Below are positions 1 through 64,000 of a stretch of DNA of 64,000 bases, in pieces. The translations under genes and the position numbers were made by a program. The notes under the pieces are model-generated. The model saw nothing but the letters and a program-made list of their open reading frames with translations, was not told the DNA's origin and made no database searches. The DNA is taken from NCBI GenBank assembly GCA_022579005.1, contig MU401564.1, positions 59,673-123,672 on the forward strand, written 5' to 3'. This stretch comes from Poronia punctata (lineage: Eukaryota > Ascomycota > Sordariomycetes > Xylariales > Xylariaceae). Each line of letters opens with the position of its first letter. Within the stretch, counting starts at the first letter, position 1.

Positions 1-1667
1 TGCAACTAGCCGAGTGGAAAAGGAACAAGAATAAGACGGTGAAGTGAAGTGAAGTGAAGTGAAGTGAAGTGAAGTGAAGTGAAGTGAAGTGAAGTGAAGT
101 GAAGTGAAGTGAAGTGAGTGAGTGCTTCCTTCACCCACAATCAAGCGGCTTCACCCCCTTATCCTTGGCGTCTCTTCTTCCATCATCCTATCTTTAACAG
201 GTGCTTATGCAAGGGGGCAAAGGATAGGATCTCATAAGCAAAAATGTCGGTCAAGCCCATCCATTCCCGTCGTTACTGCCCTGCTCCTCTTTTCCTCCAC
301 CGGTAGATTTAACAGCCGGCTCCGTTTTTTCCTCCATGGTTGATAAAAGTAATGTCGAGATCTCGGTCAATTGAATCGAATCGAATCTATTTTGAGGCTC
401 AAAATGAGGATGATGATGCGGAGGTCATGTTACATCCATCTCCATCTCTTTCCCCTCGGGGTTGCGTGCGTGCGTGCGTGCGTCGAGGTTGGGCAGCAAT
501 GCTTCCTTTCTCTTTTCTCTTTCCATGCCGGATTGCCGACCAACCCCTCCCTGTTCTATTCCTTATGTCTGCGAAAGCAGAGGAGAATACTCGGCTGTTC
601 TCTCTTCTTCTCGAAAGCTTTCCGTAGTTGTTCCGTCACTCCTCTCTACCCCGCCCACGTCGGTTCAGTTTTGGCTTATGTAGTTGTGTAGGTTAGTGCC
701 TTCTTAGTGGTGTGATGATGTTTCGACCTAGTGGAGATGTGGTGGTGGTGTAGATATGATATGTCGTAAGACGGCTGGAATTCGTGGTAGGTAGACATCG
801 TTGTTCCCGGCCTTGGAAGCCTTTTGTCTCTGCCTTTTTTAGTACAGATGGGCAAACTACTCTTCGACATGGAGTGACGGTCAGATAGGCTTCCCAATAG
901 GCTGAGGGGGCTTTTCGTATAGCTTTCGGTCTAGAATAACCCTATTGCCGTTGTAATCTGGGTATGCTCGAGACAACACACGTCTCTGCTTCCTAGACTA
1001 AGGGTAGGTTGATACCCCCATCTAGAGTTGCCCCCTGAGGTGGTATATCCTAAATTCGTTTCCGGGCCCATTAGTAGAAGATCTCATACTGGCGAGCTGT
1101 TAATATGCATATAGCTAATCAACTGCCATATTTCACTTCATATCATTGTCAGTAATCGTAACCAAGGGATTGCATAAACGATGCAAGGGGGAGGCAAAGG
1201 TTCCTGTCAGACTATTGGAATCGCACATCGGCTGCAAGTGCACTCGACAGGGAGCAAAGTTCAACTGGACCGCGACGCTGGTATATTATAGTGATTCCCT
1301 ATACACCTCGTCTCGTCAACACAAGAGTGTGTCTCTGTGCGCAACGGACTGGGTAGCGACTGTCCTGTTCTTCATTATCGAACCTAGTCTGCTGTATGTC
1401 TGACAACTGGGCTGCCCTATACTTATCTCGAAGACATGGACGCGCGCATGAAGCATGGTCTCGCTCGATAAGCCGCCTGGTATTGTTCAGAACCATTTTG
1501 TATTTTTGGGAATCCACGAATATTTATTTCGTTTGCGAAAGTTGCATGCCAGAAACCTAGACCCTATGCTTTGCGTACCGCCTTGACACCTGGAGTGAAA
1601 GCAACTAATCCCCAAACCGACCAACCATCATATCGTCACATCCCTCGCCCTTCTTTATTTTAAGAAA
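1..1667. other. Intergenic, no gene recognised
   Basis: Apart from the pentanucleotide repeat at its left end, I see no gene here. Short open frames at 122-343, 340-691 and 1146-1403 have no recognisable domain, no intron signals linking them and no family resemblance. The right end is the 3' flank of the L17 gene on the minus strand. Confidence 0.6.
39..117. repeat. (GTGAA)n microsatellite
   Basis: A near-perfect pentanucleotide tandem of about 15-16 units ending in GTGAGTGAG. It lies outside any gene that can be supported. Its length makes copy-number variation between strains likely. Confidence 0.95.
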
Positions 1668-2721
1668 TTAAGACGAGGTGATGGCCTTTCTGATACGAGC
1701 ACCTCGTTGTCTCGAGGAAAGGTGGGTTCCGTCACGGACAACAGCCTCAGACTTCTGTACAACCTCCTCACCCTCGGTCAGGATGAGCTCGATGTGGCAG
1801 GGGTTCGACATGTAAGGGTTGATCTGTAGAGAAAATGTTATTAGCATGTTGCCCCCTTCTTTACCTAGATTGAATAACGGCAGCCGAGATGACTGCCAAG
1901 CCAGGGTTACATACACGACCGTGGGCACGGTATGTGCGTCTGCGCTGCTTGGGGGCCTGGTTGACCTGGATGTGCTTGACGATGAGGTTGCTGGTGTCGA
2001 GGCCCTTAGCGTCGGCGTTGGACTCGGCGTTCTTTAGGAGACCGAGCAGGAACTCGGCGGACTTGACGGGCCAGCGAGCGCGGGTGACACCGAACTGCTT
2101 TCCTGTTGATCCAGTTTTGTCAGCATGCCTCTTATTCCATACTTGAATGCCAGCGCTCAGAACCGATTTCCAGTTTCCAATGTTGGTGCGCACAACGCGT
2201 CAAGCCCGTCCCTTCTGTCTTGTCCCGGAACTACGCGCTCCCCCCCACGAAAATGCGTCCACCAACTTTCCACGATTGGCGCACTAGTCCGATGGGCTAG
2301 AACAAAATTCCGTACCTTGAGCAGTTCGGCCGATGCTGCCAGCATATCGTCGCATGGGGACGGCCTCGGTCTTCTCCTTGACGTTCTCGAGGAACTTGAC
2401 GGCACGGGTCAACTTCCAGCCATTAATGGCCTGGGCGGTCTCCCGGGTGTTCTTGAAGGAAACTCGGAGGTAGGAACCGCGGGCGCGAGCCGACTTCGCG
2501 GACTCGATCTCGGTGGCAGCGTATCGAACCTGAAAAACACGGAAAATTCGTCGTCAGCCCATCGTTTCAACGACCCCTCCCAGATATCCCAATTGTGTAG
2601 TTTTTACGGGGCATCCGAGAACACATAGAATTGTCGGAACATGACGGAAAATGGTGACTCAAGGATTTCGAATGCGATATGTACGGATTTTCGCGATCGA
2701 GGAGCAGTCTGAACGTACCAT
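1668..2721 (-). CDS. rpl17: 60S ribosomal protein L17 (uL22)
   Basis: Component of the large ribosomal subunit that lines the peptide exit tunnel. Four coding exons on the minus strand: 2719-2721, 2316-2529, 1915-2102 and 1668-1823, giving 186 aa (yeast L17 is 184). Family signatures are [19 protein letters not shown] in exon 2, [15 protein letters not shown] and [20 protein letters not shown] in exon 3, and the C-terminal [11 protein letters not shown] stretch in exon 4. The first coding exon is only the ATG. It is followed at once by a GTACGT donor and a 189-nt intron, so the protein begins M|VRYAATEI. Introns 2 and 3 are 213 and 91 nt. The gene is transcribed away from fibrillarin and shares its 570-bp upstream region, which fits co-regulation of ribosome-biogenesis genes. 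Confidence 0.95.
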
Positions 2722-3290
2722 CTTGGCTGCTGTGCTGTGTGTGGTTAGTTGAGACGGAGTCGGTGTCGATGGTGGTGGAAGTGTTTGGCGAGGTTCATAG
2801 ATGTAAAATTGGTTTTGAGCAAAAATTGTGCCCTCACTAAGCCCTCGGTACGTACCTTATCTTCACCTACCGTCACAGATAAAGGGTCTTATTGGATCAC
2901 TGGCCTCTGTAATGTGGGCCGACTACGCAGCCCCGCCAAAGTCAGTGCAGCATCTCCCCAGGCTTTCAGCAAAGCGGGCCTGGAAGGGGGTACCTAGATA
3001 CATCAAGCTCCACCGGCAGATCCTCGGCGGTCGCCTCTGATACATTGGCAGGTACAAGGCCGAGAAAAGCTCGGATCACTTGGAGACTGAAACAGGTATT
3101 GTGGCTTACCTACTGAAGTTAGACTACGTCCCATGTCTAATCGATAGCTTGGTCCTTAGAAAATTTATTTCGACGAATAGCTTTAGCTGCAGCTTTGCAT
3201 TTTCGTCGCAAGCTCTCTCGTATCGTGACGACCGCCCATATCCCGGTGTACGAACTGTATCAATTACCCCACCAACAAACCAATTCGAAC
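2722..3290. promoter_or_regulatory. Shared divergent upstream region of rpl17 and nop1
   Basis: These 569 bp separate the start codons of two ribosome-biogenesis genes transcribed in opposite directions, so both promoters must lie here or within the first introns. I see no reliable TATA box and no motif I can name with confidence. The promoter role is inferred from gene geometry only. Confidence 0.5.
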
Positions 3291-5486
3291 ATGGCTTTCC
3301 AACGAGGAGGTGGTAGAGGTGCGCCGAGAGGCGGTGGTGGTCGCGGTGGTTTTGGCGGAGGCCGCGGAGGTGGAGGTCGCGGTGGATTTGGTGACCGTGG
3401 TGGCCGAGGAGGTATAACCGCTCTTTCCAAGAGATTTCGCACAATTTGCTCGACGGAACTGACGACCCATAGGTGGCCGCGGTGGATTTGGTGACCGTGG
3501 TGGCCGTGGCGGCGGTGGACGAGGCGCCCCTCGAGGTTAGCTAATCCCGATCTTTGATATGGCAAATTCGACCAATTCAACTAACAAACCGCGACTAGGC
3601 CGTGGTGGTCCCAGAGGTGGCGGTGGCCGTGGTGGTGGTGCCCCGAGAGGTGGTGCAGGAGCCAAGGTAGTCGTTGAACCGGTATGTATACGAGATCCGT
3701 TACAATTCGCGGCATGATCTTGAACTGACAGTTTCGAAATAGCATCGCCAGTGAGTTGCCGGCCCGGCGCTAGTAACGCCTACCACATCGAAACTTGGAT
3801 TGCTAACATTTATATCAAGCGGTGGCATCTTCGTATCTCGCGGTAAGTGGACCAATGCAACCCAATGGGCATACGACGCGTCTTAGGATAGAGACCAACT
3901 ACTAGCCCAAGCGCGCAACTTTCTTGCTAACTTTTTAACTTAACAGGCAAGGAAGATCGTACGTGAAACCCCGAGGCTCTTGTTATTCCTCGAGAAGGCT
4001 TGTGACGAACAGTCTCTTATCATGAGCTGATGTCGACTTGTCTATCGGCATGCTTAAGAGAATGTCCTAACACTATTATCTAGATCTCCTCACCCGCTCT
4101 ATAGCCCCTGGTGTTGAAGTTGGTATGTGCAAATCACCCCCTTTCTTTTCTTTCTTCCCTGGTTGCTAACATTGTCATAGTAAGTTGAATACATGCTCTC
4201 GAAGCGAAGCTCTTCGCCGTCGACATGGAGAATATCCTCGAGACGAACCGAATGTTAACGTATCATGCAAAAAGTACGGCGAGAAGCGAATCTCTGTGGA
4301 GGAACAAACAAAGGATGCCGAGGGTGCTCCCGTTAGCACCAAGATTGAATACAGAATCTGGGTACGTGTTGGAACCTCTCGTCTGTTCAGGTCTCGTGGC
4401 GGGCTTCGACTACCATATCGTCAAATTCCGACCCGAGGGAGTACTTCTCAGAACTAACTGTTCTTCACAGAATCCTTTCCGTTCGAAGTTGGCTGCAGCT
4501 GTTATCGGTGGTATTGACAATATCTTCATTGCACCTGGCAAGAAGGTTTTATATCTCGGTGCCGCCAGTGGTACCTCCGTATCTCATGGTAAGTTTCAAG
4601 CCTCGGGAAAGACAGTCACTTGATCACCCATATCCACTAACCTTCTCTCGCAAAATACAGTTGCCGATATCGTCGGTCCTACCGGAAATGTTTACGCAGT
4701 AGAGTTCAGTCACCGATCTGGACGTGACCTTGTAAGTTCTATCTATGCGGAGCCGGACTTGCTGTTTCTAACACATCGCAGACTACAATGGCCCAGCAGA
4801 GGACAAACGTAATACCGAGTACGATAGCCCAGACTCTCCTCCCTATACGATCCGACCTTCCGCCTGCATAACGTTTAGGACCATGTCAGGATCGTCAAGA
4901 GACAACTAGAGAAATACTAATATCCTGGCTTTGTAGTTGTCGAAGATGCTCGCCATCCTCTCAAATACCGTATGCTGGTACCTATGGTCGACGTTATCTT
5001 CCTGGTAAGTATCTGTGTTATGAGTATGAGATGATATTCACCATCTAACACCGAGTAGGATGTTGCCCAACCCGATCAGGCCCGTATCGCTCTTCTTAAC
5101 GCCGGATTATTCCTCAAGATTGGTGGTGGTATCGTTATCTCTATCAAGGCCAACTGCATAGACAGCACCGCTGCCCCCGAGGCAGTGTTTGCCGCCGAAG
5201 TACAAAAGCTCCGTGCGGGAGGTCTCAAACCTCTTGAACAACTGTAAGTGCTCCAAGTGTTGTGGATGTTGGATGACCCTCTTGAATAACATGAACTAAC
5301 TTGGGAATAGGACTTTGGGTATGTCGATGCGTATATTCAGTCTACTGACATTAGCTAACACGTGTTTGCAGAACCGTACGAGCGAGACCATGCTGTTGGT
5401 GTGTACCATCCTATCTTGATATTGATATCCCGGCAGTTTATGCTAACTTGAAAATAGTTATCGGCAGATACGAGGGCCCGAAATAG
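3291..5486 (+). CDS. nop1: Fibrillarin, box C/D snoRNP 2'-O-methyltransferase
   Basis: Nucleolar methyltransferase that methylates rRNA 2'-hydroxyls under box C/D snoRNA guidance, and also methylates a histone H2A glutamine. Sixteen coding exons give 325 aa (yeast Nop1 is 327): 3291-3411, 3473-3535, 3599-3681, 3743-3750, 3820-3842, 3947-3958, 4084-4121, 4275-4361, 4471-4588, 4661-4731, 4782-4818, 4937-5004, 5059-5243, 5311-5318, 5372-5398 and 5458-5486. The first three exons encode a Gly/Arg-rich (GAR) domain of about 90 residues. Next come [24 protein letters not shown], the SAM-binding motif [15 protein letters not shown], the VEDARHP stretch, [20 protein letters not shown] and LEPYERDH. 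Exons 4 and 14 are 8 nt and exon 6 is 12 nt. The join between exons 7 and 8 needs a twin intron (listed separately). Exon positions were set by matching conserved residues, so single-base uncertainty remains at a few junctions. Confidence 0.95.
4122..4274 (+). other. Probable [D1,2] stwintron (intron within an intron) in nop1
   Basis: Exon 7 ends ...GVEV at 4121 and exon 8 resumes YGEKR at 4275. No single GT-AG intron joins these in frame without losing the Val or adding residues. An internal intron at 4123-4180 fits canonical rules: donor GTATGT, branch site GCTAAC and acceptor CATAG. Removing it joins the G at 4122 to TAAGTT at 4181, which creates a GTAAGT donor. The resulting external intron (4122 plus 4181-4274) has a TTAAC-type branch site near 4255 and an AAAAAG acceptor. 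Its removal gives V|Y in perfect phase. This is the layout known as a [D1,2] spliceosomal twin intron in Pezizomycotina. The prediction rests on frame logic and signals. RNA would prove it. Confidence 0.8.
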
Positions 5487-5950
5487 CAAGCTAAAAAGTA
5501 ATACTATCATGGAATGTGTGATGGTCCTATCTCAGATTGGGTGGGTTTTCATCCGGCAACGGCGACTGGCGTTATGGAATGACTTGGGTTGTGATTTTGT
5601 CAGTTTTCTCGCGGGAGAATGCTTTTCATGTCTGATACCATTCAGGCTCGGTCTCTTCCAATGCAATACAGAGTTCTTGAAAAGTCATGCTATGATAAGC
5701 TTCGTGACGATATGTGTATGTACAAAATATGCAATATAGGTTAGGTATCGAAAGACGCCTGTGCATAATGGTGGTGGAATGTCGTTTACTTTTATTTATC
5801 AGATACTAGTATTAGTCGTTCGGCCTCTCCCCTGCCGTGCTACCTTCTTGACACTCATCCCATCTGGACCCTTTCGACTTCGAGGCCTGAGTTTGAGGTC
5901 ACTGCAGTCACTATTCAGTTAACCCCTTTCTTGGGTTTCTTTTATTTACA
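5487..5950. other. 3' flanks of nop1 and the convergent hypothetical ORF
   Basis: Contains the 3' untranslated region of nop1 and the 3' flank of the minus-strand ORF starting at 5951. A short open frame at 5509-5739 has no family resemblance. Nothing else is seen. Confidence 0.6.
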
Positions 5951-7036
5951 TTATATGCCATACAAATAGGCGTCTGGTGTTATTTCGCCCGTAGCTGACT
6001 GTCCTGATCCCAACGATGCCGAAGCTGTTGTCGCATCAGCATCTACTACATCTATGTCCATCTCATCCACATCATCTACCATCATGGGATTTTGACCCTG
6101 TATCCCAGAGACATGGTTCCAGATATCATCTTGCGCACAATCAAATGAATACCCTCCCATTCCCATTCCCATCCCCATCCCCTCTCCTACCCTCTCATCC
6201 GCAATAAAGCAAGGAAGAAGAACCTCTTCCTTACTCGTACATCCTCCTCCTCCCCTTATCAACTGCTGCTGCTGCTGCTGTTGAAAACACAACCACCACC
6301 ACCACCACCACCAACATATCTTCTTCTCCCACCCCTGTGTCTGTGTCTGTGTCTGTGTTTGTGTTTGTGTCTGTGTTGTTGAGAAAACAACACAAACAGA
6401 ACAAGGTGGTCGTCCAGACCGACAACGATAACAACAACAACAACAACAACAATCCCTTGTTTCCACACGAATCAATGGTTCAGGTCTCCAATCCATTTCG
6501 TTTTCGTCGTCGATGGTGGTGGTGAGGTGGTGGTGGTCTTTTTCTAATACGTTGGTTTTGATTTCGACTTGTTCTAACCAGTGGCGGAGGGTTATGCATG
6601 CTGTGCAGATTGTTGGTTTTTTTGTTGTTGAAGGGTCGGGAAAGATGTCATTACAACGGTTTCCGTGGATGTATGTGTTGTCTGAATCTAGGTCTAGGTC
6701 TAGGTCTAGGTCTGTTGGGCTTCGCCATGTATTATTATTATGATGATGGTTGCGATGGCGATTTCTTCGGGGATGGGGATGGGGATGGGGTGGCTGGGTT
6801 CCTTTTCTGCTGTTGATGATGCCGCGTTGACCTCTTGGTCTTTCTACTTCTTTTTCGGGTCGGGTGTTGTTGTTGTTTTTATTGTTGTGTATGTGGCTGC
6901 CTTGCTTCTGCTTCTGCTTCTGCTGTTTTGGTGGTTCGACACCATACATGGTAATGTCATCGTCGCCATCTACAACAGCAGCAGCAGCAGCAACTCGCTT
7001 GTTGGACTGTGGTCGTCGTCGTCTTGCTCTTCCCAT
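5951..7036 (-). CDS. Hypothetical low-complexity protein
   Basis: An uninterrupted minus-strand frame of 361 codons. The N-terminus is basic (MGRARRRRPQSNKR). The middle is a chain of homopeptide tracts: Asn, Gln/Lys, His/Pro, an Asp-Leu repeat from TCTAGG units, a run of Cys, Thr-Gln repeats, a run of Trp, Gln, and Gly-Met repeats. Two stretches look more like ordinary protein: TICTACITLRHWLEQVEIK near residue 140, and the acidic C-terminus with MVDDVDEMDIDVVDADA. No domain is recognised. The frame may be a real gene inflated by microsatellites, or a chance frame through repeat DNA. Length and the ordinary-looking ends favour a gene. The repeats argue against trusting it. Confidence 0.35.
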   Translation of the reverse strand: MGRARRRRPQSNKRVAAAAAVVDGDDDITMYGVEPPKQQKQKQKQGSHIHNNKNNNNTRPEKEVERPRGQRGIINSRKGTQPPHPHPHPRRNRHRNHHHNNNTWRSPTDLDLDLDLDSDNTYIHGNRCNDIFPDPSTTKKPTICTACITLRHWLEQVEIKTNVLEKDHHHLTTTIDDENEMDWRPEPLIRVETRDCCCCCCCYRCRSGRPPCSVCVVFSTTQTQTQTQTQTQTQGWEKKICWWWWWWWLCFQQQQQQQLIRGGGGCTSKEEVLLPCFIADERVGEGMGMGMGMGGYSFDCAQDDIWNHVSGIQGQNPMMVDDVDEMDIDVVDADATTASASLGSGQSATGEITPDAYLYGI

Positions 7037-10000
7037 GGCGAGGGATATTTTTCATTCATTGCTTGCTTGCTTGTTGGAGGGGCTATTTTCCGTTTCTTCC
7101 CATAGTTGATGTATCATCGTGGCGCACAAATAGTTGTGGCCATGCTTATTATATATAGAACTACCTAACCTACTTATGAAAGGGCCGAGTAAGGCAGACA
7201 CGCTTCTCGTTTCTGTGAAGATTCTTCTATCTATACAGGGAGATATTTGTTCCACCTTCGTCTTCTTCTCCGTGAGAAATTCCCCAGGCAACCTTTCAAA
7301 GGTCAACATGATACAAAGGCATAAGAGTATAGAATACATCGAAGGCTCTGGGGACGTCTTAATTTGGGGCCAAGTGATGCAAGATTGGGGAGCAAGGTGC
7401 GAAGACAGGCAGGCTCATCTTATCGTAGCAGGATCACAAAGGCCAACCTGAGAATAGAATGTAGTAGACCCTGCTTGTCCTAATGGTTGAAAGATGGTAA
7501 CTTACACAAGGATGTGAGGCCCAAGACAAGTTTTCGATGTATTTCGTCGGTATTTTGGTAGGGTATCTGCACTTGCATCTTGTAGAAAATTCTGTATGAG
7601 GATATTTCTAGTCAAGATGCTTTGCTTGTTACCTGGTGCATACCTAGATAATGGGTTGAGGCTTTGATACAAGATCAAGGGAATCTCTCTCGGTTGGAAA
7701 ATGCCAGTGAATCATAAGGCAACAAAAGCAGTGTCTTCCTTGAATCTCAACTTGTTAGTGCGGCCTAGGTTAGGAGGTTGGAATCTGGATGCCTGTAGTA
7801 GCCTATTCTTCTTTATGTGATGTCTGAAGGCAACGCCCATCAGACATTGAAGATTCAAATGGGTATGTGTAAAAAAAGACCATGTCTAGGTAGATTAGAC
7901 AAATGTCTCTCCAGGGTAAGTCAACCCGCCTCTTTGCTTCATACAGCAAGAATGAAGTGAGAGACATAATCTCCGAGCATAGTGATACCTACTGGCTAGG
8001 TAAGCGGAACCATGGCTGTCTCTACTTCCGGAATCAATTCCGCCGGAAAACAATGCCATGTTCTTCTAGACGCAGGGAAATTCCACACCGCCACGTAGTA
8101 TTGATTCAAAAGGCGTTGAGAATGGAAAGATACTCTACGAGTAAGGGGCTAATTAATTGATTATGGCTCCGAGTTCAGTTCCTGGGTTAGGAGCTGATAT
8201 AGGCGAAGCTACCTGTTTTAAATAGTGGCGACGCCCACCTCTATTTATCGCCCTTTGTGTGGTCCGGATGAGAGCGGAGGCTCGGAATGTGTGGAATACA
8301 ATAGCTACATAAGTAGCCAGTTAAAGCGAAATTCGTCGCCTATGAGAAGAGAACGAGGTGAAGTGGTGATAGTTGAATATGTCATGTGTAACCACCCAAT
8401 GTCACCTCAGTATAGAATCATGACTCGTGAAGAGGGAAAGATATGGTAGTAGATACATACATGTATAGTGAAATACCTAGCGTTCTGTCTCGAAGTTGGT
8501 AGGTATTAAGAATTTGGCCACCTATACTTTACGTAGTCGGCGGGATTGCATATGTAGATCGGTGCGGGTTGCCAAGTTCTTCCCCGCGTTTTCCATGTTC
8601 ACAACATCGGCCCTTGTCTCTATGTTTTTACTCTTACCGTTACCTCTTATGAAGACGGAATGAAACATGGAGCCACATACTTGTACGTCCCTTCCCTACC
8701 AGTATACGTAGCCACTGTAATATTGTCCAGCCTAAAAACTAATTACCCGCATCTTGTTGGTGGTTGATGTGATGTGACACGCAGGGGAGCCCTTGTGTTT
8801 TGCATGATCGGCAAAACGACCTGGCTAAGCCTATAATGGCAAAGCTTCTGGCAAATTGGTGATAATTTCTAGTACACTGTACTCTCTGCTTCGACTTTTC
8901 TGGAATAGGAAACGGCGACCATAGTAAATGATGGAAAGCCGGGATTAGCTTCCTTGGCTTCTCCTTCCCTCCTCACTTTTCTTCTCTCGACATGGCTGGG
9001 CAGAACTGAGGGACTGGGCAACCGTCTGGTTGGTAACGAGCCAACAGACAATTCATACCGATGGTACCTGCCTAGTCACTCTCCCTACTACATATGTAGA
9101 TTCCGCCCTTGCTCATATTACGAGTACACACACATACGTCTTATTACGTACGTGTACTCGTACCAATGTTCAGACATCCCAGACACACAGGCGGCCCGGT
9201 ATCCATGCCTATTTTGCTTTTCGGGTTGGCCAGGTCCTCTGTCTGGCTGCATGTGCTCGGGTCGATGCCTCCACAGTCCACCGTATACCATCGCAATCGT
9301 ATACCCTTTCAAGCCGCGAGCATGCCACTCATCGGATTTATTGCCCACAATGGCCGTCTCACTCATCAAAATGCCGACACGCTACTGTAGAGACATGGTC
9401 TTTCCCAGGGGTCTCGCCAACTTTTCACCACCTGTCTTGGGACTCTCTTCCTTCCTATCCCAGTTGTGGCTTGGTCGTTCACTAGGGATATGGGAAGGAT
9501 GCATCGTTATATGAGCTGTTGTCTTCGTGTACGTCTGCGTCCGAGTATCAGTTGTAAGGGAGTTCCTAGACCCCCTTTCCCTATCTTCTACAATAGGTAC
9601 GTATATCAACAAGCTTGTGGCTTAGTCAAACAGGCCTCTCGCATTCTCCGATAGTGAAAACCATGGCCGGGTCCTCACCTATCACGAAGTGTGCGACCAG
9701 TGTCCCTGTTCTTTTCTTACCAGCCTTCACAAGTCGTATAACCACTCGTTATCTGGGAGAAGAAGGATATATTTTCGCCTCGACCGTCATGACGTACAGG
9801 TATAATTCTACCCCTCATCACTCATATACGTAAAGTAAAGATCAAATCGTCATAAGCGTGCCATCTATTCCCACTTATCCTCGTTGACTACACCCTGTCT
9901 GAGAGCCATACCACCCTATATTTACACGTACCTCCTCTTCGGGGCTAAAAACGCCTGAAGACAGCAAGTCGGTAGATGCGATCGAACGATATAATATCGC

Positions 10001-10190
10001 CTGTGACACCATCTAGGACAGCACCTGAAGAGCTAAGCCTCCTCTCACATCGTCGAATCGCACCATATCATCCCGTCTTAAGCGAGCAATTAATAACAAA
10101 CACGGACACGGACACGGGAACGGGTACGGGCAGGGCCGACCCGTGGACACGGAGCCGGGCTTCCTTGCGAGAGGACAAACACAAGCTACC
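7037..10190. other. Intergenic, no gene recognised
   Basis: About 3.1 kb without a supportable gene. The longest open frame (8954-9514, plus) reads as Ser/Cys/Tyr-rich random sequence overlapping equally long frames on both strands, with no domain. The right end is the upstream region of the GPCR gene. Confidence 0.55.
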
Positions 10191-11635
10191 ATGCCCACGC
10201 CACTCACGCCGGGCGTGCTCCGCGCCATCACCACTATCGAGCGAGTAGGGTCGGTGTTTTCATTGTTGGGTTGTGTCTTTATCATCGTCACCTTTACGAC
10301 CTCTACTGCTTTCCACAAGCCTATCAACCGTCTTGTGTTTTACGCTTCGTTTGGGAATATGTTGACAAATGTCGCCACACTCATCGCCAGAGCCTACGTT
10401 GGTCATCCTGATTCGGCCGGGTGTCAGCTACAAGGATTCTTGATCCAACAGTGAGTGGCCTACAGCTGAATATTCGATACATGGGCATGAGCCTGTCGAC
10501 TAATTCGGAACTTTGTACAATCTAGGTTCTTGCCTGCAGATGCATTATGGACACTTGCAATGGCTCTCAACGTTTACTTGACGTTCTATCATAGATACGA
10601 TGCGGAGAAACTCAAGAAGATGGAGATCTGGTATCTCTTGGTATGCTACGGCTTACCCCTCCCGTTAGCACTGGGTTTCATCTTCATATCCAATGCGTCA
10701 AGGGGGCGAATCTACGGGGACGCGACCCTTTGGTGTTGGGTGACTCCGAGGTGGGAAGTGCTCCGAGTAGCGACGTTTTACGGGCCAGTATGGTAAGTAC
10801 ATGTTTCAAAAGTCTACATGTTTCATCGCTTGGTGTTTATTGTTATTAACGTCGAACTAGGTTGGTCATTTTAGCGACATTCTTCATCTACATACGAGCA
10901 GGGCGCGAGATCTATCAGAAACGCAGACAACTCCGTGCGCTCGGCAACAGCAGTCGAAGTGCTCATGACGTGGAAACGACAACGATCAATGCGGATGTGC
11001 AGCCTACCAAGACGACGGAGATCACGGTAACGTCGGAGTCGGTGGAGGGAACCGAGTTACAAGATGCCAGTCCACTGCGCACGCTCAGCACCAGGTCGGA
11101 AACGAAGCCACAGCCAGCAGGGACGTATTCGATAATGATATCATCAGACCACCTAGGCCGTGCTGCACAAGAGAAGAAGGATACGCCGACGACAAGTGGG
11201 AAGACAAGGCGGAGACAGAACAACGAGGCAGGAAACGCGGCTTGGTCGTACACGAAATGCGCCATCCTATTCTTTACAGCGCTGCTCGTCACATGGATAC
11301 CATCGTCGGCCAACAGGGTATACAGCCTTGTACACGGAGACGACACCGTCGTAGCGCTCCAAGTGCTAAGCGCCATCGTACTTCCTCTTCAGGGTTTCTG
11401 GAACGCCATCATCTATGCTGTCACATCCTGGCATGCGGTAAAGCTGTTTTTCTCCGAGCTCGGTAGTCGCAAGCGGAACGAAAGCGAGTCAACACGATAT
11501 CCTGGACCATACAGCGACATTAAACTCAACTTCTCCTTTAATTTCAAGGGGCGGAATCGTGGTGGCAAAGTTGACGATACAGACAGCACTGTCGATCTGG
11601 CAGGGAATGCAAGGTCTATCGACAAATCGTTATAG
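10191..11635 (+). CDS. cAMP-receptor-like G-protein-coupled receptor
   Basis: Predicted seven-transmembrane plasma-membrane receptor, probably acting through heterotrimeric G proteins. Ligand unknown. Three exons: 10191-10450, 10526-10792 and 10861-11635, 433 aa. Hydrophobic segments lie near residues 15-37 (VFSLLGCVFIIVTFTT), 47-67 (VFYASFGNMLTNVATLI), 88-108 (ALWTLAMALNVYLTFY), 121-142, 160-186 (VATFYGPVW|LVILATFFIYI), 302-325 (CAILFFTALLVTWIP) and 333-360. This arrangement, with ICQ-like GCQLQGFLIQQ before helix 3, resembles the Dictyostelium cAR / fungal cAMP-receptor-like class. The third cytoplasmic loop is long and hydrophilic (about residues 190-300). An in-frame upstream ATG at 10143 would add 16 residues. 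The internal one was chosen because helix 1 follows closely. Confidence 0.85.
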
Positions 11636-14273
11636 GTCAGGTCATTGACTTGCATTGCATTTACAAATCTTCACATGCGCGCGGCGATGATCCCATCCAA
11701 CTTATTTTTTTCGCCTCTCGAGTATAATACCACCTCACCCGTTTACGAGACGAGACGTTGGACCCTGAGCAAAACTGTTGGTTCTTTTGATGTGGAACTT
11801 TTGATATACCCTGGCGTGTTTAGTGGTCTTTTTTGTATAATAAAGGGCCGAAGAAAGAAGGGGAAAAAAACCATATAGTATTAGTAATTAACCCCTGTCT
11901 CCGACACCGACTTGGGATTGACAAATGAAAAGACGTTGTTTAATAGGTAATTTGACCGATGCGCAGGTACGAGTACAGCTGAGCTGACTACATATATACA
12001 TCCTTGACCTACGCCTGCATGCAACGCAATGCTACCCTACAACAGAATCAAGGAAATATTGGTACCGAGAAATGCAAATGTACGAAGAGAAGAGAATACA
12101 ACGTCGAACGTTGTTATTCTGCCCTATTTGGGTACCTGCTTTCCGGGTTGTAATTTCTTTTTTTGTTTTCTTTTTGCTTTTTACCTCTTTTGCCTCCTAG
12201 GTTTTACTCGTAATCTGGTCTACAGGTACTGATACTGGTACTTGGGGTGCATAAAGTAGGTAACTTGTAGGCATGTATGTACGTGTATGTAGGTTGGTAG
12301 GTTAGTATGTATGCAGGTGTATGTTGGTAAGGTAAGGTAAGGTAAGGTAATAAGCTTTTTACCGCAGACTTGCTTCGATGTTTGGTGGTGATGATGCAGA
12401 TGCAGGTGTATTTATTACTCGTGGGTATTGTTTGTTGGTTTGGGTTAGGTTAGGTATTATTCTAGAGTTATTCTATCTGTCTAGGCTAGTGTAGGACTTG
12501 ACGGTTTCAATTCCCTACGTTACAAGTTAAAGACAATAAGTACGAGGTCTAATGTATGGTGTCTAGATATCTATATCCCAACGTGATGGTAAGTCGGGTT
12601 AAAGAGGATGTATGCTTTTTTTTTTTATGCGAGATTGATACCTATGTTAACCAATTTACTTTCATAGGCCCATTAGTTAGTCTTGGTTATTACAGTAGTT
12701 TAGTTTAGGTAATAGGCCACGAGTAAGTACTTAGGTACGTGTAGTAGGTAAGTAGGTAAGCACCTATGTAGGTAAGTATGTAGCTTGGATTGTTTACGAT
12801 TACAAGTACCTACGTGTATTTCCACGGAGTTTGGTATTTTCTCTTTTACCTACCTACTTGTAAATAATATACCTAGCTTTAGCTATTGAGGTTAGATACA
12901 TACAAAAAATGCGAAGTAATCTTCCGCTTCCGCCTTTTTATACGTACCTACGCAGGTATGTACTCGTACGTGCGGCGGCGGCGTTGAGCTAGGTTAGGTA
13001 GACTAGTATATGAAATTTCCTGGGGTAATTATCCAGAGGTTGGGTTAGGTTACGTTTAGGTTTAGGTAATATGCAGGGGGAAAATAATTGATATAAGGTA
13101 TATATCGTAGGTTGGATCCTTCTTTAAAAGCTGCAGCTGATATAAGCCCTAAGTTAAAGGAGATAGATATGCGATTAAAATTGAGGATAGGTACGAGTAG
13201 AGAGGATGAATGTTTGGATAGGTAGGATGGGGACTATAGATGAGGCGGGAAGAGTGCGGAAATATTGCTTAACCTAGATAGATGGCTTGTAGGTATGTTG
13301 TGACGCTATTTGTCTGGTGGACGTGGGGATTCAAAGGGAATATTTGGTGTCAGTGTTAGGATATGTTGCCTACAGCCTGGTAACTAACCTGTTACCTTAC
13401 CTGCTACTTGGAAGTTTGTTATGATCATGGTGTGTGTGTGTGTATATAAGGTACTCGTAATTACCTACCTACTTACCAACCTTATCGTACATAGAAACCG
13501 ACCTACGAGATATAAGCAGGGGTCTACTCGAGTAGGTAGGTAGGTACCTTAGGTAGATAATCCGGGGTTAATAGGTCGCTACTCGTACAATTCTCAAGAC
13601 CGAGCCGGGAAAAGAAACAAAAAGAGAAAGGATGACTTGTTATTGTTTACTTACTTACTTACCTATTCTATTCCATCGCAATGGGCTAGACTACGATAGG
13701 AGGTAGAACGGGACAGGGATAGTAATCAGCATCAGCATCAGTATCAGTATTAGACACCCTAACCAAGGTTAGTACTTTCCTTACTTACTTACTTTATTCC
13801 TCTTCTCCTACTTGTACATGCACATGCACATACATACCTAACATACTCCTTTTTCTACGAGTAAGGTACCTGCCTACGTTAGGTATTACGAGTACCTAGT
13901 TGTTGGTTTGTGATGCTTGCTTGCAGTTACTCGTACACGCACGTCCGATGCATGATCATCATCAATGGATCAAGGTAGTCTAGGTTAGAGTCTAGACCTC
14001 GGTCGAAAAAGTGTTTTGTTGGATTCCATGTCTAAACTACCTAAACTACCTAACCTACCTATTTACCTACATATATACATCGGCCGGCGACTTTCGACTG
14101 CGCTTTGACTTACGGACTTTGTGTGTTTGTTGGTGGCGTATATATAAAAAAAAAAACTTCGCTTATTTCCAAGGAGGTAGGTAGGTAGGTTAGGTAGACC
14201 GGTTTCGTCTCGTAGTGGCGATATCTAAAGTATCGAGCAAAAAAAAGAGAAAACCAACGGAGCGGGGTAAAAA

Positions 14274-14301
14274 ATCAAATCAAATCAAATCAAATCAAAT
14301 C
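14274..14301. repeat. (AAATC)n microsatellite
   Basis: Five to six consecutive AAATC units in the HET gene 3' intergenic region. Confidence 0.85.
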
Positions 14302-14652
14302 AGGGACTTGCTTTCATCGCGGAAAAAAAACAAAACCACCACCCCTGGGGTGTGTTACCGGACGGCGTACTTTCCGTGTCTGTGTGTGTGTGCAAGTCCG
14401 TCGTTCCGTCGGACATGATAAAGACGATCTGTAATACCGAGGTACCTGGTTTTCTGCTTGCTTCTCGGTATTATTCGAGCGGGGTGTGTGTTGTGCTGTA
14501 CGACTGAAGTAGTAGGATTCCTCTTTTTTTTTCGGACACTTTTTATCTATCGTAGCCTCGTCGCACAAAGGGATAGAAAATAGAAATAGTCCCACGCATT
14601 ATACCTACCATCTTCATCTCATCATCAACAATGATAGATAAGATAGCTACGA

Positions 14653-14690
14653 GGTAAGGTAAGGTAAGGTAAGGTAAGGCAAGGTAAAAA
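14653..14690. repeat. (GGTAA)n microsatellite
   Basis: About seven GGTAA units, one with a C substitution, ending some 20 bp from the HET gene stop codon. A shorter run of the same unit lies near 12329-12351. Confidence 0.85.
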
Positions 14691-14710
14691 AGGTAGGTAA
14701 GTAAGTATGC

Positions 14711-16990
14711 TCATACTATCGTGATTTCGGTCAAATCGACATCAAAGAACCAATCTTCCAAATCGTCTGTTTCCGGATTATACCCCGGACCATCCTCGTC
14801 ACTATGCAGAGTCGGCGGGTTCGTCAACCGTATCGTCTGGCCCGGGGTGTAATTCCTCGCTTCGTAAAAGATGGACATGCCCAACCTCGTGAATTCGTTC
14901 TTCTTCTCCTTCCTTCCCGTAGGTTTTAATATAAGGACGATGTTGTTTCTGCGATTCATCCCGAAGGAATCATATCCGCTCGAAATCAAAAGACACGTCA
15001 CCTCGCCGTCCGGCACGGGTATGTCGAGCGTGGCGGAGCCGAGAGCGGATATCTCGTCAAAGATCATCTGCGTCGAGAGAACTTCCCCCTCGAACCCGTC
15101 TTTTTCTCGTATCGTTTTTAGGTTTGCGCGCTTGATGGCGCCCCATAGGGATAACTCGCCGTACTTGACTCGTCCGAATGGATCGAGACCGTCGGGTTCG
15201 ATTCGAGCAACGGCATCGTATATCTCTACCGTATTTTCCAGGATCGTGCCCGCGCTAATACTGAAGAAATCAACAGGCCCTTCAACAGAAGCCCATGACC
15301 ACGACGGCGCCCTGTAACTTTTCGGTCGCCGGAGCGGATCCGTAGTTGCGTTGTACCATAGCAAACCCGTGGCTAACCCGCCCATCCAGAGACCAGCGAT
15401 ATACTCGCTCTCGTGCCGCAGCGAGTACGCATGCGCGATGCCGCTCAGCGCAGGTAGTTTATCTTCCTCCTTTGTCAAACCACGCTGCGAATAGACTTGT
15501 ATGACGCCGTACCACGTCTCGTATTCGCTACGACCGTTATCCGCCCTCTCGGCTTCAAGCTCCAGTCTTTCGGCCTCGCTTTTGGGGAGTAAGTCCTCGG
15601 ATACCCTACCCAGCCAACCCCTATGAAAGGATTCCTCCCCCGAGTTATCCAGGAGTTCCCCGTACGGCGGACCACCCGCCTCGCTGACGATCGACTCGCG
15701 GCATTCCCAATGTACCTGGTCCCTGGCGAAATGCACGATTCGCGACGACAGGATCCGTTCCTGCAGGGTCCAGGCGCGCGTGTTCAACGGCGCGGCAATC
15801 AGACGTCTGAATCTCAAGAGATACGGGCCGATGGAACAGCCTCGATTAAGCACCTTCTCATCATCATCATCATCATCATCATCCGATAGACGTAGACGAG
15901 AGAATTGCGGTTCGCTTCGCAACAACCCCTCACTCCCGTCCGTCGCAGCGGACGCAGCAATGGTCAGATGTGCCTGTGAATAGATCTGCGCCATCCGAGC
16001 CGACTCTCTCTCCCAATCGACCGCGTCATCCTGGACGATGCACAACGAGTCGATCCACAGGTATCGGAGTCCCAGACGTCTAGTAACCATGATAGCGTCC
16101 CGAAACGTCTTGTTAAGACCCGCCACATCGATACCCCTTGTAAACTCCGCGAATGTCTCTTTCGTCGTCCTCACGACTCTTCCCGACCCCCAACAATGAC
16201 TCAAAGCTACGTATCTTCCCGTCTGCCCTTTTCCAAGAACTAGACATACCTGCTGTTGTTGTTGTTGTTCCTTCCCCACCTCGAGATCGAGGACACGAGT
16301 AGGAAGTATCGTCGTGGTAGACAGTATCGTCTGATACGAAGCGCATTTGACATGATCCCTCTCACATACGCGAAGCCAATCCAAGATCCGTCTCGGCTCC
16401 CCAATCGGTGCTGGGACCCTCCCAACAACAACACCCCGTGACGCGGCAGGCGAGTCTACGAAAACCCAAATATGTTAGGAATAAAGAAGAAAGAAGGAAT
16501 AAAAAAAAATAATCACAACACCTTCCCTTTTCACTAACCCATACCAAAAAAAAACCCCCCCAAAAAGAAACCACGCCCACAAACCTTCATCAGCAAAAAG
16601 CCCAAACTCATTAAGCGCAGTATCGCACTGTGCCAGAACGCCATATAGCTGCTTCCTCTCCCCCGTGAACCCTTCCCGTCCCAGGCCCCGGAGCACGACC
16701 GGTTTCTCCTCGAGCGAAGGATCCCATAACTCGTCGGCGAAGTCGTCGGCCCCGACATGTTTCAGAAGCACCCCCGCAGTCTTGCCTCGTCTCTGGCCCG
16801 CCGTGAGCCCGTCGAGGAATAGCGCACATCCCGGACATGATGGTGCCGAGGCCCGTAGGGACTTCAACGATGGATGGTGCAATTGAGAGGGCACCCCGTC
16901 AAGGTCCGTAAACGAGAAGTTTCTGGAGAAGCCCGGGAAAGGAGTTAGTTTGGATATATCGATTGCACGACAATAAGTGCACTCGGTCAT
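14711..16990 (-). CDS. HET-domain protein (heterokaryon incompatibility family)
   Basis: HET domains mediate non-self recognition cell death in filamentous ascomycetes. Many genomic HET proteins have no assigned partner. Two exons on the minus strand, 16585-16990 and 14711-16455, separated by a 129-nt intron with a GTTTGT donor and a CTAAC branch site, give 716 aa. The N-terminus has the usual cysteine pairs (CTYC near residue 4, CPGC). The three HET blocks are YVALSHCWG (about 217-225), LWIDSLCIVQDD (268-279) and DWERESARMAQIYSQAHLTI (282-301). The usual linker ending PRRILDWLRVC precedes them. The C-terminal part (about 400-716) is non-conserved and carries PSWSWASVEGPV, a common post-HET motif. 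Short Gln and Asp runs come from CAA and GAT repeats. No NACHT, WD40 or ankyrin partner domain is seen. Confidence 0.93.
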
Positions 16991-17838
16991 TGTAAACTCC
17001 CGCGTGAGGGAGACATATCTACAATGTGGGGTTTACTGGGAGTGAAGGTCACTAATTTGATAGGTAATCTACCAGAATCCCGCCGCCCTTCAGATGGGGC
17101 CAGTATCGTAGTCCGATTCGAGCTGCGCCTCATATTTTGACATGAATATGTGGCTTTGTCGCCGGCTCTCGGGCCGAGCCGCTCGGACTGTGGGGTTTCA
17201 GCCACATATTTTCCACGGGCCTGGTTACGACTCACGAGTAGGTAATTTTAGGCCGCGTACGCGTAGAGTAGGCAGATGAAAATCATTCATTCATCCGTTC
17301 TCATACAAATGGGATATCGTCCTATGATAGAGCCGAACCATGACATTTAACTGCTAGATATGCCATCCCGAGAAACAGATGGGCTCGCTAGTTCAAATTT
17401 AACATACGTGTAAAGGACTCCACGACACATGGCTCACCATACAATATCAATCATGCATTTTGACCTCTCACCACATCTATGCTATCTAGCAGATTGATTT
17501 ACAAAGATGCCTTGACATTTTTATTCCCGCTGCGCAGTGTGCCGCCGTCGCCAGACCATGTTACAAATGAAAAACAAAGGAAGAAAAGGAGAGATGAAGC
17601 AAGCAAGCCCCAAGCCCCAAGCCTGGGCTGTGGCCTAGTCTACCAAACACCGTGGGGTATAGCGCTTTAATCCGTAGTAGAAGTCCCATTTGACCGCCGA
17701 AACGCCGCCACAAGAGAAATCAAAACAACAAGCTGCCCGAGAGCTTCCCACCAATCTGTACATCCTTCCAGCAGCTTCCAAGTGCTCCGACGGGGCAACA
17801 TGAGCCTGCTAAGACCCTGAGAATCGACCATGAGCCCC
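16991..17838. other. Intergenic
   Basis: Upstream region of the HET gene and 3' flank of the methyltransferase-like gene. Short frames here (16987-17235, 17479-17670 and 17667-17861) have no recognisable content. Confidence 0.6.
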
Positions 17839-19851
17839 TCAGCTGTCCTCTTTGATGGCAATAATGTGGGAGTACTGCCAGTGAGTCCCTAGCTGAATGC
17901 ATTCTCGGACTATCTCATCTTCTTCCCACCACCATTTCGATGCGTGGACAAATCCGCCCCAGACCTCCTGCCAGAGCAGTCTAGTCACAAGACAGCGGAG
18001 CTCCGTCTTGACATCCGTCTTGTCCGGTGCCTCAGGAATTGCTGGTACACTTACCGTCGCTATAGTGCTCCCCTTGCCGCGAAGGTGTCCAACTGCTAGC
18101 CAAGCTGGGAATGTTTCGCTAGGCAATGTAGTACGGAATGCACGTTCCAGGTTGATCAAGAGATGTGTAAACAGCCACTGTCTCAACTTCGGGCCCATCG
18201 ACGCTGACACCGGTTGCGGGTCGATGATGGTTAGGTGCAAAGCACCCCCAGGCGCGAGACATCGGTTAATGTGACGCAGAAGTGGTGGTATGTCTGTTGA
18301 CGGGAAAATTGCGGGCATCGACAAACATGTCGCGGCGGAGTATATATGGGGCGGAAGAGCTCGCGAACTAGCAGCTAGTGATATTGAGGGCACCACCAGC
18401 GGCTGCACGCTGGGAAATAAACTAGGTGATAAGGGGTTCGGGGAGATATGAGTTATGGAGGCCGTCGGATATAAGGCCGCCAAAAAAGAAGCAGAAGCTG
18501 TCGGTAAAGTCAGTCAAGGCTCTATTGCAAATCCCGATCGCGTCACACTTACCCTGTGTCTCATAAAGAGCTAGCATCCTATTCCGCTTCTTGGAAGTTG
18601 GGCTCCCCGGGCATCCGGATACCTGTTCCATCAATTTGGCGTAGCCGCTCTGCTGGTGGAGGGCAGAGAACATCCAACGTTTCTTGGCCATCTCCATTTC
18701 TTTATACACAGTTGCGTCCGCGGCCTCACCCATGCCAGATTTCATGTTGGCCAGCATGAGCTCAGGACTGGCAGCAGCCATCATTCGGAGCTCTCGCTGC
18801 AAGGCCGCGAGACCAGGGAACAAAGGGTTAGTAGGCTCCGGACTGGCTTGCGACTCTCGCAGGCGCTCATTTATACTATTGGTATTTGGCTTAGTAGGCG
18901 TACAGTCCCAATCATGCGGGGGCTTCCACGCCTCCGAATTCTTCAGTCGGTCCTGGCCGGAGCAACTGGGAGGGGCCGGTATTTTATTGTTGCGCTGCTC
19001 TGCAGGAGGTGGGGTCTGCGGGCTCATATACGGCGAGGGGAACGAAACTGATGCCTCACACACTGTAGGGCTTCTAGACGGCTTTGTTAGTTTCATCCTA
19101 ACAACTGTTACCCGATGCGGCTCGACTTACCCATCCTCCGGAACTTCAGGCAGAGGTGGGGTCGGAGATTTGACAGGATCGGATGAAATATGAGTTTCCG
19201 TAACCGGTTGGTCGCCATCAGCCTCGGTGCGAGGCGAAACCATGGTTTCGACTACGCGAGTAATAAAGGAGCAAGGCCCCAACGTTTGCACATATGTTTC
19301 GGTTCTCGTGTCCGAGGCAATCTCACTCTTAGATAACTTTTCAAAAGCCCCAGTCGCTACGGCCGTTTGCTGGGCCCATCTAGAGAGCACAGAATCTATG
19401 ACGGCCATGTGTTAAGAAGTGCAACATCAACAGAGAAGGATGACATACCTCGACGCGAGTCCGAGTAGGCTTCATCGTGTTCCGACGCCGGCACTGAAAG
19501 GAAACGTCCATCTCCATGTTTGAGAGAACCCGCGGCCCCATCGTAGTCAGCGAGCACGGCCTTGACGCCATATGCTGAAGTTCGCTGAGACCTCGCGTCT
19601 TCCGTTTCTTCACGTCCACCTGTGTTTGAACTCGGCCTTTCTCTGGATGGTGTAGGCGTTCGTCTTCTGGACTTGTTGCTGAACAAACCAAAGTGCCGAT
19701 CACTGGATGAGGAACTAGCAGTAGAAACAGACTGGCGCCCGCTCACACTCCCCGTTTTCTTCTTGTCTTTGTCTTTGGCTTCCTGCTCTTTCCTTAGCAT
19801 TCGCTGCCCTACGCGCTCCACGCCAGGGTCTGTCCATATGACGTCGAACAT
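17839..19851 (-). CDS. Methyltransferase-like protein with long disordered N-terminus
   Basis: Four exons on the minus strand, 19449-19851, 19131-19395, 18553-19073 and 17839-18497, joined by introns of 53, 57 and 55 nt in consistent phase, give 615 aa. Residues 1-370 are mostly low-complexity: a Lys/Asp/Glu tract, a Ser run, and Pro-rich segments such as SPYMSPQTPPP. The last 230 residues look like a class I SAM-dependent methyltransferase fold: RMLALYETQASASFLAALYP at the nucleotide-binding position and LAPGGALHLTIIDP at about 477-490. The usual Gly-rich motif I (GxGxG) is not evident. The corresponding stretch reads ETQASAS, so SAM binding is uncertain. Substrate unknown. The start (MFDVIWTDPGVERVGQRM) fits a conserved N-terminus. 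The acceptor of intron 2 is ambiguous by 3 nt (TAG or the AAG just after it). Confidence 0.72.
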
Positions 19852-22800
19852 CTTGGAGAGGGAAAATGATGAGATGGGTTGAGATATTTGTGTGCTGTCA
19901 GAGTGCGGTCAGGGGTAGTGGTAGTGTCGTGGAAGAAACCATGATCTGTCAGTAAAGCATAACTGTCAGTTCAACTCCACGAGTATACACCGACAACCGA
20001 ATCCATCATACATGTCATGCCATTTTTTGATTAACGAACCAAAAAGCAGTTCAACGAGGATCCAGCCGGCTTTGCAGCAGTTGCTTTCATCCAACAGAGA
20101 TTGGAGAACGTGGGTTGATGTAAAAGGAAAATCCACCACGACGCGTTAAAGTTGAATATTAGTGGTGAGAGGATATTGACAATGGCAGAGGGAATAACAA
20201 TGCAAAATTTGCTCTGTAACATAGTACATGGCTTCACGAACGGCCCGAGGTACACGAGACAGAATAGGCGTGGCTACGGGAGCAGAGATACATAGGAATG
20301 AAATGGGATGTACATGCCACCAGAACGTTCGGAGAAAGAGGCTTCGGCACTGACACGAAGACGCGACAAATGACCAAATTCGAAAGACTTGGTGAAACAT
20401 ACCTGGAGTTGTGCGCCTACCCTAATGGATTTGGAGGCGGGTTGCAGGAAGTTGCCTCTGCTCTTTGAGGAAGGCAGATGCGACTGCCCGATTTGAACTT
20501 TTGTTCTCAGCTAGAGCTAGAGTCGTTGCCGAGAAGTTGACTTGAACCTTCTATGGACTTGTATGTACTACAGGTAACAGGCACACTGTGTATAAGACGT
20601 ACATGTATGTAGGAGCTATGTAGGCGCAAGCCTTGGTACCTGTCAACGAAAAACTTCAGCCCTCCATTACTATTGTTCATGTTTGACAGGCTGGTAGGGG
20701 GGAATCGTCTGCCCTATAGCCAGAACCATTGCCCGAATTCCTTGACGAGAGTCAATAGGTCATGGTCAATGGTGCATCGTGCTCAGATCCACGTAATCAA
20801 ACAGGGTACTCCACAATCAGGTCTCTTATTCTTACTTATTGAAAAGAAAACGGTCTCTATAGATAAGCATGGGCATCGGTACGTCTTCCTTATTCAGGCC
20901 TTGATAATAGGATTTGTCACATAAAACAACTCACTCTTATAGAATGTACTTCGAGTTCGAGAACTTGTTTACCACGATCCGGTTTCAAACTACATAACGT
21001 AGAGTTGCCAGGTTTGAGTGCCCGGCTAGGGGTCGACCAACTTACCAGACGAGGGGTTACGGAAATCATAGTTGGGAACAGTTACCAGGCTTCCGGGGAA
21101 TGGCCGAGCAAGATGTTTGCTCTAGCTGCCTTATGCCGGTAGGGGTGGAGATGCGTTGCCTCGGTGCGGTGTACCTGCGTACATGTAGTGGCAATGCATC
21201 TCCCTAAATGTAACCCTCTCCGTCATGTGCTCCCAGGTAGTTAGAAATCTATCGTCAGGAGTGTCTATCGCCATGTTGTTATATACTGGTCTAGATGGTT
21301 AGATGCTTAGGTGTTGCAAGATTCGGCTCATAGACTGCGGGGATGTTGAGATGTGATCATTTAGTGGAATCAAGGAATCTCCAGCGGCTTGGTGCATGCT
21401 CTTTTTGTATATAATACATACGATCTGCGCGGCTGTCCAGGTAATGTATATCCAGTATAATATGGCATCCCGCTGCAGAATGTGTCACCTCATTGGCTTC
21501 CGTAAGTAGATTTCCGTTATGATCCAAGCTTGGCTATCCGTCGGCAACTAGGCGAACTCATATAGCAAGAACATGTAAACTGTCGACCGTCGACCGGGTA
21601 GGTTAAACCTATAATTATAGATATCTCCGTTACGTCATGTTCTTCCTCTAAGCAACAGATGTCGTGTTGTTTTGGTGTCTTACGTTGAGTTATTTAACTG
21701 TTTGTTTCCTATGTCCGGACCCAATCTTGCTTGATTTACCCAATATCATCGTCCGAGACAAATGAGGGCTGTATTATATCAACCGCTAATTTATTCATAT
21801 CTGTATGTATACCATACATTCTACACGTGGTGTCAGTATAGGTGTGTCGAATGGTTACAAATGTAGCAAAGACGTTTCTCAGGCTAGGTTAGTGAAAGGG
21901 GAACGGGAAGCCTTCGTGGGCAAGCAATGAAAACTTTATCATGCTGGACATCGGATTCATCCTCACTTTACTTCCTCTCAATTCTATGTTATCCTGTTTC
22001 CGGTACCAACTAAGATTCGGGTGTTTGGGAAATAAAATGTTGCCGTTAGTAGAGACACCCTCATTTTACTCCTCTGCGCCTATGGAGACACTGCCTGGGT
22101 CGGCGATGGGCCGTCCAGTTTGTGCTAGTGACAGTACTCGCCTGCATGGCAATCAATCGTCGCGGCTGAATTGACCTGTCGGCATTGAAAGTCCAAGTAG
22201 CCAGGAACCTCATGGGAGCACGCTCGATTCGAGAGCGTACAAAGAACATATGATTGCATGGGGTGCACTCTTCCCACTCTCCACTCCCGTACCTCCCGAA
22301 CTAAATCTCTCGTGTCGCCAGGGCCTCATAAATTGGTCAATTGTTCCGCATGTTTCACAGACCCATACACCATCTCAGGCTCTGTCCATTCTATGGCCAA
22401 GGCAAGCGCTGTTCGTGGCCCTTGACAGTGTGGTTGGACGGGACAAGACATATGTTCTGGGAGCTTGCATGTTTGCGTCCACCTCGGGTCGAATACCCCA
22501 CCCCTCCACCCCTGCCCCTGAACGCGTAGAGAAGCCGTAGGCATTCTAGATCCGTAGTTTTCAAGCGAGGGCGACGGCTGGCTGGATATGTCGCGGCAGT
22601 GTGGACAGGCCGACAGGGTTTCGATGCGGATTCTGAAAGCTGAACGACTCGACAGACAGACAGAGCTGAGGAATCCGGTGCAGCGGTTCTTACACGTACA
22701 TGCAGGATCGAGATATGCTAATCTACATATCCGGGTCCCGCTGGAGACCTAGCAAACTTCCACAACATGCTGGCACCAGGGATGCTGCTCCTGTTGCTGT

Positions 22801-24915
22801 AGATTGAGTCCGAAGCCTATCATGCAAGGGACAGGTCAGCTCATATCCATATATGACGGCAGTAAAAGGCTCTGAGATGCAAGTTATGTTGAGGAGGAAT
22901 TGGCTATACGATTGATTGAACACGCCTGATTTCTTTTGTCCTTTATTACTCAGTACTACGTTGGCAGAGACATGGTGTACCAAGCGACCGGAAGTTCTTC
23001 TATATCTCCTTCGTACGTATAGTATACAACACGGTACTAGCCTGAAGCTCACCAGTTGCTTCTATAGCAGCCATCATCAGATGAAGGAGACTTAGCGGCA
23101 TGCTATCTGTTCCCGAGAAAATGAATCGGATGGAGTGAATACACCAATGCCGGCAACTATCTGGTCACTTGTTAGCTCTAATCTCCCACGATGCGGTGGG
23201 TACTCTGGTATGTTTCAACAGGAACAATTTCCTCTCCTTGGTAAATTTGGGATTGATATGAATGTAATTTGGGTATTAAGCTATCCACCCAGATCCATCC
23301 AGGTGGGCACGTCTTGTTGTTTAAACATCACGTCTGTCGCCGAGGTAGGTATAGCGACGGAATATGGAAGTCAACTCGGCCTTACTCGAGCCACTGAGTA
23401 CCGGTAAGAGCTTCGGAAGAGGATATTTGAGCAGCACTGCCTCTTAAAGACGTTTTTAGAGGCAATCGATATTTGCTACAATCAAAGAAATAAGATAGCG
23501 GAGAAGCTCGCACGGCAACACAAATCAAACTAGGCCTAAGAACGAGCGCTTCTATATAACCATTTGTCCAATAACGCGTAGGAGAGATAATGGGGTTTTT
23601 CGAGGACTTGGGCCAACAAATGGTTTCTTACACCTAGGCGCTTTGATATATGCAGTTTGGATCATTGTCCGGAGGTTTATCTGTCTAGCAATTCGTCACT
23701 GCTTGACCAAGCGTGTACTAAGAGGTGGTCCGTCTCAATGGAGTGACCTATTCAAACAAAAAGTACCTACGTGATACACTCATAGACACAGTTTATATGC
23801 ACATTTAGGTAGAACTAAGCCCTCTTGATAAGGCACAGTATGTACTCCTACCTGGAACTAACTCCTCGATTTGATCAACAGGCAGGTACCTACTAATCAT
23901 ACATGTAGCTATATGGATACGTACATACCTACATCATATAAGTTGATTGTGAGCTCCTTCCCTCTGCCACACGCTTTTGTGTAGGCACGCAACTCCTGCC
24001 TAACAATCATCTTCAATAATAAGGTCTGCCGTAAGTAGGTATCATAGCTTGTACCACTAGAATTCTTTCTTTGGCTTCCCACGCACCAGACAGACCTTAT
24101 CTTCTCCCCTTCCGCCCTCTGATATTTGCGGTATGCCTTACTCTCTCCACTTACACGTCCACTAGTGAGGTAGGGAGTTGGTCCTTTTTGTTGACTCGGC
24201 TTCAGCTTGATACCCCCGTCATTGTTTGTGCGAGGTTGGTAGGTGCGGTCTGTACGATATATCCTTCAAGGTTTCAGAAACCGCTGGTAGTTACCGCCTG
24301 CAGTAAGTATAGCCTTTCAGCTTCCATCAAGGCCTCCATTTCAACCTTACGGCATTCTCCTCTTTCACCTGCTTTTTGCCTTGTTTGGATCCCAAGAGCC
24401 ATTGGGACCAGACGTCTTCGTACCTACCTTCTGCCTTGCCCTTCACCACTGTCACACGTCCAGGTATATACCCGTTGTTTTCTTTCTCTCGTTTAATCCA
24501 TATCTCCAAGGCAATTGTTTCATCTTTTCTTGTATGAGGTCCCCGCTTCCAACTGCCCTTGCATCGGCCACAACCTCAAATCCAACAACACCTGCGTTAT
24601 TGGCTATTACTAATATTCTTCCTTTGCTTGGGTCTGTAGCCTTACAAACACTAAACACCGGGTGGAAGCGGCATAGTACAACGAAATCTTCGATATCCTG
24701 GGCGCTTGGTTTTTGCAGCGGCGCTCTGGTTAAGTATTATTAGCACAACTCGAATAGCTCGATAGCTCCGACTGCATACGCCCCTAATAACTCACAACCG
24801 GCTGATACGAAGGCGAATCGTATCATTACCGTGAGAGTCCGGGGACTCTACAGTTGTTAAGTTGCAAGTTGGTGCGAGACTCGTCATCGCCAGATACAAA
24901 GTAGCCGGTCTCAAG
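19852..24915. other. Long intergenic region, no gene recognised
   Basis: About 5 kb with only short unrelated frames. The longest (24071-24496, 141 codons) overlaps similar frames on the other strand and shows no domain. The base composition is ordinary, not AT-rich, and I see no transposon ends or RNA genes. The region just left of 24916 is the upstream region of the permease gene. Confidence 0.55.
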
Positions 24916-27318
24916 ATGTGGAACCCCTTCGTCGCCATCCACGATGGGCTTGAGAGGACGAAGGACAGACTATCTTCTCTGGAACAGAGAATCAATCGAT
25001 CAACCTTTGGCCGAGTTTTCCGCCTCGAGGGTTCGGGCCACGTAAGTGACTGCTATTTCTCTCCTTGCCGCTGTATCAGACGTCTGCCTCTGAAGACGAC
25101 GTGACCCTATAAAGCTTGAACTCGAACCACTGGTGACCTCGGGCTCCATGCTATCGATTTTGTTCGGCCCGGCTTTCCGTTCTAACAATATTACCAATCT
25201 GTAGCCGAAGACTATTCAAGGTGCCTCTTTCTTCAGGGAAATACGCGCAGGCATGACGACTTTCGCTACCATGGCCTACATTATTGCCGTCAATGTGAGA
25301 GCCCTGCCTCGAATTCTTGGGCGTTAGTTTCTAATTATTAATTTAGGCCTCTGTTCTCGCGGATTCTGGAGGTACTTGTGAGTGCCCACCTGGCACTCCG
25401 GTTGGTTGTCCTGATGACCTGTCTATGAAAATGTGTCAAGATGGTAAGTAATTCAGTTCTCTTACCAGAACATGCATCAAGTATTAGTGGAAACCAGTAA
25501 CTGACGTCGGGTGCCTCATAGCTTTGAAGCGCGACATGATCACCGCCACGGCGGCATTAGCTGGTCTAGCTAGTGTCCTCTTTGGTTTCCTCACCAATCT
25601 TCCTGTGGCTCTTGGGTTAGCATTACTATAATCTCCCAAGCTCTCTTGACCGCCTTGTTAGTGGCTTCCCCGAGTATTGTATCTGACTGTCTCAAAGACC
25701 AGGTATGGGCCTCAATGCGTATTTCACGTACCAAGTCGTCGGATGGCACGGCACCGGTCCGATTCCCTATCGTATCGCATTGACTGCCATTTTTGTCGAA
25801 GGCTTCATCTTTATGTTTCTAGCCCTTACAGGTATGCGACAGTGGCTTGTGCGAATGATACCGGCCACGATAAAGACGGCCTGCGGTGTCGGAATCGGAC
25901 TTTTCCTCACAGAGATAGGTCTGTCCTATACGGCGGGCATTGGAGCAATTACTGGCGGTTTCGCCACACCCCTGGCTATCGGCGGCTGCCCCCCTGGCAT
26001 GCTGGACGGAAGCGCTCAATGTAAAGGGCAGATAATGGCGAATCCGGCGGTAAGTTATTTCTCGCCCTAACGCGCTGTATCGCAAGCTCATGTCTAGTGC
26101 TAGATGTGGATCGGGATCTTCATCGGGGGTATCTTCGTAGCCTTCTTGATGGCTTTCAAAGTCAAAAGCGCCATTGTCATTGGTATCGCCCTCGTCTCGA
26201 TCCTCTCTTGGCCGTAAGTATGCCATCTTGACCCTTGTAACGATTGAGTTGACACGTCTCAGTCGTAATACGTCTTGGACATATTTCCCCTATACCGAGG
26301 AAGGAGAGTTTCGTTACCAATTCTTCCGACAAGTGGTTGCATTTCATCCGATCGAAACGACACTAGCGGTTCAGCAATGGGACCTGTCAGGGACGAGTGG
26401 CGCGCAGTTTGCTCTGGCGCTTGTAACGTTCCTGTATGTTGACATTATTGATTGTACGGCAACATTGTATTCTATGGCCAAGTTCTGTGGCGTCGTGGAG
26501 GAAGATGGCGACTTTCCTCGCTCGACAGTTGCCTACTGTACCGATGCGGCGTGCATCTCGATTGGCTCGTTGTTTGGATGTTCGCCTGTTACCTGCTTCA
26601 TCGAGAGTGGCGCGGGTATCGCCGAGGGCGGGCGGACTGGCCTGACTGCCATTTCATCTGGATGTTGTTTCCTCCTCAGTCTCTTTTTCGCGCCAATTCT
26701 CGCCTCGGTCCCGCCATGGGCCACAGGGGCAACACTTGTTCTGGTATGTGAAATAACCCCGTACATTTGGGATCTGGTCACGATTACTAAGTTGCAAAAT
26801 AGGTGGGATGTCTGATGATCCGCCAAGTCATCAATATCAACTGGCAATACATTGGCGACGCTGTCCCTTCCTTTGTGACTCTGGCGTTCATGCCATTCAG
26901 TTATAGCGTTGCATACGGTCTTATCGCGTAGGTAGCGCAATCCCATGATCAGAGGCAAATACTAACGATGGGGTTGTCTAGGGGTATGATGGTATACATC
27001 GTTCTCAATACCATGATATGGTCGGTGGTGAAACTCACAGGCGGAAAGGTGACCCCGGCCAACTGGCAAGATAAGGAGGTCTACCACTTTGGCTTCGGTA
27101 GACAGGATCTGCCCGGTTGGGCAAGATTCATCCATCGCAAGATTTTTGGCGAGCACATTACAGAGGTGGTCCGAAAAGACGGGATAGAGCTGGCCGACTG
27201 CGACAGTACTATCAATCACGGTTCGCGCAGTGCCTCTGCCGAGCCCAAACAGATCCATTTACTCCCTGGTCGACGACACCATCGCCCTATGGACTACGAT
27301 CTTCCTTCTCTCGACTAG
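24916..27318 (+). CDS. azgA: AzgA-family purine (adenine/guanine/hypoxanthine) permease
   Basis: Plasma-membrane H+ symporter for purine bases in the NAT/NCS2-related AzgA family. Nine exons, 24916-25041, 25205-25294, 25347-25443, 25522-25615, 25698-26049, 26104-26213, 26263-26743, 26803-26927 and 26982-27318, give 603 aa. Recognisable blocks are the N-terminal FRLEGSGH, EIRAGMTTFATMAYIIAVNA (first helix), the PGMGLNAYFTYQVVG signature in exon 5, GIGLFLTEIGLSYTAGIGAI, VDIIDCTATLYSMAKFCG in exon 7, and CFIESGAGIAEGGRTGLTAI, a strongly conserved AzgA/UraA-fold motif. A cytosolic tail of about 90 residues follows the last helix. The start ATG at 24916 is the first in frame and gives a typical cytosolic N-terminus. 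The acceptor before exon 5 is CAAAG rather than the CAG 6 nt downstream, because only that choice restores PGMGLNAYF. Confidence 0.95.
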
Positions 27319-28107
27319 ATGATCATTGATCATGTCACCTTAATGTGCAAAATGTCCATCTCGGATTTTTCTTTTGTTTGTCAGCACGGTAATGGAGTGC
27401 GCAGTGTCATTTGCTTGGAGGAAAGGAAAAAAAGAAAGAAATACCGAGAACTGTACAGTGTACACATCATATCGTGGGAATAATGGAGGCAAAAACTGGC
27501 ATAATAGAAGGCGCTAAAAGGAGCTACTGGGTTATGTCCTCGAAAAGGGATATCATCAGATATCAGGGGACATAGGCTTCTTACCTTGCTAGCAAAAGAC
27601 GTATGTAGTCTCAGGCAGTGTAGCTTTCATGAATGCATTGAGCTTGCTGTCTTAAGTTCTTAACTTGCACTAATCGTTTACGTTGTAATGGTTTGAGTGT
27701 CGGATTTTGGTGTACGAGTAATCGGTACTTATTCAGCCAGTTCAGCCTTATCTTATCGCCTAACGTAGAATTCTGTCGTAATTGGTGTGGCGCACCAGTC
27801 TGCCTGGAAATGGGCCACTAAATAAGGTGGGATTAGAAAGGCTAAGATCGTTTTCCTGGGGGATTGACATCACTTGATAAACTACAGCAGGTAACAACTA
27901 CTCTAGCCAAATATCGGCGAACTACAGAAGAAGGTTCATCTTTGGGCCCCAGTGTACCGAAAGATAGTGTAACTTTATCTTCTTTGCTGCTAAATCTCTT
28001 GATTACGACAATTCCACATTACCTCACACACCCTGGCCGAGCGTACAACTGGTTGAGGACTTACGGAGGTATAGAGGGACTTGCACTTTTGCGAGTCGAG
28101 CAGAAAG
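27319..28107. other. Intergenic between permease and UCH37 genes
   Basis: Contains the 3' flank of azgA and the upstream region of the UCH37-type gene, both on the plus strand. A short frame at 27864-28130 overlaps the UCH37 start in another frame and is rejected. Nothing else is seen. Confidence 0.6.
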
Positions 28108-29294
28108 ATGAGTGGCGGTTGGAATACTAGTGAGTAGATGGCATGCCAAGGCATCGCAGCATAGACGAACATGGATTGCTAATGCTCTGAACACAGTCGA
28201 GTCGGATGCGGTATGCAGTCACCCCTCCTCAAATCACGTTATAAGCCCCATGTCATACCGAGCACCCAAGTGGCATCCCGTCTTCACTTCCCTAGCTCCT
28301 CGCCTAGCTCGACTAGACGGGTCAGCCTAACTAACCAAGTCCCCGGGCCCAGGGCGTCTTTACCTTTCTTCTAAATAATCTTGGAGTCAAAGATGTGCAA
28401 TTCGAGGAACTCCTCTCGTTAGAGCCCGAAGCGCTCGAAGCTCTGCACCCGGTCTACGGCGTCATCTTCCTGTTCAAATACCCCACCGACACACCGTATA
28501 CGGCGACAGAGGAACCGCTCGACGGCACATTCGAACACGAGGCGTCTGACCGGATATTCTTCGCCAGGCAGACGATACAAAACGCATGCGGCACACAGGC
28601 ATTGTTATCGGTTCTCCTGAACAAAGATAAAGAGACATATGGAGATGAGGGCGTCGACATTGGCATGCCGCTCCGCGAATTCCGCGACTTCACCATGTTC
28701 CTACCGCCCGAGTTCCGTGGCGAGGCGCTGAGTAACAGCCAGCTGATCCGCGACGTGCACAACAGCTTTGCGAAGAGCAGTCCGTTTGTCGACGAGACGC
28801 AGCGGAATAACACGGGCGAGGCCGAGGACGCGTTCCATTTCGTCGCGTACACGGCTGTCGATGGCACGTTGTACGAGCTCGACGGTCTGCAGCCGGCACC
28901 CATAAGCCATGGTCCCTGCTCGAACAAGGCGAAAGAATTCGCGGCCAAGGTGACCCGGGTTCTTCACCGACGCGTCGGGCGCTACGATCCCTCGGAGATT
29001 CGGTTCAATCTCATGGCTATGGTGCGCGATCAGCGGATCCGCGCGAGAGAGATTGGTGATGTGGAGACGCTCGAGCGGGAGGAGGGGAAGAGGAGGGATT
29101 GGCAGTTTGAGAATGCACTGCGTAGACACAATTTCGTGGGATTCTCGGGTGCTGTGCTGAAAGGTGTTGTTGCGAATAAGCTTGCTGAGGGTACGTATGA
29201 TCAGTGGGTGGGTGAAGCTACGGCGAGCTTTCAGAGGCGTGTTGAGAGTAGACGGATGGGTGGTGGTGGTGGGGATGTTGAGATGGAGGGTTGA
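28108..29294 (+). CDS. uch2: UCH37/UCHL5-type ubiquitin C-terminal hydrolase
   Basis: Cysteine-protease deubiquitinase. The UCH37 subfamily trims ubiquitin chains and typically docks on the proteasome through Rpn13. Three exons, 28108-28129, 28197-28210 and 28353-29294, give 325 aa. Exon 2 is only 14 nt, and the first two exons are needed to encode the conserved N-terminus MSGGWNTIESDAGVFTFLL. Catalytic residues are visible: oxyanion Gln85 and nucleophile Cys91 in FARQTIQNACGTQALLSVLL, His174 in EDAFHFVAY, and Asp189 in LYELDGLQPAPI. The C-terminal ULD-like region (about 240-325) includes RRHNFVGFSGAVLKGV, the UCH37 KEKE/ULD-type tail. The protein ends in a Gly/Glu-rich stretch. The active site looks intact. 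Confidence 0.93.
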
Positions 29295-30060
29295 GTGATA
29301 ACTCACGCTTGATGACTCCGGTACCGGGATAGAAGGACAGGTACTTTTATGTTTTATGATTGGAGGCGGATGTCATCATGCCTCTTCTGCTCTCCTAGGC
29401 CTAAACTGGTGAGAGATGAACGAGAGGTTTATGTAAGTATTAGTATGCTCATATATTCTTGGGGGTCATCGCCCTTATACTGCGTTGCATTACGTACTAG
29501 AGTGCATAGACACTCTATATATATGCACCTACAATTACACACCTCTTTGGCCCAGGTACGCGAGAGACGGGCGAAGTTAGATGCAGTGTGGTTGGTACTT
29601 ATATCCCAGCTCACGTTAAACAGCCTCTGCCGACGACGATGAGAGACCACAAAATACACATGCTTTTCCGCAAGAAATGATGTTTTATTTGTCAAAAAGG
29701 TTAAATAAATACCCTTATTATCAAATCCACGACTCGCCCCCGGGTTTAAGATTAAAGAAAAAAAAAGATTCATCCGTTCCATTCCATGCCGATAGGGGTA
29801 TCCCGCGATTCTTCCATTCCTGCTTTGCTTTATACAATATTTAACTGGGGGTTTTTTTTTCTTCCTTTCTCTTAAATATGGTTCTTTTTTAAATAATTTG
29901 CTTTTTGCTTTCGTCTTTATGACTCGGCATAGAACCAATATCTATTTCATCGTATTAGTTAGTTGAATTGTACCAAAAAGGAAAACGAACAGACGGGGAG
30001 GGGTGGTAAAAAAAAAAAAAAAAAAAGAAGAAGTTATTAAAAAAAAAAAAGAAGAAAAAC
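29295..30060. other. Convergent 3' flanks of UCH37 and DUF3455 genes
   Basis: Region between two stop codons of convergent genes. Long A runs at 30008-30025 and 30038-30049 lie just beyond the DUF3455 stop. Nothing else is seen. Confidence 0.6.
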
Positions 30061-30963
30061 TTACTCAGCAGCATATTGCACAGTAAAAGCCTCCGGTTGC
30101 CCCTCACAAGTCTCCGGCGCACTCCCACCCACAGTCTGGACACGATAGACCTCATGGATCCCGCCCGTCGTCCCTTGCTCATTCGTAGCCAACCTCAACC
30201 AAGGGACGGCCTTTTCACCATTCCGCCCCTTGGGCGCATCCTCGGGCGCATCGGTAGCGTTCGTCTTTGAACAAGGCGCCTCGCCTATCCGGTGTCTGCT
30301 GGTGTCGAGGTTGAAGAAGGGCGTGGTGGCGTTGGTGAAGAAGTGTTTGCCCGAGACGTCGAGATTGGTCGGTCCCAGCCGGGTCACGCGGTTGAGCTGC
30401 GCGTTCAGCGCGTCGACGCTCGCGCCGAGGTCGAGGTCGAAGTACAGCGCCAGACGGGGAATCACGTGCAAGAGATCGGGATAGGTGGAGGCGACGCAGG
30501 ACGCGTTGAATAGGGTTGCTACGGCGCCGGCTGCGACTGGGGGGGAGGAGGAAGGGGAGGTGGCGGGACAGGTGTAGTTCTGGGTTCCGCGGCCTATGGC
30601 TACGTGTTTGACCTTTAGACCGGCTGTTGGTGGGGGGAGGGGACTTTTCGAAACTGTCGGGATGGGGAAGATGTTAGTGGTAGGTTCTATATATAAAATA
30701 ATAATAATAATTGGTTCGGGGGGTAGTATTTTACCAGTCGGGATATGTGCGTTGGAAAGATCACACAAAGGCGCCTGAGGTAGGAATCTGGCGGTGTCGA
30801 TCTTTTGCGCTAATAAGTTGAAGTATTCTGATATCGCGCTGTCTCTTCCTCCTCCTCCCAATGCCTTGTTCACGTCCCATTTGATGTGTGGCCATGTCGG
30901 GGCGGCCATGACGATGGTGGATGAAGCACCCAATAGGGTGGCTAGTATTGTCGGAGCATGCAT
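30061..30963 (-). CDS. Secreted DUF3455 family protein
   Basis: Predicted secreted protein of unknown function. The family is common in saprobic and plant-associated fungi. Residues 1-20 form a signal peptide (hydrophobic ILATLLGASSTIVMAAP, with cleavage probable after AAP or nearby). The family core is visible in VKHVAIGRGTQNYTC, followed by GAVATLFNASC, the HVIPRLALYFDL region, GKHFFTN and PWLRLATNEQG...GGIHEVYRVQTVGG, with a conserved late Cys in CEGQPEAF. An 81-nt segment at 30654-30734 has a GTAAAA donor and a CGACAG acceptor. Removing it joins IPT to VSKSPLP in phase and gives 273 aa. The unspliced frame is open too (300 aa). The spliced form is preferred because the segment encodes an odd Ile-rich insert. 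Four or five N-glycosylation sequons fit secretion. Confidence 0.82.
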   Translation of the reverse strand: MHAPTILATLLGASSTIVMAAPTWPHIKWDVNKALGGGGRDSAISEYFNLLAQKIDTARFLPQAPLCDLSNAHIPTGKILPPEPIIIIILYIEPTTNIFPIPTVSKSPLPPPTAGLKVKHVAIGRGTQNYTCPATSPSSSPPVAAGAVATLFNASCVASTYPDLLHVIPRLALYFDLDLGASVDALNAQLNRVTRLGPTNLDVSGKHFFTNATTPFFNLDTSRHRIGEAPCSKTNATDAPEDAPKGRNGEKAVPWLRLATNEQGTTGGIHEVYRVQTVGGSAPETCEGQPEAFTVQYAAE

Positions 30964-31809
30964 CTTTCAAAGCCCTTCTCTTTCTTTTCTTTTCTTTTCT
31001 TTTCTTTTCTTTTCTTTTCTTTTCTTTTCTTTTCTTTTCTTTTCTTTTCTTTTCTTTTCTTTTCTTTTCTTTTCTTGTCCGAGGTAGGTTTGGATTGAAA
31101 ATTCGATTTCGACGAAACAGTCAAGTTGTATCGAATCGAATCGATTGGATTGGATTTTTTGGAAATAAAAAAGGTGGTTTGTCTTTTTTGGGGGGGGGGA
31201 AAGTTCTGATAAGTGAAAAATCGTCTTGATGATTGATTCCTCCTTATAATAATTTTCGAAATGTTGACTTTATTTATATATATATCCGAAATCCGTAACA
31301 GGTCGTGTCGGTATTGTTGATTTCAAATATGTATAAAACTTTCGAAAATCGGGAGGGGAAAAAAGGAAGAATATCAAAACAAGACCCTGATCAGATACTA
31401 TGAATAAACCCAGGTCCCCAAGAAAGATATGTAAGAATGAAGAAAAAAAGATAAGATGAATATGTTTCAAGAGAAGAAGTTTTCAAGTTAAAAATAAACA
31501 GCAAGGGGAAAAAAGAAAAAAAAAGGAAAAGAAAAAGGAAACAAATCCCCAAAAGAGGAGAACTTGGTTCGAAATATAAGAATGAGAATAAAAAACTTGC
31601 GTTTGTATAGTAAAAGAGGAGAGGGAGAGTTTCATTCAAGAATCGAAGAAGGCTGGAGTATGTTTTACTCTTATAATATGTGTGGTTGGGGGGGGGGGGG
31701 GGGGGGGGGGGGGTTCTGTCTAACCATCCAACAAAACACCCAGCCATATTTTATGTTCTGCCGACAAAACCGGGCGGCAGAAAACATTGGTTCAGAATTT
31801 TAGATTTTC
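30964..31809. other. DUF3455 upstream region running into a gap; low-quality looking
   Basis: Holds the pentanucleotide repeat at 30979-31076 and then A-rich sequence up to the poly-G run at 31688-31713. No gene is seen. From about 31380 on the sequence is dense in AAAAAG-type runs, and together with the homopolymers this suggests poorly resolved assembly. Confidence 0.6.
30979..31076. repeat. (TTTTC)n microsatellite upstream of DUF3455
   Basis: About 19-20 near-perfect TTTTC units, read as (GAAAA)n in the sense of the DUF3455 gene. It ends some 15 bp before that gene's ATG, so it occupies the 5' untranslated or core-promoter position. Confidence 0.95.
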
Positions 31810-31839
31810 NNNNNNNNNNCCGCCCCCCCCCCCCCCCCG

Positions 31840-31873
<34 letters not shown>

Positions 31874-32011
31874 CCCCCCCCCCCCCCCGCCCCCCCCCCC
31901 CCCCCCCCCCCCTGGTCTGTCTTACCATCCATCCATCCACACATGCATATTGGATGGTCTGCCGTCTATCCCGGGCGGCAGATAACATGGGTTCAAGATT
32001 TGCGCTTTTCC
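31688..32011. other. Assembly gap between poly-G and poly-C, flanked by a duplicated segment
   Basis: A run of 26 G (31688-31713), 96 bp of sequence, 10 N (31810-31819), about 90 nt that are nearly all C, and then another 100 bp. The segments at 31714-31809 and 31912-32011 share an ordered series of matching blocks: CTGTCT-ACCATCCA, TGTTCTGCCG/TGGTCTGCCG, CGGGCGGCAGA-AACAT and TTCA-GA-TT. They appear to be two noisy copies of one sequence. An assembly artefact at a homopolymer is more likely than biology. Confidence 0.85.
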
Positions 32012-35000
32012 CGAACAGGGAAAGGTTCGACAGTAGGGGTTTTGGGAAAAGATGCCTAAATTAGCCACCACGAGAGGTCACCCGCAGAAAGTATAATAAA
32101 CCTAGACTAGACAGCACGAAGCTGCATATATCCAATTTTTTCAACCTGAAGAGGACAAGTTTTTCTTTTCTTTTCGGCTACAATGTACACGCAAGTATAT
32201 ACTATGGCGCCATGGCATTCGGTTCCAAGGGCGGCAGGAAATTGTTTTTTAACCTAAATACCTTACCTTTGACAGAATAGAAAGCCCCCTGTCGAAGAAG
32301 AGGAGGAGGAGAAGCGAGCGGGTGGAGTCATGCCGGACGGGAATGATTGACAGGGACTGGATCTGCAGCTAATCATTAGCGCGGCATGGGGTAAGATAGG
32401 TGATTTCGTATCTGATTGGATGATGTGTCGCAACGCAAGCGCCGTGGCTATAGAATATTTTTTTTTTCACTTTTTGCGCGTTCAGATCGTCCCACATCCA
32501 TCCATCCATCCCAAGCTGAAGTTTTGTCCACTCTGTTGTGTCTATTTGATGGTAGGTAGGTATGTATGAAGGGTTGTTGGTTTTGGCATTTTGTCTAGAT
32601 CGTAAAGAAGATAGCTTGGTTCTTATAATTATAGAAAAGTCTAGATTCAATCGACCTGTTGGTATTTGCAAAGATGCAGATGGCTGTAGGTGGTAGAACA
32701 GCTACGCACGTGACGGTCATGATATAGGTACAAGTAAAGATGTGCCTTGCCAACAGTATCTAATCGAAAACACCAAGCAGCTATGGAAATAATGTCAAAA
32801 CCACAGCAAAGGTAACAAATCAATGCATGTCTGTACAAAAATCCATCTGTACGATATATTCAGCTCGCCTAGACCTTCTAGGTTAACGCGTACCACGATC
32901 TCTCGCCAAGCTGTCTGGCTGTATTGCGCGCTCTCGTACATACTACAAAGTACAGGGAATTTCAAAGCAGGGATGTCTTTAAGCGTAATTAGTCCAGTCC
33001 AACGGGGGGAGACAAAGGCATGTATCCAAAATTAGCCCTCCAATGCAAACACAACCCGGACTAATTAACCTAGGGGAATTCCCCGCACTTTTTAGAGCAG
33101 GCGTGGCAGGGCGGCTACAGAGTCAAAAATAGAAACAAATTAGCTCTCTGCATCTCTTTAGCCCTCTAGGTAAAGAGCTAATTTGCTTTCTTTCCTATCC
33201 AATCACTTCTGTTTGCGCGGAAAGAGGACCTGGCAAATTAGCTACTCGTAGACTAGGGGTAGCTCTCTCTCTGTCTTGGGGTTGGATCGGCGGTTGCGTG
33301 CATACTTGAGTCGTATGATACGATACGATGAGCTGGACTCGATAGAGAAGTAGATGAGATGAGATGAGAAGTGTGGGTAGATGGATACAGATAGATCGAG
33401 AAGTTGGTATCTAGACCTCGTACATAGACTACTACTTACGGTACCGTATGTACGTACACTTGATCTAGGTCTGTTGATTCCGGTGTCAAATCATGGATGG
33501 TAAATAAGAAGGAAATTGTAATGCTTGATTAACCTAGATAGATGTTCAAGGCGGGACGCCCGGCCTATCTAGTAACAATACCCCAAGACTATTCAAGAGA
33601 CCCAAAGCCATACGATTCTGGTAAAACCCAAGAAGAACGACTACATTCCCAGTTGTTTTATTTGTTCGACTCTTGTATTACTTACTACCTACCTCCAAAA
33701 TGAGGGTACCTACCTATCTTACAAATCGTCATCTCGGAATTCGATCATGTTTTAAGAAACTTTAAATGTCACGATTTGTATATATCGACCAAGCTTGATA
33801 ACGTAATGCTGGTGTGTAGAAGGTAGGTTAGGTCCCCTAGATGTATATATGTTAGATTATACGTGTTAGCCGCGCGCTCTCTGACGAACGCTAGTCCGGC
33901 TAAACCCCCTGACTTTTTAACCTTATATCATCTAGAGAGCAAAAGATTTAAACTACTTACCTACATACAAATAGGTTATTATAGATACAAACTTTAGTAT
34001 ATCTGTATAGGAGTTACCTACCTGAATAACAAAAGATACCTAGATATCTTATACCTTACTATAACTAGACTACCAGGTACTTCCTAGTACTCCAGACCCA
34101 AGACTCAGAGACACATGGATCATTTATCCATCTGATAGTAGGTAGATAATACCTAATCTTGCTTAGATAAGTATGTAGGTACCTAAGGTATAAAACAAAA
34201 TAGAGTAAATTTCTTCAACGGCTAATCCCACCTATACACCCTCCCTCCCTGCAAATCCTCCTCCTCATCATCCTCAGCCGCCGCGTGTAACAACACCAAC
34301 ACTTACACCCACACCCACACCCACACCCTATACCCCCTTTACTTATCAGCTCCATATAGTAGGTATATACCCAGGTAGACCACATATGATATAAGTACAC
34401 ACATACACACATAGTAGGTAATGAAGTACTCGTAATCCCCCCCCCTCAACCTAATCTATTACCAAAAAAAAAAAAAAAAAAAAAAACCCAGGGGAAAAAA
34501 CGATTGGACAAAAACCTTCGGTTCATGAAACAACCTAACCGCCGGTCCTCCAAGAAAAGGAAGTTAACCTAGTTACTTACATTAATCAAACATAGGTAAG
34601 TATCTTACGATGGTTTGTTTAACGCGGTAGTCGTTTCAAAGTTTCAAACTACATGTACTGTACAGTACCCACTACCTAACGTCTTCCCGGCAAGGTCATC
34701 CCTCATCCATCATCCATTTGATGCTTTGAGGATTCTAACGTGCTGTACTGTACTGTACGTACACTACACTACCTGTTCCCAGCTTAGGTATACAACCTAA
34801 CCTAGCCGCCTACACCCTTTAAACGGGAACCCGAAAATTAAAACTATCGTCCGAGGAGATGTATATTTCTGTCCTTTTCTTGATGTTCTAGTGCTGCTGC
34901 TGCTGCTGTAAACCCGTTTAAACATTACCCGAGGTACCATCATCTGGTGTGGTGTTTGAGAATTATACTATTCTCTTACCCATCTGACCTACACACCTAC

Positions 35001-35191
35001 CAAGTGAACCACTCCTATATAATTGACCCGGTAGTTCAAGAGTCAAGCCATCTTTAACCCCTTACAGTCTCACGAAGAAAGTATTATACGTATCTAGCCG
35101 AATATCCGTAGAGGTAAACCCACGTAATAATAATAATGATATAACAAAGTGCTGCTACCCATCATGATAAATTAAAGTCAAAATATTAGGT
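32012..35191. other. Intergenic region
   Basis: About 3.2 kb without a supportable gene. It has TAGGTA/TACCTA microrepeats, a TACACCCACACCC run near 34303-34327 and an A run near 34465-34486. A 50-bp segment with nested inverted repeats is listed separately. No RNA gene is recognised. Confidence 0.6.
33136..33185. repeat. Nested inverted repeat (two alternative hairpins)
   Basis: A perfect 12-bp inverted repeat, CAAATTAGCTCT at 33136-33147 and AGAGCTAATTTG at 33174-33185, encloses a second 7-bp one, CTCTTTA at 33154-33160 and TAAAGAG at 33171-33177. The right arms overlap, so the two hairpins exclude each other in part. Another CAAATTAGCT lies about 50 bp further right. Function unknown. Confidence 0.6.
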
Positions 35192-37525
35192 TTAATGTTC
35201 GTTGAAGCCCGCTTCTTGCCAGTCCCCAGCTTTAAGAGGCTGTCTATTGGATCCCAAGCCGCTGCTGCCACCGCCGCCTACCACCCCCCCACCACCAGCA
35301 ACGGCGGCGGCTACGTTCTTCGTATATCTCTCCGTATCCACCGTGCCGAGCCAGTAAAGTGAGAAGAATACCAGCAGGTGTAGGGCCACACAGTACGCCG
35401 CGAACAGGTTCCTGCTGGTTCTGGACGCCAACACCATCCGTGTTACCGAATATACCACCCTTTCCGGAAGGCTCATCCGTTTATACGCTCGTGCCGACTC
35501 GCGGCCTCTAAAGGCAGCAAAGGGCGATATGTTGGACTCGTATGCTTGTCTGTATCGGTCCAGCTCTATACCCGGATTCCCCGACCCGCCTATAGTCACA
35601 GACGACGGGTTCGGGTTGGAACCGTAGGCTGACGACGACGACGCAGAAGGTCCGCCACGGTTGTACGTAGACACGTATCTTGTCTTTTCGTACAGCTGTA
35701 GGTTGTCCTTTTGCAGGGCGGCGATCTCTTGCCTCAACTGTGATACTGTCCGGTGAAGCTCCGACAGTTCTGTTTCGAGTTGCGAATTGCGCTTCTTGAA
35801 CCGATCACGTTGTGCTGTAATCATGGGAAGGATACCCGAGCCCCCACCCATGGGCTCACTACCGCCAGGCGTGCGGGGATCGAATCCAGAAATGATCGAG
35901 GAGGTCGGCGATGTCCTCCCGCCTCGCCGCCCTGGTGCTACCGAGGGCGCATACCTCGTGTAAGTGCCAGCAACAGATGCCCCAGACGGGAACGCATTCT
36001 GTCCCTCTGCCTGTAGGCTCGAAAGGTCGTTCTCCAACTGGGCGTTGAGATTCTGCGCCCTCTCCAAGTCGGCATTCGTCCTTGACATTTCCTCTTGCAC
36101 AGTCTCCAACCGGCTTTGGAGATCCTGATGCGATACTCGGAGGATGGTGAGTTCGTCACTGAGTTTCTTGTTTCTGGCCAGCAGTAATTGCTCTAGTGTA
36201 TCCCCTTTGCTCTTGGCCGTAGAGCCGCCGCCGCCCGAGTCAGCGTTGGTCAACATTTCATCGTCATCACCTGTAGAGAACTCGATGCTCTTTAGCACTT
36301 CTAGCTCCTGTTTGACATCCTCGTAATCACTCCACTTCTGCATTTTGGCTCGCAAGCTGTCGCGCTCTTCCGTCAAGAGACCAACCTCTCGTTCTAGACT
36401 GCGCAGCCTCGAGTCTATATCCCTCTTGAAACCCTCCTTCTCGACTCTAGCCGAATCTAATTTACGGATGAGGGCCGAGTTCTCCGACCTCATACGCATA
36501 TAAGCCGGATCGTCTTCGAGGGCCGGTGTTTGCGTTACTTGCGACTTGGACTGGGCAAGTTCTAGACGTAGCTGCTCGTTTCGGGCCTCGACTTCGGCTA
36601 GTCTTGCACTGGTTCGTTCCAAGTCCGAATGAACCATTTCCAACTCGGCGCTCGTAACATGTCCGACATTTCCGTCATCCTCGGCATCTTCGGAGCCTTT
36701 GAGTCGTTGGGTAACTTCGTAGCTGGCCTTGATTTCGTTGATTAACCGCTCTTGGCTTTCCACCTTTTCCTCTAATGCCTTTTCTTTAGCCTCCCAATTG
36801 TCCTTCTTTTCCTCCAACACGGCAGTCCATGAGGATTCAACCTCCTTCACCTTGGATTCGAGGTTGGTCTCTAGTTGTTTGCGATGTACGCTTTCGGTCT
36901 GCAACCGTGACTCGGTCTCCTCAAGCTGTGATGTGAGATTGGCAATATTCTCTTGTAGATGTTGGTTTTCTTCTGTGAGCTTGGGGAGCGTGTCTTCAGA
37001 CACCAGCATAGAATCAACCGACGCCTCTAGGAGTGGGTAGGGATCCGGCGCATTCTCTAGTGCCGAGTAGACTTGTAAGAAGGCGCTATTGGTAGCTTTC
37101 GAATGGTTCGTGAGGAGGTCAATGAAAGTTTGGTATGCTATAGATATGTGGCGTTAGAGGGTTCATCCGACCAGATCTGGCATGGCAATTCAACGGACCC
37201 TTGAGCAGGCTCTTGATTTCAGTCAGTTTCGTCGCATCGTCAAGCTTCCTGAAATCTTTCGTCTTCTGGGCGAGGTCTTTTCGTTGGACGGTCGAGTCAC
37301 GTTGATATGCGACAATGTCGGATGCCGTGTTGTCGAGCGTTTGTATCAGCGTAGATAGATCAATATCTACCGGTGTGGTCAGCAAATGCCCAGGAACATC
37401 AACACGCGCGACGCACTTCTCCAAGCCGATATGGCATGTTGAAACTGATTCGTGTTCTCGTTCCCTTGTGGCGCGTGGTTCTGCCCATCGCTGGGTTGCG
37501 GTATCACTGCGTCTAAATTGTCCAT
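35192..37525 (-). CDS. coy1: CASP/Coy1-type Golgi coiled-coil membrane protein
   Basis: Tail-anchored golgin thought to act in intra-Golgi retrograde tethering and SNARE interaction. Three exons, 37417-37525, 37199-37366 and 35192-37137, give 740 aa. The N-terminal family signature spans the introns: AISAW|RNIDLSTLIQTLDNTASDIV, VAYQRDSTVQRKDLAQKTKDF and LTEIKSLLK|AYQTFIDLLT. Residues 130-480 are heptad-rich coiled coil. The CASP_C domain lies at about 560-700 with ISPFAAFRGRESARAY and LPERVVYSVTRMVL. A single membrane helix, LFAAYCVALHLLVFFSLYWL (about 675-695), is followed by a short lumenal Gly-rich tail. The donor of intron 2 is the unusual GTCCGT, chosen because it alone gives LLK|AYQTF in phase. 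Divergent from the helicase gene. Confidence 0.93.
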
Positions 37526-38578
37526 CGTTATGTCCTAACACGTCGACTCTGGGCGAAGCTCCGGGCAGTTATCGCTGCCACAATTACCGCCTCATGAGGT
37601 ATTGTGTACAATTTTCTGTGATTGACCGAATTGGATGTCGGAAGTTATTGGTCGTGATTTGTGTTTGGATAGGGCATGACCCAATACGTATGGTATATGC
37701 CTACGCTGGCTGAAACTACGTCCGTTACAAGTACGAGTAGATAGACGTGTTTCGTTCCAGAAGGCTGAACTGGAGCTGTTGAGCTAAGAATAACCTGGGG
37801 ATCATTGTTGACCAATCAGAATGCGTTCACTACTACATTAGTGGTTAGTATACGGTGATAATATTAGGTTAGGGTCTATTCATACTGTGAACACTATGTT
37901 TCAAACTCTTGTACAAACACATGTAAAATTGATACGCGACGAGAACGGTAATCAAGCGAGTTGAGGGGGAAGTTTTGTGTTTTTGACTATGAGTATATTG
38001 AATCGGTCTATGGATGCAGTTCACCTTGCTCTCCAGCCATCGGCATCTCGACTGGCAGGGCTACTGTTGCTCTGGTCCATGACCACATGTTTTGAGAGAG
38101 CGTCCAATAGAACAGTGTCGTGTTTCATGTTTAGTAACCTAGGTTAGGTAGTTGAAGTCGAGGGAGCCACGATGGATTTCAAGAAATAGACTAGGTAGGT
38201 ACACGCACTTTCAAATAGACATAAAATATGAAACAAGACACGTGTATAAACGGAATGTCGCAACTGAATATTTTAAATCTTGGTCTTGTTTTTAATATAG
38301 AAGCTAAGGTTGTGATATTGTCATTGAACAACTTTGGTAATTGGCTACCTTATAACAATGCTCATCTGCTATTGGATGATCTCTAACTGTATAGTAACAG
38401 TAAAGTGCCTACCTAGACACTGTGTCCAAAGATTTCGGTACGTTTGTACAGGCACCACTTTTCCTATCGCCGCAACTGGACCTCTGGGAGAGAAAGTCAG
38501 TACTCGTACACGTACATGACTACGTACTGAAACTTTCACAAACACAAGGGGAAGTTCTCTTCTCATGGCTCACTCAAT
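37526..38578. other. Divergent intergenic region between CASP and helicase genes
   Basis: Shared upstream region of two genes transcribed apart. Short frames here have no recognisable content. No named promoter motif is identified. Confidence 0.6.
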
Positions 38579-41500
38579 ATGGTGAAAAAGGGAAAAGGGA
38601 AGGCAACGGCGCCTCCGCCTCCGCCTCAAGCGTCATCGAGTGCCAGTTCTTCCAAGAAACCTGCCAATAAGTCGGGTAATAAGCCCCCCAAGGAAGATGA
38701 CTTTATAGTCTTCACCAACTCGACGTCGGACAGCAAGCCCAAGAGGGGTGGACAGGGCTCGTCTTCAAAGGCCAAAGCGGTCGAGGAGATACCAGATGGA
38801 CCGCCAAAACCCACGGTGAAGCAGATCATCGGAGGTTCCAGCTGGACCGGGAAGTTGCCCGTCAATCTCCTGTCAGAACACTGCCAAAGGCAGAAGTGGG
38901 ACAGGCCGGATTACCAACCTGTAAGCGACGTTGCGGCCAGAAGAAAACTACCAAGTAGTGTTAATCATACTTTTCATCCTTAGATCAGAGGTTCAGAGGG
39001 CTTTTCCTACTTTGTCCAGCTCAGTGCCAAGAACCCCAAGACACAAGAAGTGATGAAGCTCCCTCCCTTCAAACTCCATCCGGACCATAAGCACCTGGTC
39101 ACGAGGGAGAATGCTCTAGAAGCTAAACATGCCGCTGCCACCTATGCGCTGTTCCGTGTTTGTAGCATGAAGAACATACATACTACCCTACCCCCAGATT
39201 ATAGATCGTTGTGGAAGCAGTTCGAGGCGATTAAAGCAGAAGATGTCAAGAATAAGAACGGGTGGATGTACGATGCTGACCCATTCGCCACCTTCAAGCA
39301 ACGCGAGGATGCCAAAGCGGCGGCAGAGAAGAGGAGGGCAGAAAAGGAGGCAGTCGAGGCGAAAGCCAAGAACCTACCCGGAGCTGCTGGCTTGGTCTTG
39401 CGAAGTAATGCGGCATCCGGTAGCGGTAGCGGTGGCGGTGGTGGAGGTGGAGGGGGAGGGGGTAGAGATCCTATGAAAGGATGGACGACCGTCCCTAAAA
39501 TCGAGATGGGTCGGAAAACTCGGTCGCAGATCGAGGACCTAGTGCGCAGAGAAGTCATATGGAATCCCTATGGCGTTCAGATGCCACCCTCTCTTAAGGC
39601 TTCTGTAGTGAAGGAGCTCACCGCTTCTGGTTTCCGCCAAAGTCATGCCGAGGAAGCCGTAGCTCTATGCAAGGACCGCGAAGAAACACTCGAGTGGCTT
39701 CTGGTCCATGTACCCGAGGACGACCTACCTCGATGGGCTCTCCCCGAAAGTTACAGCGCAGGCGTCTCGGTCGCCGCCATATCGGATCTGAAACGCGAGG
39801 CTGCGATCAAGAGGCTATCGCAATCTGGCTATTCTGCCGAGCTGTGCAAGAAGCTCTACGAAGAAGGTGACAGAGACGAAGGCCGGACAGCGGAAGCACT
39901 ACAGGATTTCTTACTCTCGAGTGGTAACGACACTGCGCAGCCCAAGGAATCCAGCGAGGAGCCTCTCATATTTGGTACTCCGGAGGAATGTTGGTCGGAT
40001 GAAATGGAAAGCCTGAGCTCCGTTTACGGCGACCACTTCAAACAGGTCTCGGACGATGTCTGTCAAATTCGCATCGACTCTGTAAAGAACGGCCCTAAGC
40101 GAGATATCGAGACGTTTGCCCAGTTCCGGAGATCACCTCGATATCCGTCCGAGGTAATAGTATGCATCGTTTCCGACCTACCTTCATACATAAAACTCAG
40201 CGTTATCAAGAAAACGCTTGGTTATCTTGCAGAGTCTCTAAGCGAGGAGCCTATGAAGATCTACTTTGCTGTGGACTGGATGCAGCAGAATATTAATAGC
40301 ATTATTGAGAAGCCTGGAAAGCTTCGAGACATATCCGGAGTGGCCTCAGCCGTGGCAGAGGTACGAAAGGTACACTCGGCAAAACAACGCCAGGCTCGAC
40401 ATCCAAGACCTCTACCGCAAGGTCGTGATGCACGTAGCATGGAGGAATGGCAGAGACGTCAAGAGAGCCCGGCCATGAAAGGCATGCTTGCTCAAAGACA
40501 AAAGCTCCCAGCTTGGCAAGTCAGGGATAGAATTGTCCAGACGGTGGCGCAGTTTCAGGTCACAATCATTGCTGGAGAGACGGGTTCCGGAAAGTCTACC
40601 CAGTCAGTCCAGTTCATCCTCGACGATTTATACAGTAAAGGTCTTGGGAACGCAACCAATATCGTATGTACACAGCCGAGACGTATCTCTGCTCTCGGTC
40701 TGGCCGACAGAGTCAGCGAAGAACGATGTACGCAAGTTGGTAAGGAGGTGGGATATACGATTCGAGGAGAGAACAAGACGAGCGTGCAGACCAAAATCAC
40801 ATTCGTGACGACCGGTGTGCTGCTGAGACGCTTGCAGACCTCGGGTGGGCGAACCCAAGATGTGGTGCAATCTCTAGCCGACGTCAGCCACGTGGTGATT
40901 GACGAAGTACACGAGCGCAGTCTGGACACCGACTTCCTCCTGAGCATCATCCGGGATGTGTTGAAACAAAGGAGGGATCTGAAGCTGATCCTCATGAGTG
41001 CTACCCTGGATGCCGCTACCTTTAAGAGCTACTTCACCGCCGAGGGATTGGGGGTTGGCCTCGTCGAGATTGCCGGCAGAACCTTCCCTGTAGAAGATTA
41101 CTACCTCGACGACATCATCCGCATGACCGGTTTCACGATCGAGAACGATAGATACCGCGATTACGACGAACCAGCAGCCGAGGGAACTGGCGGCGGCGGC
41201 AATCAAGACCCAATCAATAAGATCATTCAGAAAATGGGTTCCCGTATCAACTATTCCTTGATAGTCGAGACGACCAAAGAGATTGATGCGGATTTGCATC
41301 ATAAAGGCCAGAAAGGGGGTATTCTCATCTTCTTGCCCGGCGTTGCCGAGATTACACGCACGGTGAATCAGTTAAAATCCATCTCATCACTTCACGTCCT
41401 ACCTCTTCATGCATCCCTGGATACGAGAGAACAACGCAGGGTGTTTACAAACCCACCCCCTGGCAAGCGAAAGGTAGTGGTGGCTACCAACGTGGCAGAG

Positions 41501-42984
41501 ACATCCATCACTATCGACGACATCGTGGCCGTCATCGACAGCGGTAGAGTCAAGGAAACCAGCTTCGACCCGCAGAACAACATGCGTAAACTCGAAGACA
41601 CCTGGGCATCGAGAGCGGCATGCAAGCAGAGACGAGGTCGTGCCGGTCGTGTACAGGCCGGCAAGTGCTATAAGCTCTACACGGAAAGCCTGGAACAACA
41701 ACGCATGGCGGAGCGGCCCGAGCCCGAGATTCGTCGCGTACCCCTTGAACAGCTCTGCCTGTCTGTTCGGGCCATGGGCACACGGGACATTGGTGGTTTT
41801 CTAGGCCGGACACCAACACCACCAGCCATCACGGCTGTAGAGAACGCCATCAAGATGTTGCAACGAATGGGTGCCCTAGATGGCGAAGAACTCACAGCGC
41901 TCGGTCAACAGCTAGCCATGATCCCAGCCGATCTTCGCTGTGGCAAGCTTATGGTGTACGGCGCCATATTCGGCTGTCTAGATGAGAGTATCACAATAGC
42001 AGCAATCCTCAGCACCAAGAGCCCTTTCGTCTCGCCCCCAGAAAAACGCGACTTGGCTAGAGAAGCACGAATGCGCTTTTCCCAAGGCGATGGCGATCTA
42101 CTCACCGACCTACGCGCATATCAGCATTGGAGCTCAATGCTAGACCAAGGCACGCCCCAACGCCAAGTCCGCGACTTTTGCACCGAAAACTTCCTCTCCT
42201 ACCAGACACTGTCCGACATATCCTCCACCCGTACACAATATTATTCCGCCCTGACAGAAATCGGCCTAGCCGACACACACTATAATGTCAACTCCTCCTC
42301 CTCCTCTTCCACCAACGTCTCCATGCCCTTACTCCGCGCTCTCGCCGCCGCAGCGTTCACCCCGCAGATCGCACGGATCCAATTCCCCGACAAGAAATTC
42401 GCCTCGTCCATGTCCGGCGCCGTCGAGCTAGACCCCGAAGCCCGCACCATAAGATACTACACGCAGGAGAACGGACGGGTCTTTATCCATCCCAGTAGCG
42501 CGCTCTTCGACAGTCAGGGATTTGCAGGGAATGCGGCATTTCTGTCGTATTTCACCATGATGGCTACTAGTAAAGTGTTTATTCGCGATTTAACACGTAA
42601 GTCTTTCCTCTTTCCCCTGGTCCTTTTCCCCCGTCAGTCTTTTGTTGTTTACTAATAAATTAATTCCAAATAAAAAAAGCCTTCAACGCATTCACCCTCC
42701 TCCTATTCTCAGGAGCCATAGAACTCGACACAATGGGAAGAGGTTTAATAGTAGATGGATGGCTTCGGTATGTTTTTTCCCTCTTTCTTTCTTTCCCAAC
42801 TTACTAACAAAAAAACAAAAGTCTCCGCGGCTGGGCCCGAATAGGCGTCCTAGTTTCCCGATTACGTGGCATGGTAGACAACATCATCGCCATGAAAGTC
42901 AACAATCCCCACGTCGACGTCCGAGAGAGCGAGGTCATCAAGATTGTTACTAAGCTTATAGAATTGGATGGGTTGGATGCTTGA
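38579..42984 (+). CDS. DEAH-box RNA helicase with UBA and RWD domains (DHX29/DHX57-like)
   Basis: ATP-dependent RNA helicase of the DHX29/DHX57 group, related to fission yeast Ucp12 and budding yeast YLR419W. Relatives act in translation initiation or ribosome-linked RNA remodelling. The exact role here is unknown. Four exons, 38579-38920, 38984-42596, 42680-42767 and 42822-42984, give 1401 aa. Domains in order: Lys/Pro/Ser-rich N-terminus, UBA-like segment at about 316-365 (VVKELTASGFRQSHAEEAV), and RWD domain at about 450-580 (CWSDEMESLSSVYGDHF). The helicase core follows: Walker A GETGSGKST at 645-653, DEVH at 754-757, SAT at 786-788, NVAETSITI from 950 and QRRGRAGR from 996. HA2/OB-fold regions come last, including FIRDLTPFNAF across intron 2. 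A poly-Gly run (about residue 260) comes from a GGT/GGA repeat. All core motifs are intact. The last two introns are small, with ACTAAC-type branch sites. Confidence 0.95.
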
Positions 42985-44282
42985 GATTTTTTTTTTTTTA
43001 AAAAAAGGAAAAAGGAAGGGAGGGGAGGGATTTCGGGTAAGACGGTAGATGGGTGGTAAAAAGATGCTTAGGTACCTACTAAGTACCTATCTCGTATATA
43101 AATATATGTCCTACGTCATGGGAAGTAGGTAGTTGAAGGAAAGGAAATGAAAAAAAAAAACGAATTTATCTGGAATTTCATGATTCGAAAGGACTCATGA
43201 ATCTGATGAAAAACGAAAAACGTCCCTAGAGATCTTGGTTATTTCCATCCAAATCTAGGACGATTCCCCCCCCCCCCCCCCACAACTACGTGTAGAAAAT
43301 GTAGATGGTTGTTGACTTTGTCCCTCGACAACTGTAGAATCTCGTGTCGCACTGTTGGCAGAAATTACGACGTTTGGACTCCTCCGACTGTTTGGGCGTA
43401 GCAATGATAGAGCCACTTACTTCGACCAAACTAATTTGAGATGTTAACCAGATATCCATCATCTACAATAACCTTATCTTATCGCGGCATCAAACATCAT
43501 CCATCATCAGTCACGAGGCACTTCAACTTCACCAACCATCAGCTCATAAGGCCAAGCTCTTTGCATTCTATCGGACAAGGCCTGGTACGTACGTATCTTA
43601 GCTTATACAATATGACAGACGGTCATATAGCCACTTAGCATAGACCAATGTACTTGTCAACTGCAGTTACGCCTTCCCTGTCGAGCCTATTCTTCTACCC
43701 ACTTGGGCAGAATAGGGTTCAACATTCCGACCTTTGACTTGACTTGCCCCGGAGCCATGTATAAAACTACGCCGTCCGAGCCTGTCATACCCGGTAACTC
43801 TCAGGGCCGTCGTCTTCGCGTATCTCGTAGTCGTAACTGCTTCCATGAGGGTTGGAGCTTTCAAGCTACCATTGGCGACCCTCTCTTCTGCAAACTATGC
43901 TTCACCCCCCTTTGCTATTTTACCTCCTCTTTTCTCTTCTTTTCTTCTGCGCTGGGGCTTTAAAGCTACCAAGGCGCACGTCCACTCTCTCTCTCTCTCT
44001 CTCGATGGCCACGTCACCAGCCTCCTCATTAACATGAAAAACGCTTTGTCGTGACGATGGGGGGTTAAATGGATGTTGGGGGATGGGAATTGCATGTGTG
44101 CGCAAAACTAGGGGATTCAGGTTATGGGTACGAGGGGTTTGTGTTTAGAAGTGCTATGACGCTTGCGGTCTTCTTAGAAGATCGCCGTGAGTAGCTCAGA
44201 TACTCGCGTTTGAATCTGGCATAACACTCCTAGGTACGGCCTAGACTTGTAGGATGTGTGTAGTATCGGGAAAAGACACTCT
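42985..44282. other. Convergent 3' flanks of helicase and importin alpha genes
   Basis: Mostly low-complexity sequence with T, A and C homopolymers (12 C at about 43267-43281) and a CT dinucleotide run near 43986-44003. Short frames between 43441 and 44105 overlap on both strands and have no domain. Confidence 0.6.
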
Positions 44283-46319
44283 CTACATATCCATGGAATC
44301 GGCGCCGTTGGCAAAGTTGAAGCCGCCGCTCTGCGCGCCCTCGCCTTGGGCACCGAAGCCAAAGGTTCCGTTGCTCGTCGGCTGGGCGTTCATGCCGTCG
44401 TCCGCATTCTCATCCTCGTCAGAGAAGTACTTCTCGATGATATTGTACGACTTCATGTAGATTTCTTCGTTGGCATTGGTCTGGCAATCGTGGATCTTCT
44501 CCATGCCACCGCACTCCTCGATGAATAGCGCATAGCGGTTGACAGATTCAGGGCCCTCGCCAGCAGCTTGCTTGTCTAGATCGCCCACCTTCAAGATGTT
44601 CTCTAGTCCGTCGAGAGCAACCTGGATAATCTTGTTATCAGGGCACGCGAGCAAGTCACAAAGCGGCTTGATGCAGCCCTGAGACACCAGGTATCTAATC
44701 TGCTCTGGCTTCTGTAGCCCACCACTAGTAGCGTTGCTAATGGCCCAGCAAGCCTCCTTCCGTGTCTTGAGGTCACCGTTCGAAAGCAGGTGAATTAGAG
44801 GGGGGATGATGTTGGCATCGATAACGGCCTGGATTTGCTGCGAGTTACCGGCAGTGATGTTCGATATGGTCCAGCAGGCCTCCTTCCGGATGCCGTCCTT
44901 GTTAGAGCTGAGCAACGACAACAGACAGGACAGGGCTCCACAGTTGATGATGACCTGTGTCTGAACGTCATCTCCGGTTACGATATTACCAACGGACCTG
45001 AGCGCGGGTGTCTGGACACTGTGGGAGGCGTGCATAAGAAGTTCCACAAGCCTACGGGGGATACCTGCTTCAATGACTGCTTGGATCTTATCATTGGATC
45101 CGTCCGACAGATACGAGATTGCCCAGCAGGCATCGATCAGGACCTCGTCATCGAGCGAGTATACGAGCTTGGCGAGGACGGGGAGAGCGGGTAGAATCTA
45201 AGCTATGTCAGCGGACGGCTCCGTGTCGTGGCGCGATGGACTATTCTCGCAAAGGTCGAACAAGGGTCTACGTACCATTGACCAGTCCGGTTGGGGTGTC
45301 TTGCCCCTGCAAAAGTTGCTCAGAGTCCATGTAGCGTTCCGTAGCATGCTTAGCTTGCGGCTGTCACCGAGAAGACTCAACAAAGGCTTCAGGGCGCCGC
45401 AGCTGAGGACATAATCTCGGCACGATGGACTATCACCGGCTATATTACCGAGAGCCCAAACAGCCTGTTCCCGAACATCTGGTTCAGGGCTAGCTAGCAG
45501 CTCAACGAAAATGGGAACAGCGCCTGCCTCGATAACAACCTGCGTCTGGGCTGCGCTGCCCGAGGCGATGTTGGTCAAAGCCCAGGCAGCTTCAAACTGG
45601 ACAAGGGTGTGAGGAGAACGCAGGAATTCAACGAATCTGGTCACCACACCAGTCTTGATAACTTCTTCGATAGGAGGGTTTCTCTCTTTCGACAAAAGCT
45701 TCCGGAATTTCGTGGTAGCTTGAATTTGTAAATCGATCTGATCGGAGAAGACGCCCTGGACCATCTGAGGAAGATCCTCGTTGAGCTGTTTGAGATGACA
45801 GACGTTAGTAGGTATCCCAAATGCGACCGGGCATTAGAAAGATATAGACTGCCTGCGCAAAGGACTAGAATTTCGCGGCATGTGAAAAACTCCATGGCTC
45901 CCTAGAGCTTGGTTGTGCAGCATGTCGGACACTGACACCGAGCGAAGCACCTCCCCCGCCAAGATCAACCCTGGTTCAGGGTGCCAAATTTGTGGGGGTA
46001 GCAACTGACGGGCGCCATCTGCCATATACGTCGAAGGAATGAAAGTAGTCGAGCAGAATATCGAGAGAAAAGGAAAGATACTAACCTGGGTCTCGGTGGG
46101 AGCTGTATCATCGTCGCTGTCGGGTGCAGCACCCAGAGAAGCGCCGGGACGATCAGCACCTGTGCCAATACCTCGCCGTTTGGCTAGGTTCTCTTCTCGC
46201 TTAGCCTTTCGGATCTCGACCTGGGCCTCCTCGCGACGACGACGAAGCTCATCGGGCTTGAATGTGCTCTTCGCCTTGTATTGATTGCGGCGATGCTCGG
46301 GAATGTATTTATCAGACAT
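44283..46319 (-). CDS. srp1: Importin (karyopherin) alpha
   Basis: Nuclear import adaptor that binds classical nuclear localisation signals with its armadillo repeats and importin beta with its N-terminal IBB domain. Three exons, 46086-46319, 45276-45785 and 44283-45197, give 552 aa, the usual length. The IBB is the basic segment [20 protein letters not shown]...[13 protein letters not shown] (about 8-55). The arm repeats show the characteristic NLS-groove pattern: [81 protein letters not shown] and [14 protein letters not shown]. The Trp and Asn groove residues are all present. The C-terminus is Gly/Asn-rich. Intron 1 is 300 nt, much longer than the 78-nt second intron. It separates the IBB from the arm repeats. 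Confidence 0.96.
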
Positions 46320-48104
46320 GATCACTGCGTGCTGTCGACGACAGACTTTGGTTGTTTTGGTGGATGATGCAGATGGGGAGCTGGAGGGCGGGGTGGTTTC
46401 GTTTGCAGAATCCCCAGAACAAGACAAGACACCTATTCGGCAGGGGAATGCTGGCAGTAAATGAACCGGCAAACAAGGTTAATGATTTTCCAAAGAGGAA
46501 ACCAGGTTTTTCTCAGCTGGCCACTATTTTGTAATCAGACCCTAAGAATGTAGAGGAAGAAGATCGAGTTTGGCTTGGGCGTTGAATGAAGAGAAGGAAG
46601 GGTTAAAAAAACAAAAGACAATAGTGGAATGGTCGATGGTGGGGGAAAGAATACCAAGGAGGATGTACTCGTACTTGAAATTACTGCTGAGCATAGTGCA
46701 CTGAAACCAGCAAAAGAATTTCAGGTGAAGATGAATTTTGGTCGCTCTTTCAACTGTTAGCAGCAGTTCTAGTGGGTCTCTTTCCTCTAGGCTTGTTCCA
46801 TTCTGATGGTGTCTAGCTGTGTTGGGATAAGACTAGTGTCTCTCTATTACACTAGTACCCACCAGCTAAGCTACAAATGGTAGTTTTGTCAGTTATTTTT
46901 TAATCTCTATTAGAAGACAACCTTTGATTGTCAAAACACGATTGTATCTATATGTATACCTACTCACATCACAGACATAAGTTGGTCTAGGTTTGCATGT
47001 GTTCAGATGCTCAAGGTATCTACAATACCTATGTACCTTACATATGTTCAGGTACAATAGGAGTCATGTATTATGTGTAAAGAGATTGTAGCCACCTTCA
47101 AATGTTTAATAACCCAGCCGGCTGGGTTGGTGCCAGTCGCTCCAGAATACAAAAGAATCATGTCTCTGGTGTCAAACATACAAGTACATAGGTTAGGTGA
47201 AACTGTTCCTCTTCTTTAACAATTGGGGGATGACTTACTTGGTACCTCATGTACAAGTAAACAATTATGGCATGTCATCGGGTAGTTTCCACAACAAATG
47301 CAATGGCAGCGCAGATATCTGCCTATCAACAGAGTAAGAAACACGCATTAGACTAGGTTAGATGCTATACAACCACAGGTCTGTACAGTGTACTCGTAGC
47401 CTGTAGGGCCTAGGTAGTCAGGTGCCTCTGTTGTTGAGGAGGGGTTTCAGCCAATTGGCAACAGGCAAAGTGACAAAATTGACTAATACATGTATAAACA
47501 GTCGGCAGTCCATTACCAACCCTGATATCCCATATGATTCGTGTAAAGAAAGCAGACATCAGTGTTTTTACTTGTTTGTTTACATACCTACCTACACATA
47601 CGTTAAAGAAAAACCATTGTAGTCAGGATCACGTGTGCTTGTCTAAAAGCAAAACACTGACGTCCATCTTTGTTGCTATATGACATACATGTAGTTACAT
47701 GATAAAAAGGACAAAACAAGAGTAGCTACAGATATACTCATCAGCACGCCTGCGTACTCGTATGCCTGCACGGAGTAATACCTAGTCAATAGCGCCTGCC
47801 ACCTGGCGCATCTACTCTACACGGGTAGGGAAGTCGCATTACCATAAATCATGTGACAGCGCTATTTGAACATTTTGGAAAAGCGGGGCCATGTCTGTTT
47901 AGAGTCATGCCAAATCGTTATACTGAAGTGTTTAACACGCGTTGGAAATAATAGGGACGCGCCTTCTCGTCGAATACAATGTATCGACAATGTGTAAACT
48001 ACAATGTCATATCCCAAATACCTTTTGTGTGATGACTCTTTCGGTGCCCTCTCACCTGTGATGATGTGACAGCTAAACGACCTTGAAACTCTGCTGGTTT
48101 CGCG
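46320..48104. other. Divergent intergenic region between importin alpha and pot1
   Basis: 1.8 kb with scattered TACCTA and ACATGTA strings and no supportable gene. It contains both upstream regions. Confidence 0.6.
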
Positions 48105-50298
48105 ATGGCTCCCTACCAGCGGTATGGCTCTGCACGATATGGCAACCATAAGAAAGACCTACCGTCCGGGTATACGTATATTGGCCATATACTTGGCGGG
48201 ACGATACCCGTAGGACGTCTTGTAAACGTCGTAGGCCTAGTCACAGACTTCCAAGCACCTATTCCCACCAAAGGAAAGGGTACGTCGCCCTGCCAGTGTG
48301 CAAAGTAGTATAACCGTTCGAGGTAGGCTGACGCGATGGCAGACTTTAAATGTGCCATTACCATCGTCGATAACTCCGGAGATGGTGCAGGTCTTACGAT
48401 ATCCATTTTTAGGCCTGAAGACAGAATGCCCGACCCCATGGCTGGAGATGTTCTCGTCATTACTGCGGCCAAAGTCCAGTCATACAGAGATGACATATCA
48501 TTAATAACTAATTTACAATCCTCTCTTTACGTTTTCACGGCTTCGCAGATCCCCAGACCACCCAGGTCTGCCGAGGTTGCTCTGCGGGGCCCTCTCGAGA
48601 GTCGACAGCTTCCCGGCCCTGAGCAGGAGTATGTCTCTTGGTTCTATCACCACACCAACAAAGACGCTGTTCCGGATCCAAATACTTTCCAATTCCAGGT
48701 GGACCGGTCCAAAAACCAGCGGGAGAAGTTTTGTAAGCTGGAGAATGTCATACAGGACCAGTTCTGCGATGTCATTGCGAATGTTGTGAAAGAACCATAT
48801 GATGACGGAGACAAGACTACTCTATGGGTATCAGATTATACCGAGAATGTCAATTTCCACAAATTCTCCTGGAAAGATCCGATGCAAATAGGGCCATATG
48901 ACGGCCAAGGTCAAGCAGCGGCCAAATGGACCGGCCCTTTTGGCCAACGATCGATCCAGGTCACGTGTTTTGGACTCCATGCCTCCGACGTCAACTCAGA
49001 CGTAAAGCTGGACGATTGGGTCCATATTCGGAATATGCGGATCAAGCTCGCAAACAATGGTCAGAATCTCGAAGGTGCATTACATGAAGACCGTGATTAC
49101 GGCCATCGCCGGTCAGTTAACGTCCTAGACTTGGACGATAGGGGAAACTGCGACCCACGTCTTAAAGAAGCCATACGTCGCAAAATCGAGTATGCGAAAC
49201 TCAAGAAGAACCAAATAAAAAGTCTGAGGCAAAATGGAGGTGACGGCGCCAATCCTAGTGTTAAACGGAAAGCAGACACGAACAGCGATGATGGCAGGCC
49301 GAACGCGAAAACACGGCGGAAGGAGATGCGAGAGGCCGCGATGAGGAAGGTTGAACAGCAGGAACAACAGGCAGAAGAGAGACTTGGACTCAGTGACCAC
49401 GGTAGGTATCTAGTCGTCCCTTGTCTGCGAAACCTGCTGATGGATGTACAGTCAAATGCGAGAGTGACGGACAGCCTGTGACACCGGTGTCCTCCATAGT
49501 TAAGCCGTGCACCTGGAAGACAACGGTGGACCGTGAAGAAGTCATCATCACATTACCATTCTCCTGCGCCAAGTACCGCACCCACGCCCGTGTAGTAGAT
49601 TTTCGCCCCCGAAAGCTGCAAGACTTCGCGGCCTGGCGTACAAGTACCGAGTCTGACCTACTCTCCGATTACAGTAGTGGCTCTGACTCCGAACTGGAGT
49701 CTGAGTCTGAGGATGAGGGCGGCCTGCAAAGTCAAGTCAAGATAAAGACGTGGGAGTGGCGATTTGCGTTACAGCTAGAGGATGCGGATCCTAAATCAAA
49801 AAAAGAAAAGGAGAGATTTTGGGCCGTCGTAGATAACACCGAGGCGCAGCAACTAACTGGTCTCGACGCCTGCGAGTCAGTAAACCCCTCTAATTAAAAA
49901 GAAAAACCATCCTCGGTTGACGAGTATGAACATACTAACACTCATATTTTAGTCTCCGAGAAGACGCAGAAACGTTGAACGCCCTGCGTGAGCAACTCTT
50001 CAAGCTTTGGGGCAACCTAGAGGAAGTCAAGCTACAACAAGAACAACATCAAATCAAGAACCGAAAACGAGTCGCGGCCGGGGAACCACCGCCCAGTTCA
50101 CCGGCAAGAGAAAACTTAGGGTCGCGGAACGGCGAAGGCGATGACACCGTGGTTCCAATATCCAACAAACCCTTCATTTGCTGCATCCGTCAATACGGTG
50201 TGCGCGTCCGCGAGCCAGATCTGTTACGAGCTGATGCCGGCGAGGGTCGGAGGTGGACCAGAGTTTTTGGCATTTTCGGGACTAGAATATGTCCTTGA
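48105..50298 (+). CDS. pot1: Pot1, telomere single-strand DNA-binding protein
   Basis: Shelterin subunit that caps the telomeric G-rich 3' overhang. Four exons, 48105-48279, 48343-49401, 49452-49875 and 49953-50298, give 667 aa. The N-terminal OB fold covers residues 1-160: GYTYIGHILGGTIPVGRLVNVVG|FKCAITIVDNSG, then AGDVLVITAAKVQSY. A second OB region (POT1PC type, about 190-330) contains KTTLWVSDYTENVNFHKF and SIQVTCFGLHASDVN...DDWVHIRNMRIK. A basic linker (KRKADTNSDDGRPNAKTRRK) and an acidic Ser/Glu stretch separate this from a C-terminal domain ending CCIRQYGVRV...RVFGIFGTRI. The donor of the last intron is GTCAGT, giving D-A-C-D|LREDAET. The alternative last frame running to 50329 lacks the FGIFGTR ending and is rejected. 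The match to Pot1 is by motif pattern. Sequence divergence in this family lowers certainty slightly. Confidence 0.9.
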
Positions 50299-51162
50299 TG
50301 ACGGAAACTATATTCTTTCTAGTCTTTGAACTTATGATTACTTTAAATTCCTGATGTTTTAGCCTCCTGGTGTAGATAGAGATAGTACGAGCGATCCGGT
50401 GTAGCGTTTCTTTGAAGGAAGGTTGACGGTTGATACGGTGTTGACTTGCAGCCGCTTTTTACAAAGTCTGCCCCTATCTGTACACAAAAGTAAGATTCTT
50501 ACAAGAAAAGCATTCATCAACAAGCTACTTACCTATCGTCACTATACGTAAAAGGGGTAGAGATGATATTGTTAAACACACGAACAACACCACCACGGAC
50601 TTTCCTTATGTCAACATAGAAAGATTGACAAACACGAGATGCGCTTTCTATCATCACGAATCCATAACCTCGATTCGCAAAAAGATGGAAAGCTACAAGA
50701 AATATCATGGAAAATTAAAACAATTGATTGATTTGATTTGATTGATACAAAGCCTACTTAGCCAGCCCTAATCACGACAAAGCCCGCTCCCCTTTCTCCC
50801 TTCGCCCCCACCCCCCTTATAAAGGAAAAGAAGTAAGTAAACTAGTGTGTAAGTAATTTTGAACAATCCCCGTAGAAATGACTTTGACTGATCAGCTCTC
50901 TCTCTCTCCGTCTTGGTCAGAACATAAGGTTGCAGGCAAGTAAGTAAGGTAGGTAGGTTGGCTGGCTGGCTGGCATATAAAACAGACACACACCCACACC
51001 CACACCCCCATCCCCAACCATCCTCCACGCACAGAAATCAAAGATATCATTACGCGCAAGCAGAAATAAATCATTACGCACGGAGGGGGGAAATTCTATA
51101 AGACAAGCCAACCAAACCAAACCAAACCAAGCCAAACCTAATCCCACATCTAGGTAAATTAA
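50299..51162. other. Convergent 3' flanks of pot1 and scc3
   Basis: Contains low-complexity CA/CCCACA and TGGC repeats (near 50962-51008) and an (ACCAA)n-like run at about 51110-51135. No gene is supported. Confidence 0.6.
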
Positions 51163-54100
51163 TTAATCACCAAGGATATCATCATCATCCTCATCATCCT
51201 CGATATCTTCCCCCGCCCCTCCTCCTCCTCCTTGACGTTCTTCTTCTTCTTCTCCTCCCTCCCCTGCATCATCATCATCCTCGATAGGATCATCCAACAA
51301 CTCTCTTCTTCTCAAATCTTCCACCGTACCTTCTTCCGGCTCATCGATATCAAGGTCTTCATCTTCGTCTTCGTCTTCGTCATCGTCATCATCATCAATG
51401 ACTAATTCCGCGCTCAAAGCTGGTTTCTTAGCCGTCACCACTTCCTTATTATTTCTTCTGGTGGTGGTAGAAGATGATGACTTCTTCTTCTTCCCGCCTT
51501 GTCGTTGAAGTTCGCGTAGATGCTCCTCGTCCAGATATGCAACGACATCTTTGAAGTTGGGCCCGAGCTTATTCCTATTTCGCACCAGACGTCTGCCGAG
51601 TTTCCCCGCGTCCGGACCCGCGTAGTCGATCGTTCGGGCTAGGACGGCCATGACGAGTTTGGCCGTGAGTTCGCAGAGGATCTTTTCCGCTTTCAGCTCG
51701 GCGGCGAAGCGTTCCTGCTCCGTGAGCTCCTCCTCTTCGTCATCTTCCGGCGGGGCGTCGTCGTCGAGCGGGTCGTCGCTGTCGGAAGGGTCGTTGAGCG
51801 TCTTCTTGGCGCGTTTGGCGTATGCCCTCTCTGCTGCGTCAAAGATGGGTATGATCTCTTGTGTGACCAGCGCTGCCGGCAGCTGCTCCAGAAGGGGTTG
51901 GAGTTTTGCGTATTTGGGAGTTTCGACGTGTTCTCTCAAGAACAGGAACAGTTGCGTGACGTCACAGGCGACGCCTACGGCGTACAGGCGGAGATCGTCG
52001 TTGAAGCCGCGTGATGAAAAGGTCTGGATGATGTTGTTGATGAATTCCTTGCGCAGGACGACAAACTTGTCCACTTCGTCATTCGGTATGTCCTCGTCCT
52101 GGCTGATGGCCTTTCGTAATCTGTGTACTTTCCACATAAAGTAGAATAGCGAGGCTTTTATGGCAAAGGCCACGGTCTCGTCTTCGGGGTCGTCGAGCTC
52201 GTCATTGGACTCTACCAAGCGGCCACGGGCAACGATACTAACGAGGATCTTGATAGCCTCTCGTTCCGAGTCGATGGACGTGCCGGGCGTTTCGAGCACG
52301 TCGACACAATCAGACACGGTGACAAGCTTGCTGATCTTCATCAGAGTCTGACTGAGACTGGTTAGTACTGCTCTGTCTAGGTTGTTTCGTTGTGAAAGCT
52401 CGCAGATCTTATCCAGGCTTCGCAACGAGTTGACCGAGTCTTCCCATAATACTGTCATCTTGTTATCCACCATTTCCTCCAATTCGTAATATTGCCGGGC
52501 GTGGAGGAACGACGTTGCGGATTCGTTAAGAATGGCTTGGTCAACGTGCCGTTTAAATTGGGAGGCTATCTCGTCCAGAAGCTGGTTATATGTGGCCGAG
52601 TTTTGTCGCAGCTGCTGGAAGACGTCCAGATCTAAACAATGCTCCAATCGCAGGATTGTAGCGGCCATGCCTGGCTCGGAACCGAACTTCTTCAACAGAC
52701 GGGGTATAAAACCGGCAAGCTGGAGTCCGGCATCTTCTTGTGCGTCATGGTCGAGTCTATGGACTCGTCGCCTATTCTTATCATGCTCGTTGGGGGAAGC
52801 GAGGTTCTCCTTGACCGCGGTTGCTAGGACTTCCAGCAGTATGGCCTCCTCCTGAGGTTCTGGCGCCACGGCTTTCTTCAGGGCCACCTCTGTCGAATTG
52901 CTCTTTGATGACCGCGATTTCGAACTCGTTGTGTGATCGAACAGGAGATAACCAGCAATGACCTGCCAATTCGATATCTCTGGTACTTTCTCGTAAAGGG
53001 CTTGTGCAGCTAAAGCAATCCGGCTTTCCGGCACGTTGGTGTTGAGCACGTCGGCAGCCACATCCAGTCCATGTCTCATCTCATCCTGCTCGGCGTCAAG
53101 CTGTGCGTCATACACTGCCAGATTCTCTGCCAAGGCTTTGATGTTGATCCAGTCTTTTCTCAGAGACTCGTAGTCTTCTTCCTCGTCGTCCCCGAGGACT
53201 TCGTCCAACACGTCGTTGCCTCCGATTTCGTCAATCTTGTTTTCGATAAACTCCTGGACCAGCTCGGAGAAGAAGCCAACAACGGCTTTACGGACCCGAA
53301 TCTCGGAATCGAAGATGAGTTTGCTGATGGAATCTACTTCCTCTGGTTCCAGCATACCAGAGCTTCGTAGGATATCGACTACTGTTATGGCAGCTACGCG
53401 CACACTGACTTCAACATCCTGGGTCGCCATCTCGACCAATCGCGGTCGAAACCTGTCGATGAAATGGGCTAGCTTTTCCGCATCCCGTTTCAGGACCTTG
53501 GCCAGCTGTTTCAAGACCTCGAGACGAGTTGCGACGTTGACATCCGAAAGTAGCCATCCAAGATATCGCAGATACTCTGGCGACATGTACACTGTGGGTA
53601 GGGTGCAGACCCAAGTACCCAGAGCTTCGATACATTCTGCCCGGATTTTGGGATCAATATCGCGATAACGGTGGACGAAAACGATGTCGAACAGGTCTTT
53701 TGCTTTGGCGTCGAGGAAATCGCGATTCTCTTTAGCAGCCTCCAAGCCCTTCTGGGTGTTTTCTATAAGCTGCTTGTTCTTGCCGCGTCGGTTGGACTCT
53801 GCCTGCAGAGACTGGTTCAACCGGGTGATTCGTTCGTCTAGTTGTTTCATCACGTCTATTAATGCCGTGAGCATGGATAGACCAACTGTCGTCGCCGTAT
53901 GTCTGAATGGGCGGAGGGCCGAGGATGACATGATTCCAACCCATCTTTGTATCGTGTCCAGCAGTTCGTCGTCACTGTATATGACATCGCTTTCGTGAAG
54001 CACATCGATGAGGGAGTCAAAGAACCCAATTAGTAGTTCGCGAAAGTTTTTGCTACTTTTCGCTCTGGAAATGAGGGGGTAATCGGATATGCTGGTCTAC

Positions 54101-54924
54101 ACAATTGGTTAACATGGGACTGTAGGTTCACTTTATTGGGACAAGATAAGCCACATACCTGCTCGTAAGCTTCCTCGAGTTCTTGTAACCGATTGGCAGA
54201 ATTTTCTGGGTCCCGGATATCGTCTTCTGTGATCTGGTGGTCGCAGCCGGCAGCAAGTAGAACGCAATTCATCAGTTCAGTCAGAGATTTGGCATCGTTT
54301 TCCCTGTAACGTTGAAACCATTGCGTAGCTACTTCGTCTGAACCATTGCCAGACGCAAATATCTCAGCTGCGATAATGTCAGCACAAGGACGAAGACAGC
54401 CAGATTAATGCTTGGCCCTCACAATATAAATCGTTTCCATCAGCTTTTGCAAAATGGGCGGTGACAACCTTGACAGTCTTTTTAGGCCGGTTTGGCAGCC
54501 TTACGGCAGGGCCAGGGGAGTTGGCGAGTGTGGTAGATGCATTTCCATTCACCTTGGCGCGTTTTGCAGCCGGTCTCTTGGACGGAGGCTTCTTTGTTGG
54601 TTGTGATTTCTTGGGTCGCGGGGTGGGTTCATCGTCAACAACATCGTCATCGTCGTCGTCGTCGTTTTCTTCTTGTTCCTCGTCAGTTGGCATATCTTCG
54701 TCAACAACCTCGGGTTCTTCATTTTCCACGTCGTCGTCGTCTTCCTCTTCGTCATTTTCGGATCCGCGCTTCCGTTTGGCAGAAGTGTTGTCGTTTTGGG
54801 AAGCGCGTGGCTCTGGACTGAATTTCTGAGTGGCTACTCTGGCGCGTCCAGAACGGCGCGGCGCGGGCGAAGAGCTCGCGTTGGTGTCGGTGGTCTCCAT
54901 GAGGGGCAATCGAGGCAATGACAT
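51163..54924 (-). CDS. scc3: Cohesin subunit Scc3/Psc3 (STAG/SA family)
   Basis: HEAT-repeat cohesin subunit that binds the kleisin Scc1 and DNA and is needed for sister-chromatid cohesion. Three exons, 54423-54924, 54159-54367 and 51163-54096, give 1214 aa. The N-terminal 170 residues are disordered with acidic runs and AT-hook-like RPAAKRAK. The STAG domain follows (SDEVATQWFQRYRENDA, LMNCVLLAAGC, SSKNFRELLIGFFDSL). The stromalin conserved domain is clear in DIVFVHRYRDIDPKIRAECI, EALGTWVCTLPTVYMSPEYL and LGWLLSDVNVATRLEVLKQL. The tail has long Asp/Glu tracts that are probably regulatory. The start at 54924 was used. An internal Met 8 codons later is equally possible. The first donor, T|GTGAGG, is phase 1. 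Confidence 0.93.
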
Positions 54925-55993
54925 GTAGTAGAAATTAATGCGACGCGATCATAATCACAGAGTAATGGCCGCGACAAGTGGTATGAGGAATATGGGCGAT
55001 TTCAAATGCGTGTTTGTTTCCAATGGTGGTAACCATAAGACTAGACTAGCAGGCACTTGGCATCCGTTTCCAAAGGTTGGGCGTTGGTACACGTAGATGT
55101 TATTGGTTCTAGTGGTGTTGTGGGTTAATACCTAGGTGTATTGCACCTTCCCCCACAGTGATCAACGATAATCGCTGTAAAGTACGAGTCCTACTGGCAG
55201 AGGTTATGGTGAATGGTCAAGCGCGTGTCTGCTTTGACAGTGGGGGGCAGATCCAAACACAGATTTACACGCGTACGAGGTAAACAGGTAGGTACCATCT
55301 AGGTACATATTAAGGGAAACAGCCTCTAATAAGCTCTCTAATAACAGGAGGACCGTACTGTACATAGAGTAGGTACCTACATGTACTTGTACACGTACAC
55401 GTAGATTTGATGTACTTGTAGGTACGTTTCTCAAGCTGTTACCCAGAAAGGTACATGAGGCAGGTACATCAACTGTTTGTACCTGTAATTACCTTACCAC
55501 TTGGTGCCTCCAGGTGCTCAAGTCTTTCCAAGGGTTACAACAAGTCATTGTTGACCTACTGGAAGTAATCTAGATACCATGCACTATCGTACGTGTATAT
55601 CTTCCCTTTCTTACCGTTGTCATACACAACTGTCGAGTTTATCTATACTTTGCTACAAGAATAGACCTAGTTAGACATGCTAGTTATGCTCGCAACAACC
55701 TCTTGTCGCCTTAGACAGCTAGCTGGGAGGTAGGCTTTGCGCTGGGAGACGGTGGTTATGGTAGATGCGATTTCAGAGACCACTCCACGGTGTTTTAAAT
55801 GAGCGCGCATCCCAGGGTTTTTGAAATCTAGAGCGAGACCGGCTTCGCCATTGCAAGATGCCGAAACCGACATTCAACACGGTTTACTGTGCCCGTCTTT
55901 GACCACCGCCTTGCCTACACGTGCAAAATATTGATATATACCATTTGCAGATCTAGGCATTGGGTTACCCAGGATCCCAGAAACGATTTCAAA
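54925..55993. other. Divergent intergenic region between scc3 and ureD
   Basis: Holds both upstream regions, with TACCTAC and GTACxTGTA strings near 55280-55440. No gene is supported. The open frame of ureD continues upstream to 55889, but the extra residues look unlike the family. Confidence 0.6.
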
Positions 55994-56989
55994 ATGCCAT
56001 CCCCTTTTCCGAAATCCTCTTCAGCTCCGGGAGAGGGGCGCATCATCGTTAGCCTTCGGCCAAACAACACATCTGGACTTGAACACATCACGTATCAGTA
56101 TCCACTGAAGCTCATATCGCCATCTCCCAAAGTAGACCAGACAAGCGTCCTTGTATTCCTCCTCTCTTATGGTGGGGGGCTCGTGGGCGGAGATAATGTC
56201 GACCTCAGCATCGAGGTCCGAGCAGGTGCCAAATTGACTATTGTCACGCAGGGGCATACCAAAATATTCCCATCCGCAAGTTTAGACGTGGTTACAAGAC
56301 AAACACTACGAGTGGATCTGGAAAAGGACGCGGCACTTTGTCTTCTTCCAGACCCCGTCCAGCCTTTTGAGAAGAGTGTTTATGAGCAAACACAAGTTTT
56401 CAATGTGGCCCATGGTGCTTCTTTGTGCCTATTGGACTGGGTGACTCATGGTCGCTCAGCCCGAGGAGAGAATTGGAGCTTGACAAGCTGGATTGGGCGT
56501 AACGAGATTTGGGTACCCAAGAGCCCAGATACCCCCAAGCGTCGGCTGCTCGTCCGCGACGCCATCATACTCGATGGTACGCCCTCTGCTTCTTCTCAGA
56601 TCCAAAGCCTATACGACTCTATGTATAACAATGCAATCGTTGGTACTCTCATATTGCGAGGACCGCTGATGCAAAAGGTTGGCGAGTTCTTCCTCTCAGA
56701 ATTTGCTGCCTTGCCGAGAATCGGCGCTCGCGATTTCCGGAATGATGAAACCCGGAAAGCAGAAGAAGCCGTGTCCCGACCACCAATCGAGCAGTGGCGT
56801 GCAACAAGACTCGCGCAGGAGAGAGCGAACACTTTACTCTGGTCAGCTGCTAGTGTCCGTGGCTGCGTGGTTGTCAAGTTCGGCGCAGCAACTGTGGAAG
56901 CTGGGCGCAGTTGGCTCGGTTCCATGTTACTTCAAGAGGGAAGTATTGAAAGGGAATTTGGCGAGCAAGCCTTGATCTCTGTCCGATAA
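55994..56989 (+). CDS. ureD: UreD-type urease accessory protein
   Basis: Chaperone that acts with UreF and UreG to load nickel into urease. Single exon of 331 aa. UreD signatures: ITYQYPLKLISP, then FLLSYGGGLVGGDNVDLSI, followed by GAKLTIVTQGHTKIFPS with the usual TQ-x-x-TKI/V motif. Next is LLPDPVQPFEKSVYEQTQVF, where the P-D-P and F-x-x-S elements are conserved. Then SLCLLDWVTHGRSARGENW (GR-x-ARGE) and RDAIILDG. The C-terminus includes VVVKFGAATVEAGRSWL. The start at 55994 (MPSPFPKSSSAPGEG) was preferred over 55889 because the family begins close to the GEGRI stretch. Urease itself and the other accessory genes are not in the window, as is usual in fungi. This is the last intact gene before the AT-rich block. 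Confidence 0.92.
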   Translation: MPSPFPKSSSAPGEGRIIVSLRPNNTSGLEHITYQYPLKLISPSPKVDQTSVLVFLLSYGGGLVGGDNVDLSIEVRAGAKLTIVTQGHTKIFPSASLDVVTRQTLRVDLEKDAALCLLPDPVQPFEKSVYEQTQVFNVAHGASLCLLDWVTHGRSARGENWSLTSWIGRNEIWVPKSPDTPKRRLLVRDAIILDGTPSASSQIQSLYDSMYNNAIVGTLILRGPLMQKVGEFFLSEFAALPRIGARDFRNDETRKAEEAVSRPPIEQWRATRLAQERANTLLWSAASVRGCVVVKFGAATVEAGRSWLGSMLLQEGSIEREFGEQALISVR

Positions 56990-57640
56990 GCTTCACACCT
57001 AGGTTATATGTGCCTATGGTGGTCAGGTCCGTCCAAAATTGCCCTCAAAACATTTAAAAGGCATCTATTACCTGCAAAGCAACCGCCTGACAGAAATAGA
57101 GGCGCGATAGAACAACTACCTAGGGGGGAAGATGGCCCGACCGACCATCAAGCAAATGCTGACGGGAAAGTACCGAGTACAGTGCCATCAGATGAATGCT
57201 GGGGATTTAGGTATCTAGGTGCCTAGATGATGCAGGTGTCCGTCGGAAACTCGGATTCTATTAAACATCTTCTGGACAATACTGGAAGCTCTCAGATTCA
57301 AATTCTAAAGGGATGACACGTCACATTAGTATAGTTTAGAAATATAATAAAAAAAAGCTCACGATAGACAGGTTGATACACGATATAATATCCGCATATA
57401 CACGTTGTCTAGCATTAATAATGCCGATGGGCATAGGCAATAACCTGGAACGGACTTAATTATTAAGTTCAATCATGATGTTTCTTTAAACTTGCATAAC
57501 AGTGAGTACCTCAGCTGTTTTGTGCTTGTACCGCCTACTAGTACTAGTACTCGTAATGTTCATACAAGTGGGTACTATACAAAGGTACCTACCGGTCTCA
57601 CCTACCCCTACCTCGCACCTACACTTTAGGTGGTGTTTTG
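56990..57640. other. 3' flank of ureD up to the AT-rich boundary
   Basis: Ordinary-composition sequence without a supportable gene. A short frame at 57008-57226 continues past the ureD stop in another frame and has no family resemblance. Confidence 0.6.
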
Positions 57641-59384
57641 TTAGTTGATTATTGATTATTATTATAGCCTGTAACATCCTTGTTATAATTAAAACATTAA
57701 GTAGGTTAATTATAAGGCAAAGTTATAGCTAATCAAGCGATAATAGTAGCTCTTTATAAGATAAATAAGTTAAATTGTGTTTTGTTAGAAAATTATTGTT
57801 TTTTAATTATAGCAAAAGCCTAGGCTATGCTAAAGGCCTTAAAAATACGCTACTTTTAGTGTTAAAAAGTTACTTAATTTTTTTTAAAGCCTTTGCTACT
57901 ACTATTATAAAAATAAAGCTATTTTTGCTAGTTTTAAAAGTTTTAACTGCTTTATATATGCTTTTTTTAATAGCAAAAGCTTACTATTAATAGCTTAAAC
58001 TTATAATAAGTAGCTAGATTTGTTAAAAGCTAAATTTAAGCGTTTTTTAGTTATAAATAGTAGCAAATTAAAAGTATTAAAGTATTAGATTTAAAATATA
58101 TAAAATAAAGCTTTTAAAGTAGTTATAAGCAGTTAAAAATTTAAAAATTAAAGGCTAGGTATTATATTTATACTTTTTTTTATAATAAATTATCTATATA
58201 GCTAATTTAGTAGCTAATTTAGCAGCTAACTTAGCTAACCTAGCTAGCCTAGCTAGCTTAGCTAGCCTAGCTACCTTTTTTTCCTAGCTATATAAAGCTA
58301 ACTTAAAGCTATTACTAGCTTAAATAACCTTTATTTTTATTAAACTTTAGCGTTAATAGTAGCTTTTTTAAAGTATATTAAAAACTATTTAAGTGCTAGC
58401 TATTATATTTTTTTTAATAAAATAAAAAATAGTAGCTTTATAGTGTTAATAAGTATATTAAAAAAGCATTATAGCGCTAAAAAAGGCATAAATATTAAAA
58501 AAGTTTATAATAAGTATATTTACTTTTAAAAAAAAGCTGCTATATAGTTTAATTTTTATTAAGCTAGTAAATTTAAATAAAATAAAAACTTAAAGCTTAT
58601 AACTACTACTAATAATATTTAAGCTAGTTATTTTTAAGTTAGTTACTTTACTAGTTATTTTAGTAGCGTTATATTAACTTAGTAATAATAAAGTTATAAA
58701 AATATAGCTTATTTTTAAGTATAAACTTTAAAGCATTATAACTTAATAAAAAACGTTTTTATACTAAAGCTAAAAGCTATTAGCAAGCTTATAATTAGCT
58801 TATATACTTAAAAATTTAATAATAATAATAGTAAAGTTATGCTAAATTTAAATTAGCTATTTAAAAATTTAAAAAATAAGTTGCCTTTTTTAAAAAAGCA
58901 AAAAGGTAAATAAAAACTTATTATAAACTTTAACTTAAAAATGCTTTTAAAGGCTTAAAAAATAGCTAATTAAACTAATAGCGCGTTAATTTATAAAAAG
59001 CTTAATTTAATAGTAAAATTAATAGTTAAAGCTAAGAAAATAGCTATTAAATATTATAGCTATAAGCTAAAGTTAGCGTTAAAAAAGATTTATATTACTT
59101 AAAATAAAAAAATCTTTATTTTTAACTAAGCTAATATTATAGCTAATTATATTGCTATAAAAAAACACTACTTTAAAATTATTATAGCTATTTTAGCTTT
59201 TTATTATAATTATTACATTTTTTAGTTAATAAAAAACTTAATAGCAAAGCTTAAAAGGCGGCCTTTAAAAATTAGCATTAATGCTATAAAAAAATTAAAA
59301 GCGTATAATATAGCGCTATTAAGCAAGGAGGTTATAAAATTTAAAAAGTTAAAATAGCTTTAAAAATAAAAAAAAAGCAATAAA

Positions 59385-59500
59385 AATAGTAATAAAAGTG
59401 TTAATAAAAGTGTTAATAAAAGTGTTAATAAAAGTGCTAATAAAAGTGCTAATAAAAGTAGTAATAAAAGTAGTAGTAAAAGTACTAGCAAAAATAGTAG
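59385..59500. repeat. Tandem 12-mer repeat in the AT-rich block
   Basis: Consecutive units of AATAAAAGTGTT, drifting to AATAAAAGTGCT and AATAAAAGTAGT. The repeat is in register with codons (N-K-S-V), which suggests the tail of a decayed coding repeat rather than random DNA. Confidence 0.8.
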
Positions 59501-61097
59501 TAAGTTTAGTGTATTTAATAAAGTAATAAAGTAATTTTTTTAAAAAAAATATATTATATTATAATATAATATAAATACTTATTTAGATTATATTATTAAT
59601 ATTATATATATTTTATTATAAAAATAAGATTTTATTTATATAATATATATAGAAAATAGTTATAATGCTATTTTCTAGCTAGCTTTTATGCTTTACGTTT
59701 TCTTGTTAAAATTTTAAAAACGTTTTTTTTTTTTGCTACAATTGCTAAAATTGCTGTTTTTTTAGCTAGAATTGCTAAAATTGCTATTATTTTACTAAAA
59801 ATGTTAAAATTGCTGTTATTTTATTAAAATTGCTATTATTTTGTTAAAATCGCTAGTTTTTTAATAAAATTGCATATAACACTACTATTTTTAACTTTTT
59901 TACTTTATAATAAGTTATATATATAACTTTTATATTATATTAGCTTTTAAGTTTTTTATATTTAAAGTTTATAAATAAACACTACTAGCTCTTTTAAGCT
60001 TTAAAAACCTATTATTTTTAGCGTTAATACTATTATTATTTATTTATAACTTTATATTATATAGGTTTATAAAGTTTATAGTAGTAAAGTTGCTATAGTT
60101 AAGCATAAAGTTATAAATAGCATATATAGCATAAATAAGCTAAATAAAAATATTAATATTATATAATGCTTTTACTTAAAAGTAATAAAAAATGTTTTTT
60201 AACTACTTAAACGCTTGTTTAATAGTAATTTAAAGTTAGCTATAGTATAAGTTATATAATTTTTTTTTTTATTATAAGCTTTAACTTATTTTTAGCTAAT
60301 TTTTAAAAATAATATTAAATACTTTAGTATAGTATTAATACGCGTTTTTTTATAGCAAAGCTAGCGTTACTTAGTAAAAAAGCCTTTAGTAGTATTTTTA
60401 ACTTACTATAGTTAGTTACTTTATTAAAAACTTTTAAATTATTTATAAACTTTTTTTAACTAGCTAATATATATATAAATTATTTTTTTAAATTATATAC
60501 TGCTAAAGCGTTAGTTAAAATATAGCCTTTATAGTTTTTTTAAGTTTTATAAGTTTTTTTATTATTATTAATCTTAACTTTAAAATATAAGCTATTAATA
60601 GTACTAATAACGTTTTTAAAATAAAAGTAAAACTTTAAATTTACTACTATTTTTAAATTTATTTTTATTATTGTTAGCATTATAATTATAATTTTTGCTA
60701 ACTTTAATAATGCTTATAAAACGTTATAAAATATAGTATAAATAATATAATTATTACGCTTAAGTTATTTAAAAACAATATAAATAGTAATACTTTAAGC
60801 AGCTAAAAAAAAAATAACTAATTTTTTATTAACTATAAGTTTTAACTTTTTTTAAATAATTATATTTAATAATAACTACTTTTTTAAAGCTTTATAGGTC
60901 GCTTTTTATATTTAAAATACTTTTTAAAATTGCTTGTTACTAGCGTTAAAAAGCTACTATAAATATTGCTTTACTAACTACTTATTAGTATAAATCCTAT
61001 GTTTTAAATATTTTATATTTAGTAAAGGGAACTATAGGGTAGTATAGTAAATTTTGTAAATTAATAATGTAAAAAAAAAGGAATCTAGCAAGGTTAA

Positions 61098-61125
61098 GTT
61101 AATTAGTTATTACTAACTAATTAAC
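61098..61125. repeat. Perfect 12-bp inverted repeat
   Basis: GTTAATTAGTTA at 61098-61109 and TAACTAATTAAC at 61114-61125 with a 4-nt loop. It sits in a short island (about 61010-61210) that is less AT-extreme than its surroundings, with GGG and CC runs. It may be part of an element end. Not assigned. Confidence 0.6.
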
Positions 61126-63600
61126 CTTAGTGCGCTAGTCCTTCTTTAATTTAGCTATTTAATTTAAGGCTATAAGACTTTATTTTTATAATAGGTCTTT
61201 TTATAATACGTTGTATTAAGTGCTAGCTATATAAAGAAAGCAACGTTAATTTTAATAATTTTAAGTGCTAATTTGTTTATTTTTGCACTTTTTTTGTTTT
61301 TTTTTGCCTTATAAGGTTTTTTTTGCTGCTTGTAGTTAGTTTTATTAAGTATAACTTTTTTTGTTTTTAGCTAACTTTTTAACTAGTTTTAATACTTTTA
61401 AATTAACTGCTTAGCGCTATATAGTTGCTATTTAAAGCGCTACTAGTTATTTTTATAATTATAACCTTTTTATTTAACTAAGTATTAAAAACTTTTTTTA
61501 AAGCAGTTTAGTTAGTAATTTAAAATAGTTTTAACTTTAAATAATTTACTAGCTTTTTTTAAGTTTAGTTAATTATTTTAAATTAAACTTAGTGCTAAAG
61601 TAAATTAATAAAATAAGTTTTTACTTTTTTATTTAAAAAATAAGTAAGCTATAAATATAATTAAATATATTTTAAAAGTTTTTAATAAATTAATTTTATA
61701 AGCTAGTTTTTTAATTTTTCTTTTTACTTTTTAAAAGCTAGCGCGTTGTTAAAAGTATTTTTAAAATAGTTAACTAAGTAAGTAATATTTATAATAAAGT
61801 TAAAAATAAACCTTGTTTTTTTTACTAAATTTAATTAGTTTATGCTTTTAATTATAATATTGTTTAGCATAAGTAGTAGCAAAGTTTATAGCTAATTTTG
61901 CGTTTTATTAAAGGTAGATTTAAAAAATATTTAACTTATTTAAATTTAATGCTATTAAAATTATTTTTTTTAACTACACAATAATATTATTAAATTTAAG
62001 TAGTTAAAATTTAAATAGTAGTTTATAAGCAAAAGCCTTAATAGTTTTAAAATAGCTACTATTTAAGTTTTATTATAATATTAATAATAATTTAGTTTAT
62101 TTTTTTTTTAAGTATTTAAAGCAAAAGTATTATATTATTATTTTAACTATTTAATTTTTTTGTTTTAAAGCTTTGTTTGTTTATAAATAGTAAGCTATTA
62201 ATATTAAAAGTTTTATATTAAAACTTTTTTATACCTTTTTTTAAAAAGCTAAAGTAAACTTTTAGTTTTAGTTTAAAATAATGCTTAATAAAACGCTTTA
62301 ATTAGTTAGTAAAATTATTTAAGTAAATATAGCTGCTTAGTTTTTAGCAGTATACTTTATATTATTAAGTATTAGCAATAATTGTTTAAATATAATATAA
62401 GTAGTTATTATTAAAGTATTAAAATATTTATAGCTTTTTAGTTTTTAAAGTAAATTAGCTAATTTAACCTTTAAAAGCTTTATAATAAAGTTTATAGCTA
62501 TAGTTTTTATAAAGCATAAATTTACTAGTTTTATTGCTTAATAAAAATTATATAGCTTTTTTTATAAAGTTATATAAAGTTTACATATATTATAGTAGTT
62601 AATATATTTTTTAACTAGCTTTGTTTTAAATTAAATTAAGTATTAGTTTAGGTTTTATAATATATATTATTTTTTAAAGTAATATTTATTATTATATATT
62701 GTTGCTATAAACGTTGCTACTATATTTTTTAATATATATAGCTTTTAGTTTTTTTTTTAGTTTATATTATAAATTAAACCTTTAGTAACTTTAAATAAAT
62801 AGCTAAGCTTTAAAAAATTTGCAACATTTTTATTATTATTTTAAATTTTTTATAAAATTTAGTAATACTTTAAGTTTTTTTTATAGCTTTTTTAAAAAAA
62901 AAATTTTATTTTAAAATTTATAATAGCTATTATTTTACTAACTAATTATATTTAGTTAAGCGTAGGCTTTTTATTTAATTTAATTACTTTGCTATTTTTA
63001 TTTACTTTATTAGTAACGTTTTAAAGTTAGCTTAGTATATTTAAAATAAAGTTTAGTTATTTTAAAAAGTAATAAGTTTATAAGCTATACTAAAAAAAGT
63101 AAATTAACGCGTTAACTAGCTTTTTATTTGCTTTATTTATTAAAGCAATATTAAAGCTAGTTTAGTTAAATATTTTTTTAGTAGCTAAATAGTTTATTAA
63201 TATTATTACTAAGTTATTTAAAGCTTTAATTATTGTTTTAAAGCATTTATAAGCTTATACTATATATATTACTTTTATTTTAAAAAGCTTATATTTTAAC
63301 TTTAATTAAAATAATAACTAGCTTAAAAACATAATAAGTTTTATTTAAGTATTTAAAATAAATATATTAAGTTATTATTTATAGCTTTTTTTAATATAAA
63401 ATAATATAGCGCTAAATTTTTATTTTAGCAAAGCGTTTACTTATATAAATAAAGTTTGCACTAAGTTATAATGTTTAAAAATAATATATTTATAAATAAA
63501 GTTTTATATAGCTTAAAAAAATATAAATTTAGCTTTAGTAGGTTTAAAATAAGTTAATTAAATATAAGCTTAACGCTTTTTTAAATTACTATTTAATACT

Positions 63601-64000
63601 TTTTTTTTTTACGTTTTTTATTTAATAAAGCAGTTTTTCTTTTTTACAAAGGTTTTATATATTAAGCATAATATAGTAGCAATGTTTATAAAAATTTACT
63701 ACTATTAAAGTACTATTTTAAAGCTTTTAAGTTATTTAAAAATATAAGGTTTTTAAAAGCAGCTAACTTATGCTTAGTTGTTAATATTTTAAAAAAATTA
63801 ACGCAAAATTTTAGTAGTTTTATAAAAAAGTAGCTTAAAAACAACTTTTTAAGTAATATTAAAATTTATTTTTGCTTAAATAAGTTAAATATTTTTTATA
63901 AGTGCTTTAAGTAACTAGCTTTATTATTTAAAAATATAATAATATTATTAATAAAAGCTTTATAAAATAACTTATATAGTTTTAATATTTAGTTTATAAA
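63601..64000 (-). pseudogene. RIP-destroyed reverse transcriptase of an LTR retrotransposon (partial)
   Basis: On the minus strand a single frame from 63958 down to 63601 (about 119 codons, six stops, no frameshift) retains the order of a fungal retrotransposon RT. It reads AFINNIIIFLNN, then KIFNLFKQK, then FLSYFFIKLLKF, then KLAAFKNLIFLNNLKA, then YYA and KRKTALL. This matches, motif by motif, the (Y/F)IDD(I/V)-I-FS palm motif and the following thumb/connection segment (SFLGYPSV-LLGF, LAAFK-L-FP-NLKALE-Y, PYYAQ, PLQ-RKT-LL) typical of ascomycete Ty3/gypsy-like Pol. The catalytic Asp pair reads Asn-Asn (63944-63949). The frame runs off the window to the right. RNase H-like sequence probably continues leftward to about 63,200. 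Inactive. Confidence 0.85.

Follow-up and report, generated by a model that had tools for sequence, protein, structure and literature searches.

A very probable [D1,2] spliceosomal twin intron in the fibrillarin gene of a Xylariaceae-like fungus

Described [D1,2] stwintrons and the fibrillarin unit

The lipS gene of Aspergillus nidulans carries a [D1,2] spliceosomal twin intron (stwintron) whose splicing intermediate has been proven by cDNA sequence (PMC5639578). In Hypoxylon sp. CO27-5, the [D1,2] stwintrons that occur uniquely have 7 nt as the commonest distance between branch site and acceptor of the inner intron (49/81), while the outer intron shows 6 nt in 50/81 (PMC9024468). Two near-identical clusters of sister stwintrons with a length of 184-185 nt are reported for Xylaria, and the outer branch distance of Xylariaceae sister stwintrons is almost invariably 14 (PMC12403724). 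Occupation of the same position in orthologues has been used in print as support for [D1,2] stwintrons. Our search of the stwintron literature returned none described in fibrillarin or in a snoRNP gene; supplementary tables of host genes were outside this search and may list one. The terms fibrillarin and nop1 are absent from the main texts of PMC9024468, PMC12403724, PMC8469720 and PMC5639578. The kind of intron discussed here is already known, i.e., the fibrillarin case is an added member and no new class.

The fibrillarin (NOP1) gene spans positions 3291..5486 on the plus strand of the window, i.e., the whole 64,000-nt stretch of DNA that was analysed. Fibrillarin is an rRNA-modifying enzyme. 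The gene comprises 16 exons and 15 intervening sequences; when all of the latter are spliced out, the frame is intact and encodes 325 aa, with the normal stop at codon 326. The product has a GAR domain and a full methyltransferase domain (Pfam PF01269, 335.8 bits), and yeast Nop1 aligns to it nearly end to end (residues 4-321, E=3.7e-132). One may ask whether the gene is a pseudogene for which no functional splicing solution is needed, given 15 intervening sequences, some with weak donors. However, all other exons join in frame, the product is 95-96% identical to several Xylaria orthologues across residues 84-325, and no fibrillarin locus other than 3291-5486 was found in the 45.05-Mb assembly of 573 contigs (search counts are lower bounds), which leaves the pseudogene reading with next to no probability. 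From the identity to Xylaria orthologues we take the fungus to be Xylaria-like.

The gene shows further peculiarities. Three micro-exons of 8, 12 and 8 nt are located at 3743-3750, 3947-3958 and 5311-5318, and around the first two of them the models P0042 and P0043 of relatives go wrong too. A 41-nt repeat of the GAR domain (90% identical) has its copies at 3372-3412 and 3472-3512, which flank intron 1 (3412-3472) as if the repeat unit had been duplicated around that intron. Outside the gene, positions 5951-7051 hold a 366-codon open frame on the minus strand, with Q, W, C and H runs from simple repeats.

Positions 4122-4274 very probably form a 153-nt [D1,2] stwintron that interrupts the fibrillarin gene in phase 0 and is removed in two ordered steps. 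The upstream exon 4084..4121 (ending ...APGVEV, phase 0) and the downstream exon 4275..4361 (starting YGEKR) are placed by sequence, spliced translation and protein alignment; removal of 4122..4274 yields GVEV|YGEKR. The unit fits motif model A for [D1,2] stwintrons as published by Fekete and co-workers (PMC9024468). Its inner intron, 4123..4180 (58 nt), reads GTATGT...GCTAAC-7 nt-TAG, i.e., it is a U2-type intron with a donor, branch site and acceptor of its own. It sits between G1 (4122..4122) and T2 of the outer donor, such that G4122 and TAAGT (4181-4185) together give GTAAGT. The remainder of the outer intron, 4181..4274 (95 nt including G4122), reads TAAGT...GTTAAC-12 nt-AAG. Donors were scored with a matrix built from the gene's 14 other introns, which gives 8.4 bits for the inner and 9.2 bits for the rejoined outer donor. 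The outer branch site GTTAAC and acceptor AAG agree with DYTRAY and HAG in motif model A and are the weakest elements of the unit: the 14 other introns have CTAAC, CTGAC or CTAAT (picked by eye), and the acceptor AAG is found in 1/14. The preliminary description of this locus had proposed the same [D1,2] arrangement, with an inner intron 4123-4180, a GTAAGT donor and an outer end at AAAAAG4274; its coordinates are exact on re-reading of the sequence, its class assignment agrees with the published motif model, and both component introns stand, as does its pointer to Xylariales.

Since the inner intron lies inside the outer donor, removal would have to proceed in two ordered steps. In the first, the spliceosome would excise 4123-4180, joining G4122 to T4181 and forming the GTAAGT outer donor. 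In the second, the outer intron would be excised up to AAG4274, joining V to Y. Both steps would be U2 splicing reactions, inner before outer, as in print for the class. The present data give the anatomy, the constraint set by the protein and the pattern in database models; the order of steps and the intermediate are taken over from the published behaviour of the class. Such a unit would make two-step splicing obligatory in a gene that is highly conserved and serves rRNA modification.

Single introns and gene models of relatives at the V|Y junction

We enumerated single introns that stay in frame without a stop to 4361, allowing the border pairs GT-AG, GC-AG and AT-AC, a minimum length of 41 nt, donors from 4090 onwards and acceptors no further than 4299. 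None of the 37 in-frame introns (0/37) restores GVEVYGEKR, i.e., it is obtained from two-step removal alone. One-step removal of 4123-4274 leaves one G, with a frameshift and a stop at codon 137. Excision of the inner intron only runs into a stop at codon 119, and full retention into one at codon 132.

We also assessed how often such a unit is matched by chance. The published motif model (PMC9024468) has 2 matches in the window, compared with 0.22 on average for 60 dinucleotide shuffles, and a stricter pattern has 1 match vs. 0 in the same 60 shuffles. The second match of the published model, 3681-3819, was rejected as a stwintron: its removal would take out the 8-nt exon CATCGCCA, in which part of the conserved EPHRH is encoded, and cause a frameshift. 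We read 3681-3819 as two ordinary introns around a micro-exon.

For comparison with other species, 179 fibrillarin proteins were fetched from two overlapping lists, namely the best 120 of 6661 matches (for which scoring was restricted to the 7994 candidates sharing most words) and the best 120 of 1366. The Xylariaceae-named set comprises 23 of them, i.e., entries named Xylaria, Xylariaceae sp., Nemania or Ustulina, two of which are from X. grammica; lineage was looked up for 3 of the 23, all Xylariaceae. Comparing the position in protein models, the junction is aberrant in 13/23 Xylariaceae-named proteins vs. 0/156 others among those fetched (Fisher p 5.7e-14, with relatedness ignored and classes assigned by eye). 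V directly precedes Y in 156/156 proteins outside the Xylariaceae-named set.

The aberrant models fall into different forms. Five of the 13 continue after EV with VS... (P0017, P0027, P0035, P0041, P0050), which would be the expected remainder when a gene finder cuts the inner intron only and translates the outer donor GTAAGT. In four others V is missing (P0007, P0028, P0032, P0043). P0029 carries a 25-residue insert that starts with AH (not VS) and ends INVSCEK|YGEKR, while the protein start of P0038 reads MLTCICEK|YGEKR. P0010 and P0042 show deletions at the junction, the one of P0042 being larger and less specific. The two X. grammica models differ in two features only, both of them in P0035: an insert of 24 residues at V|Y that starts VSGLN, and 13 residues skipped elsewhere. 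At the protein level, INVSCEK and MLTCICEK can be back-translated with suitable codon choice to (A/G)TTAAC...GAAAAG, which is close to GTTAACGTATCATGCAAAAAG of the window, and for P0029 the spacing equals that of the window's sequence. The 3' end of the outer intron is thereby consistent with apparent translated intron remnants in P0029 and P0038.

These data bear on the single intron that comes nearest, 4119-4274, with the poor donor GTTGGT. If it were an ordinary intron, the protein would simply be without V (GVE|YGEKR). The join is in frame and stop-free, and the same join without V is found in the four Xylariaceae models listed above, which are possibly transcript-based. On the other hand, V is kept in all 156 other proteins and in 10/23 of the Xylariaceae-named set. 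Furthermore, the donor scores 2.4 bits, which is less than any of the 14 other introns reaches in-sample (2.93-9.2), though two of these get lower (0.42 and 0.54) when left out of their own matrix. The intron would also skip the GTATGT donor 4 nt downstream and leave the inner branch site, the inner acceptor and TAAGT unaccounted for. We consider it very unlikely. The preliminary description had held that no single GT-AG intron retains the conserved protein and that two-step excision gives the V|Y join of other fibrillarins; both statements are borne out, although the near miss 4119-4274 that drops V had been overlooked.

The same set of models speaks to an assembly or sequencing error. If the G at 4122 were extra, the true intron would be a simple one of 152 nt (4123-4274), and we infer that it would then be an ordinary in-frame GT-AG intron. 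However, other Xylariaceae entries, taken as separate assemblies, fail at the same junction, five of them with the VS signature, and a complete inner intron directly before TAAGT would be a coincidence. An error at this position is extremely unlikely.

A further alternative is that only an intron 4127-4180 with GTGCAA donor is removed and fibrillarin carries 33 extra residues. The frame is indeed open through 4181-4274 into YGEKR, and P0029 has its insert at the same junction. Yet the 156 other proteins have no insert at this position, the inserts of relatives vary in length and sequence between species, only one of the two X. grammica models has the insert, and GTGCAA scores 0.8 bits. The probability of such an extended protein is almost negligible.

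We thus return to the [D1,2] stwintron as the preferred reading of 4122-4274. The forms of the aberrant models suggest one shared stwintron that annotation software mishandled in differing ways, and it is probably because of this stwintron that several public Xylariaceae models deviate at one and the same residue, where V is lost, a spurious insert appears or the model has a gap. Normal V|Y models make up the remaining 10/23 of the Xylariaceae-named set; at the DNA level these may have an ordinary intron at the junction, a stwintron that was annotated correctly, or no intron at all. The junction is also normal in 8 entries named Hypoxylon, Jackrogersella, Daldinia or Parahypoxylon, which we take to be Hypoxylaceae. 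The stwintron may thus be restricted to Xylariaceae. Looking for a conserved junction at which the models of a whole family are broken is a possible cheap screen for further stwintrons. P0009 (94% identical, on a 1,944-base contig) has an intact V|Y and is counted among the 156 others. It was not taken as RNA evidence: its start, near the first two micro-exons, resembles a translated intron, and the protein may have been called from genomic DNA without regard to splicing.

The [D1,2] pattern elsewhere in the genome

We searched the 45-Mb genome for the strict pattern G|GTRHGT-N30-60-VCTRAC-N5-9-YAG|TRWGT, which occurs at 13 places. When the first G is replaced by A, C or T, 1, 2 and 2 places are left, respectively, i.e., the G corresponding to G4122 is enriched genome-wide. 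Exons generally tend to end in G, and part of the G preference may come from that; the control with scrambled outer donor retains the exon-end G, yet yields 2 places vs. 13. A broader first pattern gave 13 matches as well (1 for the reversed-pattern control), with several GGTAGGT matches resembling low-complexity repeats.

A conserved protein is restored across the join at 5/13 strict-pattern places, namely in fibrillarin, the U3 snoRNP protein Rrp9, the 60S export adaptor Nmd3, Lys9 (saccharopine reductase) and an ALO-like oxidase. The RRP9 candidate is located at G000:C395:5725-5888 (L025 1526-1689), and its join matches PDB 5oql chain X with E=1e-22. The NMD3 candidate lies on the minus strand at G000:C39:206593-206427 (L026), with a join that matches Nmd3 (E=6.4e-44). 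For LYS9 (G000:C80:112002-112152, L015 1501-1651), the join matches Lys9 with E=2.4e-44, where the query was also joined across one ordinary intron downstream. The ALO-like candidate (G000:C231:48267-48412, L024 1568-1713) is situated near the 3' end of its gene and scores 28.3 bits for PF04030 (cut-off 23.1). These four sites were checked for boundary shifts and partial products, while single introns were enumerated for fibrillarin only. The removed unit reads GG...AG in fibrillarin, Rrp9, Nmd3 and Lys9, and no boundary shift turns it into GT-AG; in the ALO-like gene, a one-base shift of the removed unit gives GT-GG. Judged by these joins, the RRP9, NMD3, LYS9 and ALO-like sites are probable [D1,2] stwintrons. 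Given the probable RRP9 case, fibrillarin is probably not the sole snoRNP gene carrying one in this genome.

The remaining 8/13 places (on C1, C3, C26, C47, C49, C60, C130 and C134) are candidates, with open joins in some cases (e.g., C1, C26 and C134) and none in others; the upstream exon of the C47 place gave no Pfam match.

One could go further and suppose that the fibrillarin stwintron acts as a conserved checkpoint whose two steps tune the output of fibrillarin, with ribosome-biogenesis genes as possibly preferred hosts. The former draws on the early stops hit by the incomplete and one-step products tested, the latter on the 3/5 supported stwintrons that reside in fibrillarin, Rrp9 and Nmd3. 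We regard this reading as improbable.

Relation to known stwintron systems

To assign the fibrillarin unit to a kind of stwintron, we looked for the features of propagating sisters, i.e., similar copies in the genome and terminal 10-nt complementarity or symmetry, and found neither. A DNA similarity search of the 45-Mb genome for sister copies returned only 4122-4274 itself (one match at E<=10), where the lack of another match does not prove rarity. With regard to folding, the ends pair with each other in the MFE structure, as do the branch-site regions, and the stwintron does not stand out from shuffled sequences (z 0.68; 150/200 shuffles fold as well). The search for near-terminal complementary elements reported a single inverted-repeat pair, 4209-4220 / 4276-4287, whose second arm is in the exon, and neither of the NTIRE-10 sequences quoted in PMC12403724 was seen near the stwintron ends when compared by eye. 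With no second copy found, a fold no better than that of shuffles and no NTIRE-10 by eye, the unit resembles the older 'uniquely occurring' stwintrons rather than propagating sisters. The fibrillarin stwintron is probably old and common to Xylaria, Nemania and Ustulina, and not a recent propagating copy.

Among the described systems, lipS of A. nidulans (PMC5639578) shares with the fibrillarin unit an inner intron located between G1 and T2 of the outer donor, and automatic annotation failed there as well. It differs in fungal class and gene, and lipS is known from cDNA while the fibrillarin unit is known from sequence. The sister stwintrons of Hypoxylaceae and Xylariaceae (PMC12403724) are likewise of [D1,2] type, have Xylariales hosts and are of broadly similar size (153 nt here). 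Unlike them, the fibrillarin unit has no sister copy found, shows an outer distance of 12 nt and is apparently common to several species.

Finally, we compare with the unique stwintrons of Hypoxylon sp. CO27-5 (PMC9024468). Here, the host is Xylariaceae-like and not of the Hypoxylaceae, the gene is fibrillarin, the outer distance is again 12 nt, and the evidence consists of genomic sequence and protein models. On the other hand, the fibrillarin unit is like these unique stwintrons in its motif architecture, in its inner distance of 7 nt, in that no similar copy was found in the genome, and in a position that is apparently shared within the family.
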